Under the pieces are notes generated by a model. That model did no database searches, was not told the DNA's origin, and saw only the letters and a list, made by a program, of their open reading frames with translations. Positions 1-64,000 of a DNA stretch of 64,000 nucleotides are shown piece after piece. Source of the DNA: Orenia metallireducens (GTDB taxonomy: Bacteria; Bacillota; Halanaerobiia; Halobacteroidales; Halobacteroidaceae); the NCBI RefSeq assembly GCF_003001995.1, contig NZ_PVNB01000011.1, positions 1 to 64,000 on the forward strand. The letters run 5' to 3'. A program made the translations under genes and the position numbers. How positions within the stretch are numbered: the stretch's first letter is position 1; every line of letters starts with the position of its first letter.

Positions 1-12
1 ATCATTTAAGTA

Positions 13-97
13 GTCCATAGTATGCACCTGCCTGTAATTAGTTATTTTGTGGTGATCTAATTATATTACAGTTTGGTCTACTATGGGCATTTTTTTA
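13..97 (+). terminator. Large terminator-like hairpin of an upstream gene outside the window
   Basis: CCATAGTA (15-22) pairs perfectly with TACTATGG (79-86). Inside that stem CTGTAAT pairs with ATTACAG, and the structure is followed by T90-97. The gene it serves lies before the window start. It could instead be the expression platform of an unrecognised regulatory RNA, because it is unusually long for a simple terminator. Confidence 0.6.
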
Positions 98-150
98 TTA
101 ATTTTTATTAGTTCAAGTTCATTTTACAATTAAGCGTTATAATAAATTGA

Positions 151-319
151 AAGAATGATAAATATAAGATTAATTTGAATATAGTATGATGATATTGTGA
201 AATTATAATAATCAGATAATATGACAATGTAATAGAAATTAGGTGTTAAAATGATTTTAATGATAGATAATTATGACTCTTTTACTTATAATCTGGTACA
301 GTTTTTGGGTCAATTAGAG
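151..319 (+). repeat. Left copy of 169-bp direct repeat (pabA upstream region plus 5' end)
   Basis: Bases 151-319 match 7336-7504 with only two differences (position 199 G versus A, position 277 C versus T). The match starts and stops abruptly: base 150 differs from 7335 and base 320 differs from 7505. The unit contains 100 bp upstream of pabA and its first 23 codons. The full pabA follows the right copy, so the left copy is a truncated leftover. The ribose cassette and an IS30 remnant lie between the two copies. Confidence 0.95.
251..319 (+). pseudogene. Truncated pabA 5' fragment
   Basis: The ATG at 251 opens the same 23 codons as the intact pabA at 7436, including the N-terminal glutamine-amidotransferase motif [10 protein letters not shown]. 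After codon 23 the sequence changes to unrelated AT-rich DNA and no amidotransferase residues follow. The ribosome binding region is kept, so a short peptide might be made, but no function is expected. Confidence 0.9.
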
Positions 320-373
320 AATGGTGTGTATTTCAACTTGCAATTCAATTTTCATAACAAACAATAAATTTTA

Positions 374-402
374 TTGACAATTAAAATTACTTAGGTTATA
401 AT
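374..402 (+). promoter_or_regulatory. Sigma-A promoter of the ribose operon
   Basis: TTGACA at 374-379 and TATAAT at 397-402 are both consensus, with a 17-nt spacer. Transcription would start near 409. It lies just after the left repeat copy, upstream of two operator-like sites, so it most likely drives the rbs leader and operon. Confidence 0.85.
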
Positions 403-444
403 TTAACCATAAGGTGATAATAAAATTATTTTTATAAGATTTTC

Positions 445-464
445 CGGTAACGTTAACGGTATCG
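445..464 (+). promoter_or_regulatory. LacI-family operator copy 1
   Basis: The 20-bp word CGGTAACGTTAACGGTATCG contains the palindrome TAACGTTA with the central CG typical of LacI-family operators. It recurs exactly at 591-610. It lies about 36-56 bp downstream of the predicted transcription start, a position suited to a roadblock or repression. The likely ligand-responsive protein is the adjacent rbsR product. Confidence 0.7.
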
Positions 465-521
465 CTTACGGAACTGAAAATTATAATTAAATATTAAGTG
501 GTTATAAAACTATAGGATTAT

Positions 522-581
522 AAGAACCCACTTTACCTGATAAAGAGTTATCTTTGTTAGGTATTGGTGGGTTCTTTTTAT
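522..581 (+). terminator. Terminator-like hairpin inside the rbs leader
   Basis: AAGAACCCAC (522-531) pairs perfectly with GTGGGTTCTT (567-576), followed by a T-rich run. The loop has a second possible stem, AAAGA with TCTTT. It lies between the two operators and before rbsR, so a transcript from the 374-402 promoter would meet it about 170 nt after starting. It may be an attenuator, or the end of a small leader RNA. Confidence 0.7.
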
Positions 582-590
582 TAACACTAT

Positions 591-616
591 CGGTAACGTT
601 AACGGTATCGGTATCG
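591..616 (+). promoter_or_regulatory. LacI-family operator copy 2
   Basis: Exact second copy of the 20-bp operator-like word at 591-610, extended by an extra GTATCG at 611-616. The two copies are 146 bp apart, close to 14 turns of B-DNA, which would put them on the same face of the helix and would allow looping by a LacI-type tetramer. Confidence 0.65.
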
Positions 617-781
617 TTTTCAAAGGTGAAGTTTGAGATTAGATTTCAAATCAGAATTAAGTTATAAGTTTATAATATGATAAAGTCTATGATCTGATTT
701 TTAAATTTATTTTATAATAATACTAATTTTGATAATATTGAAGAAGTAAGGTTATATATTGTGAAATTTGGATGGGAGTGA

Positions 782-2711
<1,930 letters not shown>

Positions 2712-2712
2712 G

Positions 2713-3108
2713 ATGAAAAAAAGAGGTATCTTAAATGTTCCTATTTCAAAGACTATTGCAGAGCTAGGACATACTGATAAATTAGTAATCTGTGATGCTG
2801 GTTTACCTATACCTCAAGATGCTAATAGAATTGATTTAGCATTAAAGGCAGGTACACCTAATTTTATTAATGTTTTAAAGCCTATCTTAGATGAGATGGT
2901 AGTGGAAAAGGCAATTTTGGCTGAAGAAATTAAGCAGGTAAGTCCAGAATTATTTGAAGAGATAAAGGAGGCTTTAGGAGATATTGCTATTGAGTTTTCT
3001 ACCCACGAAGAGTTTAAAAAATTAAGCCAACAATCTAAGGGGATTGTTAGAACTGGAGAAATTACTTCTTATGCTAACATCATTCTAGTTTCAGGAGTTG
3101 ATTTTTAA
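2713..3108 (+). CDS. rbsD: D-ribose pyranase
   Basis: Cytoplasmic mutarotase that interconverts the pyranose and furanose forms of ribose so that RbsK receives usable sugar. It is 131 aa, full length for the family. The N-terminus [20 protein letters not shown] places His at residue 20, the catalytic position of RbsD. DAGLPIP follows as expected. It lies 1 nt after rbsK and overlaps rbsA by 1 nt at TAATG, so it is part of one tightly coupled operon. Confidence 0.95.
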
Positions 3109-4607
3109 TGGAAGAAAAGAATTTAATCTTAGAGATGAAGGATATAGTTAAAACTTTTCCTGGAGTTAGGGCCCTTGATGGTGTTAATCTTAAACTTTAT
3201 AAGGGTGAGGTTCATGCTCTTTTAGGAGAGAATGGTGCTGGGAAATCCACTTTGATGAAGGTAATGAATGGTATTTATAAAAGAGATGGTGGAGAAATTT
3301 ATTTAAATGGCAAAAAAGTAGAATTTAAAAATCCAAAAGAGGCTCAAGAAGCAGGTTTAGCAATTATTCATCAAGAGTTAGAATTAGTTCCAGAGTTAAC
3401 GGTAGCAGAGAATATATTTTTAGGTCGAGAACCTCGCAAAGGATTTTTAGTTGATTTTAAAGAGTTGATTAAAAGAACTCAAGAAGTTATAGATAGATTA
3501 GGAGTAGATATAGATCCAAGGTCTAAAGTTGGGGATTTAAATATTGGTAATCAACAGATGATAGAGATAGCTAAGGCTTTATCACAAAATTCTAATGTTA
3601 TTATTATGGATGAACCAACATCATCATTAACTCCTACAGAGATTGATATCCTAGCTAATCTGATTGATAGATTAAAGAAGAAAGGAATAGCTATTGTATT
3701 TATCTCTCATAGGATGGAAGAGATCTTTGAAATCTGTGATAAGGTTACAGTACTAAGAGATGGTAAATACATTGGTGAAGTTAAGGTAGAGGATACTAAT
3801 GAGGATGAATTAATTAATATGATGGTAGGTCGTAAGTTGGAGAGTAGATTTCCAGAGATTAAGCATAGACCATCAGATAAGATATTAGAGGTAAAGGATT
3901 TAGTAGTACCAGGTAAGGTAGAAAATGCCTCTTTTGAATTATACAAAGGAGAGGTATTAGGAATAGCCGGGTTAATGGGATCAGGTAGAACAGAATTGGC
4001 TAAGACAATCTTTGGCTTATTTAAGCCTAGTGAAGGAGAGATATATGTTAAAGGGGAGAGAGTTAATATAAATTCTCCTAAAGAGGCTATAGATTTAGGG
4101 ATATATTATTTAAGTGAGAGTCGCAAGGATGAAGGCTTAGTTCTTGGAATGAGTGTAGAAGAGAATACATCTTTATCTGTTTTAAAGAATATTACTAATC
4201 TTGGTTTGATTGATAACCAAGAAGAAGAAAAATTGGCTAAAAAGTATGTTCAAGGTCTAAAAGTCAAGACTCCTCATATCAAGCAGAAGGTTAAGAATTT
4301 AAGTGGAGGTAATCAACAGAAGGTAGTTATCTCAAAATTATTAAGTACTAAGCCAGATATTATTATTTTAGATGAGCCTACTAGGGGGATTGATGTAGGT
4401 GCTAAAAAAGAGATTTATGAACTGATTTCACATTTAGTCGATGATGGAGCTGCAGTGATTTTAATATCATCACAATTACCAGAAGTGTTGAATTTGAGTA
4501 ATAGAATCTTAGCTATGGGCGAAAATCGGATTATGGGAGAGATTGATGCAAAGGATGCAACACAAGAGAAAGTAATGAAATTGGCTACAGGGGGGGATTT
4601 AAATTGA
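3108..4607 (+). CDS. rbsA: Ribose ABC transporter, ATP-binding subunit
   Basis: Dual-ATPase subunit of a CUT2-type sugar importer, acting at the inner face of the cytoplasmic membrane. The first domain has Walker [10 protein letters not shown] at residues 40-48 and Walker [14 protein letters not shown]. The second domain shows the degenerate Walker [11 protein letters not shown] usual in sugar ABC proteins, signature LSGGNQQK, and Walker [17 protein letters not shown]. 499 aa is the family length. It ends in a TTGA overlap with rbsC. Substrate ribose is inferred from the neighbouring rbsK and rbsD. Confidence 0.95.
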
Positions 4608-5557
4608 CAGCAAAAAGTAAAGAATCTCAAATAATAAAGTTAGCTGCTAAATTTAAGTCAGCTATTGGACTTATAGGTCTTATAATTGTAATGAGTTTTT
4701 TAAGTGAATATTTCTTAACAGTTCATAACTTAATGAATATAACTAGACAGGTATCTATTAATGCGGTCTTAGCAATAGGAATGACTTTTGTAATTTTAAC
4801 TGGTGGAATTGATTTATCTGTCGGCTCAGTCCTGGCTTTGTCATCAGTGATTACAGCAGGGCTGATGTCTAGTGGAATGAACATTGCTTTAGTTTTAATA
4901 ATTGGTATTGGTGTAGGTACATTATTGGGTCTATTAAATGGTCTTTTAGTGGCTAAAGGTAGGATGCAGTCTTTTATAGTTACTTTAGGAATGATGACTA
5001 TTGCTAGAGGTTTGACCTTGATTTATTCCGATGGTAGACCAATTTCTGGCTTTGATAAATCCTTTAGATTCTTGGGGGCTGGGCATGTTTTAGGCATTCC
5101 AGTACCAGTAATCATTATGTTTGCTTTATTAGCAGTCAGTTATGTTATCTTGAAGAAGACTCCTTTTGGTAGATATGTCTATGCTATTGGTGGTAATGAG
5201 AAAGCAACTGAATTATCTGGAATAAATACTGATAAGATTAAGATTGGAGTTTATGCCATTAGTGGTTTCTTAGCATCTATTAGTGGGATTATTCTAGCTT
5301 CTCGTTTGAACTCTGCACAACCTATAGCAGGTACAGGTTATGAATTAGATGCAATTGCAGCTGTAGTGTTAGGTGGAACTAGTTTAGCAGGAGGACAAGG
5401 TGGAATTGTTGGTACGATTATCGGTGCTTTAATTATTGGAATTTTAAATAATGGATTAAATCTATTAAATGTATCTTCATTCTATCAGTTGGTTGCTAAA
5501 GGTGCAGTGATTCTGATTGCAATCTTTTTAGATACAAGAAGCCAAAAAAGAGATTAA
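4604..5557 (+). CDS. rbsC: Ribose ABC transporter, permease subunit
   Basis: CUT2 membrane permease of 317 aa with about eight to ten hydrophobic segments from residue 16 onward. The motifs [16 protein letters not shown] and [12 protein letters not shown] are typical of RbsC/XylH-like permeases. The start is TTG at 4604, which overlaps the rbsA stop by four bases and follows a run of six G at about 4591-4596. The stop codon lies inside a perfect hairpin followed by T residues (5545-5570). Confidence 0.95.
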
Positions 5558-5570
5558 TTAATCTCTTTTT
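5545..5570 (+). terminator. Intra-operon hairpin between rbsC and rbsB
   Basis: Perfect palindrome AAAAAGAGATTA / TAATCTCTTTTT around the rbsC stop, ending in a T-run. It resembles an intrinsic terminator in the middle of an operon. Possible roles are partial attenuation or protection of the upstream mRNA 3' end. I see no strong promoter between it and rbsB. Confidence 0.75.
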
Positions 5571-5614
5571 AAATAAAAATATAATTAAAAAATATTTCAA
5601 GGGGGTTATAATTA

Positions 5615-6514
5615 ATGTTTAAGAAATTAGTAACATTAGGGTTAGTACTGTTGATGGCTATGGGATTGTTTGGGTGTGCTAAGGATGGAGCTAAAGATGA
5701 TGGGAAGTTAAAAATAGGTTTTGCAGTCTCTACTCAGAATAACCCTTTCTTTGTAGATATGAAAAATGGATTAGAAGCTAAAGCAGAAGAATTAGGTTTT
5801 GAAGTATTAACTGTAGATGCTCAAGATGATGCAGCTAAACAATTAAGTAGTATTGAAGATTTAATTATGAAAGGTATTGATGTATTAGTAGTTAACCCAG
5901 TAGATGGTGATGCAGTAGTAACTGCAATTGAATCAGCTAATAATAGTAATATTCCAGTTATTACAGTTGATAGAGGTGCTAATGGTGGAGAGGTTACTGC
6001 TCATATTGCTTCTGATAACGTAGCTGGAGGAGTAATGGCAGCAGACTTTATCGCTGAAAAGATTAATAAAGCAGGAAAAGTAGTAGAATTAGAAGGTATT
6101 GCAGGAACATCTGCTGCTCGTGATAGAGGAAAAGGATTTAATCAAGGAATTGATAAGTATGACAGTATAGAAGTTGTAGCTAGTCAGCCGGCTGATTTTA
6201 ATAGAGCTAAAGGTATGACAGTTATGGAAAATATATTACAATCACAACGAGAAATTGATGCAGTATTTGCTCATAATGATTCAATGGCTTTAGGTGCTAT
6301 GGAGGCGATTGAAGGTGCAGGAAGAGATATTATTATAGTTGGATTTGACGCTATTGATGATGCAGTACAAGCGGTTAAAGATGGTAAGATAGCTGCTACT
6401 GTTGCTCAGCAACCAAGCTTAATTGGAGAGATAGCAGTAGAAACAGCTCAGAAAATTGCTAATGAAGAAGTAGTAGAAGAGTTTATTAAAGTTCCGTTAA
6501 AATTAGTTAAATAA
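5615..6514 (+). CDS. rbsB: Ribose-binding lipoprotein
   Basis: Extracytoplasmic solute-binding protein that delivers ribose to RbsAC. The N-terminus has a hydrophobic signal and lipobox LFGC with the acylated Cys at residue 21, so it is anchored to the outer face of the cytoplasmic membrane. The rest is a periplasmic-binding fold (FAVSTQNNPFF near residue 38, VNPVDGDAV, VGFDAIDDAV). 299 aa is normal. GGGGG lies 9 nt before the ATG. It is the last gene of the operon and is followed by a strong terminator. Confidence 0.95.
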   Translation: MFKKLVTLGLVLLMAMGLFGCAKDGAKDDGKLKIGFAVSTQNNPFFVDMKNGLEAKAEELGFEVLTVDAQDDAAKQLSSIEDLIMKGIDVLVVNPVDGDAVVTAIESANNSNIPVITVDRGANGGEVTAHIASDNVAGGVMAADFIAEKINKAGKVVELEGIAGTSAARDRGKGFNQGIDKYDSIEVVASQPADFNRAKGMTVMENILQSQREIDAVFAHNDSMALGAMEAIEGAGRDIIIVGFDAIDDAVQAVKDGKIAATVAQQPSLIGEIAVETAQKIANEEVVEEFIKVPLKLVK

Positions 6515-6567
6515 TATTAGTTAACTAATAAATGTATATAAAAAACTAGCTACTCCTTAAAATTTAC

Positions 6568-6616
6568 TCTATAAAGTGGACACTTGAAAAAAGAGTGTCC
6601 CTTATAGGGTTTTTTT
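6568..6616 (+). terminator. Terminator of the rbs operon
   Basis: CTATAA plus GGACACT pairs with AGTGTCC plus TTATAG around a short A-rich loop, followed by seven T residues. It ends the ribose operon. The stretch from here to 7335 holds no intact gene, only the IS30 remnant, one dispersed repeat and AT-rich sequence. Confidence 0.85.
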
Positions 6617-6807
6617 AATATATAAGCAAATTTCATAAAAATAAATGCTGATATTTCAAGATTTATTAGCTATACAAAAAAGACTTCACTCTATTTTTGT
6701 CGAATATATCAAGTATCTACACAAAATAAAAAGATAAAAAGTGGTGAAGATACTATGTATATTTGACAAGAGTATTCATTTACAGGAAGTAACATACTAA
6801 GAACTAA

Positions 6808-6962
6808 AATTACTATGTTGATGCTTATTGTTCTTGGCAAAGAGGTAGTAATGAAAATTTAAATAAGATGATTAGAAGGTTTCTGCCAATGGGAAGTAGT
6901 TTTAAAGATATTAGTAGCAGTGATATTAAAAACATTGGTTCAACAACGAACTTAGTGGTTAA
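6808..6962 (+). pseudogene. Decayed IS30-family transposase fragment
   Basis: Reading 6808-6936 gives NYYVDAYCSWQRGSNENLNK then MIRRFLPMGSSFKDI, which is the highly characteristic C-terminal catalytic segment of IS30 DDE transposases (SWQRGxNEN). Upstream of it the frame is broken by stops. Near 6934 one base shift moves the reading to WFNNELSG and a stop at 6960-6962. Only about 50 codons of some 330 remain. It marks past IS30 activity beside the ribose cassette. Identification rests on motif recall, not on a search. Confidence 0.85.
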
Positions 6963-7038
6963 TATTAATTCTAGATTTTAATTAAGATATAAAATTATAT
7001 GTTGAATTATATTCAAAATTATTAAACTTAATTATTTA

Positions 7039-7130
7039 GCAACGAATATCACTAATTTACGCGAATTTAAACCAAAATAATTTTAATATTATTTAGTTTT
7101 TAATTTGTGTGATTCGTGTTAATTCGCTGC
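7039..7130 (-). repeat. Dispersed MITE-like repeat, copy 1 (inverted)
   Basis: Starts GCAACGAAT and ends ATTCGCTGC, imperfect terminal inverted repeats. Its reverse complement matches the copies at 10770-10872 and 28384-28486 (words AACACGAATCACAC, TTTAAATTCGCGTAAATTAG). 92 bp, about 10 bp shorter than the other two. No coding potential. Confidence 0.85.
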
Positions 7131-7335
7131 AAAAATATTTTTTTTAGTTACTTTCACAAAAGTCGTGAAAGAGCCAAAACATTCAAGAATGGATGAATAA
7201 GTGCCAAGGAAGATGTTTGATTTTAAAATCTGGAAGAAAGTTTTTGGAAATAAATTAAAAATAGCCTAAAAGTTTATATTATATGGGGTATAAGTGTTTC
7301 AGAAAAAGCTGTGCATTTTATATTGTAATTCTCAC

Positions 7336-7504
7336 AAGAATGATAAATATAAGATTAATTTGAATATAGTATGATGATATTGTAAAATTATAATAATCAG
7401 ATAATATGACAATGTAATAGAAATTAGGTGTTAAAATGATTTTAATGATAGATAATTATGATTCTTTTACTTATAATCTGGTACAGTTTTTGGGTCAATT
7501 AGAG
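7336..7504 (+). repeat. Right copy of the 169-bp direct repeat
   Basis: Second copy of 151-319 with two mismatches. This copy is continuous with the intact pabA and is taken as the original locus. A TATAAT at 7389-7394 lies in it, without a good -35 at 17 nt, so the pabA promoter is uncertain. The 7,016 bp between the copies carry the ribose operon. Confidence 0.95.
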
Positions 7505-8023
7505 GAAGAGGTTCTAGTCAAGAGAAATGATGAGATTAGCCTTGCTGAGATTGAAGAGTTGCAGCCAGAGTTAATAATAATCTCGCCTGGTCCTTGTACT
7601 CCTAAGGAAGCAGGGATCTCTTTAGAGGTAATCGATAGATTTAAGGGCAGGATTCCTATGCTCGGAATCTGTTTAGGTCATCAGAGTATTGGACATGCTT
7701 TTGGAGCAAAGATCACTGAAGCAAAGGAGCCTGTTCATGGTAAGGTACATTCTATCAAACATAAGAATAGAGGAGTTTTTAAGAATTTAAATAATCCTCT
7801 AAGGGTAACTAGATATCATTCTTTGTTAATAGATAGGGATACTCTCCCAGAGGAGTTAGAGATAACTGCTGAGAGTGAAGCAGGAGAGATAATGGGGATT
7901 AAGCATAAAGATTACTTGATAGAAGGAGTACAGTTTCACCCTGAGGCAATTCTGACAGAGCAAGGGCATGAACTACTCAATAATTTTATTCTACAATCTA
8001 GGGGAGCGTTAGAGGATGATTAA
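7436..8023 (+). CDS. pabA: Aminodeoxychorismate synthase, glutamine amidotransferase subunit
   Basis: Releases ammonia from glutamine for PabB, the first step toward p-aminobenzoate and folate. Class I amidotransferase of 195 aa with catalytic Cys79 in GICLGHQ and the His/Glu pair in QFHPEA near residue 170. The paralogue trpG lies at 55223 in the trp operon. This copy is assigned to folate because it overlaps pabB and heads the pab-fol operon. It overlaps pabB by 8 nt. The first 23 codons are duplicated at 251-319. Confidence 0.93.
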
Positions 8024-9365
8024 GGAGTTAGAGAGTGAATTATCAGCTTTTGAACTATATACTATCTTTAAGGATGAAGAGCATAGCTTCATTTTGGATA
8101 GTGCTATGGGGGAGAAGAGGCTAGGGAGATATTCTTTTATCAGTGCTAACCCTTTTAAGGTACTCAAATTTAGAGATAGTTCTAAAAATCCATTAGAAGA
8201 GTTGAGAGAAGAATTGAATAAATATAAGGTTGAAAACAATAGTGATCTTCCTTTTATTGGGGGAGCTGTGGGCTATCTATCCTATGATTTAGTCCATTAT
8301 ATAGAGGATATACCCAAAAGTACAATCGATGATATAGGAATACCTGAATTGTATATGGGTTTTTATGATTGGGTGATAGTGGTAGATCATTTAAAGTCAA
8401 AGACTTATCTAGCAACTCCAGAGTTGAATATAGCTAAAGAGGCTGAAAGAATTAAGGAGATTACAGAGACAATTAGGGATAATGAGATAAAATACAATTA
8501 TACTATTGCTTCAGAGCTAGGGGAATATCAGTCTATCATCTTAAAATCTAACTTTGCAAAGGATGATTATTTAGAGACGATTGAGCAGGTGAGGAGATAT
8601 ATCAAGTCTGGTGATATCTATCAAGCTAATTTAACCCAACGCTTTACAGGGGAAGTTGCTGCTTCAAGTTATGAGTTGTACCGAGATTTAAGAAGAAATA
8701 GCCCTGCTCCCTTTGGAGCATTTTTGAATTTTGGAGATGTTGATATATTATCTAATTCTCCAGAAAGGTTCATTCAGGTTAGAGACAGAATTGTAGAGAC
8801 TAGACCGATTAAGGGGACTAGACCAAGAGGAAAGACAGCATATGAGGATGAAGTTTTAAAATCAGAGCTCTTAAATAGTGAGAAGGATAGAGCAGAGTTG
8901 TTGATGATAGTGGATTTAGAGCGGAATGATTTGGGGAAGGTCTCTAAGGTAGGAACAGTTAAGGTTCCTGAGTTATTTGAGCTGGAGGAGTACACTAATG
9001 TCCATCATTTGGTAGCAACAGTCCAAGGAGAGTTGAGAGAGGATAAGGATTTGGTTGATTTGATTGAAGCTACTTTCCCTGGAGGGTCGATTACTGGGGC
9101 ACCGAAGATAAGAGCCATGGAGATAATCGACGAATTGGAGCCTACACAGAGGAGTGTCTATACCGGGGCTATAGGTTATCTTGGCTTTGATGGTTCTTTG
9201 GATTTGAATATAGCTATTAGAACAATTATTAAGAAGAGGAATCAGATTTATTTCCAAGTTGGTGGTGGGATAACTTGGGATTCAAATCCTAAAGAAGAGT
9301 ATCAAGAGACTTTAGATAAAGCAGAATCTATTATGAGAACAGTTAGGGGATATTATGAAGAATAA
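8016..9365 (+). CDS. pabB: Aminodeoxychorismate synthase component I
   Basis: Converts chorismate plus ammonia to 4-amino-4-deoxychorismate. 449 aa with an N-terminal anthranilate-synthase-like domain and a C-terminal chorismate-binding domain. The deciding motif is [10 protein letters not shown], whose Lys266 is the covalent-catalysis lysine of PabB. The trpE paralogue at 53745 has PIAGT at this place. [20 protein letters not shown] is the conserved chorismate/Mg site. It overlaps pabA by 8 nt and pabC by 11 nt. A loose set of GAG/TAG triplets covers its start, see findings. Confidence 0.95.
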
Positions 9366-10122
9366 TGTAGCTTTTGATAGTGAATTAGCTAAGTTTGGGA
9401 TAGGGTTATTTGAGACGATAAAAATTTGGAATAGTCACCCTATCTTCTTAAAAGAGCATCTGGAGAGATTGTATAGTTCGATTGAAGAGCTTAAAGTACC
9501 TTTTGAAATGAGTAAGGAAGAGTTAATCTATGAGATACTAGACTATAGTGGAGGAGTAAAGTATCAAGCTTTACGGGTAACTATCTGTGCAGCAGGTTAT
9601 AACTTTTCTTTAAGAGATATCAACTATTCTGCTGCTGATTATGAAGAGGGTTATAGAGTTAAGGTAGCTTCCTTTAAACGAGGGAGTAGCCCTTTACATC
9701 GCCATAAGACGGCTAACTATTGGGAGAATATCTATGCTAGGCGGGAAGCTTTAGGTAGTGGCTATAATGAAGCTCTCTTATTAAACACAGATGACAAGAT
9801 ACTTGAAGGAAGTATTAGTAATACCTTCTTTATCAAAGATGAAGTATTATATACACCTTCAAAAGAATTAGAGTTGCTTCCTGGGATAATCAGAGCTAAG
9901 GTTATTGAGACTGCTAAGAAGCTGGATATTGAAGTTAAGCAGGAGAAGATCAATATAAATGAGATTGTTGACTTTGATTTTGCTTTCTTAACAAATAGCT
10001 TAATGGATTTAATGAAGGTCAGAAATATAGAAGAGATAGAGTATGACAAGCAGAATAGTTTGTTTGATAGCTTGGTCAGTGAATTTAATCATCAAGCATA
10101 TGGGATAGAGGAGATGGAGTAG
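9355..10122 (+). CDS. pabC: Aminodeoxychorismate lyase
   Basis: PLP enzyme of fold type IV that splits aminodeoxychorismate into p-aminobenzoate and pyruvate. 255 aa. The N-terminal GIGLFETIKIW is the family substrate loop and Lys118 in HKTANYW is the expected PLP lysine. EALLLNTDDKILEGSISNTF is the C-terminal cofactor region. A branched-chain aminotransferase or D-amino-acid aminotransferase is possible from fold alone, but position between pabB and folE makes lyase the best call. Its stop abuts the folE ATG. Confidence 0.9.
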   Translation: MKNNVAFDSELAKFGIGLFETIKIWNSHPIFLKEHLERLYSSIEELKVPFEMSKEELIYEILDYSGGVKYQALRVTICAAGYNFSLRDINYSAADYEEGYRVKVASFKRGSSPLHRHKTANYWENIYARREALGSGYNEALLLNTDDKILEGSISNTFFIKDEVLYTPSKELELLPGIIRAKVIETAKKLDIEVKQEKININEIVDFDFAFLTNSLMDLMKVRNIEEIEYDKQNSLFDSLVSEFNHQAYGIEEME

Positions 10123-10692
10123 ATGGATAAGAAGAAGATAGAAAGAGCGGTGCGAGATATATTAGAGGCTATTGGTGAAGACCCTACTAGAGATGGATTG
10201 CAGAGAACTCCAGAGCGAGTGGCTGAGATGTATCAAGATATCTTGTCAGGGACTAATCAACAGCCAGAGGAGCATCTGGAGTTCTTTTCTGAGGATGAAG
10301 AGTATCAGGACATGATAATGGTCAAGGATATCAGTTTTTATTCTATCTGTGAACACCATTTAATCCCCTTTTTTGGGAAGGTACATATAGCTTATATTCC
10401 TAAGGAAGGCAGAATAACTGGGTTCTCTCGTTTAGCTAGGTTGGTAGAGACGGTAGCTAGGAGGCTACAATTACAAGAGCGGATGAACAAGATGATAGCT
10501 GATGCTATCGTTAACGTCTTAGAGCCTCTAGGTGTTTTAGTAATTGTAGAGGCAGAGCAGATGTGTATGACGATGAGAGGGATTAGAAAGACTGAAAGTA
10601 GAACGGTAACCTCGGCAGCAAGGGGTCTCTTTAAAGAGGATAGTGCTGCTAGGGCTGAGATAATCAATTTGATAAAGGGCAGTAAAGAGTAG
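10123..10692 (+). CDS. folE: GTP cyclohydrolase I
   Basis: Makes 7,8-dihydroneopterin triphosphate from GTP, the entry to the pterin branch of folate synthesis. 189 aa, full length. The zinc site is visible as SICEHHLIPFFGK and the later MCMTMRGIRK with its Cys. RTPERVAEMY near residue 30 is typical. The start follows the pabC stop directly. In Bacillus the TRAP gene mtrB is paired with folE (mtrA), whereas here mtrB is 43 kb away beside trpE. Confidence 0.95.
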   Translation: MDKKKIERAVRDILEAIGEDPTRDGLQRTPERVAEMYQDILSGTNQQPEEHLEFFSEDEEYQDMIMVKDISFYSICEHHLIPFFGKVHIAYIPKEGRITGFSRLARLVETVARRLQLQERMNKMIADAIVNVLEPLGVLVIVEAEQMCMTMRGIRKTESRTVTSAARGLFKEDSAARAEIINLIKGSKE

Positions 10693-10950
10693 TGAGTGAC
10701 GAGTAACTAGTAACTAGTTATTATATAAATTGAACTAATATTCTCCTTAAAGAATTCAAAATCTTTTTTGCAACGAATTAACACGAATCACACGAATTAA
10801 AGGAAAAAGAATAAATTAATAGTTTAGAATTACTTTTGTTTTAAATTCGTGTAAATTAGAGTGATTCGTTGCTGATAATTATTTTTCGCCTTATATATAG
10901 TAATTAAGTTCTTAACTCGTCACTAGTTACTCATCACCCGTCACTGTATT
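10688..10950 (+). repeat. Inverted simple-word arms around dispersed repeat copy 2
   Basis: The folE-folP gap begins with AGTGAGTGACGAGTAACTAG and ends with a roughly inverted partner at about 10913-10950. Between them is the 103-bp dispersed repeat. The arms belong to a family of intergenic hairpins seen elsewhere in this window, for example at 22988-23030, 27759-27838 and 60404-60475. Confidence 0.7.
10770..10872 (+). repeat. Dispersed MITE-like repeat, copy 2
   Basis: 103 bp with perfect 9-bp terminal inverted repeats GCAACGAAT and ATTCGTTGC. The internal parts AACACGAATCACACGAATTAA and AAATTCGTGTAAATTAG are related to each other in inverted form. Similarity to copy 3 continues left to about 10728 (CTTAAAGAATT...ATCTTT), so the unit may be larger. 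No ORF. Confidence 0.9.
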
Positions 10951-10969
10951 TAATAAAGGGGTGGACAAG

Positions 10970-11758
10970 ATGTTTGAATTTGGGAAGAGAACTTATATTA
11001 TGGGGATTTTAAATGTTACACCTGATAGCTTCTCTGATGGAGGAGACTATTTTAATATTGAGGATGCAGTTTCTCGTGCCCAAGAGATGGTTGAGCAAGG
11101 GGCAGATATTATCGATATTGGAGCTGAATCCACTAGACCAGGGGCAGAGAAGGTATCAACAGAAGAGGAGATTAGGAGATTAAAGCCTGTAATTAGGGCT
11201 ATTAAAGATAAGGTTGATGTTCCAATCTCTATTGATACCTATAAGCCAGAGGTGGCTCAGGCAGTTTTGGAGATGGGTGTGGATATAATCAATGATATCT
11301 GGGGCTTGCAGTGGGATGGAAAGATGGCTAAGGTAGTAGCTGATTATGAGGTTCCAGTGATAATCATGTATAATGGTCGGGATAATCAAGAGCGTACTGA
11401 TATTATGGAAGCAATGATTGATTTTCTAAATAAGAGTATTAAACTGGCTAAAGAGGCTGGGGTTAAAGATAATAATATAATCTTAGACCCAGGGTTAGGT
11501 TTTGGGACTACTCAAGCAGAGAATTTAGAGATTATGAGAAATCTAGTAAAATTAAAGGGGTTGGGCTATCCACTTTTACTTGGTGCCTCCAGAAAGAGGA
11601 TGATAGGTCGTATCTTGGACTTGCCACCCAAAGAGAGGGTAGAAGGTACAGTGGCTACCACTGTAATGGCAATTATGCAAGGGATAGATATAGTTAGAGT
11701 CCATGATGTACAAGAGAATTTAAGGGCAGCAAAGGTAACAGATGCGATAGTGAGATAA
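10970..11758 (+). CDS. folP: Dihydropteroate synthase
   Basis: Condenses p-aminobenzoate with hydroxymethyl-dihydropterin diphosphate, the target of sulfonamides. TIM barrel of about 262 aa with NVTPDSFSDGG (pterin/diphosphate site), DIGAESTRPG, and the C-terminal GASRKRMIG and VRVHDVQE motifs. I choose the ATG at 10970 over the GTG at 10961 because AAAGGGG (10955-10961) overlaps that GTG but is 8 nt from the ATG. It is separated from folE by a repeat-filled gap. Confidence 0.95.
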   Translation: MFEFGKRTYIMGILNVTPDSFSDGGDYFNIEDAVSRAQEMVEQGADIIDIGAESTRPGAEKVSTEEEIRRLKPVIRAIKDKVDVPISIDTYKPEVAQAVLEMGVDIINDIWGLQWDGKMAKVVADYEVPVIIMYNGRDNQERTDIMEAMIDFLNKSIKLAKEAGVKDNNIILDPGLGFGTTQAENLEIMRNLVKLKGLGYPLLLGASRKRMIGRILDLPPKERVEGTVATTVMAIMQGIDIVRVHDVQENLRAAKVTDAIVR

Positions 11759-11837
11759 CAGTTAACAGTTTATAGTTGATAGTGAATAGTGTATAGTTAA
11801 AAAAATAAAATTAGATTTAGTGGAGAGTAAAGGATAG

Positions 11838-11912
11838 TCTGAGTTTGAGTTTAAGTCAACTATTAAAGATAACTGTTTTCAGAACGTACTTAGACTCAAA
11901 TTTAAACTTATG
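11838..11912 (+). repeat. Intergenic imperfect inverted repeat
   Basis: GTTTGAGTTTAAGT-type words on the left face TTAGACTCAAATTTAAACTTA on the right. Similar word pairs occur at 25437-25512, 46664-46745 and 51120-51155. The folP-folB gap (11759-11933) otherwise holds only short repeats of the type ATAGTTGATAGTGAATAGT. Confidence 0.55.
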
Positions 11913-11933
11913 CTTAATTGAGGGAGTGAGATT

Positions 11934-12296
11934 ATGGATAAGATTATTCTAAATGATTTATCTTTTTATGGCTATCATGGAGCATTGGTAGAGGAGAATA
12001 GGTTGGGGCAGAAGTTCTTTATAGATTTGGAGTTATATTTAGATTTAGAATCTGCTGGAAAGAGTGATGATCTGAATCAATCGGTCAGTTATGCTCTTGT
12101 TTATGAAGTAGTTAAGGGGATATGTGAAGAGGAGCGATATCAACTGATTGAGGCATTAGCTGAAAAGATAGCTGATAGAATTTTGGAGGAATTTACAAAA
12201 GTTGAAGAGATAATGGTTAGAGTCAAGAAACCAGAAGCTCCCATTCCAGGAATCTTTGACCATGTAGGAGTTGAAATCTTTAGAGGAAGGAATTAA
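11934..12296 (+). CDS. folB: Dihydroneopterin aldolase
   Basis: Cleaves dihydroneopterin to 6-hydroxymethyl-dihydropterin and glycolaldehyde. 120 aa, full length. The N-terminal LSFYGYHGALVEEN carries the family Tyr, His and Glu, and RVKKPEAPIPG supplies the catalytic Lys. AGGGAGTGAG precedes the ATG by a short spacer. It sits between folP and folK in the usual order for this pathway. Confidence 0.95.
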   Translation: MDKIILNDLSFYGYHGALVEENRLGQKFFIDLELYLDLESAGKSDDLNQSVSYALVYEVVKGICEEERYQLIEALAEKIADRILEEFTKVEEIMVRVKKPEAPIPGIFDHVGVEIFRGRN

Positions 12297-12320
12297 TAAT
12301 GACTAAAGGGGAGTTTTAAG

Positions 12321-12809
12321 ATGAATATTGTATATTTAGGCTTAGGTACTAATCTAGGTGATAGAGAAGAGAATTTAAAGCAGGCAATCGATTTGATTAA
12401 AGATTTTTCTAAAACTGATTTACTAGAGGTATCCAAGGTTTATGAAACTGAGCCTTGGGGGTATAATAAGCAAGATAGCTTCTTAAATTTATGTTTAAAG
12501 CTAAAAACTGAATTATCTCCTCAAGAATTATTAGAGAATTGTCAGTCGGTTGAAGCTAAGCTTAAACGTAAAAGGCTAGTAAAGTGGGGACCAAGGACGA
12601 TAGATGTCGATATTTTATTATATGGTGATTTAGATATGCAGACCGATGATTTGATTATTCCCCATCCTCGAATTGCAGAAAGGGCCTTTGTACTAATTCC
12701 TCTAGCTGATTTAGATGAGAGTTTAGTTATAGATGGAAAGTATATTGTTGATTTGATAGTGGGGTTAGGTGAAAATGGAGTTGAAAAATATAAAAATTCT
12801 GTGATATAA
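12321..12809 (+). CDS. folK: Hydroxymethyl-dihydropterin diphosphokinase
   Basis: Transfers diphosphate from ATP to 6-hydroxymethyl-dihydropterin, feeding FolP. 162 aa with YLGLGTNLGDREENL at the start, VYETEPWGYN in the middle, and the catalytic WGPRTIDVDILLYG with the two metal-binding Asp residues, then IPHPRIAERAFVLIPL. AAGGGGAG lies just before the ATG. Last gene of the folate operon. No strong terminator is seen before the next gene. Confidence 0.95.
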   Translation: MNIVYLGLGTNLGDREENLKQAIDLIKDFSKTDLLEVSKVYETEPWGYNKQDSFLNLCLKLKTELSPQELLENCQSVEAKLKRKRLVKWGPRTIDVDILLYGDLDMQTDDLIIPHPRIAERAFVLIPLADLDESLVIDGKYIVDLIVGLGENGVEKYKNSVI

Positions 12810-12904
12810 GATAGGTATTTTGATGATTTACTAAAAATTTAGTATTTTCTGGTCACTTATCACTTGTTACTACAATTTAGCAGCTTATAATTGGAGGAGT
12901 AATA

Positions 12905-13648
12905 ATGGAGATAACACGTATTGGTAGAAGAGGGGTACTCTTTACCTTCTTTTATTTACAGGATACAGGATTTGGAGTAACTACAAATGTCTATGTAATT
13001 AATGCCAAAAATTATGTTTTTGTCTGTGATACCTTCTTAGGACCAGAATCGATGAAAGAGGTTAAACGATATATTGAGATGAATTTTAGGAATAAGCCGA
13101 TTATAGTCTTTAATTCTCATTATGATTGGGATCATATCTGGGGAAATTGTACCTTTGATACTAACTTAATCCTATCTCATGAATTATGTCGAAATAATAT
13201 AATTGATAAAGCTAAGCAGGAGCTAGAGGTCTACTCAGAGTATAGAATGGGTGAGGTCAATATAATTCCTCCAACCAATACTTTTAGTGATGAGCTGACT
13301 TTTTATGAGGAAGGGGTTAAATTTTTTTATAGCCCTGGTCACACTAAAGGTTCTGCTAGTTGTGTCGATTTGATAGAGGGAGTATTGTTTGCTGGTGATA
13401 ATTTAGAGGCACCAATACCTTATTTGCAGGATAAGGATATTAAGAGCTACCAAAAGACTTTAGAGAAGTATCAGAAATTAGAGGTTATTACTGTGATTCC
13501 AGGTCATGGTGAAATAAGTGACAAATCTCTAATTGAGGATAATTTGGAGTATATTATTAGTTTAATCAATAATGAAACTGAAGGGTATCTAGATTCCAAA
13601 TATAAGAAGATTCATTTAGAGAATTTAAGGTTATTAGGCAAGCTATAA
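12905..13648 (+). CDS. Metallo-beta-lactamase-fold hydrolase with variant metal motif
   Basis: 247-aa protein of the metallo-beta-lactamase superfamily. The usual HxHxDH is HYDWDH here (residues 72-77), so the second His is Asp74. Further family motifs are SPGHTKGSASCVD, FAGDN and VIPGHGE. The substitution may change metal binding or substrate. I cannot name a substrate. A GGAGGAG site precedes the ATG. It lies alone after the folate operon and before its own terminator, so it need not be linked to folate. Confidence 0.85.
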   Translation: MEITRIGRRGVLFTFFYLQDTGFGVTTNVYVINAKNYVFVCDTFLGPESMKEVKRYIEMNFRNKPIIVFNSHYDWDHIWGNCTFDTNLILSHELCRNNIIDKAKQELEVYSEYRMGEVNIIPPTNTFSDELTFYEEGVKFFYSPGHTKGSASCVDLIEGVLFAGDNLEAPIPYLQDKDIKSYQKTLEKYQKLEVITVIPGHGEISDKSLIEDNLEYIISLINNETEGYLDSKYKKIHLENLRLLGKL

Positions 13649-13712
13649 TTTATATATTTTAGAGTTGAATATCTGTTTTTAAAAATATTTCTATACGATA
13701 TACTATTATTAG

Positions 13713-13738
13713 AGGCAAACTCAGGTTTGTCTTTTTTT
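13713..13738 (+). terminator. Terminator after the metallo-hydrolase gene
   Basis: AGGCAAAC pairs with GTTTGTCT (one G-T pair) over a TCAG loop, followed by seven T residues. Confidence 0.85.
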
Positions 13739-13867
13739 ATTATTAATTATTAGACAAGTTTACTCTAGATGGATATAATGTAAATGATTGATATTGTCTT
13801 TTTTGATTTAATCATAAAATATAGACTTATCAATCTAAATTTAAATACAAGAATATATGGGGAGATT

Positions 13868-13962
13868 GCGACAGTTTTTACTTTGGCGATTAGAGTTTAG
13901 ATGGTTAGGTGATTGGCTTTTCTTAACCTCTAACCACCTATCTTTTAAAGGTCGCTTTTTTA
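13868..13962 (+). promoter_or_regulatory. Structured leader with terminator upstream of the exporter operon
   Basis: GCGAC (13868-13872) can pair with GTCGC (13951-13955), which is followed at once by six T. Enclosed are two mutually exclusive stems: GGTTAG (13904-13909) with CTAACC (13930-13935), or TAGGTG with CACCTA. This looks like a cis-acting attenuator or riboswitch-like element ahead of the ABC permease gene. It matches no riboswitch class that I recognise. The rest of the 13739-14030 gap is plain AT-rich DNA. Confidence 0.5.
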
Positions 13963-14030
13963 TATAAAGCCTAAGCTTCATATATCTATAGCAATCTTTA
14001 TACTTTATTTTTATTAGAGGAGGTGTAAGA

Positions 14031-16529
14031 GTGGGAATACTATTAAAATTCACATTGAAGAATATCAGAGAGAAGAAGTTTAGAACCTTTCTGATTCTCT
14101 TTTCAATCGCACTATCTTCAGCATTATTCTTTGCTTCTTTGGCTATTTCTAGTACAGTAGAGAAGATGCAGATAGAACGTTTGAAGAAGTATTTTGGTAC
14201 AGCAGAGATTATGATCTATGCTAACCATAGATCACCTTCAGATTTCTTCTATGCTTACCAAGCAGAGCAATTGAAAGATAAATTTGAATACGTTGTAGGT
14301 ACTATGGATATGAGTTCCTCATATAATTACTCTAAACATCAGAAGGTCAATATTGATTTGCAGGGCTATGAATTAGATGATTTGCAGAAGATGAATCCGA
14401 TTATTATAGAAGAAAAGGCTGAGTTAGAGCCTTTTGTAGGGAATAAATTGATTGTTGGGAGAGCTGATGCCAATAAATATGGTCTAGCCTTAGGTGACAA
14501 AATAGATTTGGAGGTAAATAATGAGAAATATCGCTTTATAGTATCGGCAATTGCGGTATCTCAAGGGCTATTTAGACCAGGAGGTCAGAATATTAGGGCA
14601 GTTGTTCCTAGAAAGAAGTTGGCTAAACTCTATGATGCTAGAGGTAGAGTTTCGCAGATCTATCTAAAAACTAAAGAAGGTATTGGTGTAGATGAGGCAA
14701 TTAAGAGCTTATCTGAAAAGTATCATAGATATACTGTTAGAAAGACTGTAACCAGAGCTCAAATTAAGGAATATAGCAAGAGTACTACAGCTCCGTTTAT
14801 GATGATGCTACCCTTAGTTATCTTCATCAGTATCTTTATTATCTATACTTCCTTTAAGGTAATTACTATGGAGAGGTTACCGATGATAGGGACTTTTAGG
14901 AGTATAGGTGCCACCAAAAAGATGACCAATCTATTATTATTGCTAGAGAGCTTTATGTATGGAATTATCGGAGGGATACTTGGTTGTGGAATAGGCTTTA
15001 TAATACTTTATGGTATGACCAATGTTTTGGCTAAGAATCCTTGGTCATCAACCAAGCTAAATGCTGAGATGGCCTTTACTTCAACTCAGTTATTATCATC
15101 CTTTTTAATGGCAGTGATTATATCTGTAATCAGTTCATTGATTCCAATTATTAAGGTCTCTAAGATCCCTGTTAAGGATATAGTTCTTAATAATATCGAT
15201 AATAAGTCTAAGAAGAGAAGCTGGAAGCCGATCTTGGGAGTAGGCTTAATAATAATTTCATTAATAATTCCCCGTTTTGTAGCTGGTAAACAGGCTATGT
15301 TGATAGATGTTAGTTGTATGTTACTTGTAGGGGTAGGGATTATTATCTCTATTCCAAGGATTACTAATCTATTTGTAATGGTTTTTGAACGAATATATAC
15401 TTATATTTTTGGTAACGAAGGTATTCTAGCAGCCAAAAATCTCCGTGACAATAAGAATATTATGAATAATATCTCGTTATTGACCATTGGGATTGCTAGT
15501 CTATTGATGATTAATACTTTAAGTCAGAGTGTTGCCATAGAGATAAGTAGTGTATATGGTGATGCCCAGTTTGATATCTTTATGTGGCACCCTAGAGGGG
15601 ATCGGCAATTAGAGCAAAGGTTAAGAGTTGTTGATGGTGTAGAAGAGACTTATGGAAGTTATAAAAAATGGAATGTTCAACTCCTTGAAAGAGACTATAA
15701 AATCAAAACAATCTATGGAGTAGATTTTAAAGAGTACTTCGATTATTGGAACTTTGATGTTAGTAGTGATAAAGAAGAGATAATCAAGGCAATGGAGGAA
15801 GGAAGAAAGATTTTAGTTACCAATATACTTAAGGAAAAGTTAGGGATTAAAGTAGGAGAGTTCCTTACTTTAAAGACTAAACGGGGTAGAAAGAGATATC
15901 AAGTCATTGGTTTTATCGATACCGTAATGCGCGATGGTGATATAGCATTGGTTCCCCAAAATTATCTAAAGGTAGATATGGGGTTGCAGTATTATGGAGA
16001 TATTTATTTAAAAACCTCTAAAGACCCAGAGAAGGTTAAGCAAGCAATTAAAGATAAATTTGCTCGAGATTATATCTGGATTGATACTGTAAAAAGTATT
16101 AAAACTAGAAATATGGAATCAAATAATCAGCTCTTTATTATTCTCAAAGGGTTCTCTTTAATAGCAATGATTATAGGTGTATTTGGAGTCTTTAATAATT
16201 TTATTGTTAGTTTTATCAGTAGAAAGAGAAGTTTAGCAGTACTTCGTTCTATAGGAATGAGTAAAGGGCAGGTCATTAAGATGATATTGATAGAGACGAT
16301 GACTAGTGGTTTGATCGGTGGCTTAGTTGGAATCTTTGGTGGGTGGATGTTTATAGAGATAGTAAAGTTTGTTCTTAAAGCTAATAACACTAGTCTAAAG
16401 ATGCACTATTCTCCTACTATGTTTATTACAGCAGTAATGTTAGGAGTGGTTATATCGGTAGTAGCTTCTATCAGCCCTGCTCTAAGATCTTCAAAATTAA
16501 ATATTATTGAAGCTATTAAATATGAATAA
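14031..16529 (+). CDS. ABC transporter permease, FtsX/MacB type
   Basis: 832-aa membrane protein with two FtsX-like permease modules. The first membrane helix is at residues about 17-37, followed by a large extracytoplasmic domain. Transmembrane clusters lie near 260-375 and 395-455. A second extracytoplasmic domain and a C-terminal FtsX module (about 695-820) with the end SPALRSSKLNIIEAIKYE follow. The architecture fits exporters or lipoprotein translocators rather than nutrient importers. GTG start after GAGGAGGTG. It heads an operon with ATPase, lipoprotein adaptor and TolC-like channel. Confidence 0.9.
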   Translation: MGILLKFTLKNIREKKFRTFLILFSIALSSALFFASLAISSTVEKMQIERLKKYFGTAEIMIYANHRSPSDFFYAYQAEQLKDKFEYVVGTMDMSSSYNYSKHQKVNIDLQGYELDDLQKMNPIIIEEKAELEPFVGNKLIVGRADANKYGLALGDKIDLEVNNEKYRFIVSAIAVSQGLFRPGGQNIRAVVPRKKLAKLYDARGRVSQIYLKTKEGIGVDEAIKSLSEKYHRYTVRKTVTRAQIKEYSKSTTAPFMMMLPLVIFISIFIIYTSFKVITMERLPMIGTFRSIGATKKMTNLLLLLESFMYGIIGGILGCGIGFIILYGMTNVLAKNPWSSTKLNAEMAFTSTQLLSSFLMAVIISVISSLIPIIKVSKIPVKDIVLNNIDNKSKKRSWKPILGVGLIIISLIIPRFVAGKQAMLIDVSCMLLVGVGIIISIPRITNLFVMVFERIYTYIFGNEGILAAKNLRDNKNIMNNISLLTIGIASLLMINTLSQSVAIEISSVYGDAQFDIFMWHPRGDRQLEQRLRVVDGVEETYGSYKKWNVQLLERDYKIKTIYGVDFKEYFDYWNFDVSSDKEEIIKAMEEGRKILVTNILKEKLGIKVGEFLTLKTKRGRKRYQVIGFIDTVMRDGDIALVPQNYLKVDMGLQYYGDIYLKTSKDPEKVKQAIKDKFARDYIWIDTVKSIKTRNMESNNQLFIILKGFSLIAMIIGVFGVFNNFIVSFISRKRSLAVLRSIGMSKGQVIKMILIETMTSGLIGGLVGIFGGWMFIEIVKFVLKANNTSLKMHYSPTMFITAVMLGVVISVVASISPALRSSKLNIIEAIKYE

Positions 16530-16566
16530 CTAGGCTATTAGCTCAAATGAAAGGAGGACTATATTC

Positions 16567-17232
16567 ATGATTGAAACTACTAACTTATATAAGAATTTCA
16601 AACTGGGAGAATTAGAGGTAGAGGTATTGAAGGATATTAACTTGATTATTGAAGAAGGGGAGTTTGTCTCTATTATGGGGCCTTCAGGTTCAGGAAAGAG
16701 TACCCTTCTGTATTTATTAGGTGGATTAGATAAGCCCAGTTCTGGGAGTATCAAGGTCAATGGTAAAGAGTTGGCTGTAATGAAGGATAAAGAAGAGAGT
16801 ATCATGAGAAGAAGGGAGCTGGGTTTTGTATTTCAATTTTATAACTTAATTCCTAACCTCAATGTAGAAGAGAACGTTCTCTTGCCTATCTTGCTTGATG
16901 GTAAAGCGATGAAGGAACATCAAGGTGATTTAGATGAGATATTGGAGATTGTAGGTTTAAGTGACCGAAGAAAGCATACCCCAAGGGAGCTTTCAGGGGG
17001 GCAACAGCAGAGGGTGGCTATTGCTCGAGCTTTGATTAATAAGCCTGAAGTTATCTTAGCTGATGAGCCTATTGGAAACCTTGATAGTAAGACAGGAATG
17101 GAGATTATGGAGCTATTTAAAAGGATTAATCAGGAGCAGAACAAGACAGTTGTACAGGTAACTCACTCTGAAAGATCTGCTGAATATGGAACGAGAATTA
17201 TAAGGTTAAAAGATGGAAAGGTGTGTGAATGA
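16567..17232 (+). CDS. ABC transporter ATP-binding protein, LolD/MacB type
   Basis: 221-aa ATPase that powers the permease encoded just upstream. Walker A is GPSGSGKST (about residues 38-46), signature [15 protein letters not shown], Walker [14 protein letters not shown], and the switch His is in QVTHSE. This is the MacB/LolD subfamily pattern. AAAGGAGG precedes the ATG. The stop overlaps the adaptor gene in an ATGA arrangement. Confidence 0.95.
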
Positions 17233-18458
17233 TGAAGGTAGTTACTAAGAATACTTTAATTTTGGCAATGATAATTCTATTTACAGTAACTATAGTGGGT
17301 TGTGGTGATAAAAAAGCCCAAGAAGTGACGGCACCAGTAACTAAGCCAGCTAAAGAGAATGTCATAGATACAATAGAAGCCTTTGGTAAAGTAAAGATCA
17401 AGGAAGAAAGGACTATTGGGCTAGATTTCTCTGCTAGAGTTGATCACGTTAATGTAGTAGAAGGGCAGAAGGTTAATAAAGGGGATGTACTCCTTACTTT
17501 AAGTTTAACGGAAATGATGGAGAAGTTAGAGAATAAGAGGGAAGCACTGGAGCTTGCTAAAAAGGAGCTAGAATCTATTAAAGAGCAGTCTGAGATAAAT
17601 ATTAGAGACTTGCAAGCTCAATTAAAGACTCAAGAGTCTTTATATCAACAGGATAAAGAGAAGCTGACTAGAAAAAGAAATGAGCTGAAGAACGAAAGTA
17701 GCGCAGATATCCAGAAGTTATTAAGTGAAATTAAATTTGCTAAAAAATTATATCAGCAGGTAAAGAAAGAATTGGCCGATAAAGAGCATTTATTAGCAGT
17801 AGGTGCTATCCCTCAATATGAGTTTGATCAATTTGAGAAGAAGTATGACCAAGAGGATGAAAATCTAGTTAATTTAGAGATTTCATTGAAGAAATTAAAA
17901 GAGGATAAGAGGGATGAGATTGAAAATTTGCAGAAAGAACTTGAGCTAAAGGAGAATAAGATAGTTTCTTTGAAGTTATCTTTGAAAGAGAATCGCTCTA
18001 TGTTGGAGAAGGACTCTTTGGCTAAAAAGATTGAGATTAAGAATTTAGAGAGTGATATTAAGGTTTTAGAGGATAAACTATTTGCTAAGAGTTATTTAGC
18101 AGGAGATAAGGTAGTAGTAGATATAGACCATGGTGTTGTTCATAATCTTGAGGTAGTAGATGGTGATATAATCGGTAGTGATTATAAGGATAAGCTATTG
18201 GATATTATGGATTTATCTACAGTGATGGTAGAGGCAGAGGTTCCAGAAGAGTTCATTAAAGATATCAAGGTAGGGGCTGAAGCTACTATTGTACCTTTAG
18301 CAGACTCTAAGAGGAAGTACCATGGTAAGGTGATGAGAATTTCAAATATGGCTATTAAGGATGGGGGAGAGACTATAGTACTTATTGAAGTCTCTATAGA
18401 TGATTATGATGACTTTTTATTACCAAACTTCAATGTAGATGTAGAGATAGTTAAATAG
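17229..18458 (+). CDS. Periplasmic adaptor lipoprotein of the export system (HlyD/MacA type)
   Basis: 409 aa. A lipoprotein signal ends in the lipobox IVGC near residue 25, so the protein is membrane anchored on the outside. A lipoyl-like half motif (VDHVNVVEGQKVNKGD) is followed by a very long Lys/Glu-rich coiled coil at about residues 95-285, then a beta-barrel segment (VEAEVPEEFI, GAEATIVP). This is the layout of membrane fusion proteins that bridge an inner-membrane pump to a TolC channel. The two ATG codons at 17229 and 17232 are both possible starts. Confidence 0.9.
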   Translation: MMKVVTKNTLILAMIILFTVTIVGCGDKKAQEVTAPVTKPAKENVIDTIEAFGKVKIKEERTIGLDFSARVDHVNVVEGQKVNKGDVLLTLSLTEMMEKLENKREALELAKKELESIKEQSEINIRDLQAQLKTQESLYQQDKEKLTRKRNELKNESSADIQKLLSEIKFAKKLYQQVKKELADKEHLLAVGAIPQYEFDQFEKKYDQEDENLVNLEISLKKLKEDKRDEIENLQKELELKENKIVSLKLSLKENRSMLEKDSLAKKIEIKNLESDIKVLEDKLFAKSYLAGDKVVVDIDHGVVHNLEVVDGDIIGSDYKDKLLDIMDLSTVMVEAEVPEEFIKDIKVGAEATIVPLADSKRKYHGKVMRISNMAIKDGGETIVLIEVSIDDYDDFLLPNFNVDVEIVK

Positions 18459-18575
18459 AGATTTTAGAATTTATAGTGGATATTTAATTAATTTAGCTTA
18501 ATATACTGCTAACTGAATGTAGTATTAGGAAGGGGGAAGCCATATCAGATGTTTTAGCTGAGATGGCGAAGAATT

Positions 18576-19973
18576 GTGAAGAAGATATTTCTGTTAATAG
18601 TAGTAGTCCTCTTGATGTCCAGTTCTGTATTTGCTAATGATTCTTTAGCGGTTTTAACTTTACAGCATGCCATGGACTTGGCTTTAGATAAGGACACAGA
18701 GTTAGAGGCTCTTCAAAAGTTATATCAAGAGAAGAGAGTAGATTTAGAGTTATATCAAAAGCATTTTGGCAAAGATTTTGAGGTTAATGTAGCAAGTGAT
18801 TATAGTCTCTGGGAGGAAGATGGTGATAAGTGGGATGGCTTAAAAGGAGGAAGTAATGATTTAACTAAGCTTTCTTTGACCAAGAACTTTTCACCTGATG
18901 ATAGCCTGACCCTAAGTCAAAATTTACTGGAGAAGGATAGTAATGATGATTTTGAGTTAGAAGGTAGTAGTGGTAGTTTAACTTATAACCATTATCTATT
19001 AAAGGATTATGACCTTGAAGATGATTATAAGCAGGGGCTGATGAAAAAGAGACGGGCACTTTTAGAAGCAGAGAAGAAGGTCAAGGAGTCAAGAGATGAG
19101 TTAAAGAAAGCGGTTATCGATAAATATTATAAAGTAATTGAGTTGGGAGAAGAGATTAAGGTTAAAGAAGAGTCTTTAAGGAAGAGTCAAGCCACTTTGA
19201 AGATTGTTAGGGCAAGGGTTGAGACAGGTCGAGTTCTTGAACTTGACAAGCAGGAAGCCAAACTTCAAGTAGAAGAGAATGAATTGGATTTAAGACAACT
19301 GAATTCTGAATATAGAGTGGCTTTAAAAGATTTAGCAAGAGAGTTGAAGGTGGACTTATCAGTGCAGGTTCGCTTTGCTGATAGTGAATTGATTTTAGAA
19401 TTTAATACATTAGCAGAAGAAGCTAAGAAGCTAGCTTGTAGTAATGAGTTAGAGATAGATATCTTAAGTTTAAAGCAGAAGAAGGAAGAAGATTTGATTG
19501 ATAAGCTAGAGAAGGATAGAGATTTTGACTTAAAATTACTTGGGGGAGCGGTTTGGGAGAAGGATAATGGTGATTATGAGAGTGATTATCGAGTAGCGAT
19601 GAAGTTAGATTATAGCTTTAATAATTATGATAAGAAAAAACAGAAGCAGGATATTAAGAAGTCTAAAATAGAGTTGACTAGATTGACCAAGGAATTAGAA
19701 GATATTAGAGAGGATATAAGCTTTGATGTTGATTATGCTTTTCTGAAGTTAGAAGATTATCAAGTTAAGATGTCTGTCTATAAGAAGGCTATAGCCAATT
19801 TAGAGGAGAAGTTAAGGATTGCAGATTATAAGTATAAATCTGGTCTGATTTCTATCGATGAATTACTTAGTCAACAGGTTGATTTAGAAGAGAAGAGGGT
19901 TGATTATATTAATAGTTTAGTTAATTATAATAAGCAGGTCTATCAGATTAAAATATTGATGGGAGTTGAGTAG
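18576..19973 (+). CDS. TolC-like outer-membrane channel protein
   Basis: 465 aa with a signal peptide (MKKIFLLIVVVLLMSSSVFA) and the two long coiled-coil regions of the outer-membrane efflux protein family, about residues 150-230 and 355-430, e.g. LEEKLRIADYKYKSGLISID. It completes a permease-ATPase-adaptor-channel set. Start is GTG at 18576. No good ribosome binding site precedes it, and AGGAAGGGGG at about 18528 is too far away. Presence of this family implies a diderm envelope. Confidence 0.85.
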   Translation: MKKIFLLIVVVLLMSSSVFANDSLAVLTLQHAMDLALDKDTELEALQKLYQEKRVDLELYQKHFGKDFEVNVASDYSLWEEDGDKWDGLKGGSNDLTKLSLTKNFSPDDSLTLSQNLLEKDSNDDFELEGSSGSLTYNHYLLKDYDLEDDYKQGLMKKRRALLEAEKKVKESRDELKKAVIDKYYKVIELGEEIKVKEESLRKSQATLKIVRARVETGRVLELDKQEAKLQVEENELDLRQLNSEYRVALKDLARELKVDLSVQVRFADSELILEFNTLAEEAKKLACSNELEIDILSLKQKKEEDLIDKLEKDRDFDLKLLGGAVWEKDNGDYESDYRVAMKLDYSFNNYDKKKQKQDIKKSKIELTRLTKELEDIREDISFDVDYAFLKLEDYQVKMSVYKKAIANLEEKLRIADYKYKSGLISIDELLSQQVDLEEKRVDYINSLVNYNKQVYQIKILMGVE

Positions 19974-20084
19974 AAAGTAATACAAAGAGTTATCCAATGG
20001 TTTTAATGGATAAACTTGCTGGAAGGAAGAAGGGCTTTAAGCTAGAAATCTATTAATGGAGTTTAATATATAGAGGTGACTTTG

Positions 20085-20786
20085 ATGAAGAGGTTATTAA
20101 TGATAATATTTGCTGTAATCATACTCTCTGTACCTGCTTTTGCTGACAGTTATGAAGAGTTGGAGGAGTCTGGTCAGATAGTAGAGGTGGAGATGGAGAA
20201 TGAATTGCCCCTCTATATTAGGGCAGGGGTTGGATTGAAAGTAGAGAGATTAGAGTTGAATTTAGATCAGATAAATAGTTTATTGGCTACTGCTGATGTG
20301 GACTTTCCTGCTTTAGATGAGCCGATGATGCTTTATGGAATTGAGGGGGTAGGAGGAGTCAGAAATGGGAATATCTATGGAGTTTATCTCCTCCATGGTA
20401 GAAATAGGAGTAGAGGTAGCAATGGTGAGACGGCTGAGTTATCCTTGACCTATGGTGGCTTTATCTATCAACGGGGCATCTATATGAAGAAGAATACAGA
20501 TATCTCTATTGGAACTGGGATAGGATATGGACGTAGTAGATTGGAGTTATTGCATCATAAGGGAGATCCTTTTTCAGAGGCGACTGGTAGTACTTTAGAG
20601 AAAGATTTTCTCTTATTGGAGCCTACTATCAATCTTCATCATCAGTTAACCCCAGTTATAGGAATAGATTGTTCCTTAGGATATTTAATGAGTTATGATT
20701 TAGATGATGGTTGGGGCTTGAGTGAATATGATTTGGATGAGTTTGAAGGTGGGAGTGTGAGTTTGCGGGTTAATTTCGGGATGTAA
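20085..20786 (+). CDS. Predicted outer-membrane beta-barrel protein
   Basis: 233-aa secreted protein with signal peptide MKRLLMIIFAVIILSVPAFA. The mature part alternates polar and hydrophobic residues in short stretches rich in Gly, Tyr and Leu (YGIEGVGGVRNGNIYGVYLL, SIGTGIGYGRSRLELL) and ends in SLRVNFGM, close to the aromatic C-terminus of porin-like barrels. I take ATG 20085 as start because AGAGGTGA (20072-20079) is 5 nt away. The GTG at 20076 lies inside that site. Specific role unknown, perhaps tied to the exporter upstream. Confidence 0.7.
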   Translation: MKRLLMIIFAVIILSVPAFADSYEELEESGQIVEVEMENELPLYIRAGVGLKVERLELNLDQINSLLATADVDFPALDEPMMLYGIEGVGGVRNGNIYGVYLLHGRNRSRGSNGETAELSLTYGGFIYQRGIYMKKNTDISIGTGIGYGRSRLELLHHKGDPFSEATGSTLEKDFLLLEPTINLHHQLTPVIGIDCSLGYLMSYDLDDGWGLSEYDLDEFEGGSVSLRVNFGM

Positions 20787-20888
20787 ATTATTTATAGTGA
20801 GACTTGATTAATATTAAATTCCGCTTACTTTTCCTAAGTTAGTGTCTGCAATAGTGGTAAATGAAAATATGATTTTTTAGATTTTATG

Positions 20889-20925
20889 GTCAATTCTCTA
20901 TTTGGGGATTGGCTTTTTTTCTTTT
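20889..20925 (+). terminator. Terminator after the outer-membrane protein gene
   Basis: GTCAATTCTC pairs with GGGGATTGGC (one bulge, two G-T pairs), followed by seven T. The rest of the 20787-21085 gap is AT-rich with no gene seen. Confidence 0.75.
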
Positions 20926-21085
20926 TGGTTATCTAGAAATGTAATGATTGTTAGCTAGTGGAAGGGAAAGATGTAATATGTTATAATATTGGTATATTTT
21001 GTTTAGACATAGAAATAATTTTTATATTTATTCGATTTAAAATTTAAAAGTTGATAAATATTATTTATTTAGGGGGCTAAGATAA

Positions 21086-21400
21086 ATGTCGGAGTTCATA
21101 GTTCCACCAAATCATTTTAAATTCAAAGCTAAAAAATTGCTTGGAGAGGTTGAAGGGAAGATTGTAGAGTCTTCAGTGGCATATATTGAAAGTGGTGGAG
21201 GAGGACCTCGACCGAGTCATACCCATTCCCATGATCACCTCTTTATTATAGTGGAAGGTTCTGCTAGTATTGAGATTGAAGGAGAGAAGATAAAAGTAGA
21301 AAGTGACGAATCAATTCTAGTACCTGGCAGAAAACTTCATTCTGTCTGGAATGAAGCTGATGAACTGTTAAAGATGATTGGGATAACAATCAAGTCTTAA
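21086..21400 (+). CDS. Small cupin-domain protein
   Basis: 104-aa single-domain cupin. The metal motif is HTHSHDH around residues 45-51, with GSASIEIEGEKIKV and VPGRKLHSVWN forming the rest of the barrel and the third His. Such proteins bind a metal and a small ligand, for example as sugar or organic-acid isomerases or sensors. The substrate cannot be read from sequence. It ends 32 nt before a metallo-hydrolase gene and may be co-transcribed with it. Confidence 0.85.
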   Translation: MSEFIVPPNHFKFKAKKLLGEVEGKIVESSVAYIESGGGGPRPSHTHSHDHLFIIVEGSASIEIEGEKIKVESDESILVPGRKLHSVWNEADELLKMIGITIKS

Positions 21401-21432
21401 TAGATTATAAAAAATAGTTAAGAGGTGGGAAG

Positions 21433-22269
21433 ATGAAGTTAACTGTTCTGATTGATAATAATACTTTAACTGATAGATATTTTATTGGTGAACCTGGAAT
21501 CTCTTTTTTTATTGAAAGTGAAGGGTTCAAGCTCTTATTTGATGCGGGATACTCCGATGCTTTTATCCAAAATGCAATTAAGCTGGATTTGGACTTATTG
21601 GATATTGATTATATAGTTTTGTCCCATGGACACCTTGACCATACCTGGGGATTAGAACCCCTTGTTCGTAAGTATATGGAGAGTAAGCTTGAGGGGAAGG
21701 TGATAAAGAATCCTCAATTAATAGCCCACCCCTTTGTCTTTCAGCCTAAATATGTAGACCAGTTTTCTATAGGTACTAATCTATCGGAGGAGTTTATTAA
21801 AAGCATATTCTCTTTAAAGCTAAGTAAAGAGCCGATTTGGCTTACAGATAAGCTGGTCTTCTTAGGTGAAATTCCACGGGAGTTTAAATTTGAAGGAAAT
21901 CATCCCATAGGGGTTAGAAAGTTAGCAGATTTAGAGGTTGATGATTATCTGTTAGATGATTCGGCACTGGTGTTTATTTCAACAGCTGGTTTAGTTATTA
22001 TTACTGGATGTTCTCATGCTGGTATCTGTAATATAGTTGAGCAGGCTAAGAAGGTGACTGGGATTGATGCGGTGAGTGAGATTATTGGAGGCTTTCACTT
22101 GTTAAGCCCTAATGTTGAACAATTGGAAAAGACTAAGGAGTACATATCTAATTTAAATTTAAGAGGGTTATATCCCTGCCATTGTACTGATTTGCAAAGT
22201 AAGATTGAACTAGCAAAGGTAGCAGAAGTTAGAGAAGTAGGTGTGGGGTTGGAGTTAGAGCTTAATTAA
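21433..22269 (+). CDS. Metallo-beta-lactamase-fold hydrolase, dihydropterin-phosphate-synthase-like
   Basis: 278 aa. The canonical zinc motif SHGHLDHTWG is present, with NNTLTDRYFIGEPG at the N-terminus, VFISTAGLVIITGCSHAGIC in the middle and PCHCTDLQSK near the end. This set is typical of the group annotated as 7,8-dihydropterin-6-methyl-4-aminobenzene-phosphate synthase-like hydrolases, better known from methanogens. The true substrate in a Firmicute is unclear. AGGTGGGAAG precedes the ATG. Confidence 0.8.
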   Translation: MKLTVLIDNNTLTDRYFIGEPGISFFIESEGFKLLFDAGYSDAFIQNAIKLDLDLLDIDYIVLSHGHLDHTWGLEPLVRKYMESKLEGKVIKNPQLIAHPFVFQPKYVDQFSIGTNLSEEFIKSIFSLKLSKEPIWLTDKLVFLGEIPREFKFEGNHPIGVRKLADLEVDDYLLDDSALVFISTAGLVIITGCSHAGICNIVEQAKKVTGIDAVSEIIGGFHLLSPNVEQLEKTKEYISNLNLRGLYPCHCTDLQSKIELAKVAEVREVGVGLELELN

Positions 22270-22343
22270 AATTATCTTAATAGTAAGGTTATATTTATGG
22301 ATTATTGATAGAGGCAGCTGTTATATTACTTGGAGGGATTATA

Positions 22344-22916
22344 ATGTTATTTGATTATCTAGAAGAGAAAAAGTGGAGTGATATATCAAGAGAAGAGAGA
22401 TTTTTTGTTTCTGAATTATACCATGATTTTAAAAGAGATAAAGAACAGTGTTTATCCTTTATAAAAGAAAATATTATTGGTGATAATAAAACTGATGTCA
22501 TTAATATCATTAGTGATGTAGAGAATGTAGAAGTTGCTTTTGAAGTCTGCCTTTATAGAGATTTATATAAATACTTAGGGAAAAGCATCCAAAAATCTAT
22601 ATTTCCTCAAAAGCGTACCTTTGACTTATGCATATTCACAGAAAAGGGCATATTGATTATTGAAGCAAAGGCTAATCAAGGTTATGATGGGGAACAGTTG
22701 TTAGATATACAAGAAGATAGAGATATATTTTTAAAAGAGATCTTTAAAGATAAAGATATTAAAATTGCAATAATCTCTATTCACTCAGGGAAGTATAATC
22801 CTCATAGACCAACATTAGAATATTTTGATGGTTATTTAACCTGGGAACAGATATCTAATAGATATATCGACAATAAAGCTATCTATCAAAGAGCTAATAA
22901 TATTTATAGGGACTAA
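22344..22916 (+). CDS. Uncharacterised protein with a possible PD-(D/E)XK nuclease fold
   Basis: 190 aa. I do not recognise the family. RTFDLCIFTEKGILIIEAKA resembles the core of PD-(D/E)XK nucleases: an Asp, a hydrophobic strand, then the E-x-K pair (EAK). The remainder is helical and charged. I choose the ATG at 22344, which has GGAGGG 6 nt upstream (22332-22337). A TTG at 22305 in the same frame lacks a site. It stands alone between two metallo-hydrolase genes with no visible restriction or toxin partner. Confidence 0.6.
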   Translation: MLFDYLEEKKWSDISREERFFVSELYHDFKRDKEQCLSFIKENIIGDNKTDVINIISDVENVEVAFEVCLYRDLYKYLGKSIQKSIFPQKRTFDLCIFTEKGILIIEAKANQGYDGEQLLDIQEDRDIFLKEIFKDKDIKIAIISIHSGKYNPHRPTLEYFDGYLTWEQISNRYIDNKAIYQRANNIYRD

Positions 22917-22974
22917 TCGATACTTAATTATCGGAATATTTTCTAAGAAAAAGTTCATCATAATAATTATAAAA

Positions 22975-23030
22975 CCATAAGTGACAATAAGCTTTTATTT
23001 ATCACTCATTACCCGTTAATCGTCACTAAA
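22975..23030 (+). repeat. Simple-word intergenic repeat segment
   Basis: AAGTGACAATAAGC on the left faces ATCACTCATTACCCGTTAAT and CGTCACT on the right, partly inverted. It belongs to the GTGACGAGTAAC-like family described in the findings. Confidence 0.5.
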
Positions 23031-23045
23031 TCTGGAGGTGTTACC

Positions 23046-23786
23046 ATGAAACTAACAGTTCTAGGCAATCGTTCTCCTTTTCCAGTTAAGGATGGAGGAT
23101 GCCCCAGTTACTTATTAGAGTCTGATAATCAGAAGATATTAATAGATATCGGTCCTGACTCATTACAGGAGTTAAACAAGCATATCAACTATTATGACTT
23201 GACTGCTATCGTGATCTCCCATCTTCATGGAGATCATTTTCAGGACTTATTGCCTTTACACTATGCTATAATGCTCGATATCATGGCTGGTAGGCGAAAG
23301 GAAGCTTTAGCAGTTTACTTACCCTTTGATGAAGGACAAGAGCTAGATTTTATCAGGTCAAAGGTAGGTAAGGAGTATCATCTGCAGCCAATTGATGAGT
23401 CTATTAAGTTAAGCTTTGGAAACTTAAACTTTTCTTTTAAGCGAACTAAGCATCCTAAGGAATGTTATGGAATGAGGATTAGCAATGGTACTAAAATTTT
23501 AGGTTACACAGCTGATACTGGTTGGGATGAGAGTTTAATCTCTTTTCTAAGTAGTACAGATTTATTAATGGTAGAATCCAGCTTGTTAGAGCAGGATAAG
23601 GACAAGACTAAGCTGGGACATCTAACTGTCAAAGAAGCAGTCAACTTTGGGGTACAAGCCAAGACTAAACAACTGCTCTTAACCCATTTAGGAGCATATT
23701 ATCCTAGAGAAGAGATTGAAGCAGAGGTAGAACAAGTAGATATTCCTGTGGAGATTAGCAGGGTAGGAGTGAGTTATCAAGTGTAA
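23046..23786 (+). CDS. Metallo-beta-lactamase-fold hydrolase, YhfI/RNase Z-like
   Basis: 246 aa with the core motif SHLHGDHFQDLLPL, an N-terminal LGNRSPFP, and late motifs LGYTADTGWDE, MVESSL and LLLTHLG. This is the ElaC/YhfI branch of the superfamily, related to tRNA 3'-processing endonucleases but shorter. Whether it acts on RNA or on a small molecule cannot be decided. GGAGGTG lies 6 nt before the ATG. A strong terminator follows. Confidence 0.85.
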   Translation: MKLTVLGNRSPFPVKDGGCPSYLLESDNQKILIDIGPDSLQELNKHINYYDLTAIVISHLHGDHFQDLLPLHYAIMLDIMAGRRKEALAVYLPFDEGQELDFIRSKVGKEYHLQPIDESIKLSFGNLNFSFKRTKHPKECYGMRISNGTKILGYTADTGWDESLISFLSSTDLLMVESSLLEQDKDKTKLGHLTVKEAVNFGVQAKTKQLLLTHLGAYYPREEIEAEVEQVDIPVEISRVGVSYQV

Positions 23787-23810
23787 TCTTAATTACTAAT
23801 TATAAATCCT

Positions 23811-23863
23811 AAAAGGACTTTCCTCTATTTAAGCAGAAGTTATAGAGGGGAGTCTTTATTTTT
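23811..23863 (+). terminator. Terminator before the fumarase genes
   Basis: AAAGGACTTTCCTCTAT pairs imperfectly with ATAGAGGGGAGTCTTT, followed by ATTTTT. Confidence 0.85.
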
Positions 23864-23955
23864 GGGATTTAATATTGATATTTAGCCAATTATTTGTAAG
23901 TATATAGATGAAGAGAACTATCAACTTTCAATTATAAAAATAGGGAGGCAGTAAG

Positions 23956-24801
23956 ATGAGAACTATAAAAGCTGAGGAGATTAGTAGAGCAGTAGCCAAG
24001 CTTTGTATTGATGCAAACTATAACTTAGGAGAAGATATAGTTAATGAGTATAAATTAGCATATCAGCGAGAAAACTCTGATGTAGCTAAGGAGATTTTAC
24101 AGCAGCTAAGTAAGAATGCTGAGATTGCCAAGGAGGATCAAGTACCAATCTGTCAAGATACAGGGATGGCTGTTATCTTTTTAGAGCTGGGACAAGACTT
24201 AAGGGTAGTTGAAGGAGATTTATATCAAGCTATTAACCAAGGTGTAAGTGCTGGATATACCGAGGGTTATTTGAGAAAGTCTGTAGTTAATGATCCTTTG
24301 ATTCAACGGAAGAATACTGAGGATAATACTCCAGCAGTCATTCATACCGAGATTGTTCCTGGAGATCAATTGAAGATAACAGTAGCACCAAAGGGATTTG
24401 GTAGTGAGAATATGAGCCAGTTGAAGATGCTTAGACCGACTGATGGAGTAGAAGGGCTTAAAACCTTTGTCTTAAAGGTAGTCAAGGAGGCTGGACCAAA
24501 TCCCTGTCCCCCTATTGTAGTAGGAATAGGAATTGGAGGAACAGTAGAGAAGGCAGCACTATTGGCTAAGAAGTCTTTATTAAGACCTCTAGGTGTCTAT
24601 AATGATGATGAGAAGTTTAAGAATTTAGAGCAAGAGCTATTAGAAGAGGTAAACCGATTAGATATTGGACCACAGGGTCTAGGAGGACTGACAACAGCTC
24701 TAGCAGTAAATATCGAAACCTATCCAACCCATATTGCTGGATTACCAGTAGTGGTTAATATCAACTGCCATGTAGCACGACATAAAGAGGTAGTTTTATA
24801 A
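23956..24801 (+). CDS. fumA: Fumarate hydratase class I, alpha subunit
   Basis: N-terminal half of the two-subunit, oxygen-sensitive [4Fe-4S] fumarase that interconverts fumarate and malate. 281 aa. Three Cys stand in the cluster positions: VPICQDTGMAV, GPNPCPPIVVGIG and NINCHVARH. The related L-tartrate dehydratase alpha subunit cannot be fully excluded, but the close partner at 24899 and family length favour fumarase. GGGAGGCAG precedes the ATG. The next gene encodes the beta subunit, 97 nt on across a hairpin-forming repeat. Confidence 0.88.
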   Translation: MRTIKAEEISRAVAKLCIDANYNLGEDIVNEYKLAYQRENSDVAKEILQQLSKNAEIAKEDQVPICQDTGMAVIFLELGQDLRVVEGDLYQAINQGVSAGYTEGYLRKSVVNDPLIQRKNTEDNTPAVIHTEIVPGDQLKITVAPKGFGSENMSQLKMLRPTDGVEGLKTFVLKVVKEAGPNPCPPIVVGIGIGGTVEKAALLAKKSLLRPLGVYNDDEKFKNLEQELLEEVNRLDIGPQGLGGLTTALAVNIETYPTHIAGLPVVVNINCHVARHKEVVL

Positions 24802-24802
24802 A

Positions 24803-24880
24803 AAGTGTGAGTGTGAGGGATTAGTGTGAGCTAAAAACTAAGATGCTTTAATACTCACACTCACACCGACACTGATACTA
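24803..24880 (+). repeat. Intergenic inverted repeat between fumarase subunit genes
   Basis: AGTGTGAGTGTGAGGGATTA on the left faces ACTCACACTCACACCGACAC on the right across about 25 nt. No T-run follows, so it is not a standard terminator. A near twin lies at 58283-58350 before trpB. Confidence 0.7.
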
Positions 24881-24898
24881 ATAAAGGAGGATTAAATC

Positions 24899-25432
24899 AT
24901 GGCTAAAGTTAGCTTAACAACGCCAGTTACAGAAGAGCAGATTAGGAGTTTAGAAGCAGGAGATAAGGTCTTATTATCTGGAGTAGTCTATACAGCTCGT
25001 GATGCAGCCCATAAGAGGTTGGTTGAAGCTTTAGATGAAGGGGAGGAGTTACCCTTTGCAGTAGAAGGAAATGCTATCTATTATGTAGGACCATGTCCTG
25101 CCAAGCCTGGAGAAGTAATAGGTTCTGCTGGGCCAACTACTAGTTATAGAATGGATCCTTTTGCACCAAGGTTAATCAAAGAAGGATTAAGAATTATGAT
25201 TGGTAAAGGTGAGCGAAATGATGAGGTAATCGATGCAATGAAAGCTCAAGGTGCTGTTTATTTAGGTGCAATTGGAGGAGCAGCAGCCTTAATCAGCAAA
25301 TGTATTAAAGAAGCAGAGGTTATTGCCTATGATGATTTAGGAACAGAAGCAGTAAGAAGATTGCTAGTAGAAGATTTACCTGTTATCTGTGTGATTGATA
25401 GCCAAGGTAATAACTTATATAGAAGAGACTAA
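24899..25432 (+). CDS. fumB: Fumarate hydratase class I, beta subunit
   Basis: 177 aa, the C-terminal half of class I fumarase. Characteristic stretches are SGVVYTARDAAHKRL, YVGPCPAKPGEVIGSAGPTT and GAVYLGAIGGAAALI. Together with the alpha subunit it forms the active enzyme in the cytoplasm. AAAGGAGG is 8 nt before the ATG. The same reservation about tartrate dehydratase applies. Confidence 0.88.
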   Translation: MAKVSLTTPVTEEQIRSLEAGDKVLLSGVVYTARDAAHKRLVEALDEGEELPFAVEGNAIYYVGPCPAKPGEVIGSAGPTTSYRMDPFAPRLIKEGLRIMIGKGERNDEVIDAMKAQGAVYLGAIGGAAALISKCIKEAEVIAYDDLGTEAVRRLLVEDLPVICVIDSQGNNLYRRD

Positions 25433-25436
25433 CATT

Positions 25437-25512
25437 AAGTTTAAATTTGAGTTTGAGTCTAAGTCTAAGAATTATTTCCACTTAATCTTCGGCTCGCTCT
25501 TAAACTTAAATT
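25437..25512 (+). repeat. Intergenic imperfect inverted repeat
   Basis: TAAGTTTAAATTTGAGTTTG on the left faces GCTCTTAAACTTAAATTCC on the right, with short repeats of AGTCTAAG between. Same style as 11838-11912. Confidence 0.55.
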
Positions 25513-25623
25513 CCATTTCTACAGGATAATTATTATAATTATTGAAAGAATAAAATAGAGCATATAATTATGTTAACACAAACACCATACATAGAAAAAT
25601 ACGTTTGAAAGGGAGAGATGTTA

Positions 25624-26370
25624 ATGTCAAGAGTTGATGGTAGAGAGAGAAAAGAGCAATTAAGAGAGATTAAAATAACTAGAAATTTTACTAAATATGC
25701 GGAAGGTTCTGTGCTAATTGAAGCAGGAGATACAAAAGTAATCTGTAATGCCAGTGTTCAAGATAGTGTTCCTTATTTCTTAAGAGGGCAAGGTCAAGGA
25801 TGGTTGACAGCAGAATATTCAATGCTACCTAGAGCAACCCAAGATAGGAATGTTAGAGAGGCAGCGAAAGGTAAGTTAAGTGGACGGACTCAAGAGATTA
25901 AACGATTAATTGGTAGAGCACTACGCTCAGTTGTTGATTTAGAGAAATTAGGTGAGAGGACTATCTGGATAGATTGTGATGTTATCCAAGCAGATGGAGG
26001 AACGAGAACAGCCTCTATCACAGGAGCTTTTGTAGCGATGGTAGATGCCTTTTCTTATATGATAGAAAATAAAATGATTAGTCAATTACCATTAAAAGAT
26101 TTTGTAGCAGCTGTAAGTGTGGGAATAGTAGATGGAGAATTATTATTAGACTTGTGTTATCAAGAAGATTCTAATGCTCATGTAGATATGAACCTAGTAA
26201 TGACAGGCAAAGGTGAGATTATAGAGATACAAGGAACAGGAGAAGAAAACCCATTTTCAAAAGAAAATATGTTTAAGCTAGTTCATATAGCAGAAAAGGG
26301 AGTAAAAGAGTTGATTCAATATCAAAAAGAAGCTTTGGGCGAGACGGTGGAGATGTTTAAGGGGGAGTAA
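25624..26370 (+). CDS. rph: Ribonuclease PH
   Basis: Phosphorolytic 3'-5' exoribonuclease that trims tRNA 3' ends. 248 aa. Conserved parts are [13 protein letters not shown] at the start, [17 protein letters not shown], and the phosphate-site region [23 protein letters not shown] 25624 is preferred to ATG 25618 because the GAAAGGGAGAG site needs the longer spacer. It is coupled to rdgB three bases downstream, a common pair in Firmicutes. Confidence 0.95.
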
Positions 26371-26373
26371 GTA

Positions 26374-26958
26374 ATGAAGCTGTTTTTAGCAACGGGAAAT
26401 CAACATAAGATAGAAGAGATGAAGAAGATCTTAGCAGATACAGATATAGAGATTCTTTCTAAAAACGATATTGAGACCATGCCAGAGGTGATAGAAGACC
26501 AAGATACTTTTATTGGTAATTCCCTTAAAAAGGCTAGAGAGATTGCTGAGTATATAGGTATGGCTACTATTGCCGATGATTCTGGCTTGGTTGTTCAAGC
26601 TTTAAATGGTCAGCCTGGGGTGTATTCAGCCCGTTTTGCTGGGGAGAATGCTACGGATCAAGAGAATAATCAAAAGTTATTAGAATTATTGAAAGATATC
26701 CCTCTAGCAGAGAGAGAGGCTTATTTTATCTGTGCCATGGCATTTGTATCTACTGAAGGTAAAGAATATACGGTAACAGGTAAGTGCCATGGTCATATTA
26801 CTTTTAAGGCACAAGGGGAAGAAGGATTTGGGTATGATCCACTATTTATTCCTAAGGGATATAAGAAGAGTTTTGCCCAATTAGGAAGTGAAGTTAAGAA
26901 TAAGATTAGCCATAGAGCTAAAGCTTTAGATAAGATGAAGGATTATTTGATAAAATAA
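26374..26958 (+). CDS. rdgB: XTP/dITP diphosphatase
   Basis: House-cleaning nucleotide pyrophosphatase that removes ITP, dITP and XTP from the pool. 194 aa with the N-terminal SxxTGNxxK-like motif FLATGNQHKIEEM, ADDSGLVVQALNGQPGVYSA with the catalytic Asp pair, and the C-terminal FGYDPLFIPKG and SHRAKAL. GGGGGAG lies upstream at the end of rph. A perfect palindrome follows the gene. Confidence 0.95.
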   Translation: MKLFLATGNQHKIEEMKKILADTDIEILSKNDIETMPEVIEDQDTFIGNSLKKAREIAEYIGMATIADDSGLVVQALNGQPGVYSARFAGENATDQENNQKLLELLKDIPLAEREAYFICAMAFVSTEGKEYTVTGKCHGHITFKAQGEEGFGYDPLFIPKGYKKSFAQLGSEVKNKISHRAKALDKMKDYLIK

Positions 26959-26978
26959 TTGTATCAAGTTATAAGTAT

Positions 26979-27010
26979 AAATAACCACAGGTTTAAACCT
27001 GTGGTTATTT
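26979..27010. terminator. Perfect palindromic terminator
   Basis: AAATAACCACAGGTTT and its exact reverse complement form a 32-bp palindrome. The T-run is weak, but the stem is GC-rich for this genome. Confidence 0.8.
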
Positions 27011-27042
27011 ATACAGTTAAATTATAGTTAGGTGGTGAAATC

Positions 27043-27528
27043 ATGAAGCTGGCAGTATTCAGTGATGGACATGGACAGGGTCAAAGAATCAATCAAGTGG
27101 TACAAGAATTAGCAGATCTTGATTATATCATATATGCTGGAGATATAGTTGGAGATTTGGAAGAAGTGAAGGTATCAGAAGATGTAAAGATAATAGCTGT
27201 AAGAGGTAATTGTGATTATAGTATAGAATATCCTGAAGATCAATTGGCTCATATAGGAAATAAAAAATTTTTTTTAACTCATGGTCATAATTATATGATT
27301 AATTATGGATTGGACAAGCTATATTATAAAGCAAAGGAAGTAGAAGCAGATATAGTAGTTTTTGGTCATAGCCATCGGCGCTATGTTGTTGAAGAAGATG
27401 GCATTTTATTCTTTAATCCTGGAAGCATCTCTTCGCCTAGAGATGGTAAAGCTCCATCTTATGGTATAATTCAAATTAGAGATAATGGGATAATTTATAA
27501 GCATTTTGATTTTAAATCAAACAAATAG
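27043..27528 (+). CDS. Metallophosphoesterase, YfcE/MJ0936 family
   Basis: 161-aa calcineurin-like phosphodiesterase. Metal ligands are visible as FSDGHGQ (usually SDxHG), YAGDIVGD, VRGNCDY, THGHNY and FGHSHRR, and the closing NPGSISSPRDG is typical. Members hydrolyse phosphodiesters in vitro, with unknown natural substrate. Its position after rph-rdgB is a frequent clostridial arrangement. AGGTGGTG precedes the ATG. Confidence 0.9.
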   Translation: MKLAVFSDGHGQGQRINQVVQELADLDYIIYAGDIVGDLEEVKVSEDVKIIAVRGNCDYSIEYPEDQLAHIGNKKFFLTHGHNYMINYGLDKLYYKAKEVEADIVVFGHSHRRYVVEEDGILFFNPGSISSPRDGKAPSYGIIQIRDNGIIYKHFDFKSNK

Positions 27529-27607
27529 GATATTATAGATATATGGAGGAAAGAAGAGAATTATAGATCTAATTTATAATAATGATTATTATTCAACTTT
27601 TCTCCCT

Positions 27608-27636
27608 TTGACCTTGTCCCCTTTTTTATGTATACT
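27608..27636 (+). promoter_or_regulatory. Promoter of the tRNA cluster
   Basis: TTGACC at 27608-27613 and TATACT at 27631-27636 are separated by exactly 17 nt. It is 36 bp upstream of the first tRNA gene. Confidence 0.8.
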
Positions 27637-27671
27637 ATTAAATGTCGTAAGCGAGGTAAGTGGCAAAACAA

Positions 27672-27748
27672 CGGAGCATGGCGCAGTTTGGTAGCGCACC
27701 TGGTTTGGGACCAGGGGGTCGCAGGTTCAAATCCTGCTGCTCCGACCA
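27672..27748 (+). tRNA. tRNA-Pro (TGG)
   Basis: 77 nt including an encoded CCA. Acceptor arm CGGAGCA with TGCTCCG, anticodon TGG in CCTGGTTTGGGACCAGG, and T-loop GTTCAAATC. First gene of the cluster. Confidence 0.95.
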
Positions 27749-27849
27749 TTTAAATACAGTGAAGAGTAACGAGTGAGAAGTAAGCAATTAAGATCTTAAA
27801 GTTCTTAAACTAGTCACCGTTCACTACTAGCTGATTACTGATTTTACAT

Positions 27850-27926
27850 GCGGGAGTAGCTCAGTTGGCTAGAGCACCAGCCTTCCAAGCTGGGTGTCGC
27901 CAGTTCGAATCTGGTTTCCCGCTCCA
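27850..27926 (+). tRNA. tRNA-Gly (TCC), copy 1
   Basis: 77 nt with encoded CCA. Acceptor GCGGGAG with TTCCCGC, anticodon TCC in CCAGCCTTCCAAGCTGG. The sequence is identical to the copy at 28223. Confidence 0.95.
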
Positions 27927-28018
27927 TTATTACAATTAATAATGAATAGAGAATAATTAATAATTTGAATTCTTTTATTTATTATTTATGAATTAGTATG
28001 TATTAATTGTTTTACTAT

Positions 28019-28095
28019 GTGCCTGTAGCTCAGCCGGACAGAGCAACGGCCTTCTAAGCCGTGGGTCAGAGGTTCGAATCCTCTCAGGCATGCCA
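28019..28095 (+). tRNA. tRNA-Arg (TCT)
   Basis: 77 nt with encoded CCA. Acceptor GTGCCTG with CAGGCAT, anticodon TCT in ACGGCCTTCTAAGCCGT. Flanking sequence on the left resembles that before tRNA-Arg (ACG) at 28569. Confidence 0.95.
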
Positions 28096-28222
28096 TTTTA
28101 ATAAAATAGTTTCATTTAGAATAAACTGCTTATAGGCAGTATATTTTTTTATGTTTAAAACTTAGTCAATTTGAGATTAAAAATTTAAATTTTTAAACTT
28201 TAACTAGTAACTAAAGTATTGT

Positions 28223-28299
28223 GCGGGAGTAGCTCAGTTGGCTAGAGCACCAGCCTTCCAAGCTGGGTGTCGCCAGTTCGAATCTGGTTTCCCGCTCCA
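28223..28299 (+). tRNA. tRNA-Gly (TCC), copy 2
   Basis: Identical in all 77 nt to 27850-27926. The first about 37 nt of the downstream spacer are also similar (ATTACAATTAA.AATGAATA), which indicates a recent local duplication. Confidence 0.95.
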
Positions 28300-28383
28300 T
28301 CATTACAATTAACAATGAATAAATAATAATTAATATAGAAGTTGAAATAATGTTTTTCTTAAAGAATTAAAAAATCTTTATTT

Positions 28384-28486
28384 GCAATGAATTAACACGA
28401 ATTACAATAATCAAAGGCAAAAGAATAAATTAATAATTTAGAATTATCTTTGGTTTAAATTTGCGTAAATTAGCTAGATTCGTTGC
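28384..28486 (+). repeat. Dispersed MITE-like repeat, copy 3
   Basis: 103 bp, GCAATGAATTAACACGAATT at one end and GATTCGTTGC at the other. It aligns with copy 2 (10770-10872) throughout. It lies in the spacer of the second Gly-Arg tRNA block, and the corresponding spacer of the first block lacks it. Confidence 0.9.
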
Positions 28487-28568
28487 TAAATGAGTTTAAG
28501 TATTGATTTTTGATCAATGAAATTCTTTTTGTTATTTGTATACTATTATTTATTAATTGTTTTACTAT

Positions 28569-28645
<77 letters not shown>

Positions 28646-28761
28646 TCAACTAAAAATTGTTAAATTTAGTTAATATATAGATTGATTAACAAACTTTATA
28701 CATATTTATTAAAGTAAATTCATATTTTAAAATATATCTGTTTTCTAAAATCCTACTATAA

Positions 28762-28807
28762 GACCTCGGAACGACTACTAATTGTCGTCTCTCGAGGTAT
28801 TGTTTTT
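28762..28807 (+). terminator. Terminator of the tRNA cluster
   Basis: ACCTCG-ACGAC pairs with GTCGT-CGAGGT, with small internal loops and then TTGTTTTT. Confidence 0.85.
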
Positions 28808-29220
28808 ATTTATGAGCTATCTTTAAATTCTTATAGAAATTAAAAGATTTTATTATTACTGCTGTTTTTTTAATTTAATATTGATTTTAGTCTATGTCTT
28901 TATATTCTATTAGTATTGAGTATAAGGATATATATAGTTGTATAACCTTACCATAAAACTAGTAAGGAATAGAGGTAGAATAATATAAACTTAACTTTAG
29001 CTTTTGTTCTCTACAAATAGACATTATATAATGTCTATTTGTAGAGATTAATTTTCAATTTATTATGTAGAATGTTTTTATAAAATTGACTAAAATATAA
29101 AGGAGATTCTATGATTGTATAGAAGTAGTCAATAATATAGAGTGCTTTTTGTATGATAGATATATTCTGAAGTTACACTTCTTCTTTAAAATATAAACTG
29201 AAGATAAGAGATAGTAGCTT
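28808..29220. other. Gene-free stretch before tig with a perfect 40-bp palindrome
   Basis: No gene seen. The main feature is an exact palindrome at 29008-29047 (TCTCTACAAATAGACATTAT and its complement), without a T-run. A possible promoter, TTGACT (29086-29091) and TATGAT (29110-29115), lies downstream with an 18-nt spacer. Confidence 0.8.
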
Positions 29221-29249
29221 TTGGATAAATGAAATAAAATACATATAAT
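29221..29249 (+). promoter_or_regulatory. Promoter of tig
   Basis: TTGGAT at 29221-29226 and TATAAT at 29244-29249 with a 17-nt spacer, 30 bp before the tig ATG. Confidence 0.7.
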
Positions 29250-29278
29250 TACGTATAATAATATAAGGAGGAAATATA

Positions 29279-30556
29279 ATGAAGGTAAGCAAAGAAAATA
29301 TTGAAGAAAACAAGGTTGAATTAGTTATTGAAGTTAGCGAAGATAAGGTTGCTAGTGCTTTAGATAAAGCTTATAAAAAAGTTGTTAAAGAGGTTAATAT
29401 TCCAGGATTTAGAAAAGGGAAGGTTCCTAAAAGTATTTTAATCAAGAAGTTTGGAGCAGAAGTATTACATAAAGATGCTTTAGATATTTTAATTCCTGAA
29501 GCTTATTACGAAGCTGTACAGGAGACAGAGATTGAACCAATTGCTCAGCCTGATATTACTGATGTATTCATTGAAGCAGGAAAGCCTGCTAAGTTTACAG
29601 CTGAAGTAGAAGTAAAACCAGAGGTTGAACTTGGAGAATATAAGGAACTTGGAATCGAAAAAGAAGAGGTAAATGTAAGTGATGAGCAAGTAGAGGAAGA
29701 ATTAAACCACAAAAGAGGTCATCATGCTCAATTAGTAGCTACTGATAGAGCAGAGGTTCAAGAAGGAGACCATACTGTAATCGATTTTGAAGGATTTTTA
29801 GATGGTGAAGCTTTTGAAGGTGGAGCTGGAGAAGATTATAATTTAGAGATCGGTTCTGGTCAATTTATCCCAGGATTTGAAGAACAATTAGTTGGAGTTA
29901 AAGTTGGAGAGGAAGTAGAGGTTAACGTTACTTTCCCAGAAGAATATAATGCTGAAAATTTGGCAGGGCAAGATGCAGTCTTTAAAGTAACTGTTAAAGA
30001 GATTAAGGTCAAAGAGATGCCTGAGTTAGATGATGAATTTGCTAAAGACTTAGAATTTGAAACTTTAGATGAATTAAAAGCAGATATTAAAGAAAAAATT
30101 GCTGCTAGAGAAGAAACAAGAGTAAATAGAGAATTTGAAAATAAATTGGTTGATGCTATAGCAGATAATACAGAAGTTAATATACCAGAAACTATGGTCG
30201 AAAATGAAATTGATAATATGCTAGAAGGGTTTAGATATCAAATTATGCAACAGGGATTTGAATTTGATCAATATCTAGAGATGTCTGGAATTAAAGAAGA
30301 AGATATTAGAGCCGATTATAAAGAAGCGGCTGAAAAGAGAGCTAAAGCTAATTTAGTCTTAGAAACAATTGCTAAAAATGAAGGAATTGAAGTAAGTGAT
30401 GAGGATTTAGATGAAAAATTAGCTGAAATTGCTGAACGTCAAGGTCAAGATAAAGATCAAATAAAGATGTTCTTACAGATGCAAGGTCAATTAGCTTCAT
30501 TAAAAGATAGCTTGCAAATGGAAAAGACAATTGATTTTTTAGTTGAAAATAATTAA
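29279..30556 (+). CDS. tig: Trigger factor
   Basis: Ribosome-bound chaperone with peptidyl-prolyl isomerase activity. 425 aa in three parts: ribosome-binding domain with the signature NIPGFRKGKVPK (near residue 40), FKBP-type domain about 155-245 (DHTVIDFEGFLDG, GSGQFIPGFEEQLVG), and the C-terminal helical cradle. Acidic throughout (many Glu/Asp), as might suit a salt-adapted cytoplasm. It precedes clpP-clpX, the classic Firmicute arrangement. AAGGAGG lies before the ATG. Confidence 0.97.
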   Translation: MKVSKENIEENKVELVIEVSEDKVASALDKAYKKVVKEVNIPGFRKGKVPKSILIKKFGAEVLHKDALDILIPEAYYEAVQETEIEPIAQPDITDVFIEAGKPAKFTAEVEVKPEVELGEYKELGIEKEEVNVSDEQVEEELNHKRGHHAQLVATDRAEVQEGDHTVIDFEGFLDGEAFEGGAGEDYNLEIGSGQFIPGFEEQLVGVKVGEEVEVNVTFPEEYNAENLAGQDAVFKVTVKEIKVKEMPELDDEFAKDLEFETLDELKADIKEKIAAREETRVNREFENKLVDAIADNTEVNIPETMVENEIDNMLEGFRYQIMQQGFEFDQYLEMSGIKEEDIRADYKEAAEKRAKANLVLETIAKNEGIEVSDEDLDEKLAEIAERQGQDKDQIKMFLQMQGQLASLKDSLQMEKTIDFLVENN

Positions 30557-30579
30557 TTATTGTTAATCTTAATCAACTC

Positions 30580-30691
30580 AGAGAATTTCATAAATTGCCT
30601 TAATTCCCCTAAATAGTAGAATTAGCTATTGTGATATGCTTATCTAATCTAGTAATTATTCATAATAAAAGATTCTTTTATGAAATTCTCT
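30580..30691. promoter_or_regulatory. Inverted repeat upstream of clpP
   Basis: AGAGAATTTCATAAA (30580-30594) is the exact complement of TTTATGAAATTCTCT (30677-30691), with 82 nt between. It is neither a CIRCE nor a CtsR site as I know them. It could be a wide RNA stem in the tig-clpP leader or two half sites for a DNA-binding protein. Confidence 0.55.
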
Positions 30692-30750
30692 AAAATAATA
30701 GGTTTAAAAACTTTAAATATGGGTATAGTTAAAAGAAGGAGGGGAAAGTT

Positions 30751-31347
30751 ATGAATTTGGTACCAATGGTAGTTGAGCAAACTAATAGAGGAGAGCGTTC
30801 TTATGATATCTATTCTCGTTTATTAAAGGATAGAATTATCTTTCTTGGTAGTCCAATTGATGATAGAGTAGCTAATTCAGTAATTGCACAGTTATTATTC
30901 TTAGAAGCTGAGGACCCAGATAAGGATATATACATATATATCAATAGTCCAGGAGGTTCTGTTACAGCAGCTTTAGCAATGTATGATACAATCCAATACA
31001 TTAAGCCTGATGTGTCTACTATTTGTATGGGGTTAGCTGCTAGTGCTGGAGCTTTATTATTAGCAAGTGGAACTAGTAAGAAGAGATTTGCTTTACCTTA
31101 TTCTAGAATCATGATTCACCAACCAATGGGTGGTGCTCAAGGTCAAGCAACAGATATAGAAATTCAAGCTAAAGAGATTCTTGAATTAAGAGATATTATC
31201 AATAATATTTTAGCTGATCATACAGGACAGCCAATTGAGAAGATTCAAAAAGATGTAGATAGAGATTACTTTATGTCAGCTGAAAAAGCCAAAGAGTATG
31301 GTCTAATAGATGAGGTTATCACTCGCCAAACTGAGTTGGAAGGGTAG
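30751..31347 (+). CDS. clpP: ATP-dependent Clp protease proteolytic subunit
   Basis: Serine protease that forms the tetradecameric chamber used with ClpX. 198 aa. Catalytic Ser98 lies in [11 protein letters not shown], His123 in MIHQP, and the Asp in [10 protein letters not shown]-terminal residues before [20 protein letters not shown] are short, so little propeptide is expected. AAGGAGGGGAAAG precedes the ATG. clpX follows after 20 nt in the same transcript. Confidence 0.97.
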
Positions 31348-31367
31348 ATTAATAAAGGGGTGATATA

Positions 31368-32621
31368 ATGTTCAAATTTGGAGACGAGAAAGGCCAATTG
31401 AAGTGTTCTTTCTGTGGGAAAGTCCAAGATCAAGTCAAGAAACTTGTGGCTGGTCCTGGTGTCTATATTTGTGATGAATGTATTGAATTATGTAATGAGA
31501 TTATTGAAGAAGAGTTAAATGAAGAGATAGAGTTGAACTTAGAAAGTGTTCCAAAGCCTAAAGAGATTAAAGATATTTTAGATGATTATGTAATTGGACA
31601 GGAAGATGCTAAAAAGACTCTAGCAGTAGCTGTTTATAATCACTATAAAAGAGTTAATTCAGGTATGAAAGTCGATGATGTAGAGCTAGAGAAGAGTAAT
31701 ATCTGCTTAGTAGGACCTACTGGTTCTGGTAAGACATTATTAGCTAGAACTTTAGCTCGTATTTTAGATGTTCCTTTTGCAATAGCAGATGCTACATCTT
31801 TAACTGAAGCAGGTTATGTAGGCGAAGATGTAGAGAACATTTTATTGAAATTAATTCAAGCTGCTGATTATGATATCGAGAAAGCAGAAAAAGGAATTAT
31901 CTACATCGATGAAATTGATAAAGTTGCCCGCAAATCAGAAAATCCATCTATTACTCGTGATGTTTCTGGAGAAGGGGTACAACAAGCTTTGCTTAAAATA
32001 TTAGAAGGAACAGAAGCAAGTGTTCCTCCACAAGGTGGGAGAAAGCATCCTCACCAAGAGTTTATTCAAATTGATACCTCAAATATTTTATTCATCTGTG
32101 GTGGTGCTTTTGCAGGAATAGATAAGCTCATAAAATCTCGCTTGAATACTAAAGTACTTGGTTTTGGTGCTGATATTCAAAGTAAGAAAGAAGAGAATAT
32201 CGGAGAGATATTAAAGCATATTAGATCACAGGATTTATTGAAATATGGATTAATTCCAGAGTTTGTAGGAAGAATTCCAGTTGTTGTTACATTAGAAGAG
32301 TTAGATGAAAATGCTCTTGTACAGATTTTAACTGAACCTCGCAATGCATTAATTAAGCAGTATGTTAAATTCTTTGAGCTAGATAATGTAGAGCTAGAGT
32401 TTAGTGAGGAAGCTTTAAAATCAATTGCTAAAAAGGCATTAAAACAGGAGACAGGAGCAAGAGGATTACGTTCTATAGTAGAAAATGCGATCTTAGATAT
32501 CATGTATGATATACCATCAAGAGATGATATCGCTAAGTGTATTATCACTCAGGATGTAATCGAAAAGAGAGAAAAGCCTAAATTGGTTACAATTGATGAA
32601 ACAAAAGAGGAAACTGCTTAA
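31368..32621 (+). CDS. clpX: ATP-dependent Clp protease ATP-binding subunit ClpX
   Basis: AAA+ unfoldase that feeds proteins to ClpP. 417 aa. An N-terminal C4 zinc finger (CSFCGK...CDECIELC) binds adaptors. Walker A is GPTGSGKTL near residue 120 and Walker B is IIYIDEIDK. The pore loop GYVGED and the sensor region GARGLRSI are in place. The stop codon lies inside the terminator stem that follows. Confidence 0.97.
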
Positions 32622-32640
32622 ATATTTAAGCAGTTTCTTT
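32610..32640 (+). terminator. Terminator after clpX
   Basis: GAAACTGCTTAAAT and ATTTAAGCAGTTTC form a perfect 28-nt palindrome, followed by TTTTCT. It overlaps the clpX stop codon. Confidence 0.85.
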
Positions 32641-32747
32641 TCTGTTTAAGGATAAAATCTCTTCCTAAGGTTATACTAATTTATGACAAATTAAATCAGG
32701 CTTTTGAAAATATAAATTGCCTGAAAGGCCATACAGGAGGAGATTTA

Positions 32748-34436
32748 ATGAATCTTGCAATCAATGTTTTTAGTATAGTTCAATTATTTTTTGCTATTGT
32801 AATTGGTATTTACTTTTGGAATATGCTCAAAAAACAGAGAAATAGTAAAGTAGCAATAAATAGAGAGTCAAAAAAAGAGATGGAAAAATTATATAAAATG
32901 AGAAGGCGGTCTCTGACAGAACCTTTATCAGAAAAAATTAGACCTAGTGATTTTTCTGAAGTAATTGGTCAAGAAGATGGATTAGAGGCTTTAAGAGCAG
33001 CTTTATGTGGTCCTAATCCTCAGCATGTAATTATTTATGGGCCACCTGGGGTTGGAAAGACAGCAGCAGCCCGTTTAATATTAGAAGAAGCTAAAAAAAA
33101 TCAAGACTCTCCCTTTGACGATGAGTCTAAATTTGTAGAGATGGATGCAACTACTGCTAGGTTTGATGAACGTGGAATCGCTGATCCTTTAATTGGTTCA
33201 GTCCATGATCCTATCTATCAAGGAGCAGGGGCGATGGGTACAGCTGGTATTCCACAACCTAAACCTGGTGCTGTAACAAAAGCCCATGGAGGAATTCTTT
33301 TTATAGATGAGATTGGGGAGTTGCATCATATACAGATGAATAAGTTGCTAAAGGTTCTAGAAGATAGGAAGGTCTTTTTAGATAGTTCTTATTACCATGA
33401 AGATGATAAGAATATTCCACGCCATATCCATGAAATCTTTCAGAATGGACTACCAGCAGATTTTAGATTAATAGGTGCTACTACTAGAGGACCAGAAAAT
33501 ATTCCACCTGCTATTCGTTCTCGTTGTTTAGAGGTTTATTTCAATCCTTTAGACCCTAATCATGTTGAAAGGATTGTAAATACTGCAATAGCAAAGATTA
33601 ATTTCAGGGTTGAGGATGGAGTTATTGATGTTATTAAAAAGTATGCTGCCAATGGAAGGCAGGCTATTAATATGGTGCAAACTGCAGCTGGTATTGCTCG
33701 AACAGCTAATCGCTTTATTATTAGTGTTGCAGATATAGAGAGGGTAATAATGAATGGTCGTTATAACCCTAGACCTATGGATAAGATTCCTGAAAGTCCA
33801 CAGGTTGGTGTTGTTAATGGATTAGCTGTTATTGGTGCTAATATGGGTACTGTGAATCAATTGGAGGTTTCAGCTAATGAAGTGGGTGATGGTAAGGGAA
33901 ATTTAAATATTACTGGTATTGCCGAAGAAGAGGAACAGGGGAATCAATATAGAAAGATTAGAAGAAAGAGTATGGTCAAGGGTTCAGCTGAGAATGTTAT
34001 TACTGTTTTGAGTAAGATTATGGATGTTGATTTACGAGATTATTTTATACATATTGACTTTACTAGTGATGCTGTTGTCGATGGTCCTTCTGCTGGGATA
34101 ACAATGGCAGTAGCTCTTTATTCGTCTTTAACAGGATATCCCATAGATAATACAGTTGCTATGACTGGAAAGATATCAATTAATGGTATTGTGCGTCCAA
34201 TTGGAGGGGTTGTTCCTAAGGTAAGGGCAGCTATTAGAGCAGGGGTAAAAAAGGTATTGATTCCAGCAGATAATTGGCAACAGATATTTAATGGCGAAGA
34301 GTTTGCACAAATCGATATAATTAAAATAACTACTTTTGATGAGGCTTTGCGAGAATCAATATTAATAGAAGAAGTAGAAGAAGAGAAGCTTAAAATAGAT
34401 CTAGATTCTGACCTTGTCTCTGCCCCTTTGGCATAA
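32748..34436 (+). CDS. lonB: Lon-like protease LonB, membrane-anchored
   Basis: 562-aa Lon-family protease of the LonB type known from sporulating Firmicutes. One N-terminal membrane helix (residues about 5-25) is followed by an AAA+ domain with Walker A GPPGVGKTA and Walker B ILFIDEIGELH. The C-terminal protease domain has catalytic Ser448 in DGPSAGIT and Lys491 in VPKVRAAI, 43 residues apart as in Lon. In Bacillus LonB is forespore-specific. The gene lies between clpX and lon, a conserved order. Confidence 0.93.
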   Translation: MNLAINVFSIVQLFFAIVIGIYFWNMLKKQRNSKVAINRESKKEMEKLYKMRRRSLTEPLSEKIRPSDFSEVIGQEDGLEALRAALCGPNPQHVIIYGPPGVGKTAAARLILEEAKKNQDSPFDDESKFVEMDATTARFDERGIADPLIGSVHDPIYQGAGAMGTAGIPQPKPGAVTKAHGGILFIDEIGELHHIQMNKLLKVLEDRKVFLDSSYYHEDDKNIPRHIHEIFQNGLPADFRLIGATTRGPENIPPAIRSRCLEVYFNPLDPNHVERIVNTAIAKINFRVEDGVIDVIKKYAANGRQAINMVQTAAGIARTANRFIISVADIERVIMNGRYNPRPMDKIPESPQVGVVNGLAVIGANMGTVNQLEVSANEVGDGKGNLNITGIAEEEEQGNQYRKIRRKSMVKGSAENVITVLSKIMDVDLRDYFIHIDFTSDAVVDGPSAGITMAVALYSSLTGYPIDNTVAMTGKISINGIVRPIGGVVPKVRAAIRAGVKKVLIPADNWQQIFNGEEFAQIDIIKITTFDEALRESILIEEVEEEKLKIDLDSDLVSAPLA

Positions 34437-34586
34437 TCAAATAATTACCATTATTTTCAGTCTTCAAGGTCCAATTATCAACTTGATTAAAAAGAATTAA
34501 TACTAATAACTTAAAGTAATTGAAGGACTTTAATTGTGATTAATAGAATAATGATAGGTGATGATTCTATAAATGGAGGTGTAGTT

Positions 34587-36938
34587 ATGGCTAAAGAGTT
34601 AAAAAATGAGAAGAAGAAGAGAAATTCTATGCCCTTATTGGCCTTAAGAGGGTTAGTTATATTCCCAAATATGATAATTCCTTTGCTTGTTGGCAGAGAA
34701 CAATCTTTAGAAGCTTTAGAAAAAGCAATGGTAGAGGATAAAGAGATTTTATTAGCTGCTCAGCATGATGAGACTGTTGAAGATCCAACTAAAGATGATA
34801 TTTATAATGTAGGTACTGTTGGAGAGATAAAACAGTTAATGAGATTGCCTGATGGAACTGTTAAAATCTTAGTAGAAGGATTAAGAAGGGTAAAGATTGC
34901 AGATTTTATTCAAGAAGAACCTTATTTTGAGATTGGAATTGAAGAGATTCTGCATGAAGAAGAGGTAGATACAGAGATAGAGGCCTTAATGAGAGGGGTA
35001 ATTAATAGTTTTGAGGAGTACATAAAGCTTAATAAAGTAGTACCACCAGAAGCTATGATGACAATAATTAATATAGAAGATCCTGACAGGTTAATTGACA
35101 TCATTGTTTCCCATATCTCTTTAAAGGTTAAACAGCAACAAGAGATTTTAGCTACAATCTCTTATGAAGAGCGTTTAACTAAGTTATATAAGCTTTTAGA
35201 GAAAGAGATAGAGATTTTAAAGGTTAAAAATAAGATCAATAATGAAGTTAGAAAGCAAGTAGAGAAGAGGCAGAAAGAGTATTATTTAAAAGAGCAGATG
35301 AAAGCGATTAAGAAAGAGTTAGGTGAAGAAGATAGCTTTACTGAAGAGATAAATGAGTACAAATCTAAATTAGAAGAACTAGAGCTACCAGAGGATGTTG
35401 AGAAGAAGGTAGAAGAAGAGCTGGATAAGCTTCAAAAGATGCCTAGAAATTCAAGTGAAGGTGTTGTAGTTAGAAATTATTTAGACTGCATATTTGATTT
35501 ACCATGGAATAATTACAGTGAAGATAAATTGGTAATTAAAGAGGTAGAAAACCAATTGAATGAGAAGCATTATGGACTAGATGATGTTAAAGAGAGGATT
35601 TTAGAGTATTTAGCTGTTAGAAAGTTAAGTGATGAGCTAAAAAGTCCAATCTTATGCTTAGTAGGACCTCCTGGGGTTGGAAAGACCTCATTAGGTAAAT
35701 CTATTGCAAACTCTATCAACAGAGAGTTTGTTAGATTGTCTTTAGGGGGGGTTAGAGATGAAGCTGAGATTAGAGGACATCGTAGAACTTACATAGGTGC
35801 TAGACCAGGAAGAATAATAAATGCTATGCGTGATGCAGGAACGATGAATCCAGTCTTCTTATTAGATGAGATTGACAAGATTACTAGTGATTTTAGAGGT
35901 GATCCTGCAGCTGCTTTATTGGAAGTATTAGACCCTGAACAGAATAATGATTTTACTGATCATTATTTAGAGTTGAGCTTTGATTTATCTGATGTTATGT
36001 TCATTACAACAGCTAATACTATTAGCACCATTCCTAGACCATTATTAGATAGAATGGAAGTTATCAGCCTTTCAGGCTATACCGAAGGTGAGAAGATAGA
36101 GATTGCTGGGCGCCATCTATTACCACAGCAGATTAAAAATCATGGATTGATAGAAGACAATTTTAATCTATCAGAAAATGCTCTCAAAAAGGTTATTAGA
36201 AATTATACTAGAGAAGCTGGTGTAAGGAGTTTAGAAAGAACCTTAGGAAAAATCTGCCGTAAAGTAGCTAAAGATGTTGTAGAAGGAAAAGAGACTGCTA
36301 CTAGAATTGATATCAGAAACTTAGACAAATATTTGGGAATTCCTAAATATGATTATGGTAAAGCTGAAGGTGAAAATAGAGTTGGGGTAGTAACTGGATT
36401 GGCTTGGACTCAATTGGGTGGAGATATACTCGATATCGAGGTGTCGATTATTCCAGGTGATGGAAAGTTGATCTTGACTGGTAAATTGGGAGATGTAATG
36501 AAGGAGTCTGCTCGAATAGCATTAAGTTATGCTAGAACTAAATCTAAAGAGTATAATTTCCCAGAAGAATTCTATAAAAAATATGATATCCATGTCCATG
36601 TTCCTGAAGGGGCTATTCCTAAAGATGGACCATCGGCAGGAATTACTTTAGCAACTGCTTTAATCTCTGCTTTATCAAACAAAGAGGTAGATGGAGAAGT
36701 AGCGATGACAGGAGAGGTAACCCTTAGAGGTAGAGTTTTACCAGTTGGTGGAATCAAAAGCAAGGTCTTGGCTGCCCACAGAGCAGGAATCAAGAAGATA
36801 ATTTTATGTAAGAAGAATGAAAAAGACTTAGAAGATATTCCTGACAATATCAAGCGAGATTTAAATTTTGTCTTAGTTGAAGAGATGGAACAAGTACTAG
36901 CAGAGGCAATAGTGGAGGGCGATGAAAATGAAGATTAA
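34587..36938 (+). CDS. lon: ATP-dependent protease Lon
   Basis: Cytoplasmic AAA+ serine protease for misfolded and regulatory proteins. N-terminal substrate domain, central AAA+ with GPPGVGKTS, and C-terminal protease domain with Ser683 in DGPSAGIT and Lys726 in GGIKSKV. I choose the ATG at 34587 (783 aa), preceded by GGAGGTG, over a GTG at 34536 that would add 17 residues and has no good site. It overlaps ysxC, with which it is probably co-translated. Confidence 0.95.
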   Translation: MAKELKNEKKKRNSMPLLALRGLVIFPNMIIPLLVGREQSLEALEKAMVEDKEILLAAQHDETVEDPTKDDIYNVGTVGEIKQLMRLPDGTVKILVEGLRRVKIADFIQEEPYFEIGIEEILHEEEVDTEIEALMRGVINSFEEYIKLNKVVPPEAMMTIINIEDPDRLIDIIVSHISLKVKQQQEILATISYEERLTKLYKLLEKEIEILKVKNKINNEVRKQVEKRQKEYYLKEQMKAIKKELGEEDSFTEEINEYKSKLEELELPEDVEKKVEEELDKLQKMPRNSSEGVVVRNYLDCIFDLPWNNYSEDKLVIKEVENQLNEKHYGLDDVKERILEYLAVRKLSDELKSPILCLVGPPGVGKTSLGKSIANSINREFVRLSLGGVRDEAEIRGHRRTYIGARPGRIINAMRDAGTMNPVFLLDEIDKITSDFRGDPAAALLEVLDPEQNNDFTDHYLELSFDLSDVMFITTANTISTIPRPLLDRMEVISLSGYTEGEKIEIAGRHLLPQQIKNHGLIEDNFNLSENALKKVIRNYTREAGVRSLERTLGKICRKVAKDVVEGKETATRIDIRNLDKYLGIPKYDYGKAEGENRVGVVTGLAWTQLGGDILDIEVSIIPGDGKLILTGKLGDVMKESARIALSYARTKSKEYNFPEEFYKKYDIHVHVPEGAIPKDGPSAGITLATALISALSNKEVDGEVAMTGEVTLRGRVLPVGGIKSKVLAAHRAGIKKIILCKKNEKDLEDIPDNIKRDLNFVLVEEMEQVLAEAIVEGDENED

Positions 36939-37512
36939 TAATCCGGAGTATATTCTTAGTGCAGTTTACCCTAAGGACTATCCCTTTCATCATCTTCCTG
37001 AAATTGCTTTAGCAGGTCGTTCTAATGTAGGTAAATCATCTTTGATTAATAAGGTTGTTAATAGAAAGAAGATGGCCTTTACTAGTTCTAAGCCTGGGAA
37101 AACCCAAACAATCAATTTCTATCAAATAGATAATTATTTCTACTTTGTAGATTTACCAGGCTATGGATTTGCCCGAGTATCCAAAGAAGAGAAAGAAGAA
37201 TGGGGTAGAATGATTGAGAATTACCTAATTAATCGTAGTAACTTAGAGGCTTTGATATTAGTAATAGATGCTCGCCATAAACCAACTCAAGATGATGTGC
37301 AGATGTTGGATTGGATAATTGAAATGAATATGCCTGCTATGATAGTGGCTACTAAGGTAGATAAGCTTAAGAAGAGCCAAAGAAAGAAGCAAGAGAAGTT
37401 AATTAAGGATACTTTGCGTATTACCGATCTTGCACCTTTTACCTTCTTTTCTACAGAAACTGGAGAAGGTAAGGATAAGGTGATTCAATTTATTGGTCAG
37501 TTTATGGATTAA
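36928..37512 (+). CDS. ysxC: Ribosome biogenesis GTPase YsxC/EngB
   Basis: Essential GTPase that assists 50S subunit assembly. About 194 aa. P-loop GRSNVGKSS, switch-region G3 DLPGYGFA, and G4 TKVDK are all visible. ATG 36928 is preferred to 36922 because GGAGGG (36914-36919) is then 8 nt away. It overlaps the last 11 bases of lon, the usual lon-ysxC pairing in Firmicutes. Confidence 0.95.
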   Translation: MKINNPEYILSAVYPKDYPFHHLPEIALAGRSNVGKSSLINKVVNRKKMAFTSSKPGKTQTINFYQIDNYFYFVDLPGYGFARVSKEEKEEWGRMIENYLINRSNLEALILVIDARHKPTQDDVQMLDWIIEMNMPAMIVATKVDKLKKSQRKKQEKLIKDTLRITDLAPFTFFSTETGEGKDKVIQFIGQFMD

Positions 37513-37532
37513 GACAAGCAGCGAGTTAATAG

Positions 37533-37561
37533 TTGACAAGAAGAACTATTAATTATATGAT
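37533..37561 (+). promoter_or_regulatory. Promoter of valS
   Basis: TTGACA at 37533-37538 and TATGAT at 37556-37561, spacer 17 nt. It is just ahead of the T-box leader. Confidence 0.85.
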
Positions 37562-37589
37562 AATATGTGATAGTTAAATAGATTATCAA

Positions 37590-37870
37590 AAGCAATGAAG
37601 GAGAGGAGTAGGTTAATCCCTCCCTAACAGAGATAAATACCCTTAGGCTGGAAGGTATTTTTAGGGATATTAGCTGAAGTAGCTCTTGAGCTGTTAAGCT
37701 GAAAATTCAGTAGGCTTAATCGGAAGCTAGCCGTTATCTAGTATCAGGTTCATTAGAACAGTTATTTATTCTTACATATACCTGAAGTGAGTGCTAAGCT
37801 AGAAATAAGGTGGTACCGCGGAAGATAGAGACTCTTTCGTCCTTAATTTAAGGATGGAGGGGTCTTTTTA
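37590..37870 (+). promoter_or_regulatory. T-box leader of valS
   Basis: tRNA-sensing antitermination leader. The T-box sequence AAGGTGGTACCGCGG lies at 37807-37821. The terminator AGACTC...GGGGTCT with a T-run is at 37829-37868. Upstream are the stem I features, a GA-rich motif (GGAGAGGAGTAG, about 37600) and the AGAG-type bulge region. Uncharged tRNA-Val should stabilise the antiterminator and switch valS on. I could not place the specifier codon with confidence. Valine is inferred from the downstream gene. Confidence 0.93.
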
Positions 37871-37914
37871 TCTATAATTATTAAAATATTTCAATAAATA
37901 AAGGAAGTGAGATT

Positions 37915-40581
37915 ATGAGTGAAGAGAAGAAGAATTTATCAACAACCTATGATCCTAGTCAAGTAGAAGAGAAATGGTATGAATATTGGAATTCCCAAGG
38001 TTATTTCCATGCAGAACCGAATGCTGAGAAGGAGTCTTTTACAATTATGATGCCTCCTCCAAATGTAACTGGTCAATTACATATCGGTCATGCCTTAGAT
38101 ATGACTTTCCAAGATATCTTAACTAGATGGAAGAGAATGCAAGGCTATGAAGCTTTATGGGTGCCAGGAACCGACCATGCTAGTATCGCTACTGAGGTTA
38201 AGGTAGTTAAGAAGATGAAAGAAGAGGAAGGTTTAAATAAAGAGGACGTTGGTCGTGATGGATTTTTAGAGAGAGCTTGGAAATGGAAAGAGGAGTATGG
38301 TGGACGAATTACTAAACAGCTTAAAAAGTTAGGTGTCTCTTGTGATTGGCAGAGAGAGAGATTTACCATGGATGAAGGATGTAATGAGGCTGTCAAAGAA
38401 GCCTTTGTTCAATTATATGAGAAAGGTTTAATCTATCAAGGAGATTATATAGTCAACTGGTGTCCAGAGTGTAAGACTACTCTATCGGATATAGAGGTAG
38501 AACATGAGGACAAGCCAGGTAAACTATATCATATTAGATATAATCTTAAGGATAGTGATGATTATATTGTAGTAGCTACTACCCGTCCAGAGACATTGCT
38601 TGGAGATACAGGGGTAGCAGTAAATCCTGATGATGAACGTTATCAAGATATAATCGGTAAACAGGTTATTGTACCAGTAGTCAATCGGGAGATTGAGATA
38701 GTAGCTGATGATTATGTAGACTCTGAATTTGGTACAGGTCTAGTTAAGGTAACTCCTGCCCATGACCCTAATGACTTTGAAATCGGTGAACGCCATGATT
38801 TAGAGATTATCAAAGTAATTGGTGATGATGCAGTGATGACCAAAGCAGCAGCAAAATATGAAGGCTTAGATCGTTATGAATGTAGAACCCAGTTAATTGA
38901 TGATTTGAAATCTGCAGGATTAATTGAGAAGATAGAGGAGCATGACCATTCTGTTGGACAATGCTATCGTTGTGATACTACTATTGAACCATTAGTATCT
39001 AAGCAATGGTTTGTAGCTATGGACAAGCTAGCTAAGCCTGCTATTGAGGCGGTTAAAGATGGTGATATTAATTTTGTTCCAGATAGATTCTCTAAAGTGT
39101 ACTTCAACTGGATGGAGAATATCAGAGATTGGTGTATCTCTCGCCAACTATGGTGGGGTCATCAGATTCCAGTCTGGTATTGCCAAGACTGTGATGAGGT
39201 AATTGTAAGAACAAAAGAGCCAGCAAAATGTCCAAAGTGTGCTAGCACTAATCTAAAGCAGGATGAAGATGTACTAGATACTTGGTTTAGCTCAGGACTA
39301 TGGCCTTTCTCTACTCTAGGGTGGCCTGACAATAAAGAGGATGTAGATTACTTCTATCCAACTGATGTACTAGTAACTGGTAGAGATATCATCTTCTTCT
39401 GGGTAGCTAGAATGATCTTTATGGCATTAGAGTGTAAAGGTGAGATACCATTTAAGGATATTTATATTCATGGACTTGTTAGAGACTCTGAAGGTCGTAA
39501 GATGAGTAAGTCTTTAGGAAATGGTGTAGATCCAATTGAGGTAATTGAAGAATTTGGTACAGATACTTTAAGATTCAGTTTGATTACTGGAAATACTCCA
39601 GGTAATGATATTAGATATCGCCCCGAAAGAGTAGAATCAAGCCGTAACTTTGCTAATAAACTATGGAATGCTTCCCGCTTTGTATTGATGAACCTAGAAG
39701 ATTTTGACTTAGAAGCGATAGATTATGGAGAGCTAAATTATACTTTAGCAGATCAATGGATTCTAAGTAGACTGAATAAGAAGATAAATCAAGTAACTGA
39801 ATTATTGGAAGAGTATCAATTTGGTCAAGCAACTCAAGAGTTATATGACTTTGTGTGGAGAGAGTTCTGTGATTGGTATATCGAATTGGTTAAACCTAGA
39901 TTATATCAACAAGAGAATTCAGTTGACCGTCAGACTGCTCAGTACGTAACTTGGTTTACCTTAGATAATATCTTGAGATTATTACATCCATTTATGCCCT
40001 TTATTACTGAGGAGATTTGGCAACATGTAACTGCTAAAGAAGAAGAGAGCTTGATGGTCTCTCATTGGCCAGAAGCTGATAGCTTAGTTACAAATAATCA
40101 AGCAGAGTCTAAAATGGAGTTAGTGATGGATATAATTCGTAGTATCAGAAATATCAGAAATGAGATGAAGGTCAATCCAGGTAGAAAGATTACAGCCATT
40201 TTAAGCTCTGAAGTTGAGGGTAAGTTAGCGGTAGTAGAAGAAGGAAAGGATTATATTGCTGATCTGGCTAATATTGAAGAGCTAACTATCAGTAAGGAAG
40301 TAGCTGCTCGACCAGAACAGGCGTCTACTGCAATTACTAGTGAGATTGAGATTATCTTACCCCTTGCTGGTATGGTAGATATAGAGAAGGAGATTGCTCG
40401 TTTAGAGGATGAGATTAAGAAGATGGAAGCTGAGATTAAACGTGCTACAGGTAAGTTATCTAATCCAGGATTTGTGAATAATGCCCCAGATCATCTGGTG
40501 GAAGAAGAGAGAAGAAAGAAAGAAGAATATAGTGCTAAAAAGGTACAGTTAGAAGAGACCTTAGCAAGCTTAAAAGGATAA
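37915..40581 (+). CDS. valS: Valine--tRNA ligase
   Basis: Class I aminoacyl-tRNA synthetase of 888 aa. The HIGH motif is HIGHALD (near residue 59) and KMSKS is RKMSKSLGN. The CP1 editing domain carries VATTRPETLLGDTGVAV, and a zinc-binding-like pair (CQDCDE, CPKC) is present. The C-terminal 80 residues form the ValRS-specific coiled coil (VDIEKEIARLEDEIKKMEAE). Controlled by the T-box leader directly upstream. Confidence 0.97.
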   Translation: MSEEKKNLSTTYDPSQVEEKWYEYWNSQGYFHAEPNAEKESFTIMMPPPNVTGQLHIGHALDMTFQDILTRWKRMQGYEALWVPGTDHASIATEVKVVKKMKEEEGLNKEDVGRDGFLERAWKWKEEYGGRITKQLKKLGVSCDWQRERFTMDEGCNEAVKEAFVQLYEKGLIYQGDYIVNWCPECKTTLSDIEVEHEDKPGKLYHIRYNLKDSDDYIVVATTRPETLLGDTGVAVNPDDERYQDIIGKQVIVPVVNREIEIVADDYVDSEFGTGLVKVTPAHDPNDFEIGERHDLEIIKVIGDDAVMTKAAAKYEGLDRYECRTQLIDDLKSAGLIEKIEEHDHSVGQCYRCDTTIEPLVSKQWFVAMDKLAKPAIEAVKDGDINFVPDRFSKVYFNWMENIRDWCISRQLWWGHQIPVWYCQDCDEVIVRTKEPAKCPKCASTNLKQDEDVLDTWFSSGLWPFSTLGWPDNKEDVDYFYPTDVLVTGRDIIFFWVARMIFMALECKGEIPFKDIYIHGLVRDSEGRKMSKSLGNGVDPIEVIEEFGTDTLRFSLITGNTPGNDIRYRPERVESSRNFANKLWNASRFVLMNLEDFDLEAIDYGELNYTLADQWILSRLNKKINQVTELLEEYQFGQATQELYDFVWREFCDWYIELVKPRLYQQENSVDRQTAQYVTWFTLDNILRLLHPFMPFITEEIWQHVTAKEEESLMVSHWPEADSLVTNNQAESKMELVMDIIRSIRNIRNEMKVNPGRKITAILSSEVEGKLAVVEEGKDYIADLANIEELTISKEVAARPEQASTAITSEIEIILPLAGMVDIEKEIARLEDEIKKMEAEIKRATGKLSNPGFVNNAPDHLVEEERRKKEEYSAKKVQLEETLASLKG

Positions 40582-40599
40582 TTAATTAGCCAGATACTA

Positions 40600-40631
40600 A
40601 GGGTAGTCCCTAACATGGGCTACCTTTTTTC
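40600..40631 (+). terminator. Terminator after valS
   Basis: GGTAG-CCC pairs with GGGCTACC over a TAACAT loop with one bulged T, followed by six T. Confidence 0.85.
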
Positions 40632-40716
40632 ATTAGTATACAAAGATTAAAACTAGAGGATTAATGTATTTATCTGTAAGATTAACTAATAATCAAGTCA
40701 GACATCGTATAATTTA

Positions 40717-40745
40717 TTGTATAATTGACAAATTTTTGTTATAAT
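40717..40745 (+). promoter_or_regulatory. Promoter of the chemoreceptor gene
   Basis: TTGTAT at 40717-40722 and TATAAT at 40740-40745 with 17-nt spacing. A TTGACA at 40726-40731 is too close to serve with this -10. Confidence 0.6.
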
Positions 40746-40792
40746 TTTTAATAATATAGGATGAATTAGAGGAGAATGTGAGGAGTGGGAAG

Positions 40793-42355
40793 ATGTTAAA
40801 GCAGATATCATTAAAATTTAAATTAAACTTTATTGTTGGATTATCAATGCTGATATTAGCTATTGCTGTTTTAGTCGGTGTAGATATGGTAGTTAGTAAA
40901 CAGGTCTCAGTACAATTTGTTAAAAGGGAGCTTAAGATGGCATATGAAATCCTTGATGTTAAGTATCCAGGAAAATGGCATAAAGAAGGTAAAAATTTAT
41001 ATAAAGGTGATCTTTTAATAAATGATAATAATGAGGTTGTTGATTATATTGCAAAGATGACTGGTGGTACAGTAACTGTCTTTGCTGATAACCTTAGAGT
41101 TGCTACTAATGTAAAGAAAGAAGATGGTTCTAGAGCTGTTAAAACTGAGGTTTCCAAGAAAGTAGCTGCTCAAGTATTAAAAGATGGCACAAATTATTAT
41201 GGTAAAGCAGAAGTGGTAGGTAACAGCTATTATACTGCTTACACACCTATTTATGATAGTCAGGGTGAGATTATAGGAATCTGGTACATAGGAGCGCCTA
41301 ATCATTTAGTCAATCCAGTAATTAAGAGGATATTCTGGTGGATTTTTGGAATATTTATTATCAGTCAAATTATTATCCAGTCTTTATTAATTATCCCCTT
41401 TAATAAGCTATTATTTAACCCCTTAGATCAGGTTATAACAATGACTAAGAAGATAGCCAATGGAGATTTAAGGGTTAAGCTTAATGTAGATAGGGAGGAT
41501 GAAATAGGTCAATTACTAGATAGTGTCAATAAAATGAGTCATAGTTTAAAAGAGATTGTAAGTGAAATATTGGAGGATATAGAGCATCTGTCTGCATATA
41601 GTCAGGAGTTATATGCAGTAGCTGAGGAGGGGGATGCTACTATTGATATTACCCATAGCAACTTAGAGAAGATAAATGCAGGAATAGAACAGATGTCTGC
41701 TAGTAGTCAGGAAGTAAGTGGTTTAGCTCAAAAGGCAAGTACTCAAACTGATATAGGTAATGAGAATATAACTAATGCAGTAAATAATATCAAAGAGATC
41801 AATAGTTCAGTACATAAATCCGTAGAAGTAATTGGAGATTTAGAGAAGAAATCTAAGGAGATAGGGCAAATAGTAGAATTGATTACTAATATTGCTGATC
41901 AGACCAATTTATTAGCACTCAATGCTGCAATTGAAGCAGCACGAGCTGGTGAATATGGACAAGGCTTTGCTGTAGTTGCTGATGAGATTAGAGAGCTGGC
42001 TGAAGAGACTGCTAAGGCTACTGATGAAATCGTCACTATAGTCAAAGAGACCCAGGATAAATCTAAGGTAGGATTAGAGGTAGTTAAAGAGGTAGAGGCT
42101 AAGGCAGAGAAAGGCAAGACGGTAATAGAAGAGACTGGTAATATCTTTGCTTTAATTAGGAACTTGGTAGATAATACTGCTAACCAGATAAGTCAAGCTA
42201 CAGTGGTAACAGAACAATTAGCAGTTAATAGTGATGAAGTAATAGGTGCTTCTAGAAATGTAGCTCATATGTCTAATGAAATGACCAATTCTGCCCAAGA
42301 GCTATCAGATATGGCTCAAAAATTACAATTGATGATGAAGCGGTTCCAGTTTTAA
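40793..42355 (+). CDS. Methyl-accepting chemotaxis protein with Cache sensor domain
   Basis: Transmembrane chemoreceptor of 520 aa. The first helix is at about residues 10-33. An extracytoplasmic single-Cache-like sensor (about 35-175, with [20 protein letters not shown]) is followed by a second helix (about 180-205), HAMP domain (about 207-262) and the signalling helix with the hairpin tip [20 protein letters not shown]. Ligand unknown. ATG 40793 has AGGAG at 7 nt. GTG 40778 also has a possible site, so the start is not fully settled. It has its own promoter and terminator, and no other chemotaxis genes are nearby. Confidence 0.93.
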
Positions 42356-42373
42356 AGCATATTGCTTGAAATT

Positions 42374-42401
42374 AAAAAGACATCCGTACGGATGTCTTTT
42401 T
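42374..42401. terminator. Terminator after the chemoreceptor gene
   Basis: AAAAAGACATCCGT and ACGGATGTCTTTTT form a perfect palindrome ending in T residues. Confidence 0.9.
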
Positions 42402-42550
42402 AATTTGTTTTGTCTGATCAATATTGTTTTATTTTATCAAAGTTGAATAGAATTAGATCTTTTTCTAATTTAGAATGATTATAATTATCAGTAAAATTTT
42501 GTAGTTGAGCAAATTTCTTTAAGAATAATTTCTTTTAACTCCAATTATTA

Positions 42551-42577
42551 TTGACAATTATCGTCAGATATTATAAT
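42551..42577 (+). promoter_or_regulatory. Probable promoter of typA
   Basis: TTGACA at 42551-42556 and TATAAT at 42572-42577, but only 15 nt apart, which is short. The rest of the 42402-42665 gap shows nothing else. Confidence 0.5.
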
Positions 42578-42665
42578 CTAAGCATAGTATAATTTCTTTA
42601 ATGAAAATTACAATTTAAGGAAAAATAGATTAGTGTAATCTGCTTTTATACCCAAGGAGGAAAAG

Positions 42666-44474
42666 ATGAAAAGAAGAGATGATATTAGAAATATAGCAAT
42701 TATTGCTCATGTTGACCATGGTAAGACTACTTTAGTAGATGGAATGTTAAAGCAAAGTGGAATCTTCCATGCTAAACAAGAAGTTGAAGAGAGAGTAATG
42801 GATAGTAATGATTTAGAGAAAGAGCGAGGAATTACTATTCTAGCCAAAAATACTGCTATCAAGTATAAAGATACTAAGATTAATATTGTTGATACTCCAG
42901 GTCATGCTGATTTTGGAGGAGAGGTAGAGCGTATCTTAAAGATGGTTGATGGAGTATTGTTAATTGTTGATGCTTTTGAGGGTCCAATGCCTCAAACTAA
43001 GTTTGTGTTAACTAAAGCGTTAGAGTTAGATTTGACACCAATTGTGGTAATCAATAAGGTTGACCGTCCTGACTCACGACCACAGGTTGTAGAGGATATG
43101 GTCTTAGATTTATTTATTGAGTTAGGTGCCAGTGAAGAGCAGATTGAATTTCCAGTAGTTTATGCATCGGCTTTAGAAGGTTTTGCTAAGACAGATTTGG
43201 ATGAGGATAGTGATAATTTAGAACCTTTATTTAAGTCTGTTATTGAGCATATTCCAGCTCCTTATGGGGAGATAGAGGCACCATTTCAAATGATAGTTAC
43301 TACTATTGAATATAATGATTATGTAGGAAGAATGGCTATTGGTAAGGTCAATCGAGGAGAGGTTAAAAGAGGTGAAAAGGTAGCTGTCTGTAAGCAGGAT
43401 GAGAGTATAGAGTATAAGAATATCACTAAAATCTTTACCTACCAAGGCTTAGGTAAGGAAGAGGTTGAAAGTGCTAAGATGGGTGATATCATTGCTCTTG
43501 CTGGAACTGAGGATATCAATATTGGTGAGACCATTGCTGATGCTGAAAATCCAGAGGCTTTACCTTTTATTACTATAGAAGAGCCGACTGTAACTATGAC
43601 CTTTACCACCAATGATAGTCCTTTATCTGGGCAAGAAGGAGATTATGTTACTTCTCGCCAACTAAAGGATAGATTATTAAAGGAATTAGAGAAGAATGTG
43701 GCCTTAAGAGTAGAGGAGCTAAGCCCTGATACCTTTAAAGTCTCAGGTAGAGGTGAGCTACACTTATCTATCTTAATTGAGACGATGCGACGTGAAGGCT
43801 ATGAGTTGCAAGTATCTAAGCCAGAAGCTATCATTAAAGAAGTAGATGGTCAAAAGATGGAACCGATTGAAGAGGTTACTATCGATGTACCGGAAGAGTT
43901 TATGGGTACTATCATTGAAGAGCTAGGCAAGCGTAAAGGTGAAATGAAGAATATGACTCACTTAAGCCAAACTAGAATTAGGTTGACCTTTGAAATCCCT
44001 GCTCGTGGGTTGATTGGTTTTAGGTCTGAATTCTTGACTAAAACCAAAGGTGAAGGGATTTTAAATAGTACTTTCTCCCACTATGATAATTATCGTGGAG
44101 ATATGAATACTCGTAGAAATGGTTCGATAGTAGCTGATAGAGCAGGAGAGGCAACTCGTTATGGAATCTTTAATGCTCAAGATAGAGGTACTATCTTTGT
44201 GGATCCAGGAACTAAGATTTATGCAGGAATGATCGTGGGTTCAAACTCTAGAGAGCAGGATTTAGATGTGAATATCTGCAAAGAGAAGAAGCTTGATAAT
44301 ATGAGGTCCTCTGGTTCTGATGATGCAATTATGCTGACACCAGCTACCAAGTTTACTTTAGAGGAAGCTTTGGAGTATATTACAAGTGCAGAGCTTGTTG
44401 AGGTTACTCCAATTAACATTAGATTGAGAAAGAAGATTTTGGATAAGAAAAAGCGTATTAAATCTGGTAAGTAG
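42666..44474 (+). CDS. typA: Translational GTPase TypA/BipA
   Basis: Ribosome-binding GTPase of the EF-G family involved in stress adaptation and 50S assembly. 602 aa. G1 is AHVDHGKTTL, G2 RGITI, G3 DTPGHADF, G4 NKVDRPD. Domain II and the EF-G-like domains III and V follow, then the TypA-specific C-terminal region (GIFNAQDRGTIFVDPGTKIY). AAGGAGG precedes the ATG. Confidence 0.96.
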   Translation: MKRRDDIRNIAIIAHVDHGKTTLVDGMLKQSGIFHAKQEVEERVMDSNDLEKERGITILAKNTAIKYKDTKINIVDTPGHADFGGEVERILKMVDGVLLIVDAFEGPMPQTKFVLTKALELDLTPIVVINKVDRPDSRPQVVEDMVLDLFIELGASEEQIEFPVVYASALEGFAKTDLDEDSDNLEPLFKSVIEHIPAPYGEIEAPFQMIVTTIEYNDYVGRMAIGKVNRGEVKRGEKVAVCKQDESIEYKNITKIFTYQGLGKEEVESAKMGDIIALAGTEDINIGETIADAENPEALPFITIEEPTVTMTFTTNDSPLSGQEGDYVTSRQLKDRLLKELEKNVALRVEELSPDTFKVSGRGELHLSILIETMRREGYELQVSKPEAIIKEVDGQKMEPIEEVTIDVPEEFMGTIIEELGKRKGEMKNMTHLSQTRIRLTFEIPARGLIGFRSEFLTKTKGEGILNSTFSHYDNYRGDMNTRRNGSIVADRAGEATRYGIFNAQDRGTIFVDPGTKIYAGMIVGSNSREQDLDVNICKEKKLDNMRSSGSDDAIMLTPATKFTLEEALEYITSAELVEVTPINIRLRKKILDKKKRIKSGK

Positions 44475-44583
44475 TGAGTCTGATATATTATGCAGGGGTA
44501 GATTCTATTTACCCTTGCTCTAATAAAGATATTATTTTCACATAAGAATATAAGTAGTGAAGGATTGAGGAGGAATAAATTAA

Positions 44584-45750
44584 ATGAAATTATCAGCACG
44601 TGTTCAAGGAATTGCAAACTCTCCTACATTAGCAATTACTGCTAAGGCAAAGGCTTTAAAGGAAGCTGGGAGAGAGATTATCAGTTTAGGAGCAGGGGAA
44701 CCTGACTTTAAAACTCCTGCACATGTGAAAGAAGCTGCTATTAAAGCTATTGAAGAAGGCTTTACTACATATACTGCTACTGTAGGTATTCAAGAGTTGA
44801 GGGAGGCAATCTGTAGTAGTTGTAAGATTGAGAGAGGATTAGAGTATACCACTGATCAAGTAATAGTTTCTAGTGGAGCAAAAAGTTCATTGTTCAATGC
44901 TATTCAAGCACTGATAGATGAAGGGGATGAAGTGATCTTACCTGCTCCTTTCTGGGTGAGTTATCCTGAACAGATTAAGTTTGCTGGAGGAAAGACTGTA
45001 ATAGTTGAGACTTCTGAAGAGAATGACTTTAAGATGACTGCTGAAGGATTTAAATCTGCAATTACCGCTAAGACTAAATTAGTAATTATCAATAGTCCAT
45101 CTAATCCTACAGGCTCTGTCTATACTAAAGATGAGTTAGCAGAGATTGCTCAAATAGCTGTGGAGAATGATATTTTCATAATCTCTGATGAGATCTATCG
45201 GAAGGTAAGTTACACTAAAGAGGTAGTCAGCATTGCTACTTTGGGTGAAGAGGTAAAGAAGCGGACTATTATTATTGATGGTGTCTCTAAGGCTTATGCG
45301 ATGACTGGCTGGAGAATAGGTTATGCTATTGGACCTAAAGAGATTATTCAAGCTATGGGTAGGTTACAAAGCCATAGTACCTCTAATGCCAATTCAATTG
45401 CTCAAAAGGCTAGTTTAGCTGCTATTGGTGGGACTCAAGAACCTACATATAAGATGGTAGAGGCTTTTAAAGCAAGAAGGGATATCATTACTGATGGAAT
45501 AAATAATATCGAAGGTTTAAAAGTTAATAAACCAGAAGGTTCCTTCTATATCTTTGTGAATGTAAAAGGTTTATTAGGAGAAAAGATTAAAGATGATTAT
45601 CAATTGGTAGAGCTATTGCTAGAAGAGGCTGGAGTAGCTACAGTACCAGGTTCAGCTTTTGGGATGGCTGGTTATATTAGATTATCTTATGCTACTAGTG
45701 AAGCTGAAATTAATGAAGCAATTAAGAGAATTGCTAAATTTGTAGGTTAA
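44584..45750 (+). CDS. Class I aminotransferase, probable aspartate aminotransferase
   Basis: PLP enzyme of 388 aa, fold type I, subgroup I-gamma. Lys236 in DGVSKAYAMTGWRIGY is the Schiff-base lysine. NSPSNPTGSVY and the late RLSYA Arg are substrate- and cofactor-binding. The closest known role is aspartate/2-oxoglutarate transamination, but aromatic or prephenate aminotransferase activity occurs in the same subgroup. Ribosome site GAGGAGG lies about 10 nt before the ATG. It faces ytrI across a shared terminator. Confidence 0.85.
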   Translation: MKLSARVQGIANSPTLAITAKAKALKEAGREIISLGAGEPDFKTPAHVKEAAIKAIEEGFTTYTATVGIQELREAICSSCKIERGLEYTTDQVIVSSGAKSSLFNAIQALIDEGDEVILPAPFWVSYPEQIKFAGGKTVIVETSEENDFKMTAEGFKSAITAKTKLVIINSPSNPTGSVYTKDELAEIAQIAVENDIFIISDEIYRKVSYTKEVVSIATLGEEVKKRTIIIDGVSKAYAMTGWRIGYAIGPKEIIQAMGRLQSHSTSNANSIAQKASLAAIGGTQEPTYKMVEAFKARRDIITDGINNIEGLKVNKPEGSFYIFVNVKGLLGEKIKDDYQLVELLLEEAGVATVPGSAFGMAGYIRLSYATSEAEINEAIKRIAKFVG

Positions 45751-45758
45751 TATACTTG

Positions 45759-45790
45759 TAGGGAGCATGGGAAATCATGCTCCCTATTTC
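45759..45790. terminator. Bidirectional terminator between convergent genes
   Basis: TAGGGAGCATG pairs with CATGCTCCCTA over a GGAAAT loop, followed by T-rich sequence on the + strand. It separates the aminotransferase gene from ytrI on the - strand and overlaps the ytrI 3' end. Confidence 0.85.
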
Positions 45791-46257
45791 TTTTCAATTA
45801 TCTTAAAGGATATAGTTGTATCAGGCTGAATTACAATCCAGAGAAAATCTAGTTTATAACTCTTCTTTTCTACTATAATTATTCTACCATCAAGAGTTTG
45901 AGCTAATAATTTACCATCTATCTTTGAGATATCTCTACCTATTAAGCTCTTTAATATTTCAAAGATATCTTTTTTCAGTTCCTGTTTAACATGCTTATCC
46001 ATCTTATTTTCTATCTCTATAGTTAAATCTTGAATTACCTTCTTCCGTTCTTCTGCTAAGCTCTCTTCTAGTTTATCTAAGGTAGTCTGTTGACTCTCTA
46101 TTTTAGATAATAGCTCCTCTTTTTCAAAGATAAGTTGGTCTAGCTGGGGTCCAACCAATAAGTTAAGTATAGTTATCCCGACAATTATTCCTAAAAGAAA
46201 AGCCGCAAATAGACGTAAAATATCATCCTTGGTTAAAGTTAGGAAGTTAAAGCTCAA
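45784..46257 (-). CDS. ytrI: Sporulation membrane protein, YtrI-like
   Basis: 157 aa with one N-terminal membrane helix (residues about 13-37, LRLFAAFLLGIIVGITILNL) and a charged coiled coil (about 40-100). The C-terminal part is mixed. The assignment rests mostly on position: it follows ytrH and is close to dnaE, as in Bacillus, where ytrH and ytrI act in spore formation. The sequence itself is weakly diagnostic. Start is TTG at 46257, with GGAGGAAA five bases upstream, only 1 nt after the ytrH stop. Confidence 0.65.
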   Translation of the reverse strand: MSFNFLTLTKDDILRLFAAFLLGIIVGITILNLLVGPQLDQLIFEKEELLSKIESQQTTLDKLEESLAEERKKVIQDLTIEIENKMDKHVKQELKKDIFEILKSLIGRDISKIDGKLLAQTLDGRIIIVEKKSYKLDFLWIVIQPDTTISFKIIEKK

Positions 46258-46258
46258 T

Positions 46259-46570
46259 TTAATTTCCTCCAGTTAAAACAGAGATGATCCAGATACCTAA
46301 TTGTGCTCCTAGAAAGGCTACAGTTAAAATGATAAACTGCTTGAATATCACAATCACCTTCCCCTCAAAGACCCCACCTTCAATCATCCTTAAATAAGAG
46401 AAACTTCCGCCCATAGCTGTGACTACAGCCCAAAGTTTAATCTCTTGTGCTAGCTGTGACATTACTTTGATAGGTGATTGCTTGGCTAAAGTAGCTCCTA
46501 TACTCCCTAATATAGACCCACCAAGTACAACCCCTAAAGATACAAAAAAGACTAAGATTAACCTTTCCAT
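46259..46570 (-). CDS. ytrH: Sporulation protein YtrH
   Basis: 103-aa membrane protein with about three hydrophobic segments. GSILGSIGATLAKQSPIKVM, AQEIKLWAVVTAMGGSFSYL and the C-terminal AFLGAQLGIW fit the YtrH family, needed for efficient sporulation in Bacillus. ATG 46570 with GGGTGAT just before it is a better start than GTG 46582. Divergent from dnaE, which keeps the ytrH-dnaE neighbourhood of Bacillus. Confidence 0.85.
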   Translation of the reverse strand: MERLILVFFVSLGVVLGGSILGSIGATLAKQSPIKVMSQLAQEIKLWAVVTAMGGSFSYLRMIEGGVFEGKVIVIFKQFIILTVAFLGAQLGIWIISVLTGGN

Positions 46571-47053
46571 TTTATCACCCACAGTAATTTAGTTGTTAGT
46601 TGATAATCTAAAATTAATAATTCTGGTCAATAAGCTTTCTGATTAGAAAGTACAATTAGATTAAGCTTAAGATTAAGGATAAGTAAATTTGTAAAAGTAA
46701 AATAAATACTCTGTTTTAACTCAAGCTTATACTTAGCTTAGACTAAAATTATATAAATTGAGTTTGCTGTATAGAGTTTTTTATAGAAGTCGTAAAAAGA
46801 TATAAGTTCTAATAGGTTAAAATACAAACCGTACAATATATTTATTTTACGTATAAATTAATTATACCATATCTATTAATAAGGAGGATAAAAGGAGGTC
46901 AATCGGGAAATAATAAAGTATTAGATTTTTAGAAATTTTCATAGCATCATTAAAATATCGATGGAGTTTATTATTTAGAATAAGAAATATATTGTGAATC
47001 TTTTCGGTTTAAAATCTTTCAATTATCAATTTTAATTTAAGGAGGTGTAATCT
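46571..47053. other. Divergent intergenic region ytrH-dnaE
   Basis: 483 bp without a gene. It holds an imperfect inverted repeat at 46664-46745 (TTAAGCTTAAGATTAAGGAT facing CAAGCTTATACTTAGCTTAG) and, at about 46883-46900, two close ribosome-site-like words (AAGGAGG and AAAGGAGG) with no start codon behind them. No confident promoter seen for either side. Confidence 0.6.
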
Positions 47054-50000
47054 ATGGGAAAATTTATTCATCTACATTTGCATACAGAGTATAGTTTATT
47101 AGATGGTGCTGTTAGAATCAAGGATTTAGTTAGGAAGGCAAAACAGCACAATATGCCTGCTGTTGCTATGACCGATCATGGAGTAATGTATGGGGCAGTA
47201 GATTTTTATCGGCAGGCAAAAAAAGAGGGGATTAAGCCGATTATTGGTTGTGAGGTCTATGTTGCTGATAACCATCTGAAGAAGGATATCAATAATAGAA
47301 AACTAGCCCATCTAGTCTTATTGGCTGAAAATAATCAAGGCTATCAAAACTTACTGAAGTTAGTTTCTTTGTCTTTTTTACAGGGATTTTATTATAAACC
47401 TAGAGTTGATAAGAACTTATTACGTGATTATAGTGAAGGGATTATCTGTTTAAGTAGCTGTCTAGCAGGAGAGCTAGCTACTTTAGTAAGGAATAATCAG
47501 CAGGAAAGAGCCAAGGAAGTGGCATTACAATATCAGCGAATCTTTGGAGAAGGAAACTTCTTCTTAGAGCTACAAGATCATGGCTTAGCTGATCAGCATT
47601 TAGCAAATAAAGGATTGATAGAGCTAAGCCAAGAGTTAGAGATTCCTCTGGTGGCAACTAATGATGTCCATTATCTAGATCAGGAGGATAATAAGGTACA
47701 TGATCTGCTCTTATGTATTCAGACAGGTAAGGATGTTGACGATAAAAATAGAATGAAGTTTCCTAATGACCAATTCTACTTTAAATCAGCTGAAGAGATG
47801 TCTGAAATCTTTAAGGATTATCCAGCGGCTATTGAGAATACAGTCAAGATTGCTAAGCGTTGTAATGTAGAGCTGGACTTTGACCAAATTCTCTTACCCC
47901 ATTATCAAGTACCGGAAGGAGAGAGTTTAGAGTCTTATTTACGCAAGCTGGTTTATGAAGGTGTAGAGGATAAGTATGATGAACTAACAGCAGAGATTGA
48001 AGAGAGGTTAGAATATGAATTAGGTGTAATCAATCAGATGGGTTATCCTGCTTATTTCTTGATTGTCAGAGATTTTATCAAGTATGCTAAGGATAATGAG
48101 ATTATTGTAGGTCCTGGGAGAGGAAGTGCTGCTTCAAGTATAGTCTCTTATCTACTTGACATTACAGAGATTGATCCATTAGAATATAATCTATTATTTG
48201 AAAGGTTTTTAAACCCTGCTCGCATTTCAATGCCAGATATTGACATTGACTTCTGTTACGAGCGGCGTGATGAAGTAATAGATTATGTAGTCAAAAAATA
48301 TAGGCAAGATAGGGTAGCCCAGATTATTACCTTTGGAACGATGGCAGCTAAGGGGGCTATACGCGATATCTCTAGAGCCTTAGGAGTATCCTATGATAAA
48401 GGTGATAAGGTGGCTAAGGCTATTCCTAATTCTTTAGGAATTACAATTGAACAAGCATTAAATGAGTCAGAAGAGCTGAAGAACTTATATCATAAAGACT
48501 ATCAGGTCAAAGAGATCATAGATTACTCTAGAAAGATTGAGGGCTTAACCCGCCATGCCTCTACTCATGCAGCTGGAGTAATCATCACTAAAGATGATAT
48601 TACCAATTATACGCCTCTTTATCAGAGTAAGGGTGAGGTTACTACCCAATATCCAATGGGAGATTTGGAGGCTTTGGGTCTATTGAAGATGGACTTTCTA
48701 GGCTTAAGAACATTGACAGTAATTAATAAAACCTTAGCTTTGATTAAGGAGACTCAAGGGGTAGAGTTGGAATTATCAGAGATTCCTTTGGATGATAATA
48801 AGGTATTTGAGATGTTAAGTACTGGTGATAGTCTCGGGGTATTTCAGTTAGAGAGTGATGGGATGAGGCGGTTAATCGCCAAATTAGAACCTGAGGAGAT
48901 TGAGGATATCATCGCTTTACTGGCGTTATATCGACCAGGACCTCTAGGAAGTGGGATGGTAGATGACTATATTGCTAGACGCCATGGTAAACAAGAGGTT
49001 GAATATCCTCATGATGACTTAAAAGAGATATTAGAGCCAACCTATGGAGTTATCCTATATCAAGAGCAGGTAATGCAGATTGCCCAAAAGATTGCAGGAT
49101 ATTCTCTTGGGGAAGCAGATTTACTCAGAAGAGCTATGGGCAAAAAAAAGCCTGAAGAGATGAAGAAACATTATGAGATATTTATCAATGGTAATGATAC
49201 TGTAGATGGAGCTATCAATCGAGGATATAGCCAAGAGTTAGCTGAAGAACTATTTGAGTTGATTGAATATTTTAGTGGTTATGGCTTTAATAAGGCCCAT
49301 AGTACAGCCTATGCGTATATCTCATATCAGACAGCTTATTTTAAGACCCATTCCCCTGTAGAATTTATGGCTGCTTTAATGACTAGTGTGATTGGTAATA
49401 GTGATAAGATAGCAGAGTATATTTCAGAGTTAGAGACAATGGGGATAGAGATTCTTCCACCAGATGTTAATTACAGTAGGGTTGAGTTTACTGTAGAGGA
49501 AGAAAAGATTCGTTTTGGACTAGCAGGGATTAAAAATGTGGGTTCAAAGGCTATTGAGGCAATTATTGAAGCAAGAGAAGAGAAGAAGTTTGAAGATTTA
49601 AAGGATTTTTGTGAGCGGGTTAATCTATCTAGAGTCAATCATCGAGTGATAGAGAGTTTGATTAAGGCAGGTGCTTTTGATTCTTTGGATTTATATCGCT
49701 CTCAGCTTTTAGATATATTAGATGATGTCTTTACTCAAGCACAGCAGGTACAGAAACAAAAAAGTAATGGGCAGACCAGTTTTTTTGATATATTTAATGA
49801 GGATGAATTTATGGATGATGGAATAAAGGTGCCTGAAATAGAGGAGTTTGATTCAAGAAGGCTATTAGCCCTAGAAAAAGAGATGTTAGGATTTTATCTA
49901 ACAGGACATCCTATTAAGGGTTATCTACCAAAGATTAAAGCCAAGAGGACTTTAGATAGTAGAAAATCTGGAAAATTTAAAGAAAAGGTTATCCTAGGAG

Positions 50001-50479
50001 GATTAATCACTGCTAATCGCGAAATATTAACTAAGAATCATAAGAAAATGTCTTTTGTAACTTTGGAAGATGAATTTGGAGAGGTTGAAGTAATTGTCTT
50101 TCCAAATATTTATGAAAATTATCAAGAGTTTCTTTTAGAGGATGAGGTTATCCTAGTTGAGGGTAAGTTGAATGAAGAAGGTAAGGTTATTGCCAGTAGA
50201 TTAGGTGGTATAGAAGATGATTTTTCTCAAAAGCAGAGCAATGCTACTAAGGAGAAAATTCTTCATATTCAATTAAAAACTTTGGATTTAGAAATATTAG
50301 ATAATCTAAAGAATATACTATTAGGGTATCAAGGGGATAGCAAAGTTTATCTTCATCTACTTATTCAGACTAAGAGAGTAATTGTCAAATTATCTTCTGA
50401 CTATGATGTTAAGATAAATCAGAAGCTAGAGAAGCAGTTAGGACAATTAGAGATAAGATATTCTATTACTAATGATTGA
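47054..50479 (+). CDS. dnaE: DNA polymerase III alpha subunit
   Basis: Replicative C-family polymerase of 1141 aa, the DnaE type (Gram-positive bacteria usually carry PolC as well). N-terminal PHP domain begins HLHTEYSLLDG. The catalytic core has GPGRGSAASSIVSYLL and PDIDIDF with the active-site Asp residues. The (HhH) region follows, and the C-terminal OB fold starts near residue 975 (VILGGLITANREI). GGAGGTG precedes the ATG. Confidence 0.97.
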   Translation: MGKFIHLHLHTEYSLLDGAVRIKDLVRKAKQHNMPAVAMTDHGVMYGAVDFYRQAKKEGIKPIIGCEVYVADNHLKKDINNRKLAHLVLLAENNQGYQNLLKLVSLSFLQGFYYKPRVDKNLLRDYSEGIICLSSCLAGELATLVRNNQQERAKEVALQYQRIFGEGNFFLELQDHGLADQHLANKGLIELSQELEIPLVATNDVHYLDQEDNKVHDLLLCIQTGKDVDDKNRMKFPNDQFYFKSAEEMSEIFKDYPAAIENTVKIAKRCNVELDFDQILLPHYQVPEGESLESYLRKLVYEGVEDKYDELTAEIEERLEYELGVINQMGYPAYFLIVRDFIKYAKDNEIIVGPGRGSAASSIVSYLLDITEIDPLEYNLLFERFLNPARISMPDIDIDFCYERRDEVIDYVVKKYRQDRVAQIITFGTMAAKGAIRDISRALGVSYDKGDKVAKAIPNSLGITIEQALNESEELKNLYHKDYQVKEIIDYSRKIEGLTRHASTHAAGVIITKDDITNYTPLYQSKGEVTTQYPMGDLEALGLLKMDFLGLRTLTVINKTLALIKETQGVELELSEIPLDDNKVFEMLSTGDSLGVFQLESDGMRRLIAKLEPEEIEDIIALLALYRPGPLGSGMVDDYIARRHGKQEVEYPHDDLKEILEPTYGVILYQEQVMQIAQKIAGYSLGEADLLRRAMGKKKPEEMKKHYEIFINGNDTVDGAINRGYSQELAEELFELIEYFSGYGFNKAHSTAYAYISYQTAYFKTHSPVEFMAALMTSVIGNSDKIAEYISELETMGIEILPPDVNYSRVEFTVEEEKIRFGLAGIKNVGSKAIEAIIEAREEKKFEDLKDFCERVNLSRVNHRVIESLIKAGAFDSLDLYRSQLLDILDDVFTQAQQVQKQKSNGQTSFFDIFNEDEFMDDGIKVPEIEEFDSRRLLALEKEMLGFYLTGHPIKGYLPKIKAKRTLDSRKSGKFKEKVILGGLITANREILTKNHKKMSFVTLEDEFGEVEVIVFPNIYENYQEFLLEDEVILVEGKLNEEGKVIASRLGGIEDDFSQKQSNATKEKILHIQLKTLDLEILDNLKNILLGYQGDSKVYLHLLIQTKRVIVKLSSDYDVKINQKLEKQLGQLEIRYSITND

Positions 50480-50589
50480 GTAAAGATGGCTGCTAATCCA
50501 ATAATAAATAAACTAAATTTATAAAAAGTATAACAAATTTAAATCTAGCACCATATAATATATGTATAAATTAAAGAGGGGGAGAATAT

Positions 50590-51084
50590 ATGAAAGATAT
50601 AATTATTGAAAAATTAAGAGAAAGAGGAGTTCAAATACAAGAGATTGCAGAAATTGTCTATGCCTTACAAAAGCCTTATAGTGATACTTTGAATATAGAA
50701 GAATGTTTGGAGTCAGTTGATAGAGTTTTAGAAAAGCGTGAGGTACAATATACCTTATTAACAGGAATAGCTTTAGATAAATTAACAGAAGAGGGTAAGG
50801 TAGAAGAGCCTCTAGCTAGTATTATTAAAAGGGATGAGCCCTTATATGGAGTTGATGAGAGTTTGGCTTTAGCTATCGCTAATATCTATGGAACTATCGG
50901 TTTTACTAGCTTTGGATACTTAGATAAGAATAAATTTGGAGCAATGAAAAGACTAGATACAAGCAAGGATAAAGTTAATACCTTTTTGGATGATTTAGTA
51001 GCAGGTATTGCTTCAGCAGCATCAGCTAGAATTGCCCATCAAAAGAGAAATGAGCAAGAGGAAGCAGAAAGAGAAGTATCATAA
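50590..51084 (+). CDS. Phosphatidylglycerophosphatase A-like protein (YutG family)
   Basis: 164 aa. The sequence IAEIVYALQKPY, LLTGIALDKL, YGVDESLALAIANIYGTIGF and FGYLDKNK follows the Bacillus YutG/PgpA-like pattern. Family members dephosphorylate phosphatidylglycerophosphate in phospholipid synthesis, but many lack the membrane segments of enterobacterial PgpA, as this one does, so activity here is inferred. AGAGGGGGAG lies before the ATG. Confidence 0.75.
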   Translation: MKDIIIEKLRERGVQIQEIAEIVYALQKPYSDTLNIEECLESVDRVLEKREVQYTLLTGIALDKLTEEGKVEEPLASIIKRDEPLYGVDESLALAIANIYGTIGFTSFGYLDKNKFGAMKRLDTSKDKVNTFLDDLVAGIASAASARIAHQKRNEQEEAEREVS

Positions 51085-51265
51085 TAATTAAAAGTGTACA
51101 AGTGATGATTAGTAATAGGATTATAAGTTTGAGATTAAGGTTGAGCTTAAGACTTATTATATTCAGCCTAAAATAATACAAACTAAATTTATCATAATGT
51201 AGATTATTTAATTTAATTGTATATTATCAGTTGTAAATTTTGAATTGCTTGAAGGGAGTGGGGAG

Positions 51266-52231
51266 ATGGATTATTATCAGATTATTGCTACAGTTAGGGG
51301 AACAATAAGTTATCGTTTAAGGCATATATTCAATTACCACAAGCTCGATTATTCGATTAAAGTAGTTAAGCAGAGTGATGGTCGTAAGTTAGAGTTTGCT
51401 ACGATTGTGCCTAAAGAGCAGAAGGAAGAAATATTAAAGCTGATTAGGGAAAGTAGCCTTGATCCAGTGATTGCAATCACTCCAGTATTAGAGTATAATA
51501 ATCCAATTAAAGATAAGCTGGTCAGAGATATTACTCTAGCTCCCACTGCTAGTGTTAGTTCATTATCAGAGCTTTATGATGGTGTAGAGATAGGTGCTTT
51601 GAGCCGGATTGTGGGCAATGCTATCTTGCAAGAGGATGTTAAGATTGGAGAAGGAACCTTTATAGGTAGTGGTGTAGTTGTCAGAGGTCATACAGTTATC
51701 GGGAACAATTGTCATATTGGCACAGGAGCTATTATAGGTAATAATGTTAGCATTGGTGATAATGTAACTATTGAAGAGAATGTGACAATTAGAGCCAATG
51801 TATCTATTGGAGATAGTGTTTCCCTTGGAACAGCTGCTAATATTGAGAGTAATGTCCAGATCAAAGATGGTGTCAGAATAGGACCTATGTCTCGGATCTT
51901 TAATGTCGGTCGTAAGAGGGCAGAAATAGAGTCTGATGAAGACAGACAAGTTATTTATACTATTATAGATTCAGGAACCTTTATTGGTAGTGGAGCTATT
52001 GTAGGGGGAAAGATCGGTTCTAAAGTTATGATTGGGTCTAATGCTGTTGTCCATACAGCCACAGTCTGTGATGGTGCAACTGTTGGTTCTGGAGCAACTG
52101 TACCCTATGGTAGAGTTATAGAGAAGGGGATTACTGTGATAGGGTCACCTGCCAAACCAATAGAGGAGTATAAAGCTGAAAAACGTTTATTGAAGTTTCT
52201 ACTTAAGAAGTATAAAGGTGAGCTGAATTAG
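51266..52231 (+). CDS. Left-handed beta-helix hexapeptide-repeat protein
   Basis: 321 aa. Residues about 1-80 form a small alpha/beta domain. From about 95 to 285 there is a long series of hexapeptide repeats ([I/V]GxxxxI, for example IGEGTFIGSGVVVRGHTVIG), which build the left-handed helix of acyltransferases. The tail IGSPAKPIEEYKAEKRLLK is typical of that class. Succinyl- or acetyl-transferase function (DapD-like) is plausible but not shown. I pick ATG 51266 with GGGAG at 8 nt rather than TTG 51245. Confidence 0.75.
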   Translation: MDYYQIIATVRGTISYRLRHIFNYHKLDYSIKVVKQSDGRKLEFATIVPKEQKEEILKLIRESSLDPVIAITPVLEYNNPIKDKLVRDITLAPTASVSSLSELYDGVEIGALSRIVGNAILQEDVKIGEGTFIGSGVVVRGHTVIGNNCHIGTGAIIGNNVSIGDNVTIEENVTIRANVSIGDSVSLGTAANIESNVQIKDGVRIGPMSRIFNVGRKRAEIESDEDRQVIYTIIDSGTFIGSGAIVGGKIGSKVMIGSNAVVHTATVCDGATVGSGATVPYGRVIEKGITVIGSPAKPIEEYKAEKRLLKFLLKKYKGELN

Positions 52232-52251
52232 ATATAATCACTAGATATTAA

Positions 52252-52280
52252 GTCTCCTCAACATGAGGGGATTTAATTTT
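52252..52280 (+). terminator. Weak terminator after the hexapeptide-repeat gene
   Basis: TCTCCTCA pairs with TGAGGGGA over ACA, then TTTAATTTT. Confidence 0.6.
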
Positions 52281-52350
52281 GTGTTATTTATATTAAATTC
52301 TAGCTATAAAATTATAGTATAGAGTTAATGATAAAAATAGAGGTGAAAAC

Positions 52351-53112
52351 ATGAATGATTTTTGGCAATTAGTGATCAAGGGAATTCCTATTGGAATCTC
52401 AAATACTCTACCAGGGATTAGTGGTGGAACCATAGCTTTAATCTTGAATATATATGAGAGATTGATCAATGGTATTAAGAGGATTAATCTTAAAGTTTTA
52501 ATACCGATTGGTTTAGGGGCAGTAATAGGGGTTTTATTTGGCTCTAAGGTTATTACGGGTCTGTTAGAAAGTGATTATCGTGGTTTTCTGGTTGCTTTTT
52601 TGTTGGGATTAATCTTTGCTTCTAGCAAAGTAACCGTTCAAGAGGTAGAGAAATTTAATTTAAAGACTATTGCTCTGGTACTTTTAGGCTTAATTCTTGC
52701 TTATAGATATTCAATAGATATTGATTCGGCAGAAGCCATGCAAGAGGTTAATCTATTTAAGTTCTTCTGGGGGGGAGCTATTGGTAGTGTAGCGATGATA
52801 TTGCCAGGAGTTAGTGGTGGAACAATCCTTATTATGTTGGGATTATATCAAGGGGTCTTACAGGCGATTACTACTTTAGATTTACCTATAATAATCTCCT
52901 TTGGCTTTGGAGTAGTAGCAGGGTTGTTGAGTTTTTCTTGGGTATTATCTTACTTATTGGAACATTATAATTCTTTATTAATGGCATTTTTAACAGGGTT
53001 GATTTTGGGATCGATGAGAAGTGTTATTCCAGATCAGATTGGTCTTTTAGAGGTTATAGGATTTGTTTTAGGAGTTTTGTTGATTTGGTGGTTGGATAAA
53101 AGAAGGGATTGA
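52351..53112 (+). CDS. DUF368 membrane protein, probable undecaprenyl-phosphate translocase
   Basis: 253 aa with about seven to eight membrane helices. Two related motifs, LPGISGGTIAL near residue 20 and LPGVSGGTILI near 150, mark the inverted-repeat halves of DUF368. Members (PopT) were recently linked to returning undecaprenyl phosphate across the cytoplasmic membrane for wall synthesis. Applying that role here is inference from family membership. AGAGGTG precedes the ATG. No functional link to the trp genes downstream is apparent. Confidence 0.85.
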   Translation: MNDFWQLVIKGIPIGISNTLPGISGGTIALILNIYERLINGIKRINLKVLIPIGLGAVIGVLFGSKVITGLLESDYRGFLVAFLLGLIFASSKVTVQEVEKFNLKTIALVLLGLILAYRYSIDIDSAEAMQEVNLFKFFWGGAIGSVAMILPGVSGGTILIMLGLYQGVLQAITTLDLPIIISFGFGVVAGLLSFSWVLSYLLEHYNSLLMAFLTGLILGSMRSVIPDQIGLLEVIGFVLGVLLIWWLDKRRD

Positions 53113-53163
53113 TTAAAGTCTAGATTTATCATCTGGTAAATATGGTAAATCTTCAATCTAGTA

Positions 53164-53192
53164 TTGACACATCTACTAAATTTGTATATCAT
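53164..53192 (+). promoter_or_regulatory. Promoter of mtrB and probably the trp operon
   Basis: TTGACA at 53164-53169 and TATCAT at 53187-53192 with a 17-nt spacer. I find no good promoter between mtrB and the triplet array, so this one may feed the whole mtrB-trp transcript. Confidence 0.8.
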
Positions 53193-53227
53193 AATATTAA
53201 CTAAGTGTTTTCATTAAGGAGGCAATA

Positions 53228-53449
53228 ATGAATATACCAAAAAGTGAAGAATATATAGTAATTAAAGCCTTAGAGGATGGAGTTACTATTATAGGTTTAA
53301 CTCGTGGGCAGCAGACTAAATTTCATCATACAGAGAAGTTAGATGCTGGTGAAGTGATGGTTGCTCAATTTACAGAGCATACATCTGCAATTAAGATTAG
53401 AGGAAAAGCTGAGCTTATGACAAAGCATGGTAGTGTAGAATCAGAATGA
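53228..53449 (+). CDS. mtrB: Tryptophan RNA-binding attenuation protein TRAP
   Basis: 73-aa protein that forms an 11-subunit ring. When bound to tryptophan it wraps RNA carrying GAG/UAG triplets. Diagnostic stretches are VIKALEDGVTIIGLTRG, TKFHHTEKLDAGEVMVAQFT, and EHTSAIKIRGKAEL, which contain the Lys-Lys-Arg RNA-contact residues and the Thr/Gly tryptophan-pocket residues of Bacillus TRAP. It lies 35 nt before the first triplet cluster of its own target leader. In Bacillus mtrB is beside folE instead. No anti-TRAP gene is seen in the window. AAGGAGG precedes the ATG. Confidence 0.95.
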   Translation: MNIPKSEEYIVIKALEDGVTIIGLTRGQQTKFHHTEKLDAGEVMVAQFTEHTSAIKIRGKAELMTKHGSVESE

Positions 53450-53484
53450 AATAATTGATAATTTACAATGTACAATTAAAAGAT

Positions 53485-53516
53485 TAGTAGAGATTAGATA
53501 ATAGATGAGATGAGAG
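53485..53516 (+). promoter_or_regulatory. Upstream GAG/UAG triplet cluster in the trp leader
   Basis: TAG/GAG triplets at 53485, 53490, 53495, 53502, 53507, 53512 and 53514. Several are 5 nt apart, one gap is 7. It may be an accessory TRAP contact upstream of the main array. Confidence 0.5.
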
Positions 53517-53542
53517 AAACTGAATTTAAAACTGAATATGAT

Positions 53543-53591
53543 TAGCTGAGAAGAGTAGAGTTGAGACGAGATGAGTAGAGTGTGAGATTAG
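53543..53591 (+). promoter_or_regulatory. Main TRAP-binding array of the trp leader
   Basis: Ten GAG/TAG triplets start at 53543, 53548, 53553, 53558, 53563, 53568, 53573, 53578, 53584 and 53589. Nine intervals are eight times 5 nt and once 6 nt, which is the spacing preferred by TRAP (2-nt spacers). The array begins 93 nt after the mtrB stop and ends 52 nt before the terminator stem. TRAP bound here should favour termination when tryptophan is plentiful. Confidence 0.92.
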
Positions 53592-53595
53592 CCAA

Positions 53596-53643
53596 GGGGT
53601 AAGTATATCTGTATCTAATTACAGGTATTATTATACATATTCC
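53596..53643 (+). promoter_or_regulatory. Possible antiterminator-like hairpin
   Basis: GGGGTAAGTATA (53596-53607) can pair with TATACATATTCC (53632-53643), with one mismatch and two G-U pairs. An inner stem is CTGTA with TACAG. It fills the space between the triplet array and the terminator. I could not find convincing overlap with the terminator strand, so its role is unproven. Confidence 0.4.
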
Positions 53644-53676
53644 AAGGTCATCAGACTTTAGTCTGGTGACCTTTTT
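53644..53676 (+). terminator. Intrinsic terminator (attenuator) of the trp leader
   Basis: AAGGTCATCAGACT (53644-53657) pairs with AGTCTGGTGACCTT (53660-53673) over 14 bp with one G-U pair and a tight loop, followed by a T-run. It is before trpE and after the TRAP array, as in Bacillus trp attenuation. Confidence 0.93.
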
Positions 53677-53697
53677 GTTTATAAATAACATTTTAAA

Positions 53698-53723
53698 GAG
53701 GAGATGAGTTAAGATGAGTAGAG
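53698..53723 (+). promoter_or_regulatory. TRAP-like triplet site at the trpE translation start region
   Basis: GAG triplets at 53698, 53701, 53706, 53716 and 53721. The last four keep a 5-nt register with one vacant position (53711). They cover the ribosome site and ATG of a short upstream ORF. Could mediate translational control of trpE. Confidence 0.6.
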
Positions 53724-53761
53724 ATAAGAAGAAGGTGATATTGAATGTACTATCCAGCTAA
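53714..53761 (+). CDS. Short upstream ORF overlapping the trpE start
   Basis: 15 codons (MSRDKKKVILNVLSS) starting at ATG 53714, with GAGGAGA about 9 nt upstream, ending at TAA 53759-53761, which is 17 nt past the trpE start. The peptide has no Trp codon, so classical Trp-codon attenuation is excluded. Translation through it would pass over the trpE ribosome site and could couple the two. No protein function expected. Whether it is translated is unknown. Confidence 0.45.
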   Translation: MSRDKKKVILNVLSS

Positions 53762-55223
53762 GGAAGAATTCTTAAAGCTAAGTGAAGATGCCAATATAAT
53801 TCCTGTCTATAAAGAGATAGTTGCTGATATGGAGACTCCAGTATCTGCTTTTAAGAAATTGAAGGGGGAGGGTTACTCTTATCTACTAGAAAGTGTAGAA
53901 CAGGGGCAGAAGATAGGGCGCTATTCCTTTATTGGGATTGATTATCATGCAATAGTCAGCTCCAAGGATGGTCAATTAGTAGTAAAGGATAGCTCTGGCA
54001 AGATATTAAAGAGTAAAGATACAGAGAATCCACTCCAAGATTTGAAGGATATTTTATCTAAGTATCAATCGGTAGAGGTTGAAGGCTTGCCCTTATTTTA
54101 TGGTGGTGCTGTAGGTTATTTAGGTTATGATGTTGTGAAATATTTTGAAAATATCCCTCAAGATAATGAGGATGATCTGGTTTTACCAGAGATGAACTTT
54201 ATCTTAAGTGATACCTTAGTAATCTTTGACCACCTACATCACAGTATCAAAGTAGTTACTAATGTTAAAGTAAGTGATAACCTTGAAAGTGACTATAGAT
54301 TAGCTAAAGAGAAGATCGATAAGATAATTACTAAGCTAGATACCCCATTAAAGGAAGAGAGTAGATCAGAAGTTAAAGAAAAAAAATTAAAGTTTAAATC
54401 TAATATCAGTAAAGAAGAGTTTATGAAGAATGTAGAGAAAGCTAAAGATTATATTAGAGAAGGGGATATCTTTCAGGTGGTTTTATCACAGAGGTTAGAG
54501 GTTCCTATAACTGCAGGGTCCTTTGATATCTATCGCCAGCTAAGAAGGGTCAATCCTTCCCCTTATATGTACTATTTAGACTTTGTAGATTTTGAGATTG
54601 TTGGTTCATCACCAGAGCTTCTAGTAAGGGTAGAGGATGGAGTTATTGAGAATAGACCGATTGCTGGAACACGCAAGAGAGGTAAAGACAGTCAAGAGGA
54701 TAGAGAGCTAGCTCAAGATTTATTAGGTGATGAGAAGGAGCGGGCAGAGCATATTATGCTAGTTGATCTAGGACGTAATGATATTGGAAAGGTTAGCGAG
54801 TATGGGAGTGTAGAGGTAAGTAGATTAATGGAGATTGAGTACTATTCCCATGTAATGCATATCGTCTCTGATGTTCAAGGTAAGCTAAAAAATGATGAGG
54901 ATATCTATTCTGGTTTACAGTCTTGTTTTCCAGCTGGAACCTTATCAGGTGCTCCTAAGATTAGGGCAATGGAGATTATTGATGAGTTAGAGAATACTAG
55001 AAGAGGACCTTATGGAGGAAGTATTGGTTACTTTGGTTATTCTGGGAATCTAGATAGCTGTATTACGATTAGGACTATGGTTATTAAAGATAAGAAGGCA
55101 TATGTTCAGGCAGGTGCTGGTATTGTCGCAGATTCTGACCCAGAATTTGAATATCAAGAGACCTTAAATAAAGCACAGGCATTATTGGAAGCGGTAAGAT
55201 TGGCTGAAGGGGGTGTCTATTAA
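53745..55223 (+). CDS. trpE: Anthranilate synthase component I
   Basis: Converts chorismate to anthranilate, the committed step of tryptophan synthesis. 492 aa. Early motif YLLESVEQGQKIGRYSFIG includes the LLES-type feedback site for tryptophan. The chorismate-binding part has RPIAGTRKRG, the TrpE form of the motif where pabB has Lys, and [22 protein letters not shown] 53745 is preceded by AAGGTGA. A stop codon directly before it excludes a longer start. Its stop overlaps the trpG ATG by one base. Confidence 0.96.
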   Translation: MYYPAKEEFLKLSEDANIIPVYKEIVADMETPVSAFKKLKGEGYSYLLESVEQGQKIGRYSFIGIDYHAIVSSKDGQLVVKDSSGKILKSKDTENPLQDLKDILSKYQSVEVEGLPLFYGGAVGYLGYDVVKYFENIPQDNEDDLVLPEMNFILSDTLVIFDHLHHSIKVVTNVKVSDNLESDYRLAKEKIDKIITKLDTPLKEESRSEVKEKKLKFKSNISKEEFMKNVEKAKDYIREGDIFQVVLSQRLEVPITAGSFDIYRQLRRVNPSPYMYYLDFVDFEIVGSSPELLVRVEDGVIENRPIAGTRKRGKDSQEDRELAQDLLGDEKERAEHIMLVDLGRNDIGKVSEYGSVEVSRLMEIEYYSHVMHIVSDVQGKLKNDEDIYSGLQSCFPAGTLSGAPKIRAMEIIDELENTRRGPYGGSIGYFGYSGNLDSCITIRTMVIKDKKAYVQAGAGIVADSDPEFEYQETLNKAQALLEAVRLAEGGVY

Positions 55224-55798
55224 TGATTTTAGTGATCGATAATTATGATTCCTTTACTTATAACTTGGTACAGTTAATTGGAGAGATGGACCATGAGATT
55301 GAAGTTATAAGAAATGACAAGGTTAGTGTGGATAGGATTAGAGAGCTAGCACCTAACAAGATAATTATCTCACCAGGACCAGGTAGACCAGAGGATGCAG
55401 GGATATCTTTAGATTTAGTTAAAGAGTTGTCAGGAGAGATACCGATTTTAGGAATTTGCTTAGGTCACCAGACTATGGGGGCAGCCTTTGGAGCTAAGAT
55501 AATCAAAGCACCAGAACTAATTCATGGGAAGGTATCTAAGATAATTAATAAAGATAAAGGTATTTTAGCAGGAATAGGTGATTTTGAAGCAACTCGTTAT
55601 CATTCTTTAATTATTGACCGGGGTACTTTAACTAATAACTTTGAAATTACTGCTGAGACTGAAGATGGAATAATCATGGCAATTGAGAATCAAGAGAAGG
55701 GTTTATATGGACTACAGTTCCATCCTGAATCGATAATGAGTAAGACAGGTAAGGAGATTGTTAATAATTTTTTAGCGGTGAAGAGTGAAGAGATTTGA
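55223..55798 (+). CDS. trpG: Anthranilate synthase component II
   Basis: Glutamine amidotransferase that supplies ammonia to TrpE. 191 aa. Catalytic Cys is in GICLGHQ near residue 79, and FHPESIM carries the His and Glu. Closely related to pabA at 7436 (same [12 protein letters not shown] start), but here coupled to trpE by a one-base overlap. So this organism keeps separate amidotransferases for folate and tryptophan, unlike Bacillus subtilis, which shares one. Confidence 0.95.
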   Translation: MILVIDNYDSFTYNLVQLIGEMDHEIEVIRNDKVSVDRIRELAPNKIIISPGPGRPEDAGISLDLVKELSGEIPILGICLGHQTMGAAFGAKIIKAPELIHGKVSKIINKDKGILAGIGDFEATRYHSLIIDRGTLTNNFEITAETEDGIIMAIENQEKGLYGLQFHPESIMSKTGKEIVNNFLAVKSEEI

Positions 55799-55799
55799 T

Positions 55800-55858
55800 A
55801 ACCATTGTCAGTTGTTTTGTTTTTTTACTAGTTATCCGTCACTAATAACTTGTTACTG
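55800..55858 (+). repeat. Simple-word intergenic repeat segment in the trp operon
   Basis: ACCATTGTCAGTTG on the left, and TAGTTATCCGTCACTAATAA with CTTGTTACTGAA on the right. Part of the GTGACGAGTAAC-like family. No T-run terminator logic is evident. Confidence 0.45.
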
Positions 55859-55868
55859 AACTTAAAAG

Positions 55869-55892
55869 GAGGATGAGCAGAGATGAGAAGAG
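55869..55892 (+). promoter_or_regulatory. TRAP-like site over the trpD start
   Basis: Five GAG triplets at 55869, 55875, 55880, 55885 and 55890. Four intervals are 6, 5, 5, 5 nt. They include the GGAGG ribosome site and flank the ATG at 55883. More GAG/TAG triplets occur about 40 nt on, at 55931-55945. A bound TRAP ring would block ribosome access. Confidence 0.6.
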
Positions 55893-56908
55893 TGATTAAT
55901 CAGGTGATAAATGGAGAAGATTTATCAATTGAGGAGAGTAGAGAGACGATGGAAGCTATTATGAGTGGTGAAGCTACTGAAGCTCAGATAGCCAGTTTTA
56001 TTACAGCTTTGAGAATGAAGGGTGAGACCATTGAAGAGATAACAGGGGCAGCCTTGGTGATGAGAGAGAAGTCCTCTAAAATAGAGACTAATCAAGAAGT
56101 ATTAGTAGATGTCTGTGGTACTGGTGGGGATAAGCTGAATACTTTTAATATCTCAACTACTACAGCCTTTGTGGTGGCAGCAGCAGGTGTAGCTGTGGCT
56201 AAGCATGGTAACCGTTCAGTCTCTAGTAAGAGTGGGAGTGCTGATTTGTTAGAGAAATTAGGGGTCAATCTCAATCTTTCGCCAGCTCAAGTAGGAAGTT
56301 GCATTGATGAGATTGGGATAGGATTTATGTATGCCCCCGTCTTCCATCAAGCAATGAAGTATGCTATTGGACCAAGAAAAGAGATAGGAGCAAGGACTAT
56401 CTTTAATCTTTTAGGACCTTTGACCAATCCTGCTCAGGCAGAAGTACAGTTATTAGGAGTTTATAGTCCCGAATTAACAGAACCAATTGCTTATGTATTG
56501 AAGAACTTAGGTGTTAAGTCAGCCTTTGTAGTCCATGGAATGCTTGGTTTAGATGAATTATCAACGGTAGGAGAGACTAAGATTAGTCAGCTTAAAGACG
56601 AAGAAGTAAAGACTTATAATCTCCATCCAACAGATTTGGGGCTAGAAGAAACTACTATAGAGGAGTTAGCAGGAGGAAATCCTGAAGAGAATGCTAAGAT
56701 TACTTTAGATATTCTCAAGGGCAAGGTTGATAAGAAGAGGGATATTGTAATCTTAAATGCAGCAGCAGCTTTAGTAGCAGCAGATAAAGCTGAGGGTCTA
56801 GCTGAAGGAATAGAGTTGGCTGCTAAAATAATAGATGAAGGTTTGGCTTTGAAGAAGTTAGAGGAGCTAGTGGATGTAACTAACCGATTGGCTAAGGAGG
56901 TAAGCTAA
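55883..56908 (+). CDS. trpD: Anthranilate phosphoribosyltransferase
   Basis: Attaches phosphoribose from PRPP to anthranilate. 341 aa. The PRPP motif is VDVCGTGGDKLNTFNIST near residue 77, and the anthranilate region KHGNRSVSSKSGSAD is intact. GPRKEIGARTIFNLLGPLTN closes the active site. Start at ATG 55883 lies within a run of GAG triplets. The following trpC starts one base after the stop. Confidence 0.96.
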   Translation: MRRVINQVINGEDLSIEESRETMEAIMSGEATEAQIASFITALRMKGETIEEITGAALVMREKSSKIETNQEVLVDVCGTGGDKLNTFNISTTTAFVVAAAGVAVAKHGNRSVSSKSGSADLLEKLGVNLNLSPAQVGSCIDEIGIGFMYAPVFHQAMKYAIGPRKEIGARTIFNLLGPLTNPAQAEVQLLGVYSPELTEPIAYVLKNLGVKSAFVVHGMLGLDELSTVGETKISQLKDEEVKTYNLHPTDLGLEETTIEELAGGNPEENAKITLDILKGKVDKKRDIVILNAAAALVAADKAEGLAEGIELAAKIIDEGLALKKLEELVDVTNRLAKEVS

Positions 56909-56909
56909 A

Positions 56910-57680
56910 TTGATTTTAGATAAGATAGTTGAACATAAAAAATTAGAAGTAGAGCAGCAGAAACAAGAAGTTAGTTTAGCAGAGTTAAAGCAGAAGATTG
57001 AGACTTTGGAACATACTAGAGATTTTAAAGGTGCTTTAGAGGCTGAGGGAATGAGCCTGATTGCTGAAATTAAGAAGGCTTCACCATCTAAAGGGGTAAT
57101 ACGGGAAGATTTTAATCCTATTGCTATAGCTAAAGAGTATCAACAGGCAGGGGCTAAAGCATTATCGGTCTTAACTGATGAAAAGTTTTTTCAAGGAAAA
57201 TTAGACTATTTAACTGGGGTAAAAGCAGAGGTTGATTTACCTTTGTTAAGAAAAGACTTTATCATTGATCCTTATCAGATTTATCAAGCTAGAGCCTGTG
57301 GTGCTGATGCTATCTTATTGATTGTAGCTATTTTAAGTAAAGAGCAATTAAAGGATTATTTAGCTTTAGCAAAATCTCTAGGATTGGGTGTTCTGGTAGA
57401 GGTTCATAATAGAAAGGAATTGACCCTTGTTTTACAGGAAGATTGTGATATAATTGGAATTAATAATCGAGATTTGAGGGTCTTTGAGGTTGACTTAGCG
57501 ACAACTTTAGGGTTAAAAAGATCGATTCCTAAAGATAAGGTAGTCATCAGTGAAAGTGGGATTAAGAATAGAAATGATGTAGAACTGCTGGCTGACCATG
57601 GGATTGATGGTATTCTAGTAGGAGAGGCACTGATGAGAAGTACTAATATCTCTACTAAGATAGGTGAGCTAGTAGGATGA
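56910..57680 (+). CDS. trpC: Indole-3-glycerol phosphate synthase
   Basis: TIM-barrel enzyme that closes the indole ring. 256 aa. IAEIKKASPSKGVI supplies the catalytic Lys and substrate-phosphate contacts, LRKDFIIDPYQIYQARACGAD the second Lys, and NNRDLRVFEVD and SESGIK the later loops. Start is TTG, 9 nt after AAGGAGG inside the end of trpD. It overlaps trpF by ATGA. Confidence 0.95.
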   Translation: MILDKIVEHKKLEVEQQKQEVSLAELKQKIETLEHTRDFKGALEAEGMSLIAEIKKASPSKGVIREDFNPIAIAKEYQQAGAKALSVLTDEKFFQGKLDYLTGVKAEVDLPLLRKDFIIDPYQIYQARACGADAILLIVAILSKEQLKDYLALAKSLGLGVLVEVHNRKELTLVLQEDCDIIGINNRDLRVFEVDLATTLGLKRSIPKDKVVISESGIKNRNDVELLADHGIDGILVGEALMRSTNISTKIGELVG

Positions 57681-58282
57681 CAAAAGTTAAAATCTGTGGG
57701 ATTACTAATTTAGATGATGCTAAAGTGGCTGTTGAATATGGGGCAGATTATTTAGGCTTTATCTTTGCTAAGAGTCCTAGAAAGGTCAGTCCTTATAAGG
57801 TAAAGGAGATTATTGAGCAGTTACCAGAGGATGTTAAGAAGGTAGGGGTCTTTGCCAATCAGTCTTTAGAAGAGATAGCAGAGGTAATTAGTAGCTGTTC
57901 CTTAGATTATTTGCAGCTTCATGGTGATGAGAGTCCAGAATATTGTCAGGAGTTTAACATACCAGTTATTAAGGTTTTTAGAGTCAAAGATGAAAGCTAT
58001 TTAGAGCAGTTAAAGGAGTATCAGGTTGATAAATATCTACTTGATACCTACCATCCTAATAAGCTGGGGGGAGTAGGTAAAACCTTTAATTGGGAGCTTG
58101 CTAAACTGGCTAAAGAATATGGAGAAATTATCATTGCTGGTGGTTTAAATCCTGCCAATGTCAAGCAAGCAATAGACTCAGTCAATCCTTATGGAGTAGA
58201 TGTTAGTAGTGGAGTTGAAGCCCAAGCTGGAATTAAAGATAAGAAGAGATTAGAAGAGTTTATTAGAAGAGTAAAGAAGTAA
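57677..58282 (+). CDS. trpF: Phosphoribosylanthranilate isomerase
   Basis: Amadori isomerase of 201 aa, TIM barrel. KICGITNLDDA contains the catalytic Cys, LLDTYHPNKLGGVGKTFNW includes the catalytic Asp, and IIAGGLNPANV and GVDVSSGVE hold the phosphate. It overlaps trpC by four bases. The next gene is separated by a 103-nt gap with an inverted repeat and a TRAP-like array. Confidence 0.95.
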   Translation: MTKVKICGITNLDDAKVAVEYGADYLGFIFAKSPRKVSPYKVKEIIEQLPEDVKKVGVFANQSLEEIAEVISSCSLDYLQLHGDESPEYCQEFNIPVIKVFRVKDESYLEQLKEYQVDKYLLDTYHPNKLGGVGKTFNWELAKLAKEYGEIIIAGGLNPANVKQAIDSVNPYGVDVSSGVEAQAGIKDKKRLEEFIRRVKK

Positions 58283-58350
58283 GAGTGTGTAGTATGAGTG
58301 TGATTTCAAAATAAAACTTTAGATTTGTATTTTAACCCTCACACAGACAC
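58283..58350 (+). repeat. Intergenic inverted repeat upstream of trpB
   Basis: GAGTGTGTAGTATGAGTGTG on the left faces CCTCACACAGACACTT on the right. Similar in make-up to 24803-24880. Confidence 0.55.
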
Positions 58351-58367
58351 TTATAATAAAAAATAAT

Positions 58368-58410
58368 TAGAGGAGATGAGAAGAGATGAGTGTAGAGTTA
58401 AAGAGAAGAG
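58368..58410 (+). promoter_or_regulatory. TRAP-like array over the trpB start
   Basis: Triplets TAG 58368, GAG 58373, 58378, 58383, 58388, TAG 58393, GAG 58403 and 58408 all fall on one 5-nt register with a single vacancy at 58398. Eight of nine positions are filled. The array covers the GGAG ribosome site, the ATG at 58386 and the first eight codons. Strong candidate for TRAP-mediated repression of trpB translation. Confidence 0.75.
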
Positions 58411-59579
58411 GTCAATTTGGTGAATTTGGTGGTAAGTATGTACCAGAGTTGGTGATTTCGGCTTTAGATGAGCTAGATGAGGCTTATGCTAAGTATAAGG
58501 ATGACCCAGAATTTCAAGAGGAATTGGACTATTATTTAAAGCATTATGTAGGGCGAGCTAATCCATTATATTATGCAGAACTTTTGACTAAAAAATTAGG
58601 TGGCGCAAAGGTCTATTTAAAACGTGAAGACCTGAATCATACTGGGGCACATAAGATTAATAATGCCTTAGGTCAGGTTTTATTGGCTAAACGGATGGGT
58701 AAGAAGAGAATTATAGCTGAAACAGGGGCAGGACAGCATGGTGTAGCTACGGCTACTGTAGCAGCAATGTTTGGTATGGAATGTGAAGTCTTTATGGGAG
58801 CAGAGGATGTAGAGCGTCAAGCCCTGAATGTATTTAGGATGAAACTCTTAGGTGCTAAGGTAACTCCAGTGACAGAAGGGACAGCTACTCTAAGTGATGC
58901 TATAGATGTTGCCTTTAGAAACTGGGTAGAGAGAATAGAAGATACCTTCTATTTATTTGGTACAGCAGCAGGTCCTCATCCTTATCCTACAATCGTAAGG
59001 GATTTTCAAGCAATAATTGGTCAAGAAGTTAAAGAGCAGATTTTAGAAGCAGAGGATAGGTTACCTGATTATTTAGTGGCTTGTGTTGGTGGAGGAAGTA
59101 ATGCTATTGGTTTGTTCTATCCATTTGTTGAAGATAAGGATGTTAAGATGATTGGTGTAGAGGCAGCTGGACATGGTGTAGATACTGATAAGCATGCTGC
59201 TACCTTAACCAAAGGTACTAAAGGTATCATTCATGGTGTTAAGACCTATGTCTTACAGGATGAATATGGTCAGATTCTTCCAGCATATTCTATTTCCGCA
59301 GGGTTAGATTACCCAGGTGTTGGTCCTGAACATAGTTATCTTAGAGATATTAATCGAGCTGAGTATGTCTCAGTTACTGATCAAGAGGCTTTAGAAGCTT
59401 TTCAGTTATTGTCTGAATTAGAAGGAATTATTCCAGCTTTAGAAAGCTCTCATGCTGTAGCTTATACTTTAAAGTTGGCAAAAGAACTTAAAGAGGATCA
59501 GATTATAGTTGTCAACCTCTCTGGTCGTGGTGACAAAGATGTATATACTGTAGCAGATAATTTAGGAATTGAGTTATAG
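58386..59579 (+). CDS. trpB: Tryptophan synthase beta chain, copy 1
   Basis: Condenses indole with serine to tryptophan, PLP-dependent, in complex with TrpA. 397 aa. PLP Lys is in [13 protein letters not shown], catalytic Glu in AETGAGQHG, phosphate loop GGGSNAIG, and the late LSGRGDKD. The COMM-domain segment [10 protein letters not shown] has Ser where enteric TrpB has Lys167. Highly similar to the second copy at 60576, including its upstream GAG array. The downstream methyltransferase-like gene starts 7 nt after the stop. Confidence 0.95.
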
Positions 59580-59586
59580 ATGTGTA

Positions 59587-60273
59587 ATGGAAATTAAATA
59601 TGAATCAGTTGTTCCCTGGGGTAGAACCTTTGAGGAATATGTAGATATGTTTAATTTAACTGAGGTAGATTTGGATAAATCTATCCTAGGCTGTGGAGAT
59701 GGTCCAGCAAGCTTTAATTATACTATGAAAGAAAAAGGGAAAGAAATAATATCAATTGACCCTATATATCAGTTTACTAATGACGATATTGCAAAGCGAA
59801 TTGATGAAACCTACCAAGATGTTATCGAGCAGACTGAACAGAATAAGGATAAATTTATTTGGACTACAATAAAAGATGTAGAAGATTTAGGTAGGATTAG
59901 AATGTCGGCAATGGAAAAATTCTTAGCAGATTATGATCTAGGAAAGCAAGAAAATAGATATCTTTATGCGATGCTACCAAATCTGCCCTTTGAAGATAAG
60001 CAATTTGATTTAGCATTATCATCACATTTTCTATTCTTATATACTGATAATCTATCTCTGGAATTTCATATAGAAGCAATAGATGAGATGCTACGTGTAG
60101 CAAGAGAGGTTAGGATATTTCCTTTGTTAGATTTAAATGGGGTAAGATCATTATATGTAGATGAAGTTATCAATAAATATAGTGAAATAGGTTATTCTGT
60201 TAATGAAGTTATAGTAGATTATGAGTTCCAAAAAGGTGGAAATACAATGTTAAAGATGGCTCAGAAGAGATAA
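59587..60273 (+). CDS. Putative SAM-dependent methyltransferase between the trpB copies
   Basis: 228 aa. LDKSILGCGDGPASFNYTMK resembles motif I of class I methyltransferases (Gly-rich loop), ISIDPIY the acidic end of strand 2, and LPFEDKQFDLALSSHFLFLY motif IV-V. Substrate unknown. ATG 59587 is taken as the start although no strong ribosome site is visible. A TTG at 59569 would overlap trpB. Position inside the trp operon may be accidental or may mark modification of a tryptophan-derived or indole compound. Confidence 0.65.
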   Translation: MEIKYESVVPWGRTFEEYVDMFNLTEVDLDKSILGCGDGPASFNYTMKEKGKEIISIDPIYQFTNDDIAKRIDETYQDVIEQTEQNKDKFIWTTIKDVEDLGRIRMSAMEKFLADYDLGKQENRYLYAMLPNLPFEDKQFDLALSSHFLFLYTDNLSLEFHIEAIDEMLRVAREVRIFPLLDLNGVRSLYVDEVINKYSEIGYSVNEVIVDYEFQKGGNTMLKMAQKR

Positions 60274-60562
60274 GAGAACCATAGTATTTAATTATTTGTT
60301 ATGATGGGGTTTAATTTATTGGAAGATAATCTTGATTTTTTAATGTAGATGATTATAGAGCGAAATTTTGATATGGCGTTGTATAGAGATATTAAGACAG
60401 TAATGAGTAATGAGTGACAAGTGATGAGAAGAGCTTCTTACTCGTTATCTGTCACTCGTCACTGATTACTAAAGTGTCGCTATATAACTATTATGTCTCA
60501 CTTTAGAATTGAATATCTACAATTAAAACTAACACAATATATTAACTTAAAATCAAAATAAG
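60274..60562 (+). other. Intergenic region before the second trpB
   Basis: Gene-free. At 60404-60475 AGTAATGAGTGACAAGTGAT faces ATCTGTCACTCGTCACTGAT plus TACT, an imperfect inverted repeat of the GTGACGAGTAAC family. No terminator and no confident promoter seen, so read-through from trpB copy 1 is possible. Confidence 0.6.
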
Positions 60563-60587
60563 GAGATGAGAAGAGATGAGTGCAGAG
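60563..60587 (+). promoter_or_regulatory. TRAP-like site over the second trpB start
   Basis: GAG triplets at 60563, 60568, 60573 and 60578 in strict 5-nt register, then CAG at 60583 and GAG at 60585. They overlap the ribosome site and ATG 60576. The words match those before trpB copy 1 (GGAGATGAGAAGAGATGAG), so the control site seems to have been duplicated along with the gene. Confidence 0.6.
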
Positions 60588-61775
60588 TTAAAAGATAATG
60601 TTAAAGGATTATTTGGTGAATTTGGTGGTAAGTATGTTCCAGAATTGATTATTCCAGCTTTAGAAGAGCTAGAAGAGGCTTATGATAAATATAAGGATGA
60701 CCCGGAATTTCAAGAGGAGTTTAACTATTATTTAAAACAGTATGTAGGGCGAGCTAATCCATTATATTATGCAGAGCGTTTAACTAAAAAGCTAGGTGGA
60801 GCTAAGATTTACTTAAAGCGTGAAGACTTAAATCATATGGGAGCCCATAAGATCAATAATGCTTTAGGTCAAGTTCTATTAGCTAAAAGAATGGGTAAAA
60901 AGAGAGTTATAGCTGAAACGGGAGCAGGGCAGCATGGTGTAGCAACAGCTACTGTAGCCGCAATGTTTGGTATGGAATGCGAAATTTTTATGGGAGCAGA
61001 GGATGTTAAGCGTCAAGCTTTAAATGTATTTAGAATGAAGTTGTTAGGTGCTAAAGTAACTTCAGTTACAGATGGTACTCAAACTCTAAGTGATGCAGTA
61101 GATGCTGCCTTAAGAAACTGGGTAGAGAGAATTGATGATACCTTTTATCTATTAGGTTCTGCTGTAGGTCCACATCCATATCCAACAATAGTTCGTGATT
61201 TCCAATCAATGATTGGTGAAGAGGCTAAAGAGCAGATTCTTGAACAAGAAGGAAGATTACCTGATTATCTAGTAGCCTGTGTTGGTGGAGGAAGTAATGC
61301 TATAGGATTATTTTATCCATTTGTTGAAGATAAGGATGTCAAGATGATTGGTGTAGAGGCAGCGGGATTAGGTGTAGATACTGATAAGCATGCTGCAACG
61401 ATGGCTAAAGGAAGAAAAGGTGTTATCCATGGTTTTAAGACCTATGTACTACAAGATGATAATGGTCAGATTATGCCAGTTCACTCTATCTCAGCAGGAT
61501 TAGATTATCCAGGTGTAGGACCAGAACATAGTTATCTTAAGGATATTGGCAGAGCAGAATATGTATCAGTTACCGATGATGAAGCTGTCAATGCCTTCCA
61601 AGTATTATGTGAAAGTGAAGGAATCATTCCAGCTTTAGAGAGTTCTCATGCAATTGCCCATGTTCTAAAATTGGCTCCGGAATTAGATCAAGATCAAGTT
61701 ATTATTATGAACCTATCTGGAAGAGGAGATAAGGATGTTTATACCTTAGCAGATAGATTAGGAGTAGAATTATAA
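60576..61775 (+). CDS. trpB: Tryptophan synthase beta chain, copy 2
   Basis: 399 aa, clearly a duplicate of copy 1. All core residues are kept: Lys in [10 protein letters not shown], Glu in [33 protein letters not shown] and LSGRGDKD. Differences include HMGAHK for [16 protein letters not shown] for [10 protein letters not shown], and a changed N-terminus. It lies directly before trpA, so it is the likely partner of TrpA, while copy 1 may act alone or with it. Both copies look functional. Confidence 0.94.
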
Positions 61776-61815
61776 AGATTAAATAATAAAAATAATATGT
61801 AGGAGTTGACTTATA

Positions 61816-62619
61816 GTGAGTAGAATTGCTACTACTTTTGCTAGATTGCAGGATCAAGGACAACAAGCCTTTATTCCTTTTTTGATGACCGGTGACCCTA
61901 CTTTAGAGTTAACTAAAGAGTTGGTCTTGGAGGCTGAAAGAAATGGAGCAGATATAATAGAGTTAGGGATTCCTTTTTCTAATCCTTTGGCAGATGGACC
62001 TACTATTCAAAGAGCAGGAAAGAGAAGTTTAGCCCATAGAACTAACTTAAAAGATATTTTTAAGTTAGTTAAAGAGATTAGAACTGAGAGTCAAATTCCA
62101 ATAGTTTTAATGGGATACTTTAATTCTATCTTTAATTATGGTTTAGAAAGACTAATCAACAGCTGTGAAGAGGTTGGTGTAGATGGTCTGATTATTCCTG
62201 ACTTGCCGATGGGTGAAGATGAGGAATTAAGAGCTTTAAGTAATGAGGTAGATATTATTTCATTAGTAGCTTTAAATAGTTCTCCAAAGCGAATCAAAGA
62301 GTTAGCAGAGAATTCACAAGGATTTATCTATGCAGTGGCTACTTTAGGGACTACAGGAGAGAGAGGAGAGGTCTCTAAAGAGGTAAAGGCAAAAGTAGAA
62401 GAGATTAAATCTTTAACTTCTACCCCAGTAGCAGTTGGTTTTGGAATCTCTAAGCCAGAACATGTCAAAGAGGTTGCCTCCTTTGCAGATGGGGCTATTG
62501 TTGGTAGTGCTATTATTAAGAGGTTAGAGGATAATTTGGAATTACTTCCAGAGAGTGAAGCTGAGTTCATTAATAGTGTAGGGGAGATTGTTTCAACTTT
62601 GACTTCTCCTCTTAATTAA
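61816..62619 (+). CDS. trpA: Tryptophan synthase alpha chain
   Basis: Cleaves indole-3-glycerol phosphate to indole, which passes to TrpB. 267 aa, TIM barrel. The catalytic Glu and Asp lie in IELGIPFSNPLADGPTIQ. Asp60 of LADG is intact but the residue equal to Asp56 is Asn. The usual TGVTG loop is LGTTGERG. GFIYAVATLG and GFGISKPEHV hold the phosphate. GTG start with AGGAG 10 nt upstream. Last gene of the trp operon, followed by a terminator. Confidence 0.95.
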   Translation: MSRIATTFARLQDQGQQAFIPFLMTGDPTLELTKELVLEAERNGADIIELGIPFSNPLADGPTIQRAGKRSLAHRTNLKDIFKLVKEIRTESQIPIVLMGYFNSIFNYGLERLINSCEEVGVDGLIIPDLPMGEDEELRALSNEVDIISLVALNSSPKRIKELAENSQGFIYAVATLGTTGERGEVSKEVKAKVEEIKSLTSTPVAVGFGISKPEHVKEVASFADGAIVGSAIIKRLEDNLELLPESEAEFINSVGEIVSTLTSPLN

Positions 62620-62647
62620 TTAAAAGTCTAATTTACTTATATTATTT

Positions 62648-62679
62648 AAAGGGTAGTCCAATTTGGATTACCCTTTTTA
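62648..62679 (+). terminator. Terminator of the trp operon
   Basis: AAAGGGTAGTCC pairs with GGATTACCCTTT over AATTT (one G-T pair), followed by T residues. Resembles the one after valS. Confidence 0.9.
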
Positions 62680-63291
62680 ATGAATTTTTATAATTAATAT
62701 TGATTAATTATGCAGCTAAACTTCCGTAATTTGTATGTATATTTTAGTATAAATTCTTTAAATTTAAAACCTGATTATATTGCTTTAATAATTGAGAATA
62801 ATTTATAAATCTTTTGTTATAATTGAAATAATGATGACGTAAGGGGCTTCTTTTGGATGAAATTGTCTTTGTAAGAAAGCTTATAACCAAGAGTAAAAAT
62901 AGTTTTAATTATAAATAAAATCTGAAAATTTAATATACTAAAGTTGCAATTTATTCATTTTGTGTTATAATAAGACCAGCATTTAAAAATAATGTTTATT
63001 TAAAATTTTTACATAATCGTTTTGAAATTATTAATTTGGTTTATAATAATAAAGTCAGGAAATATCAAATTGCCCTTTGACTTTAGTATAAATTAAAAAT
63101 ATCGGGGTAAATAACTAATATATAATAGATTACATCTAAAGAATAAAATCTCTTTGGTTTCTAATAAAATTAGATTAATTGAGGATTAGAGAGTAATAGT
63201 TTCATGCACTTAAATTTTTATTAAATTAAGTAGACTGAAATATTATTCATTGGGATAATTTCTATCCTTTAATTTAGTGAGGTGAAGAAGA
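62680..63291 (+). other. Gene-free region upstream of accD
   Basis: About 610 bp, very AT-rich, no gene seen. It contains a likely promoter at 62944-62971 and an inverted pair AAAGTCA (63052-63058) and TGACTTT (63077-63083), with TTGACT nearby, which could be an operator. No FapR-type palindrome recognised. Confidence 0.6.
62944..62971 (+). promoter_or_regulatory. Likely promoter upstream of accD
   Basis: TTGCAA at 62944-62949 and TATAAT at 62966-62971 with 16-nt spacing. It is 320 bp from the accD start, which would give a long leader. Confidence 0.5.
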
Positions 63292-64000
63292 GTGTTAAAA
63301 GATTTCTTTGGGAAATCTAAGTATGTTACTGTTGAACGGAAGAGTAGACCTAGCAGAAGAAGCTCGGAAGTTGAAGGGTCTGGCAAAGAGGGCAGAAAAG
63401 AGATGCCAGATGACTTATGGACTAAGTGTAAAGAGTGTAAGGAGATTATTTTTAATAAGAAATTGGCTGAGAACTTAAAGGTTTGTCCAAGTTGTGGTAA
63501 GCATTTTAGATTAACTGCTACTGAAAGGATATCATTATTGATTGATGAAGGCAAATTTGAAGAGTATGATGCTAATTTAGAAGCGATAAATCCATTAGAT
63601 TTTCCTAACTATGAAGAGAAGGTGGAAAAGTATCAAAGAAAGACTGGTTTAAAGGATGCAGTTATTACTGGTATTGGCGATATAAATGGTCATACTGTCT
63701 CTTTAGCTGCACTAGATTCAAGATTTCTAATGGGAAGTATGAACTCAGTTGTTGGTGAGAAGCTTACCCGTGCTATTGAAAGGGCTATTGACCAAGAGTT
63801 GCCTTTAATTATTGTTGCTGGTGGCGGTGGTGGTGCTAGAATGTATGAAGGAATGCTTTCTTTGATGCAGATGGCAAAAACCAGTGTTGCTTTAAAGCAG
63901 CTTGAGCAAGCAGGGCAATTATTTATATCTATTTTAACTGATCCAACTTACGGTGGGATTTCAGCTAGTTTTGCTTCCTTAGGTGATATCAATATTGCTG
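63292..64000 (+). CDS. accD: Acetyl-CoA carboxylase carboxyltransferase subunit beta (partial, runs off the window)
   Basis: Transfers carboxyl from biotin to acetyl-CoA, the first step of fatty acid synthesis. 236 codons are visible without a stop. The N-terminal zinc ribbon CKEC...CPSC (about residues 45-70) and the crotonase-like start [31 protein letters not shown] and [18 protein letters not shown] are diagnostic. GTG start at 63292, 7 nt after GAGGTG. The antisense frame over 63243-63554 is a shadow of this gene. Confidence 0.95.

Follow-up and report, generated by a model that had tools for sequence, protein, structure and literature searches.

The trp operon of Orenia metallireducens lies downstream of mtrB, the gene for TRAP, and its leader carries repeated GAG/UAG triplets (array 2) that very probably form a binding site for this tryptophan-sensing ring protein, a textbook RNA-binding regulator on which work has been done almost entirely in Bacillus. 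We propose with high confidence, from sequence comparisons, that array 2 serves a trp attenuator as its TRAP operator and that TRAP has additional, translational operators at other gene starts. In the window (the whole stretch of DNA analysed, 64 kb), array 2 is the top-scoring array on either strand. A first-pass annotation had placed ten (G/U)AG triplets (KAG) with a 5-nt period at 53543-53589, and a recount returned exactly these starts (53543, 53548, 53553, 53558, 53563, 53568, 53573, 53578, 53584 and 53589); an AAG at 53594 keeps the period and makes an eleventh. This agrees with the approximately 9-11 (G/U)AG repeats, separated by 2-3-nt spacers, that characterize a TRAP-type attenuator in a trp leader. 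The same annotation held the regularity to lie beyond chance, as is confirmed by dinucleotide-preserving shuffles (3000 for each of three regions around array 2): none matched ten triplets at 5/6-nt spacing, none reached eight at exactly 5 nt, and the shuffled sequences averaged 2.6-2.9 triplets with maxima of 7-8. In the 4.1-Mb genome, scanned like all genome-wide searches with fixed patterns, perfect six-triplet arrays of 5-nt period occur only at array 2 and at the starts of trpB and trpP; the reversed-pattern control of the genome and relatives scans also matches GAG arrays and is not independent of them. The interpretation of array 2 as a TRAP site, already offered by the annotation, is strongly supported by mtrB upstream, trpEGDCFB downstream, conservation and the spacer pairing described below, and was incomplete in that mtrB, the flanking arrays at 53480-53514 and 53696-53734 (arrays 1 and 3) and the arrays over translation starts had been missed.

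The regulator gene and the plan of the leader

The product of mtrB scores 140.9 bits against PF02081 (curated cut-off 21.3) and matches TRAP chains in the PDB with E values of 6.5e-30 (1c9s) and better; in the alignment to 1c9s the segments contacting tryptophan and RNA (TRG, FHH.EKLD and AQFTEHTSA.K.RG) are conserved. A Lys at TRAP residue 60 was considered as a mechanistic clue and dropped, as the solved TRAP 1c9s has Lys there too. The gene ends 93 nt before array 2. Conservation was assessed in the window genome and 12 relatives (G001-G012), all Halanaerobiales, drawn from ten genera including the window's own and from two families, the Halobacteroidaceae (eight members with the window genome) and a second family, f2 (G008-G012). 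The order promoter, mtrB, leader array(s), terminator and trp genes is kept in all 13 genomes, each with an 11/12-position promoter match 60-141 nt 5' of mtrB, and this promoter probably also drives the leader and the trp genes. Most relatives have 6-8 triplets at the position of array 1, beginning in several of them at the mtrB stop or a few bases away; there is no space in these for a separate trp promoter, which makes it probable that the trp transcription unit begins with mtrB. In G003 and G004 a triplet array also covers the Shine-Dalgarno sequence (SD) of mtrB itself, which suggests that TRAP represses its own synthesis in these two genomes.

The shared plan proceeds from array 1 (about 6-8 triplets) across an AT-rich gap, usually of 15-29 nt, to array 2 (about 7-15 triplets), and then through a structured stretch and the terminator to array 3, which lies over the next start codon. 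Exceptions are a short array 1 in G001, near fusion of arrays 1 and 2 in G011, and the lack of both array 3 and the leader ORF in G005. No Rfam leader family matched the trp leader, and no T-box (RF00230) match was found at 53100-53800. Elsewhere in the window, a T-box leader (RF00230, 115 bits) at 37586-37847 precedes a probable aminoacyl-tRNA synthetase gene, an ORF that opens with MSEEKKNLSTTYDPS near 37917, and five tRNA genes (Pro, Gly, Arg, Gly, Arg) at 27672-28645 stand ~100-270 nt apart, a loose spacing for a tRNA cluster.

Table 1. Features of the mtrB-trp region of the window, with shuffle p values for the triplet arrays
Feature	Coordinates	Strand	Details
mtrB promoter	53164-53192	+	TTGACA-17-TATCAT; 11/12 consensus match
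mtrB (TRAP)	53228-53449	+	73 aa; PF02081, E 1.2e-41
Leader array 1	53480-53514	+	AAG TAG GAG TAG TAG GAG GAG; steps 5,5,5,7,5,5 nt; p 0.0005
Leader array 2	53543-53596	+	10 KAG + AAG = 11 triplets; p 0.0005
Predicted antiterminator	53570-53652	+	fold without terminator 3' half
Intrinsic-terminator-like hairpin (candidate attenuator)	53644-53673	+	13 bp, 4-nt loop, 6 G-C pairs
Array 3	53696-53734	+	8 NAG (4 GAG, 4 AAG); steps 5,5,5,5,5,5,6; p 0.002
Leader ORF MSRDKKKVILNVLSS	53714-53761	+	15 codons; overlaps trpE start
trpE	53745-55223	+	PF00425, PF04715
trpG	55223-55798	+	no array at start
TRAP-like array over trpD SD and start	55869-55892	+	5 GAG; p 0.001
trpD	55883-56908	+	
trpC	56910-57680	+	
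trpF	57677-58282	+	
TRAP-like array over trpB1 SD and start	58368-58410	+	8 KAG; p 0.0025
trpB1	58386-59579	+	
TRAP-like array over trpB2 SD and start	60563-60594	+	6 triplets (5 KAG); p 0.0005
trpB2	60576-61775	+	second copy, 83% identical to trpB1
trpA	61816-62619	+	from position and ORF sequence; homologues 3' of trpB in relatives

Array 3, the leader ORF and the aroF-like series

Array 3 lies across the leader ORF's SD and start codon and extends as far as the SD of trpE; its AAG triplets are of a kind that TRAP binds more weakly. It recurs in seven of the eight Halobacteroidaceae, and in f2 it lies over the start of an aroF-like gene. A short ORF of 12-18 codons, beginning inside array 3 and stopping at +7 to +16 from the trpE ATG, is likewise present in 7/8 Halobacteroidaceae; that of the window, MSRDKKKVILNVLSS, contains no Trp codon. 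In f2 (loci L127-L131) the position of the leader ORF, between leader and trpE, is occupied by a DAHP-synthase-like ORF (PF00793), whose sequence is intact, substituted or truncated depending on the genome. The expected GPCAVE and DPSHATG motifs are present in G012; some or all of them are missing from G009, G010 and G011; the ORF of G008 is shortened to 76 codons; and in G008-G011 it overlaps trpE in the manner of the leader ORF. The simplest inference is that in Halobacteroidaceae an aroF gene ahead of trpE appears to have eroded to a leader ORF in which both the predicted TRAP operator and the trpE overlap persist. In Halanaerobacter jeridensis (G003; L122, ~2270 onward) a TnpB-like ORF, called by eye from its translation, is inserted after the trp terminator and ahead of array 3, which still adjoins trpE.

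The overlap bears on how trpE itself would be controlled. TRAP might repress the leader ORF alone at array 3, with trpE expression falling through translational coupling and not by direct repression, a variant that draws on the ORF stop lying across the trpE start in those seven genomes, and on the similar disposition of the aroF-like ORF in f2; we take it seriously while leaning somewhat against it. On the other hand, trpE has an SD-like GGTGAT of its own, inside the leader ORF and beside the last triplet of array 3, so that direct occlusion by TRAP could also occur.

Arrays over the starts of trp genes

In addition to the leader ORF, the starts of trpD, trpB1 and trpB2 carry triplet arrays above background. 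If the leader array alone were a TRAP attenuator, the arrays at trpD, trpB, trpP and the leader ORF might be mere purine-rich ribosome-binding sites followed by M-R-R N-terminal codons. GAG is favoured by chance at starts because SD sequences are GA-rich, a point addressed by our controls, and the array at the window genome's own trpP attains only p 0.065 against its shuffles because that region is GA-rich; in addition, five-triplet matches of period 5 elsewhere in the genome occur near the control count, and two of these (C16, C34) were discarded as TRAP targets for that reason. At some of the GA-rich starts the shuffle test is conservative, and it is not proof of function.

We nevertheless judge this explanation improbable, in view of the distribution of the arrays. 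Scored from -45 to +24 about start codons refined by rule, 40 non-trp starts in the window give a median of 3.3 and a maximum of 9.4, whereas the trpD start scores 9.5-19.3 in 13/13 Halanaerobiales genomes. The trpG, trpF and trpA starts of the same operons never exceed 7.8, and among all 46 starts of trpG, trpC, trpF and trpA only two do so, both among the 13 trpC starts (Mann-Whitney p 9e-8 against trpD). Among phylum-wide relatives, a trpD-start array (score above 7) accompanies mtrB in 36 of 56 genomes and is found in 0/7 that lack mtrB (Fisher p 0.0016, the mtrB-negative side comprising seven genomes only). Two Desulforamulus/Desulfotomaculum loci, scored apart from this set, gave 20.5 and 21.7; the predicted trpD operator seems to be widespread among TRAP-bearing clostridia. 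The trpP homologues have an array over the SD/start in 9/9 cases. Finally, most of the trpD triplets of f2 precede the start codon, which argues that they are not a coding effect. The trpB arrays are more restricted, being present at both copies in the window genome and its closest relative and lacking in most others; the array at the trpB1 start is found in G001 and, in weaker form, in G003.

Several further features of these loci were recorded. The trpB duplication occurs also in G001, G002 and G003; in the window a methyltransferase-like ORF (59569/59590-60273) separates trpB1 and trpB2, with trpA after trpB2. The second-best array score in the window belongs to a run of 11 NAG at 58236-58298, straddling the 3' end of trpF, which probably reflects Lys/Arg/Glu codons. 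A second anthranilate/aminodeoxychorismate-synthase-like gene at 8016-9365, 44% identical to trpE, has no convincing start array.

The proposed attenuator, its predicted action and known systems

A terminator-like hairpin lies between array 2 and trpE, with equivalents in all 12 relatives. The first-pass annotation had described it as a strong terminator of 14 bp at 53644; it is present there with 13 bp and a folding energy of -19.6 kcal/mol, and "strong" needs qualifying in that the U-tract, UUUGUUU, is interrupted. When the 3' half of the terminator is omitted from the fold, 53570-53574 pair with 53648-53652 and 53578-53584 with 53636-53642, a predicted antiterminator that covers triplets 7-9 of array 2 (53573, 53578 and 53584). 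In a test that shuffled spacer letters with the triplets held fixed, pairing between array 2 spacers and the terminator 5' half exceeded the controls over the 13 genomes, with a combined p of 1.8e-7 that is optimistic because these genomes share ancestry; individual p values ranged from 0.008 to 0.24, the latter, not significant by itself, being that of the window's own leader. Over the clade, the predicted antiterminator overlaps both the triplets and the 5' half of the terminator. No cross-genome pairing excess was found for array 1, either with the terminator (p 0.63) or with the intervening stretch (p 0.96); array 1 was rejected as an antiterminator strand and as a partner of the intervening UAUCUAAU motif, to which it has an 8-bp match in the window with no cross-genome signal.

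The pairing of array 2 with the 5' half of the terminator, and the ability of the intervening region to form hairpins, would also suit a leader in which arrays 1 and 2 regulate through RNA structure and without TRAP. We regard this as very unlikely: pairing does not require a strict (G/U)AG period, mtrB adjoins the arrays, and array 1 retains its triplets though it is without a pairing signal. A chance purine-rich run, for which one could point to other GA-rich coding stretches in the window, is refuted by shuffles that never reached the array and by its conservation over two families.

The array, the TRAP gene, the terminator, the gene order, the conservation of all these and the cross-genome pairing are observed; how TRAP would bind, respond to tryptophan, bring about termination, block translation and affect trpE through a coupled leader ORF we infer as follows. 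As mtrB stands first in the transcription unit, TRAP would be made with or without expression of the trp genes. When tryptophan is plentiful, tryptophan-loaded TRAP would wrap the 11 triplets of array 2, with array 1 perhaps engaging a second TRAP ring or providing extra contacts; the bound protein would make the triplets unavailable to the 5' half of the terminator, and transcription would stop at ~53676. Tryptophan scarcity would instead let the antiterminator form and the trp genes be transcribed. TRAP could also block translation directly, by occupying arrays that overlap ribosome-binding sites: on readthrough transcripts those of the leader ORF/trpE, trpD and trpB, and on another transcript that of the unlinked tryptophan transporter gene trpP. 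One protein, TRAP, may in this way throttle the tryptophan pathway at several points.

We are evenly divided over a broader proposal: that TRAP of Halanaerobiales acts within its own operon at several genes through separate operators (at the attenuator, at the leader ORF ahead of trpE, at trpD and, in some species, at trpB), and that a DAHP-synthase gene ahead of trpE decayed stepwise, from intact through loss of catalytic residues and truncation, to a minigene of 12-18 codons whose sole remaining role is that of a TRAP operator in translational coupling with trpE. A way in which a decaying enzyme gene can yield a regulatory minigene is suggested by the aroF-to-leader-ORF series, and the analysis places predicted TRAP operators gene by gene in the trp operon. 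Regulator, attenuator and operon appear to form a self-contained TRAP cassette in halophilic anaerobic clostridia in which anti-TRAP was not found: no match to PF15777 (rtpA) exceeded the cut-off in 14 genomes, and sub-threshold matches fall inside ORFs of ~380 codons, presumably as DnaJ zinc fingers. The open papers searched yielded no description of trpD operators, of Halanaerobiales TRAP or of the other differences from B. subtilis given below.

Comparison with known systems is most direct for Bacillus subtilis, where mtrB resides in mtrAB, whereas in Orenia it probably heads the trp unit. TRAP of B. subtilis binds 11 (G/U)AG repeats of the trp leader, switching an antiterminator to a terminator (PMC3913778), sequesters the trpE SD via a hairpin, and directly blocks translation of trpG, trpP and ycbK (PMC11255114). 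The Orenia leader resembles that of B. subtilis in its 11 triplets of (G/U)AG type with 2-3-nt spacers, terminator, predicted triplet-overlapping antiterminator, trp genes and homologous TRAP, and differs in having two arrays and a gap of 47 nt, with a hairpin-forming stretch, between array 2 and the terminator. In place of the TRAP-induced SD hairpin at trpE, Orenia has a triplet array at the start. The predicted start-codon operators are like those of B. subtilis trpG, trpP and ycbK in lying over the SD/start, and trpP is a common target; within the operon the candidate targets are the leader ORF/trpE, trpD and trpB and, unlike in B. subtilis, not trpG. Anti-TRAP (rtpA) control has no counterpart found here. 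Other Bacillota and enterics attenuate trp genes by T-box or leader-peptide mechanisms; the Orenia system would share transcription attenuation with these, but its trp leader has no T-box and its leader ORF no Trp codon. By the features tested, it is TRAP attenuation of the known kind in a new predicted layout, with the regulator in cis, a split leader array and multiple putative translational operators within the operon.
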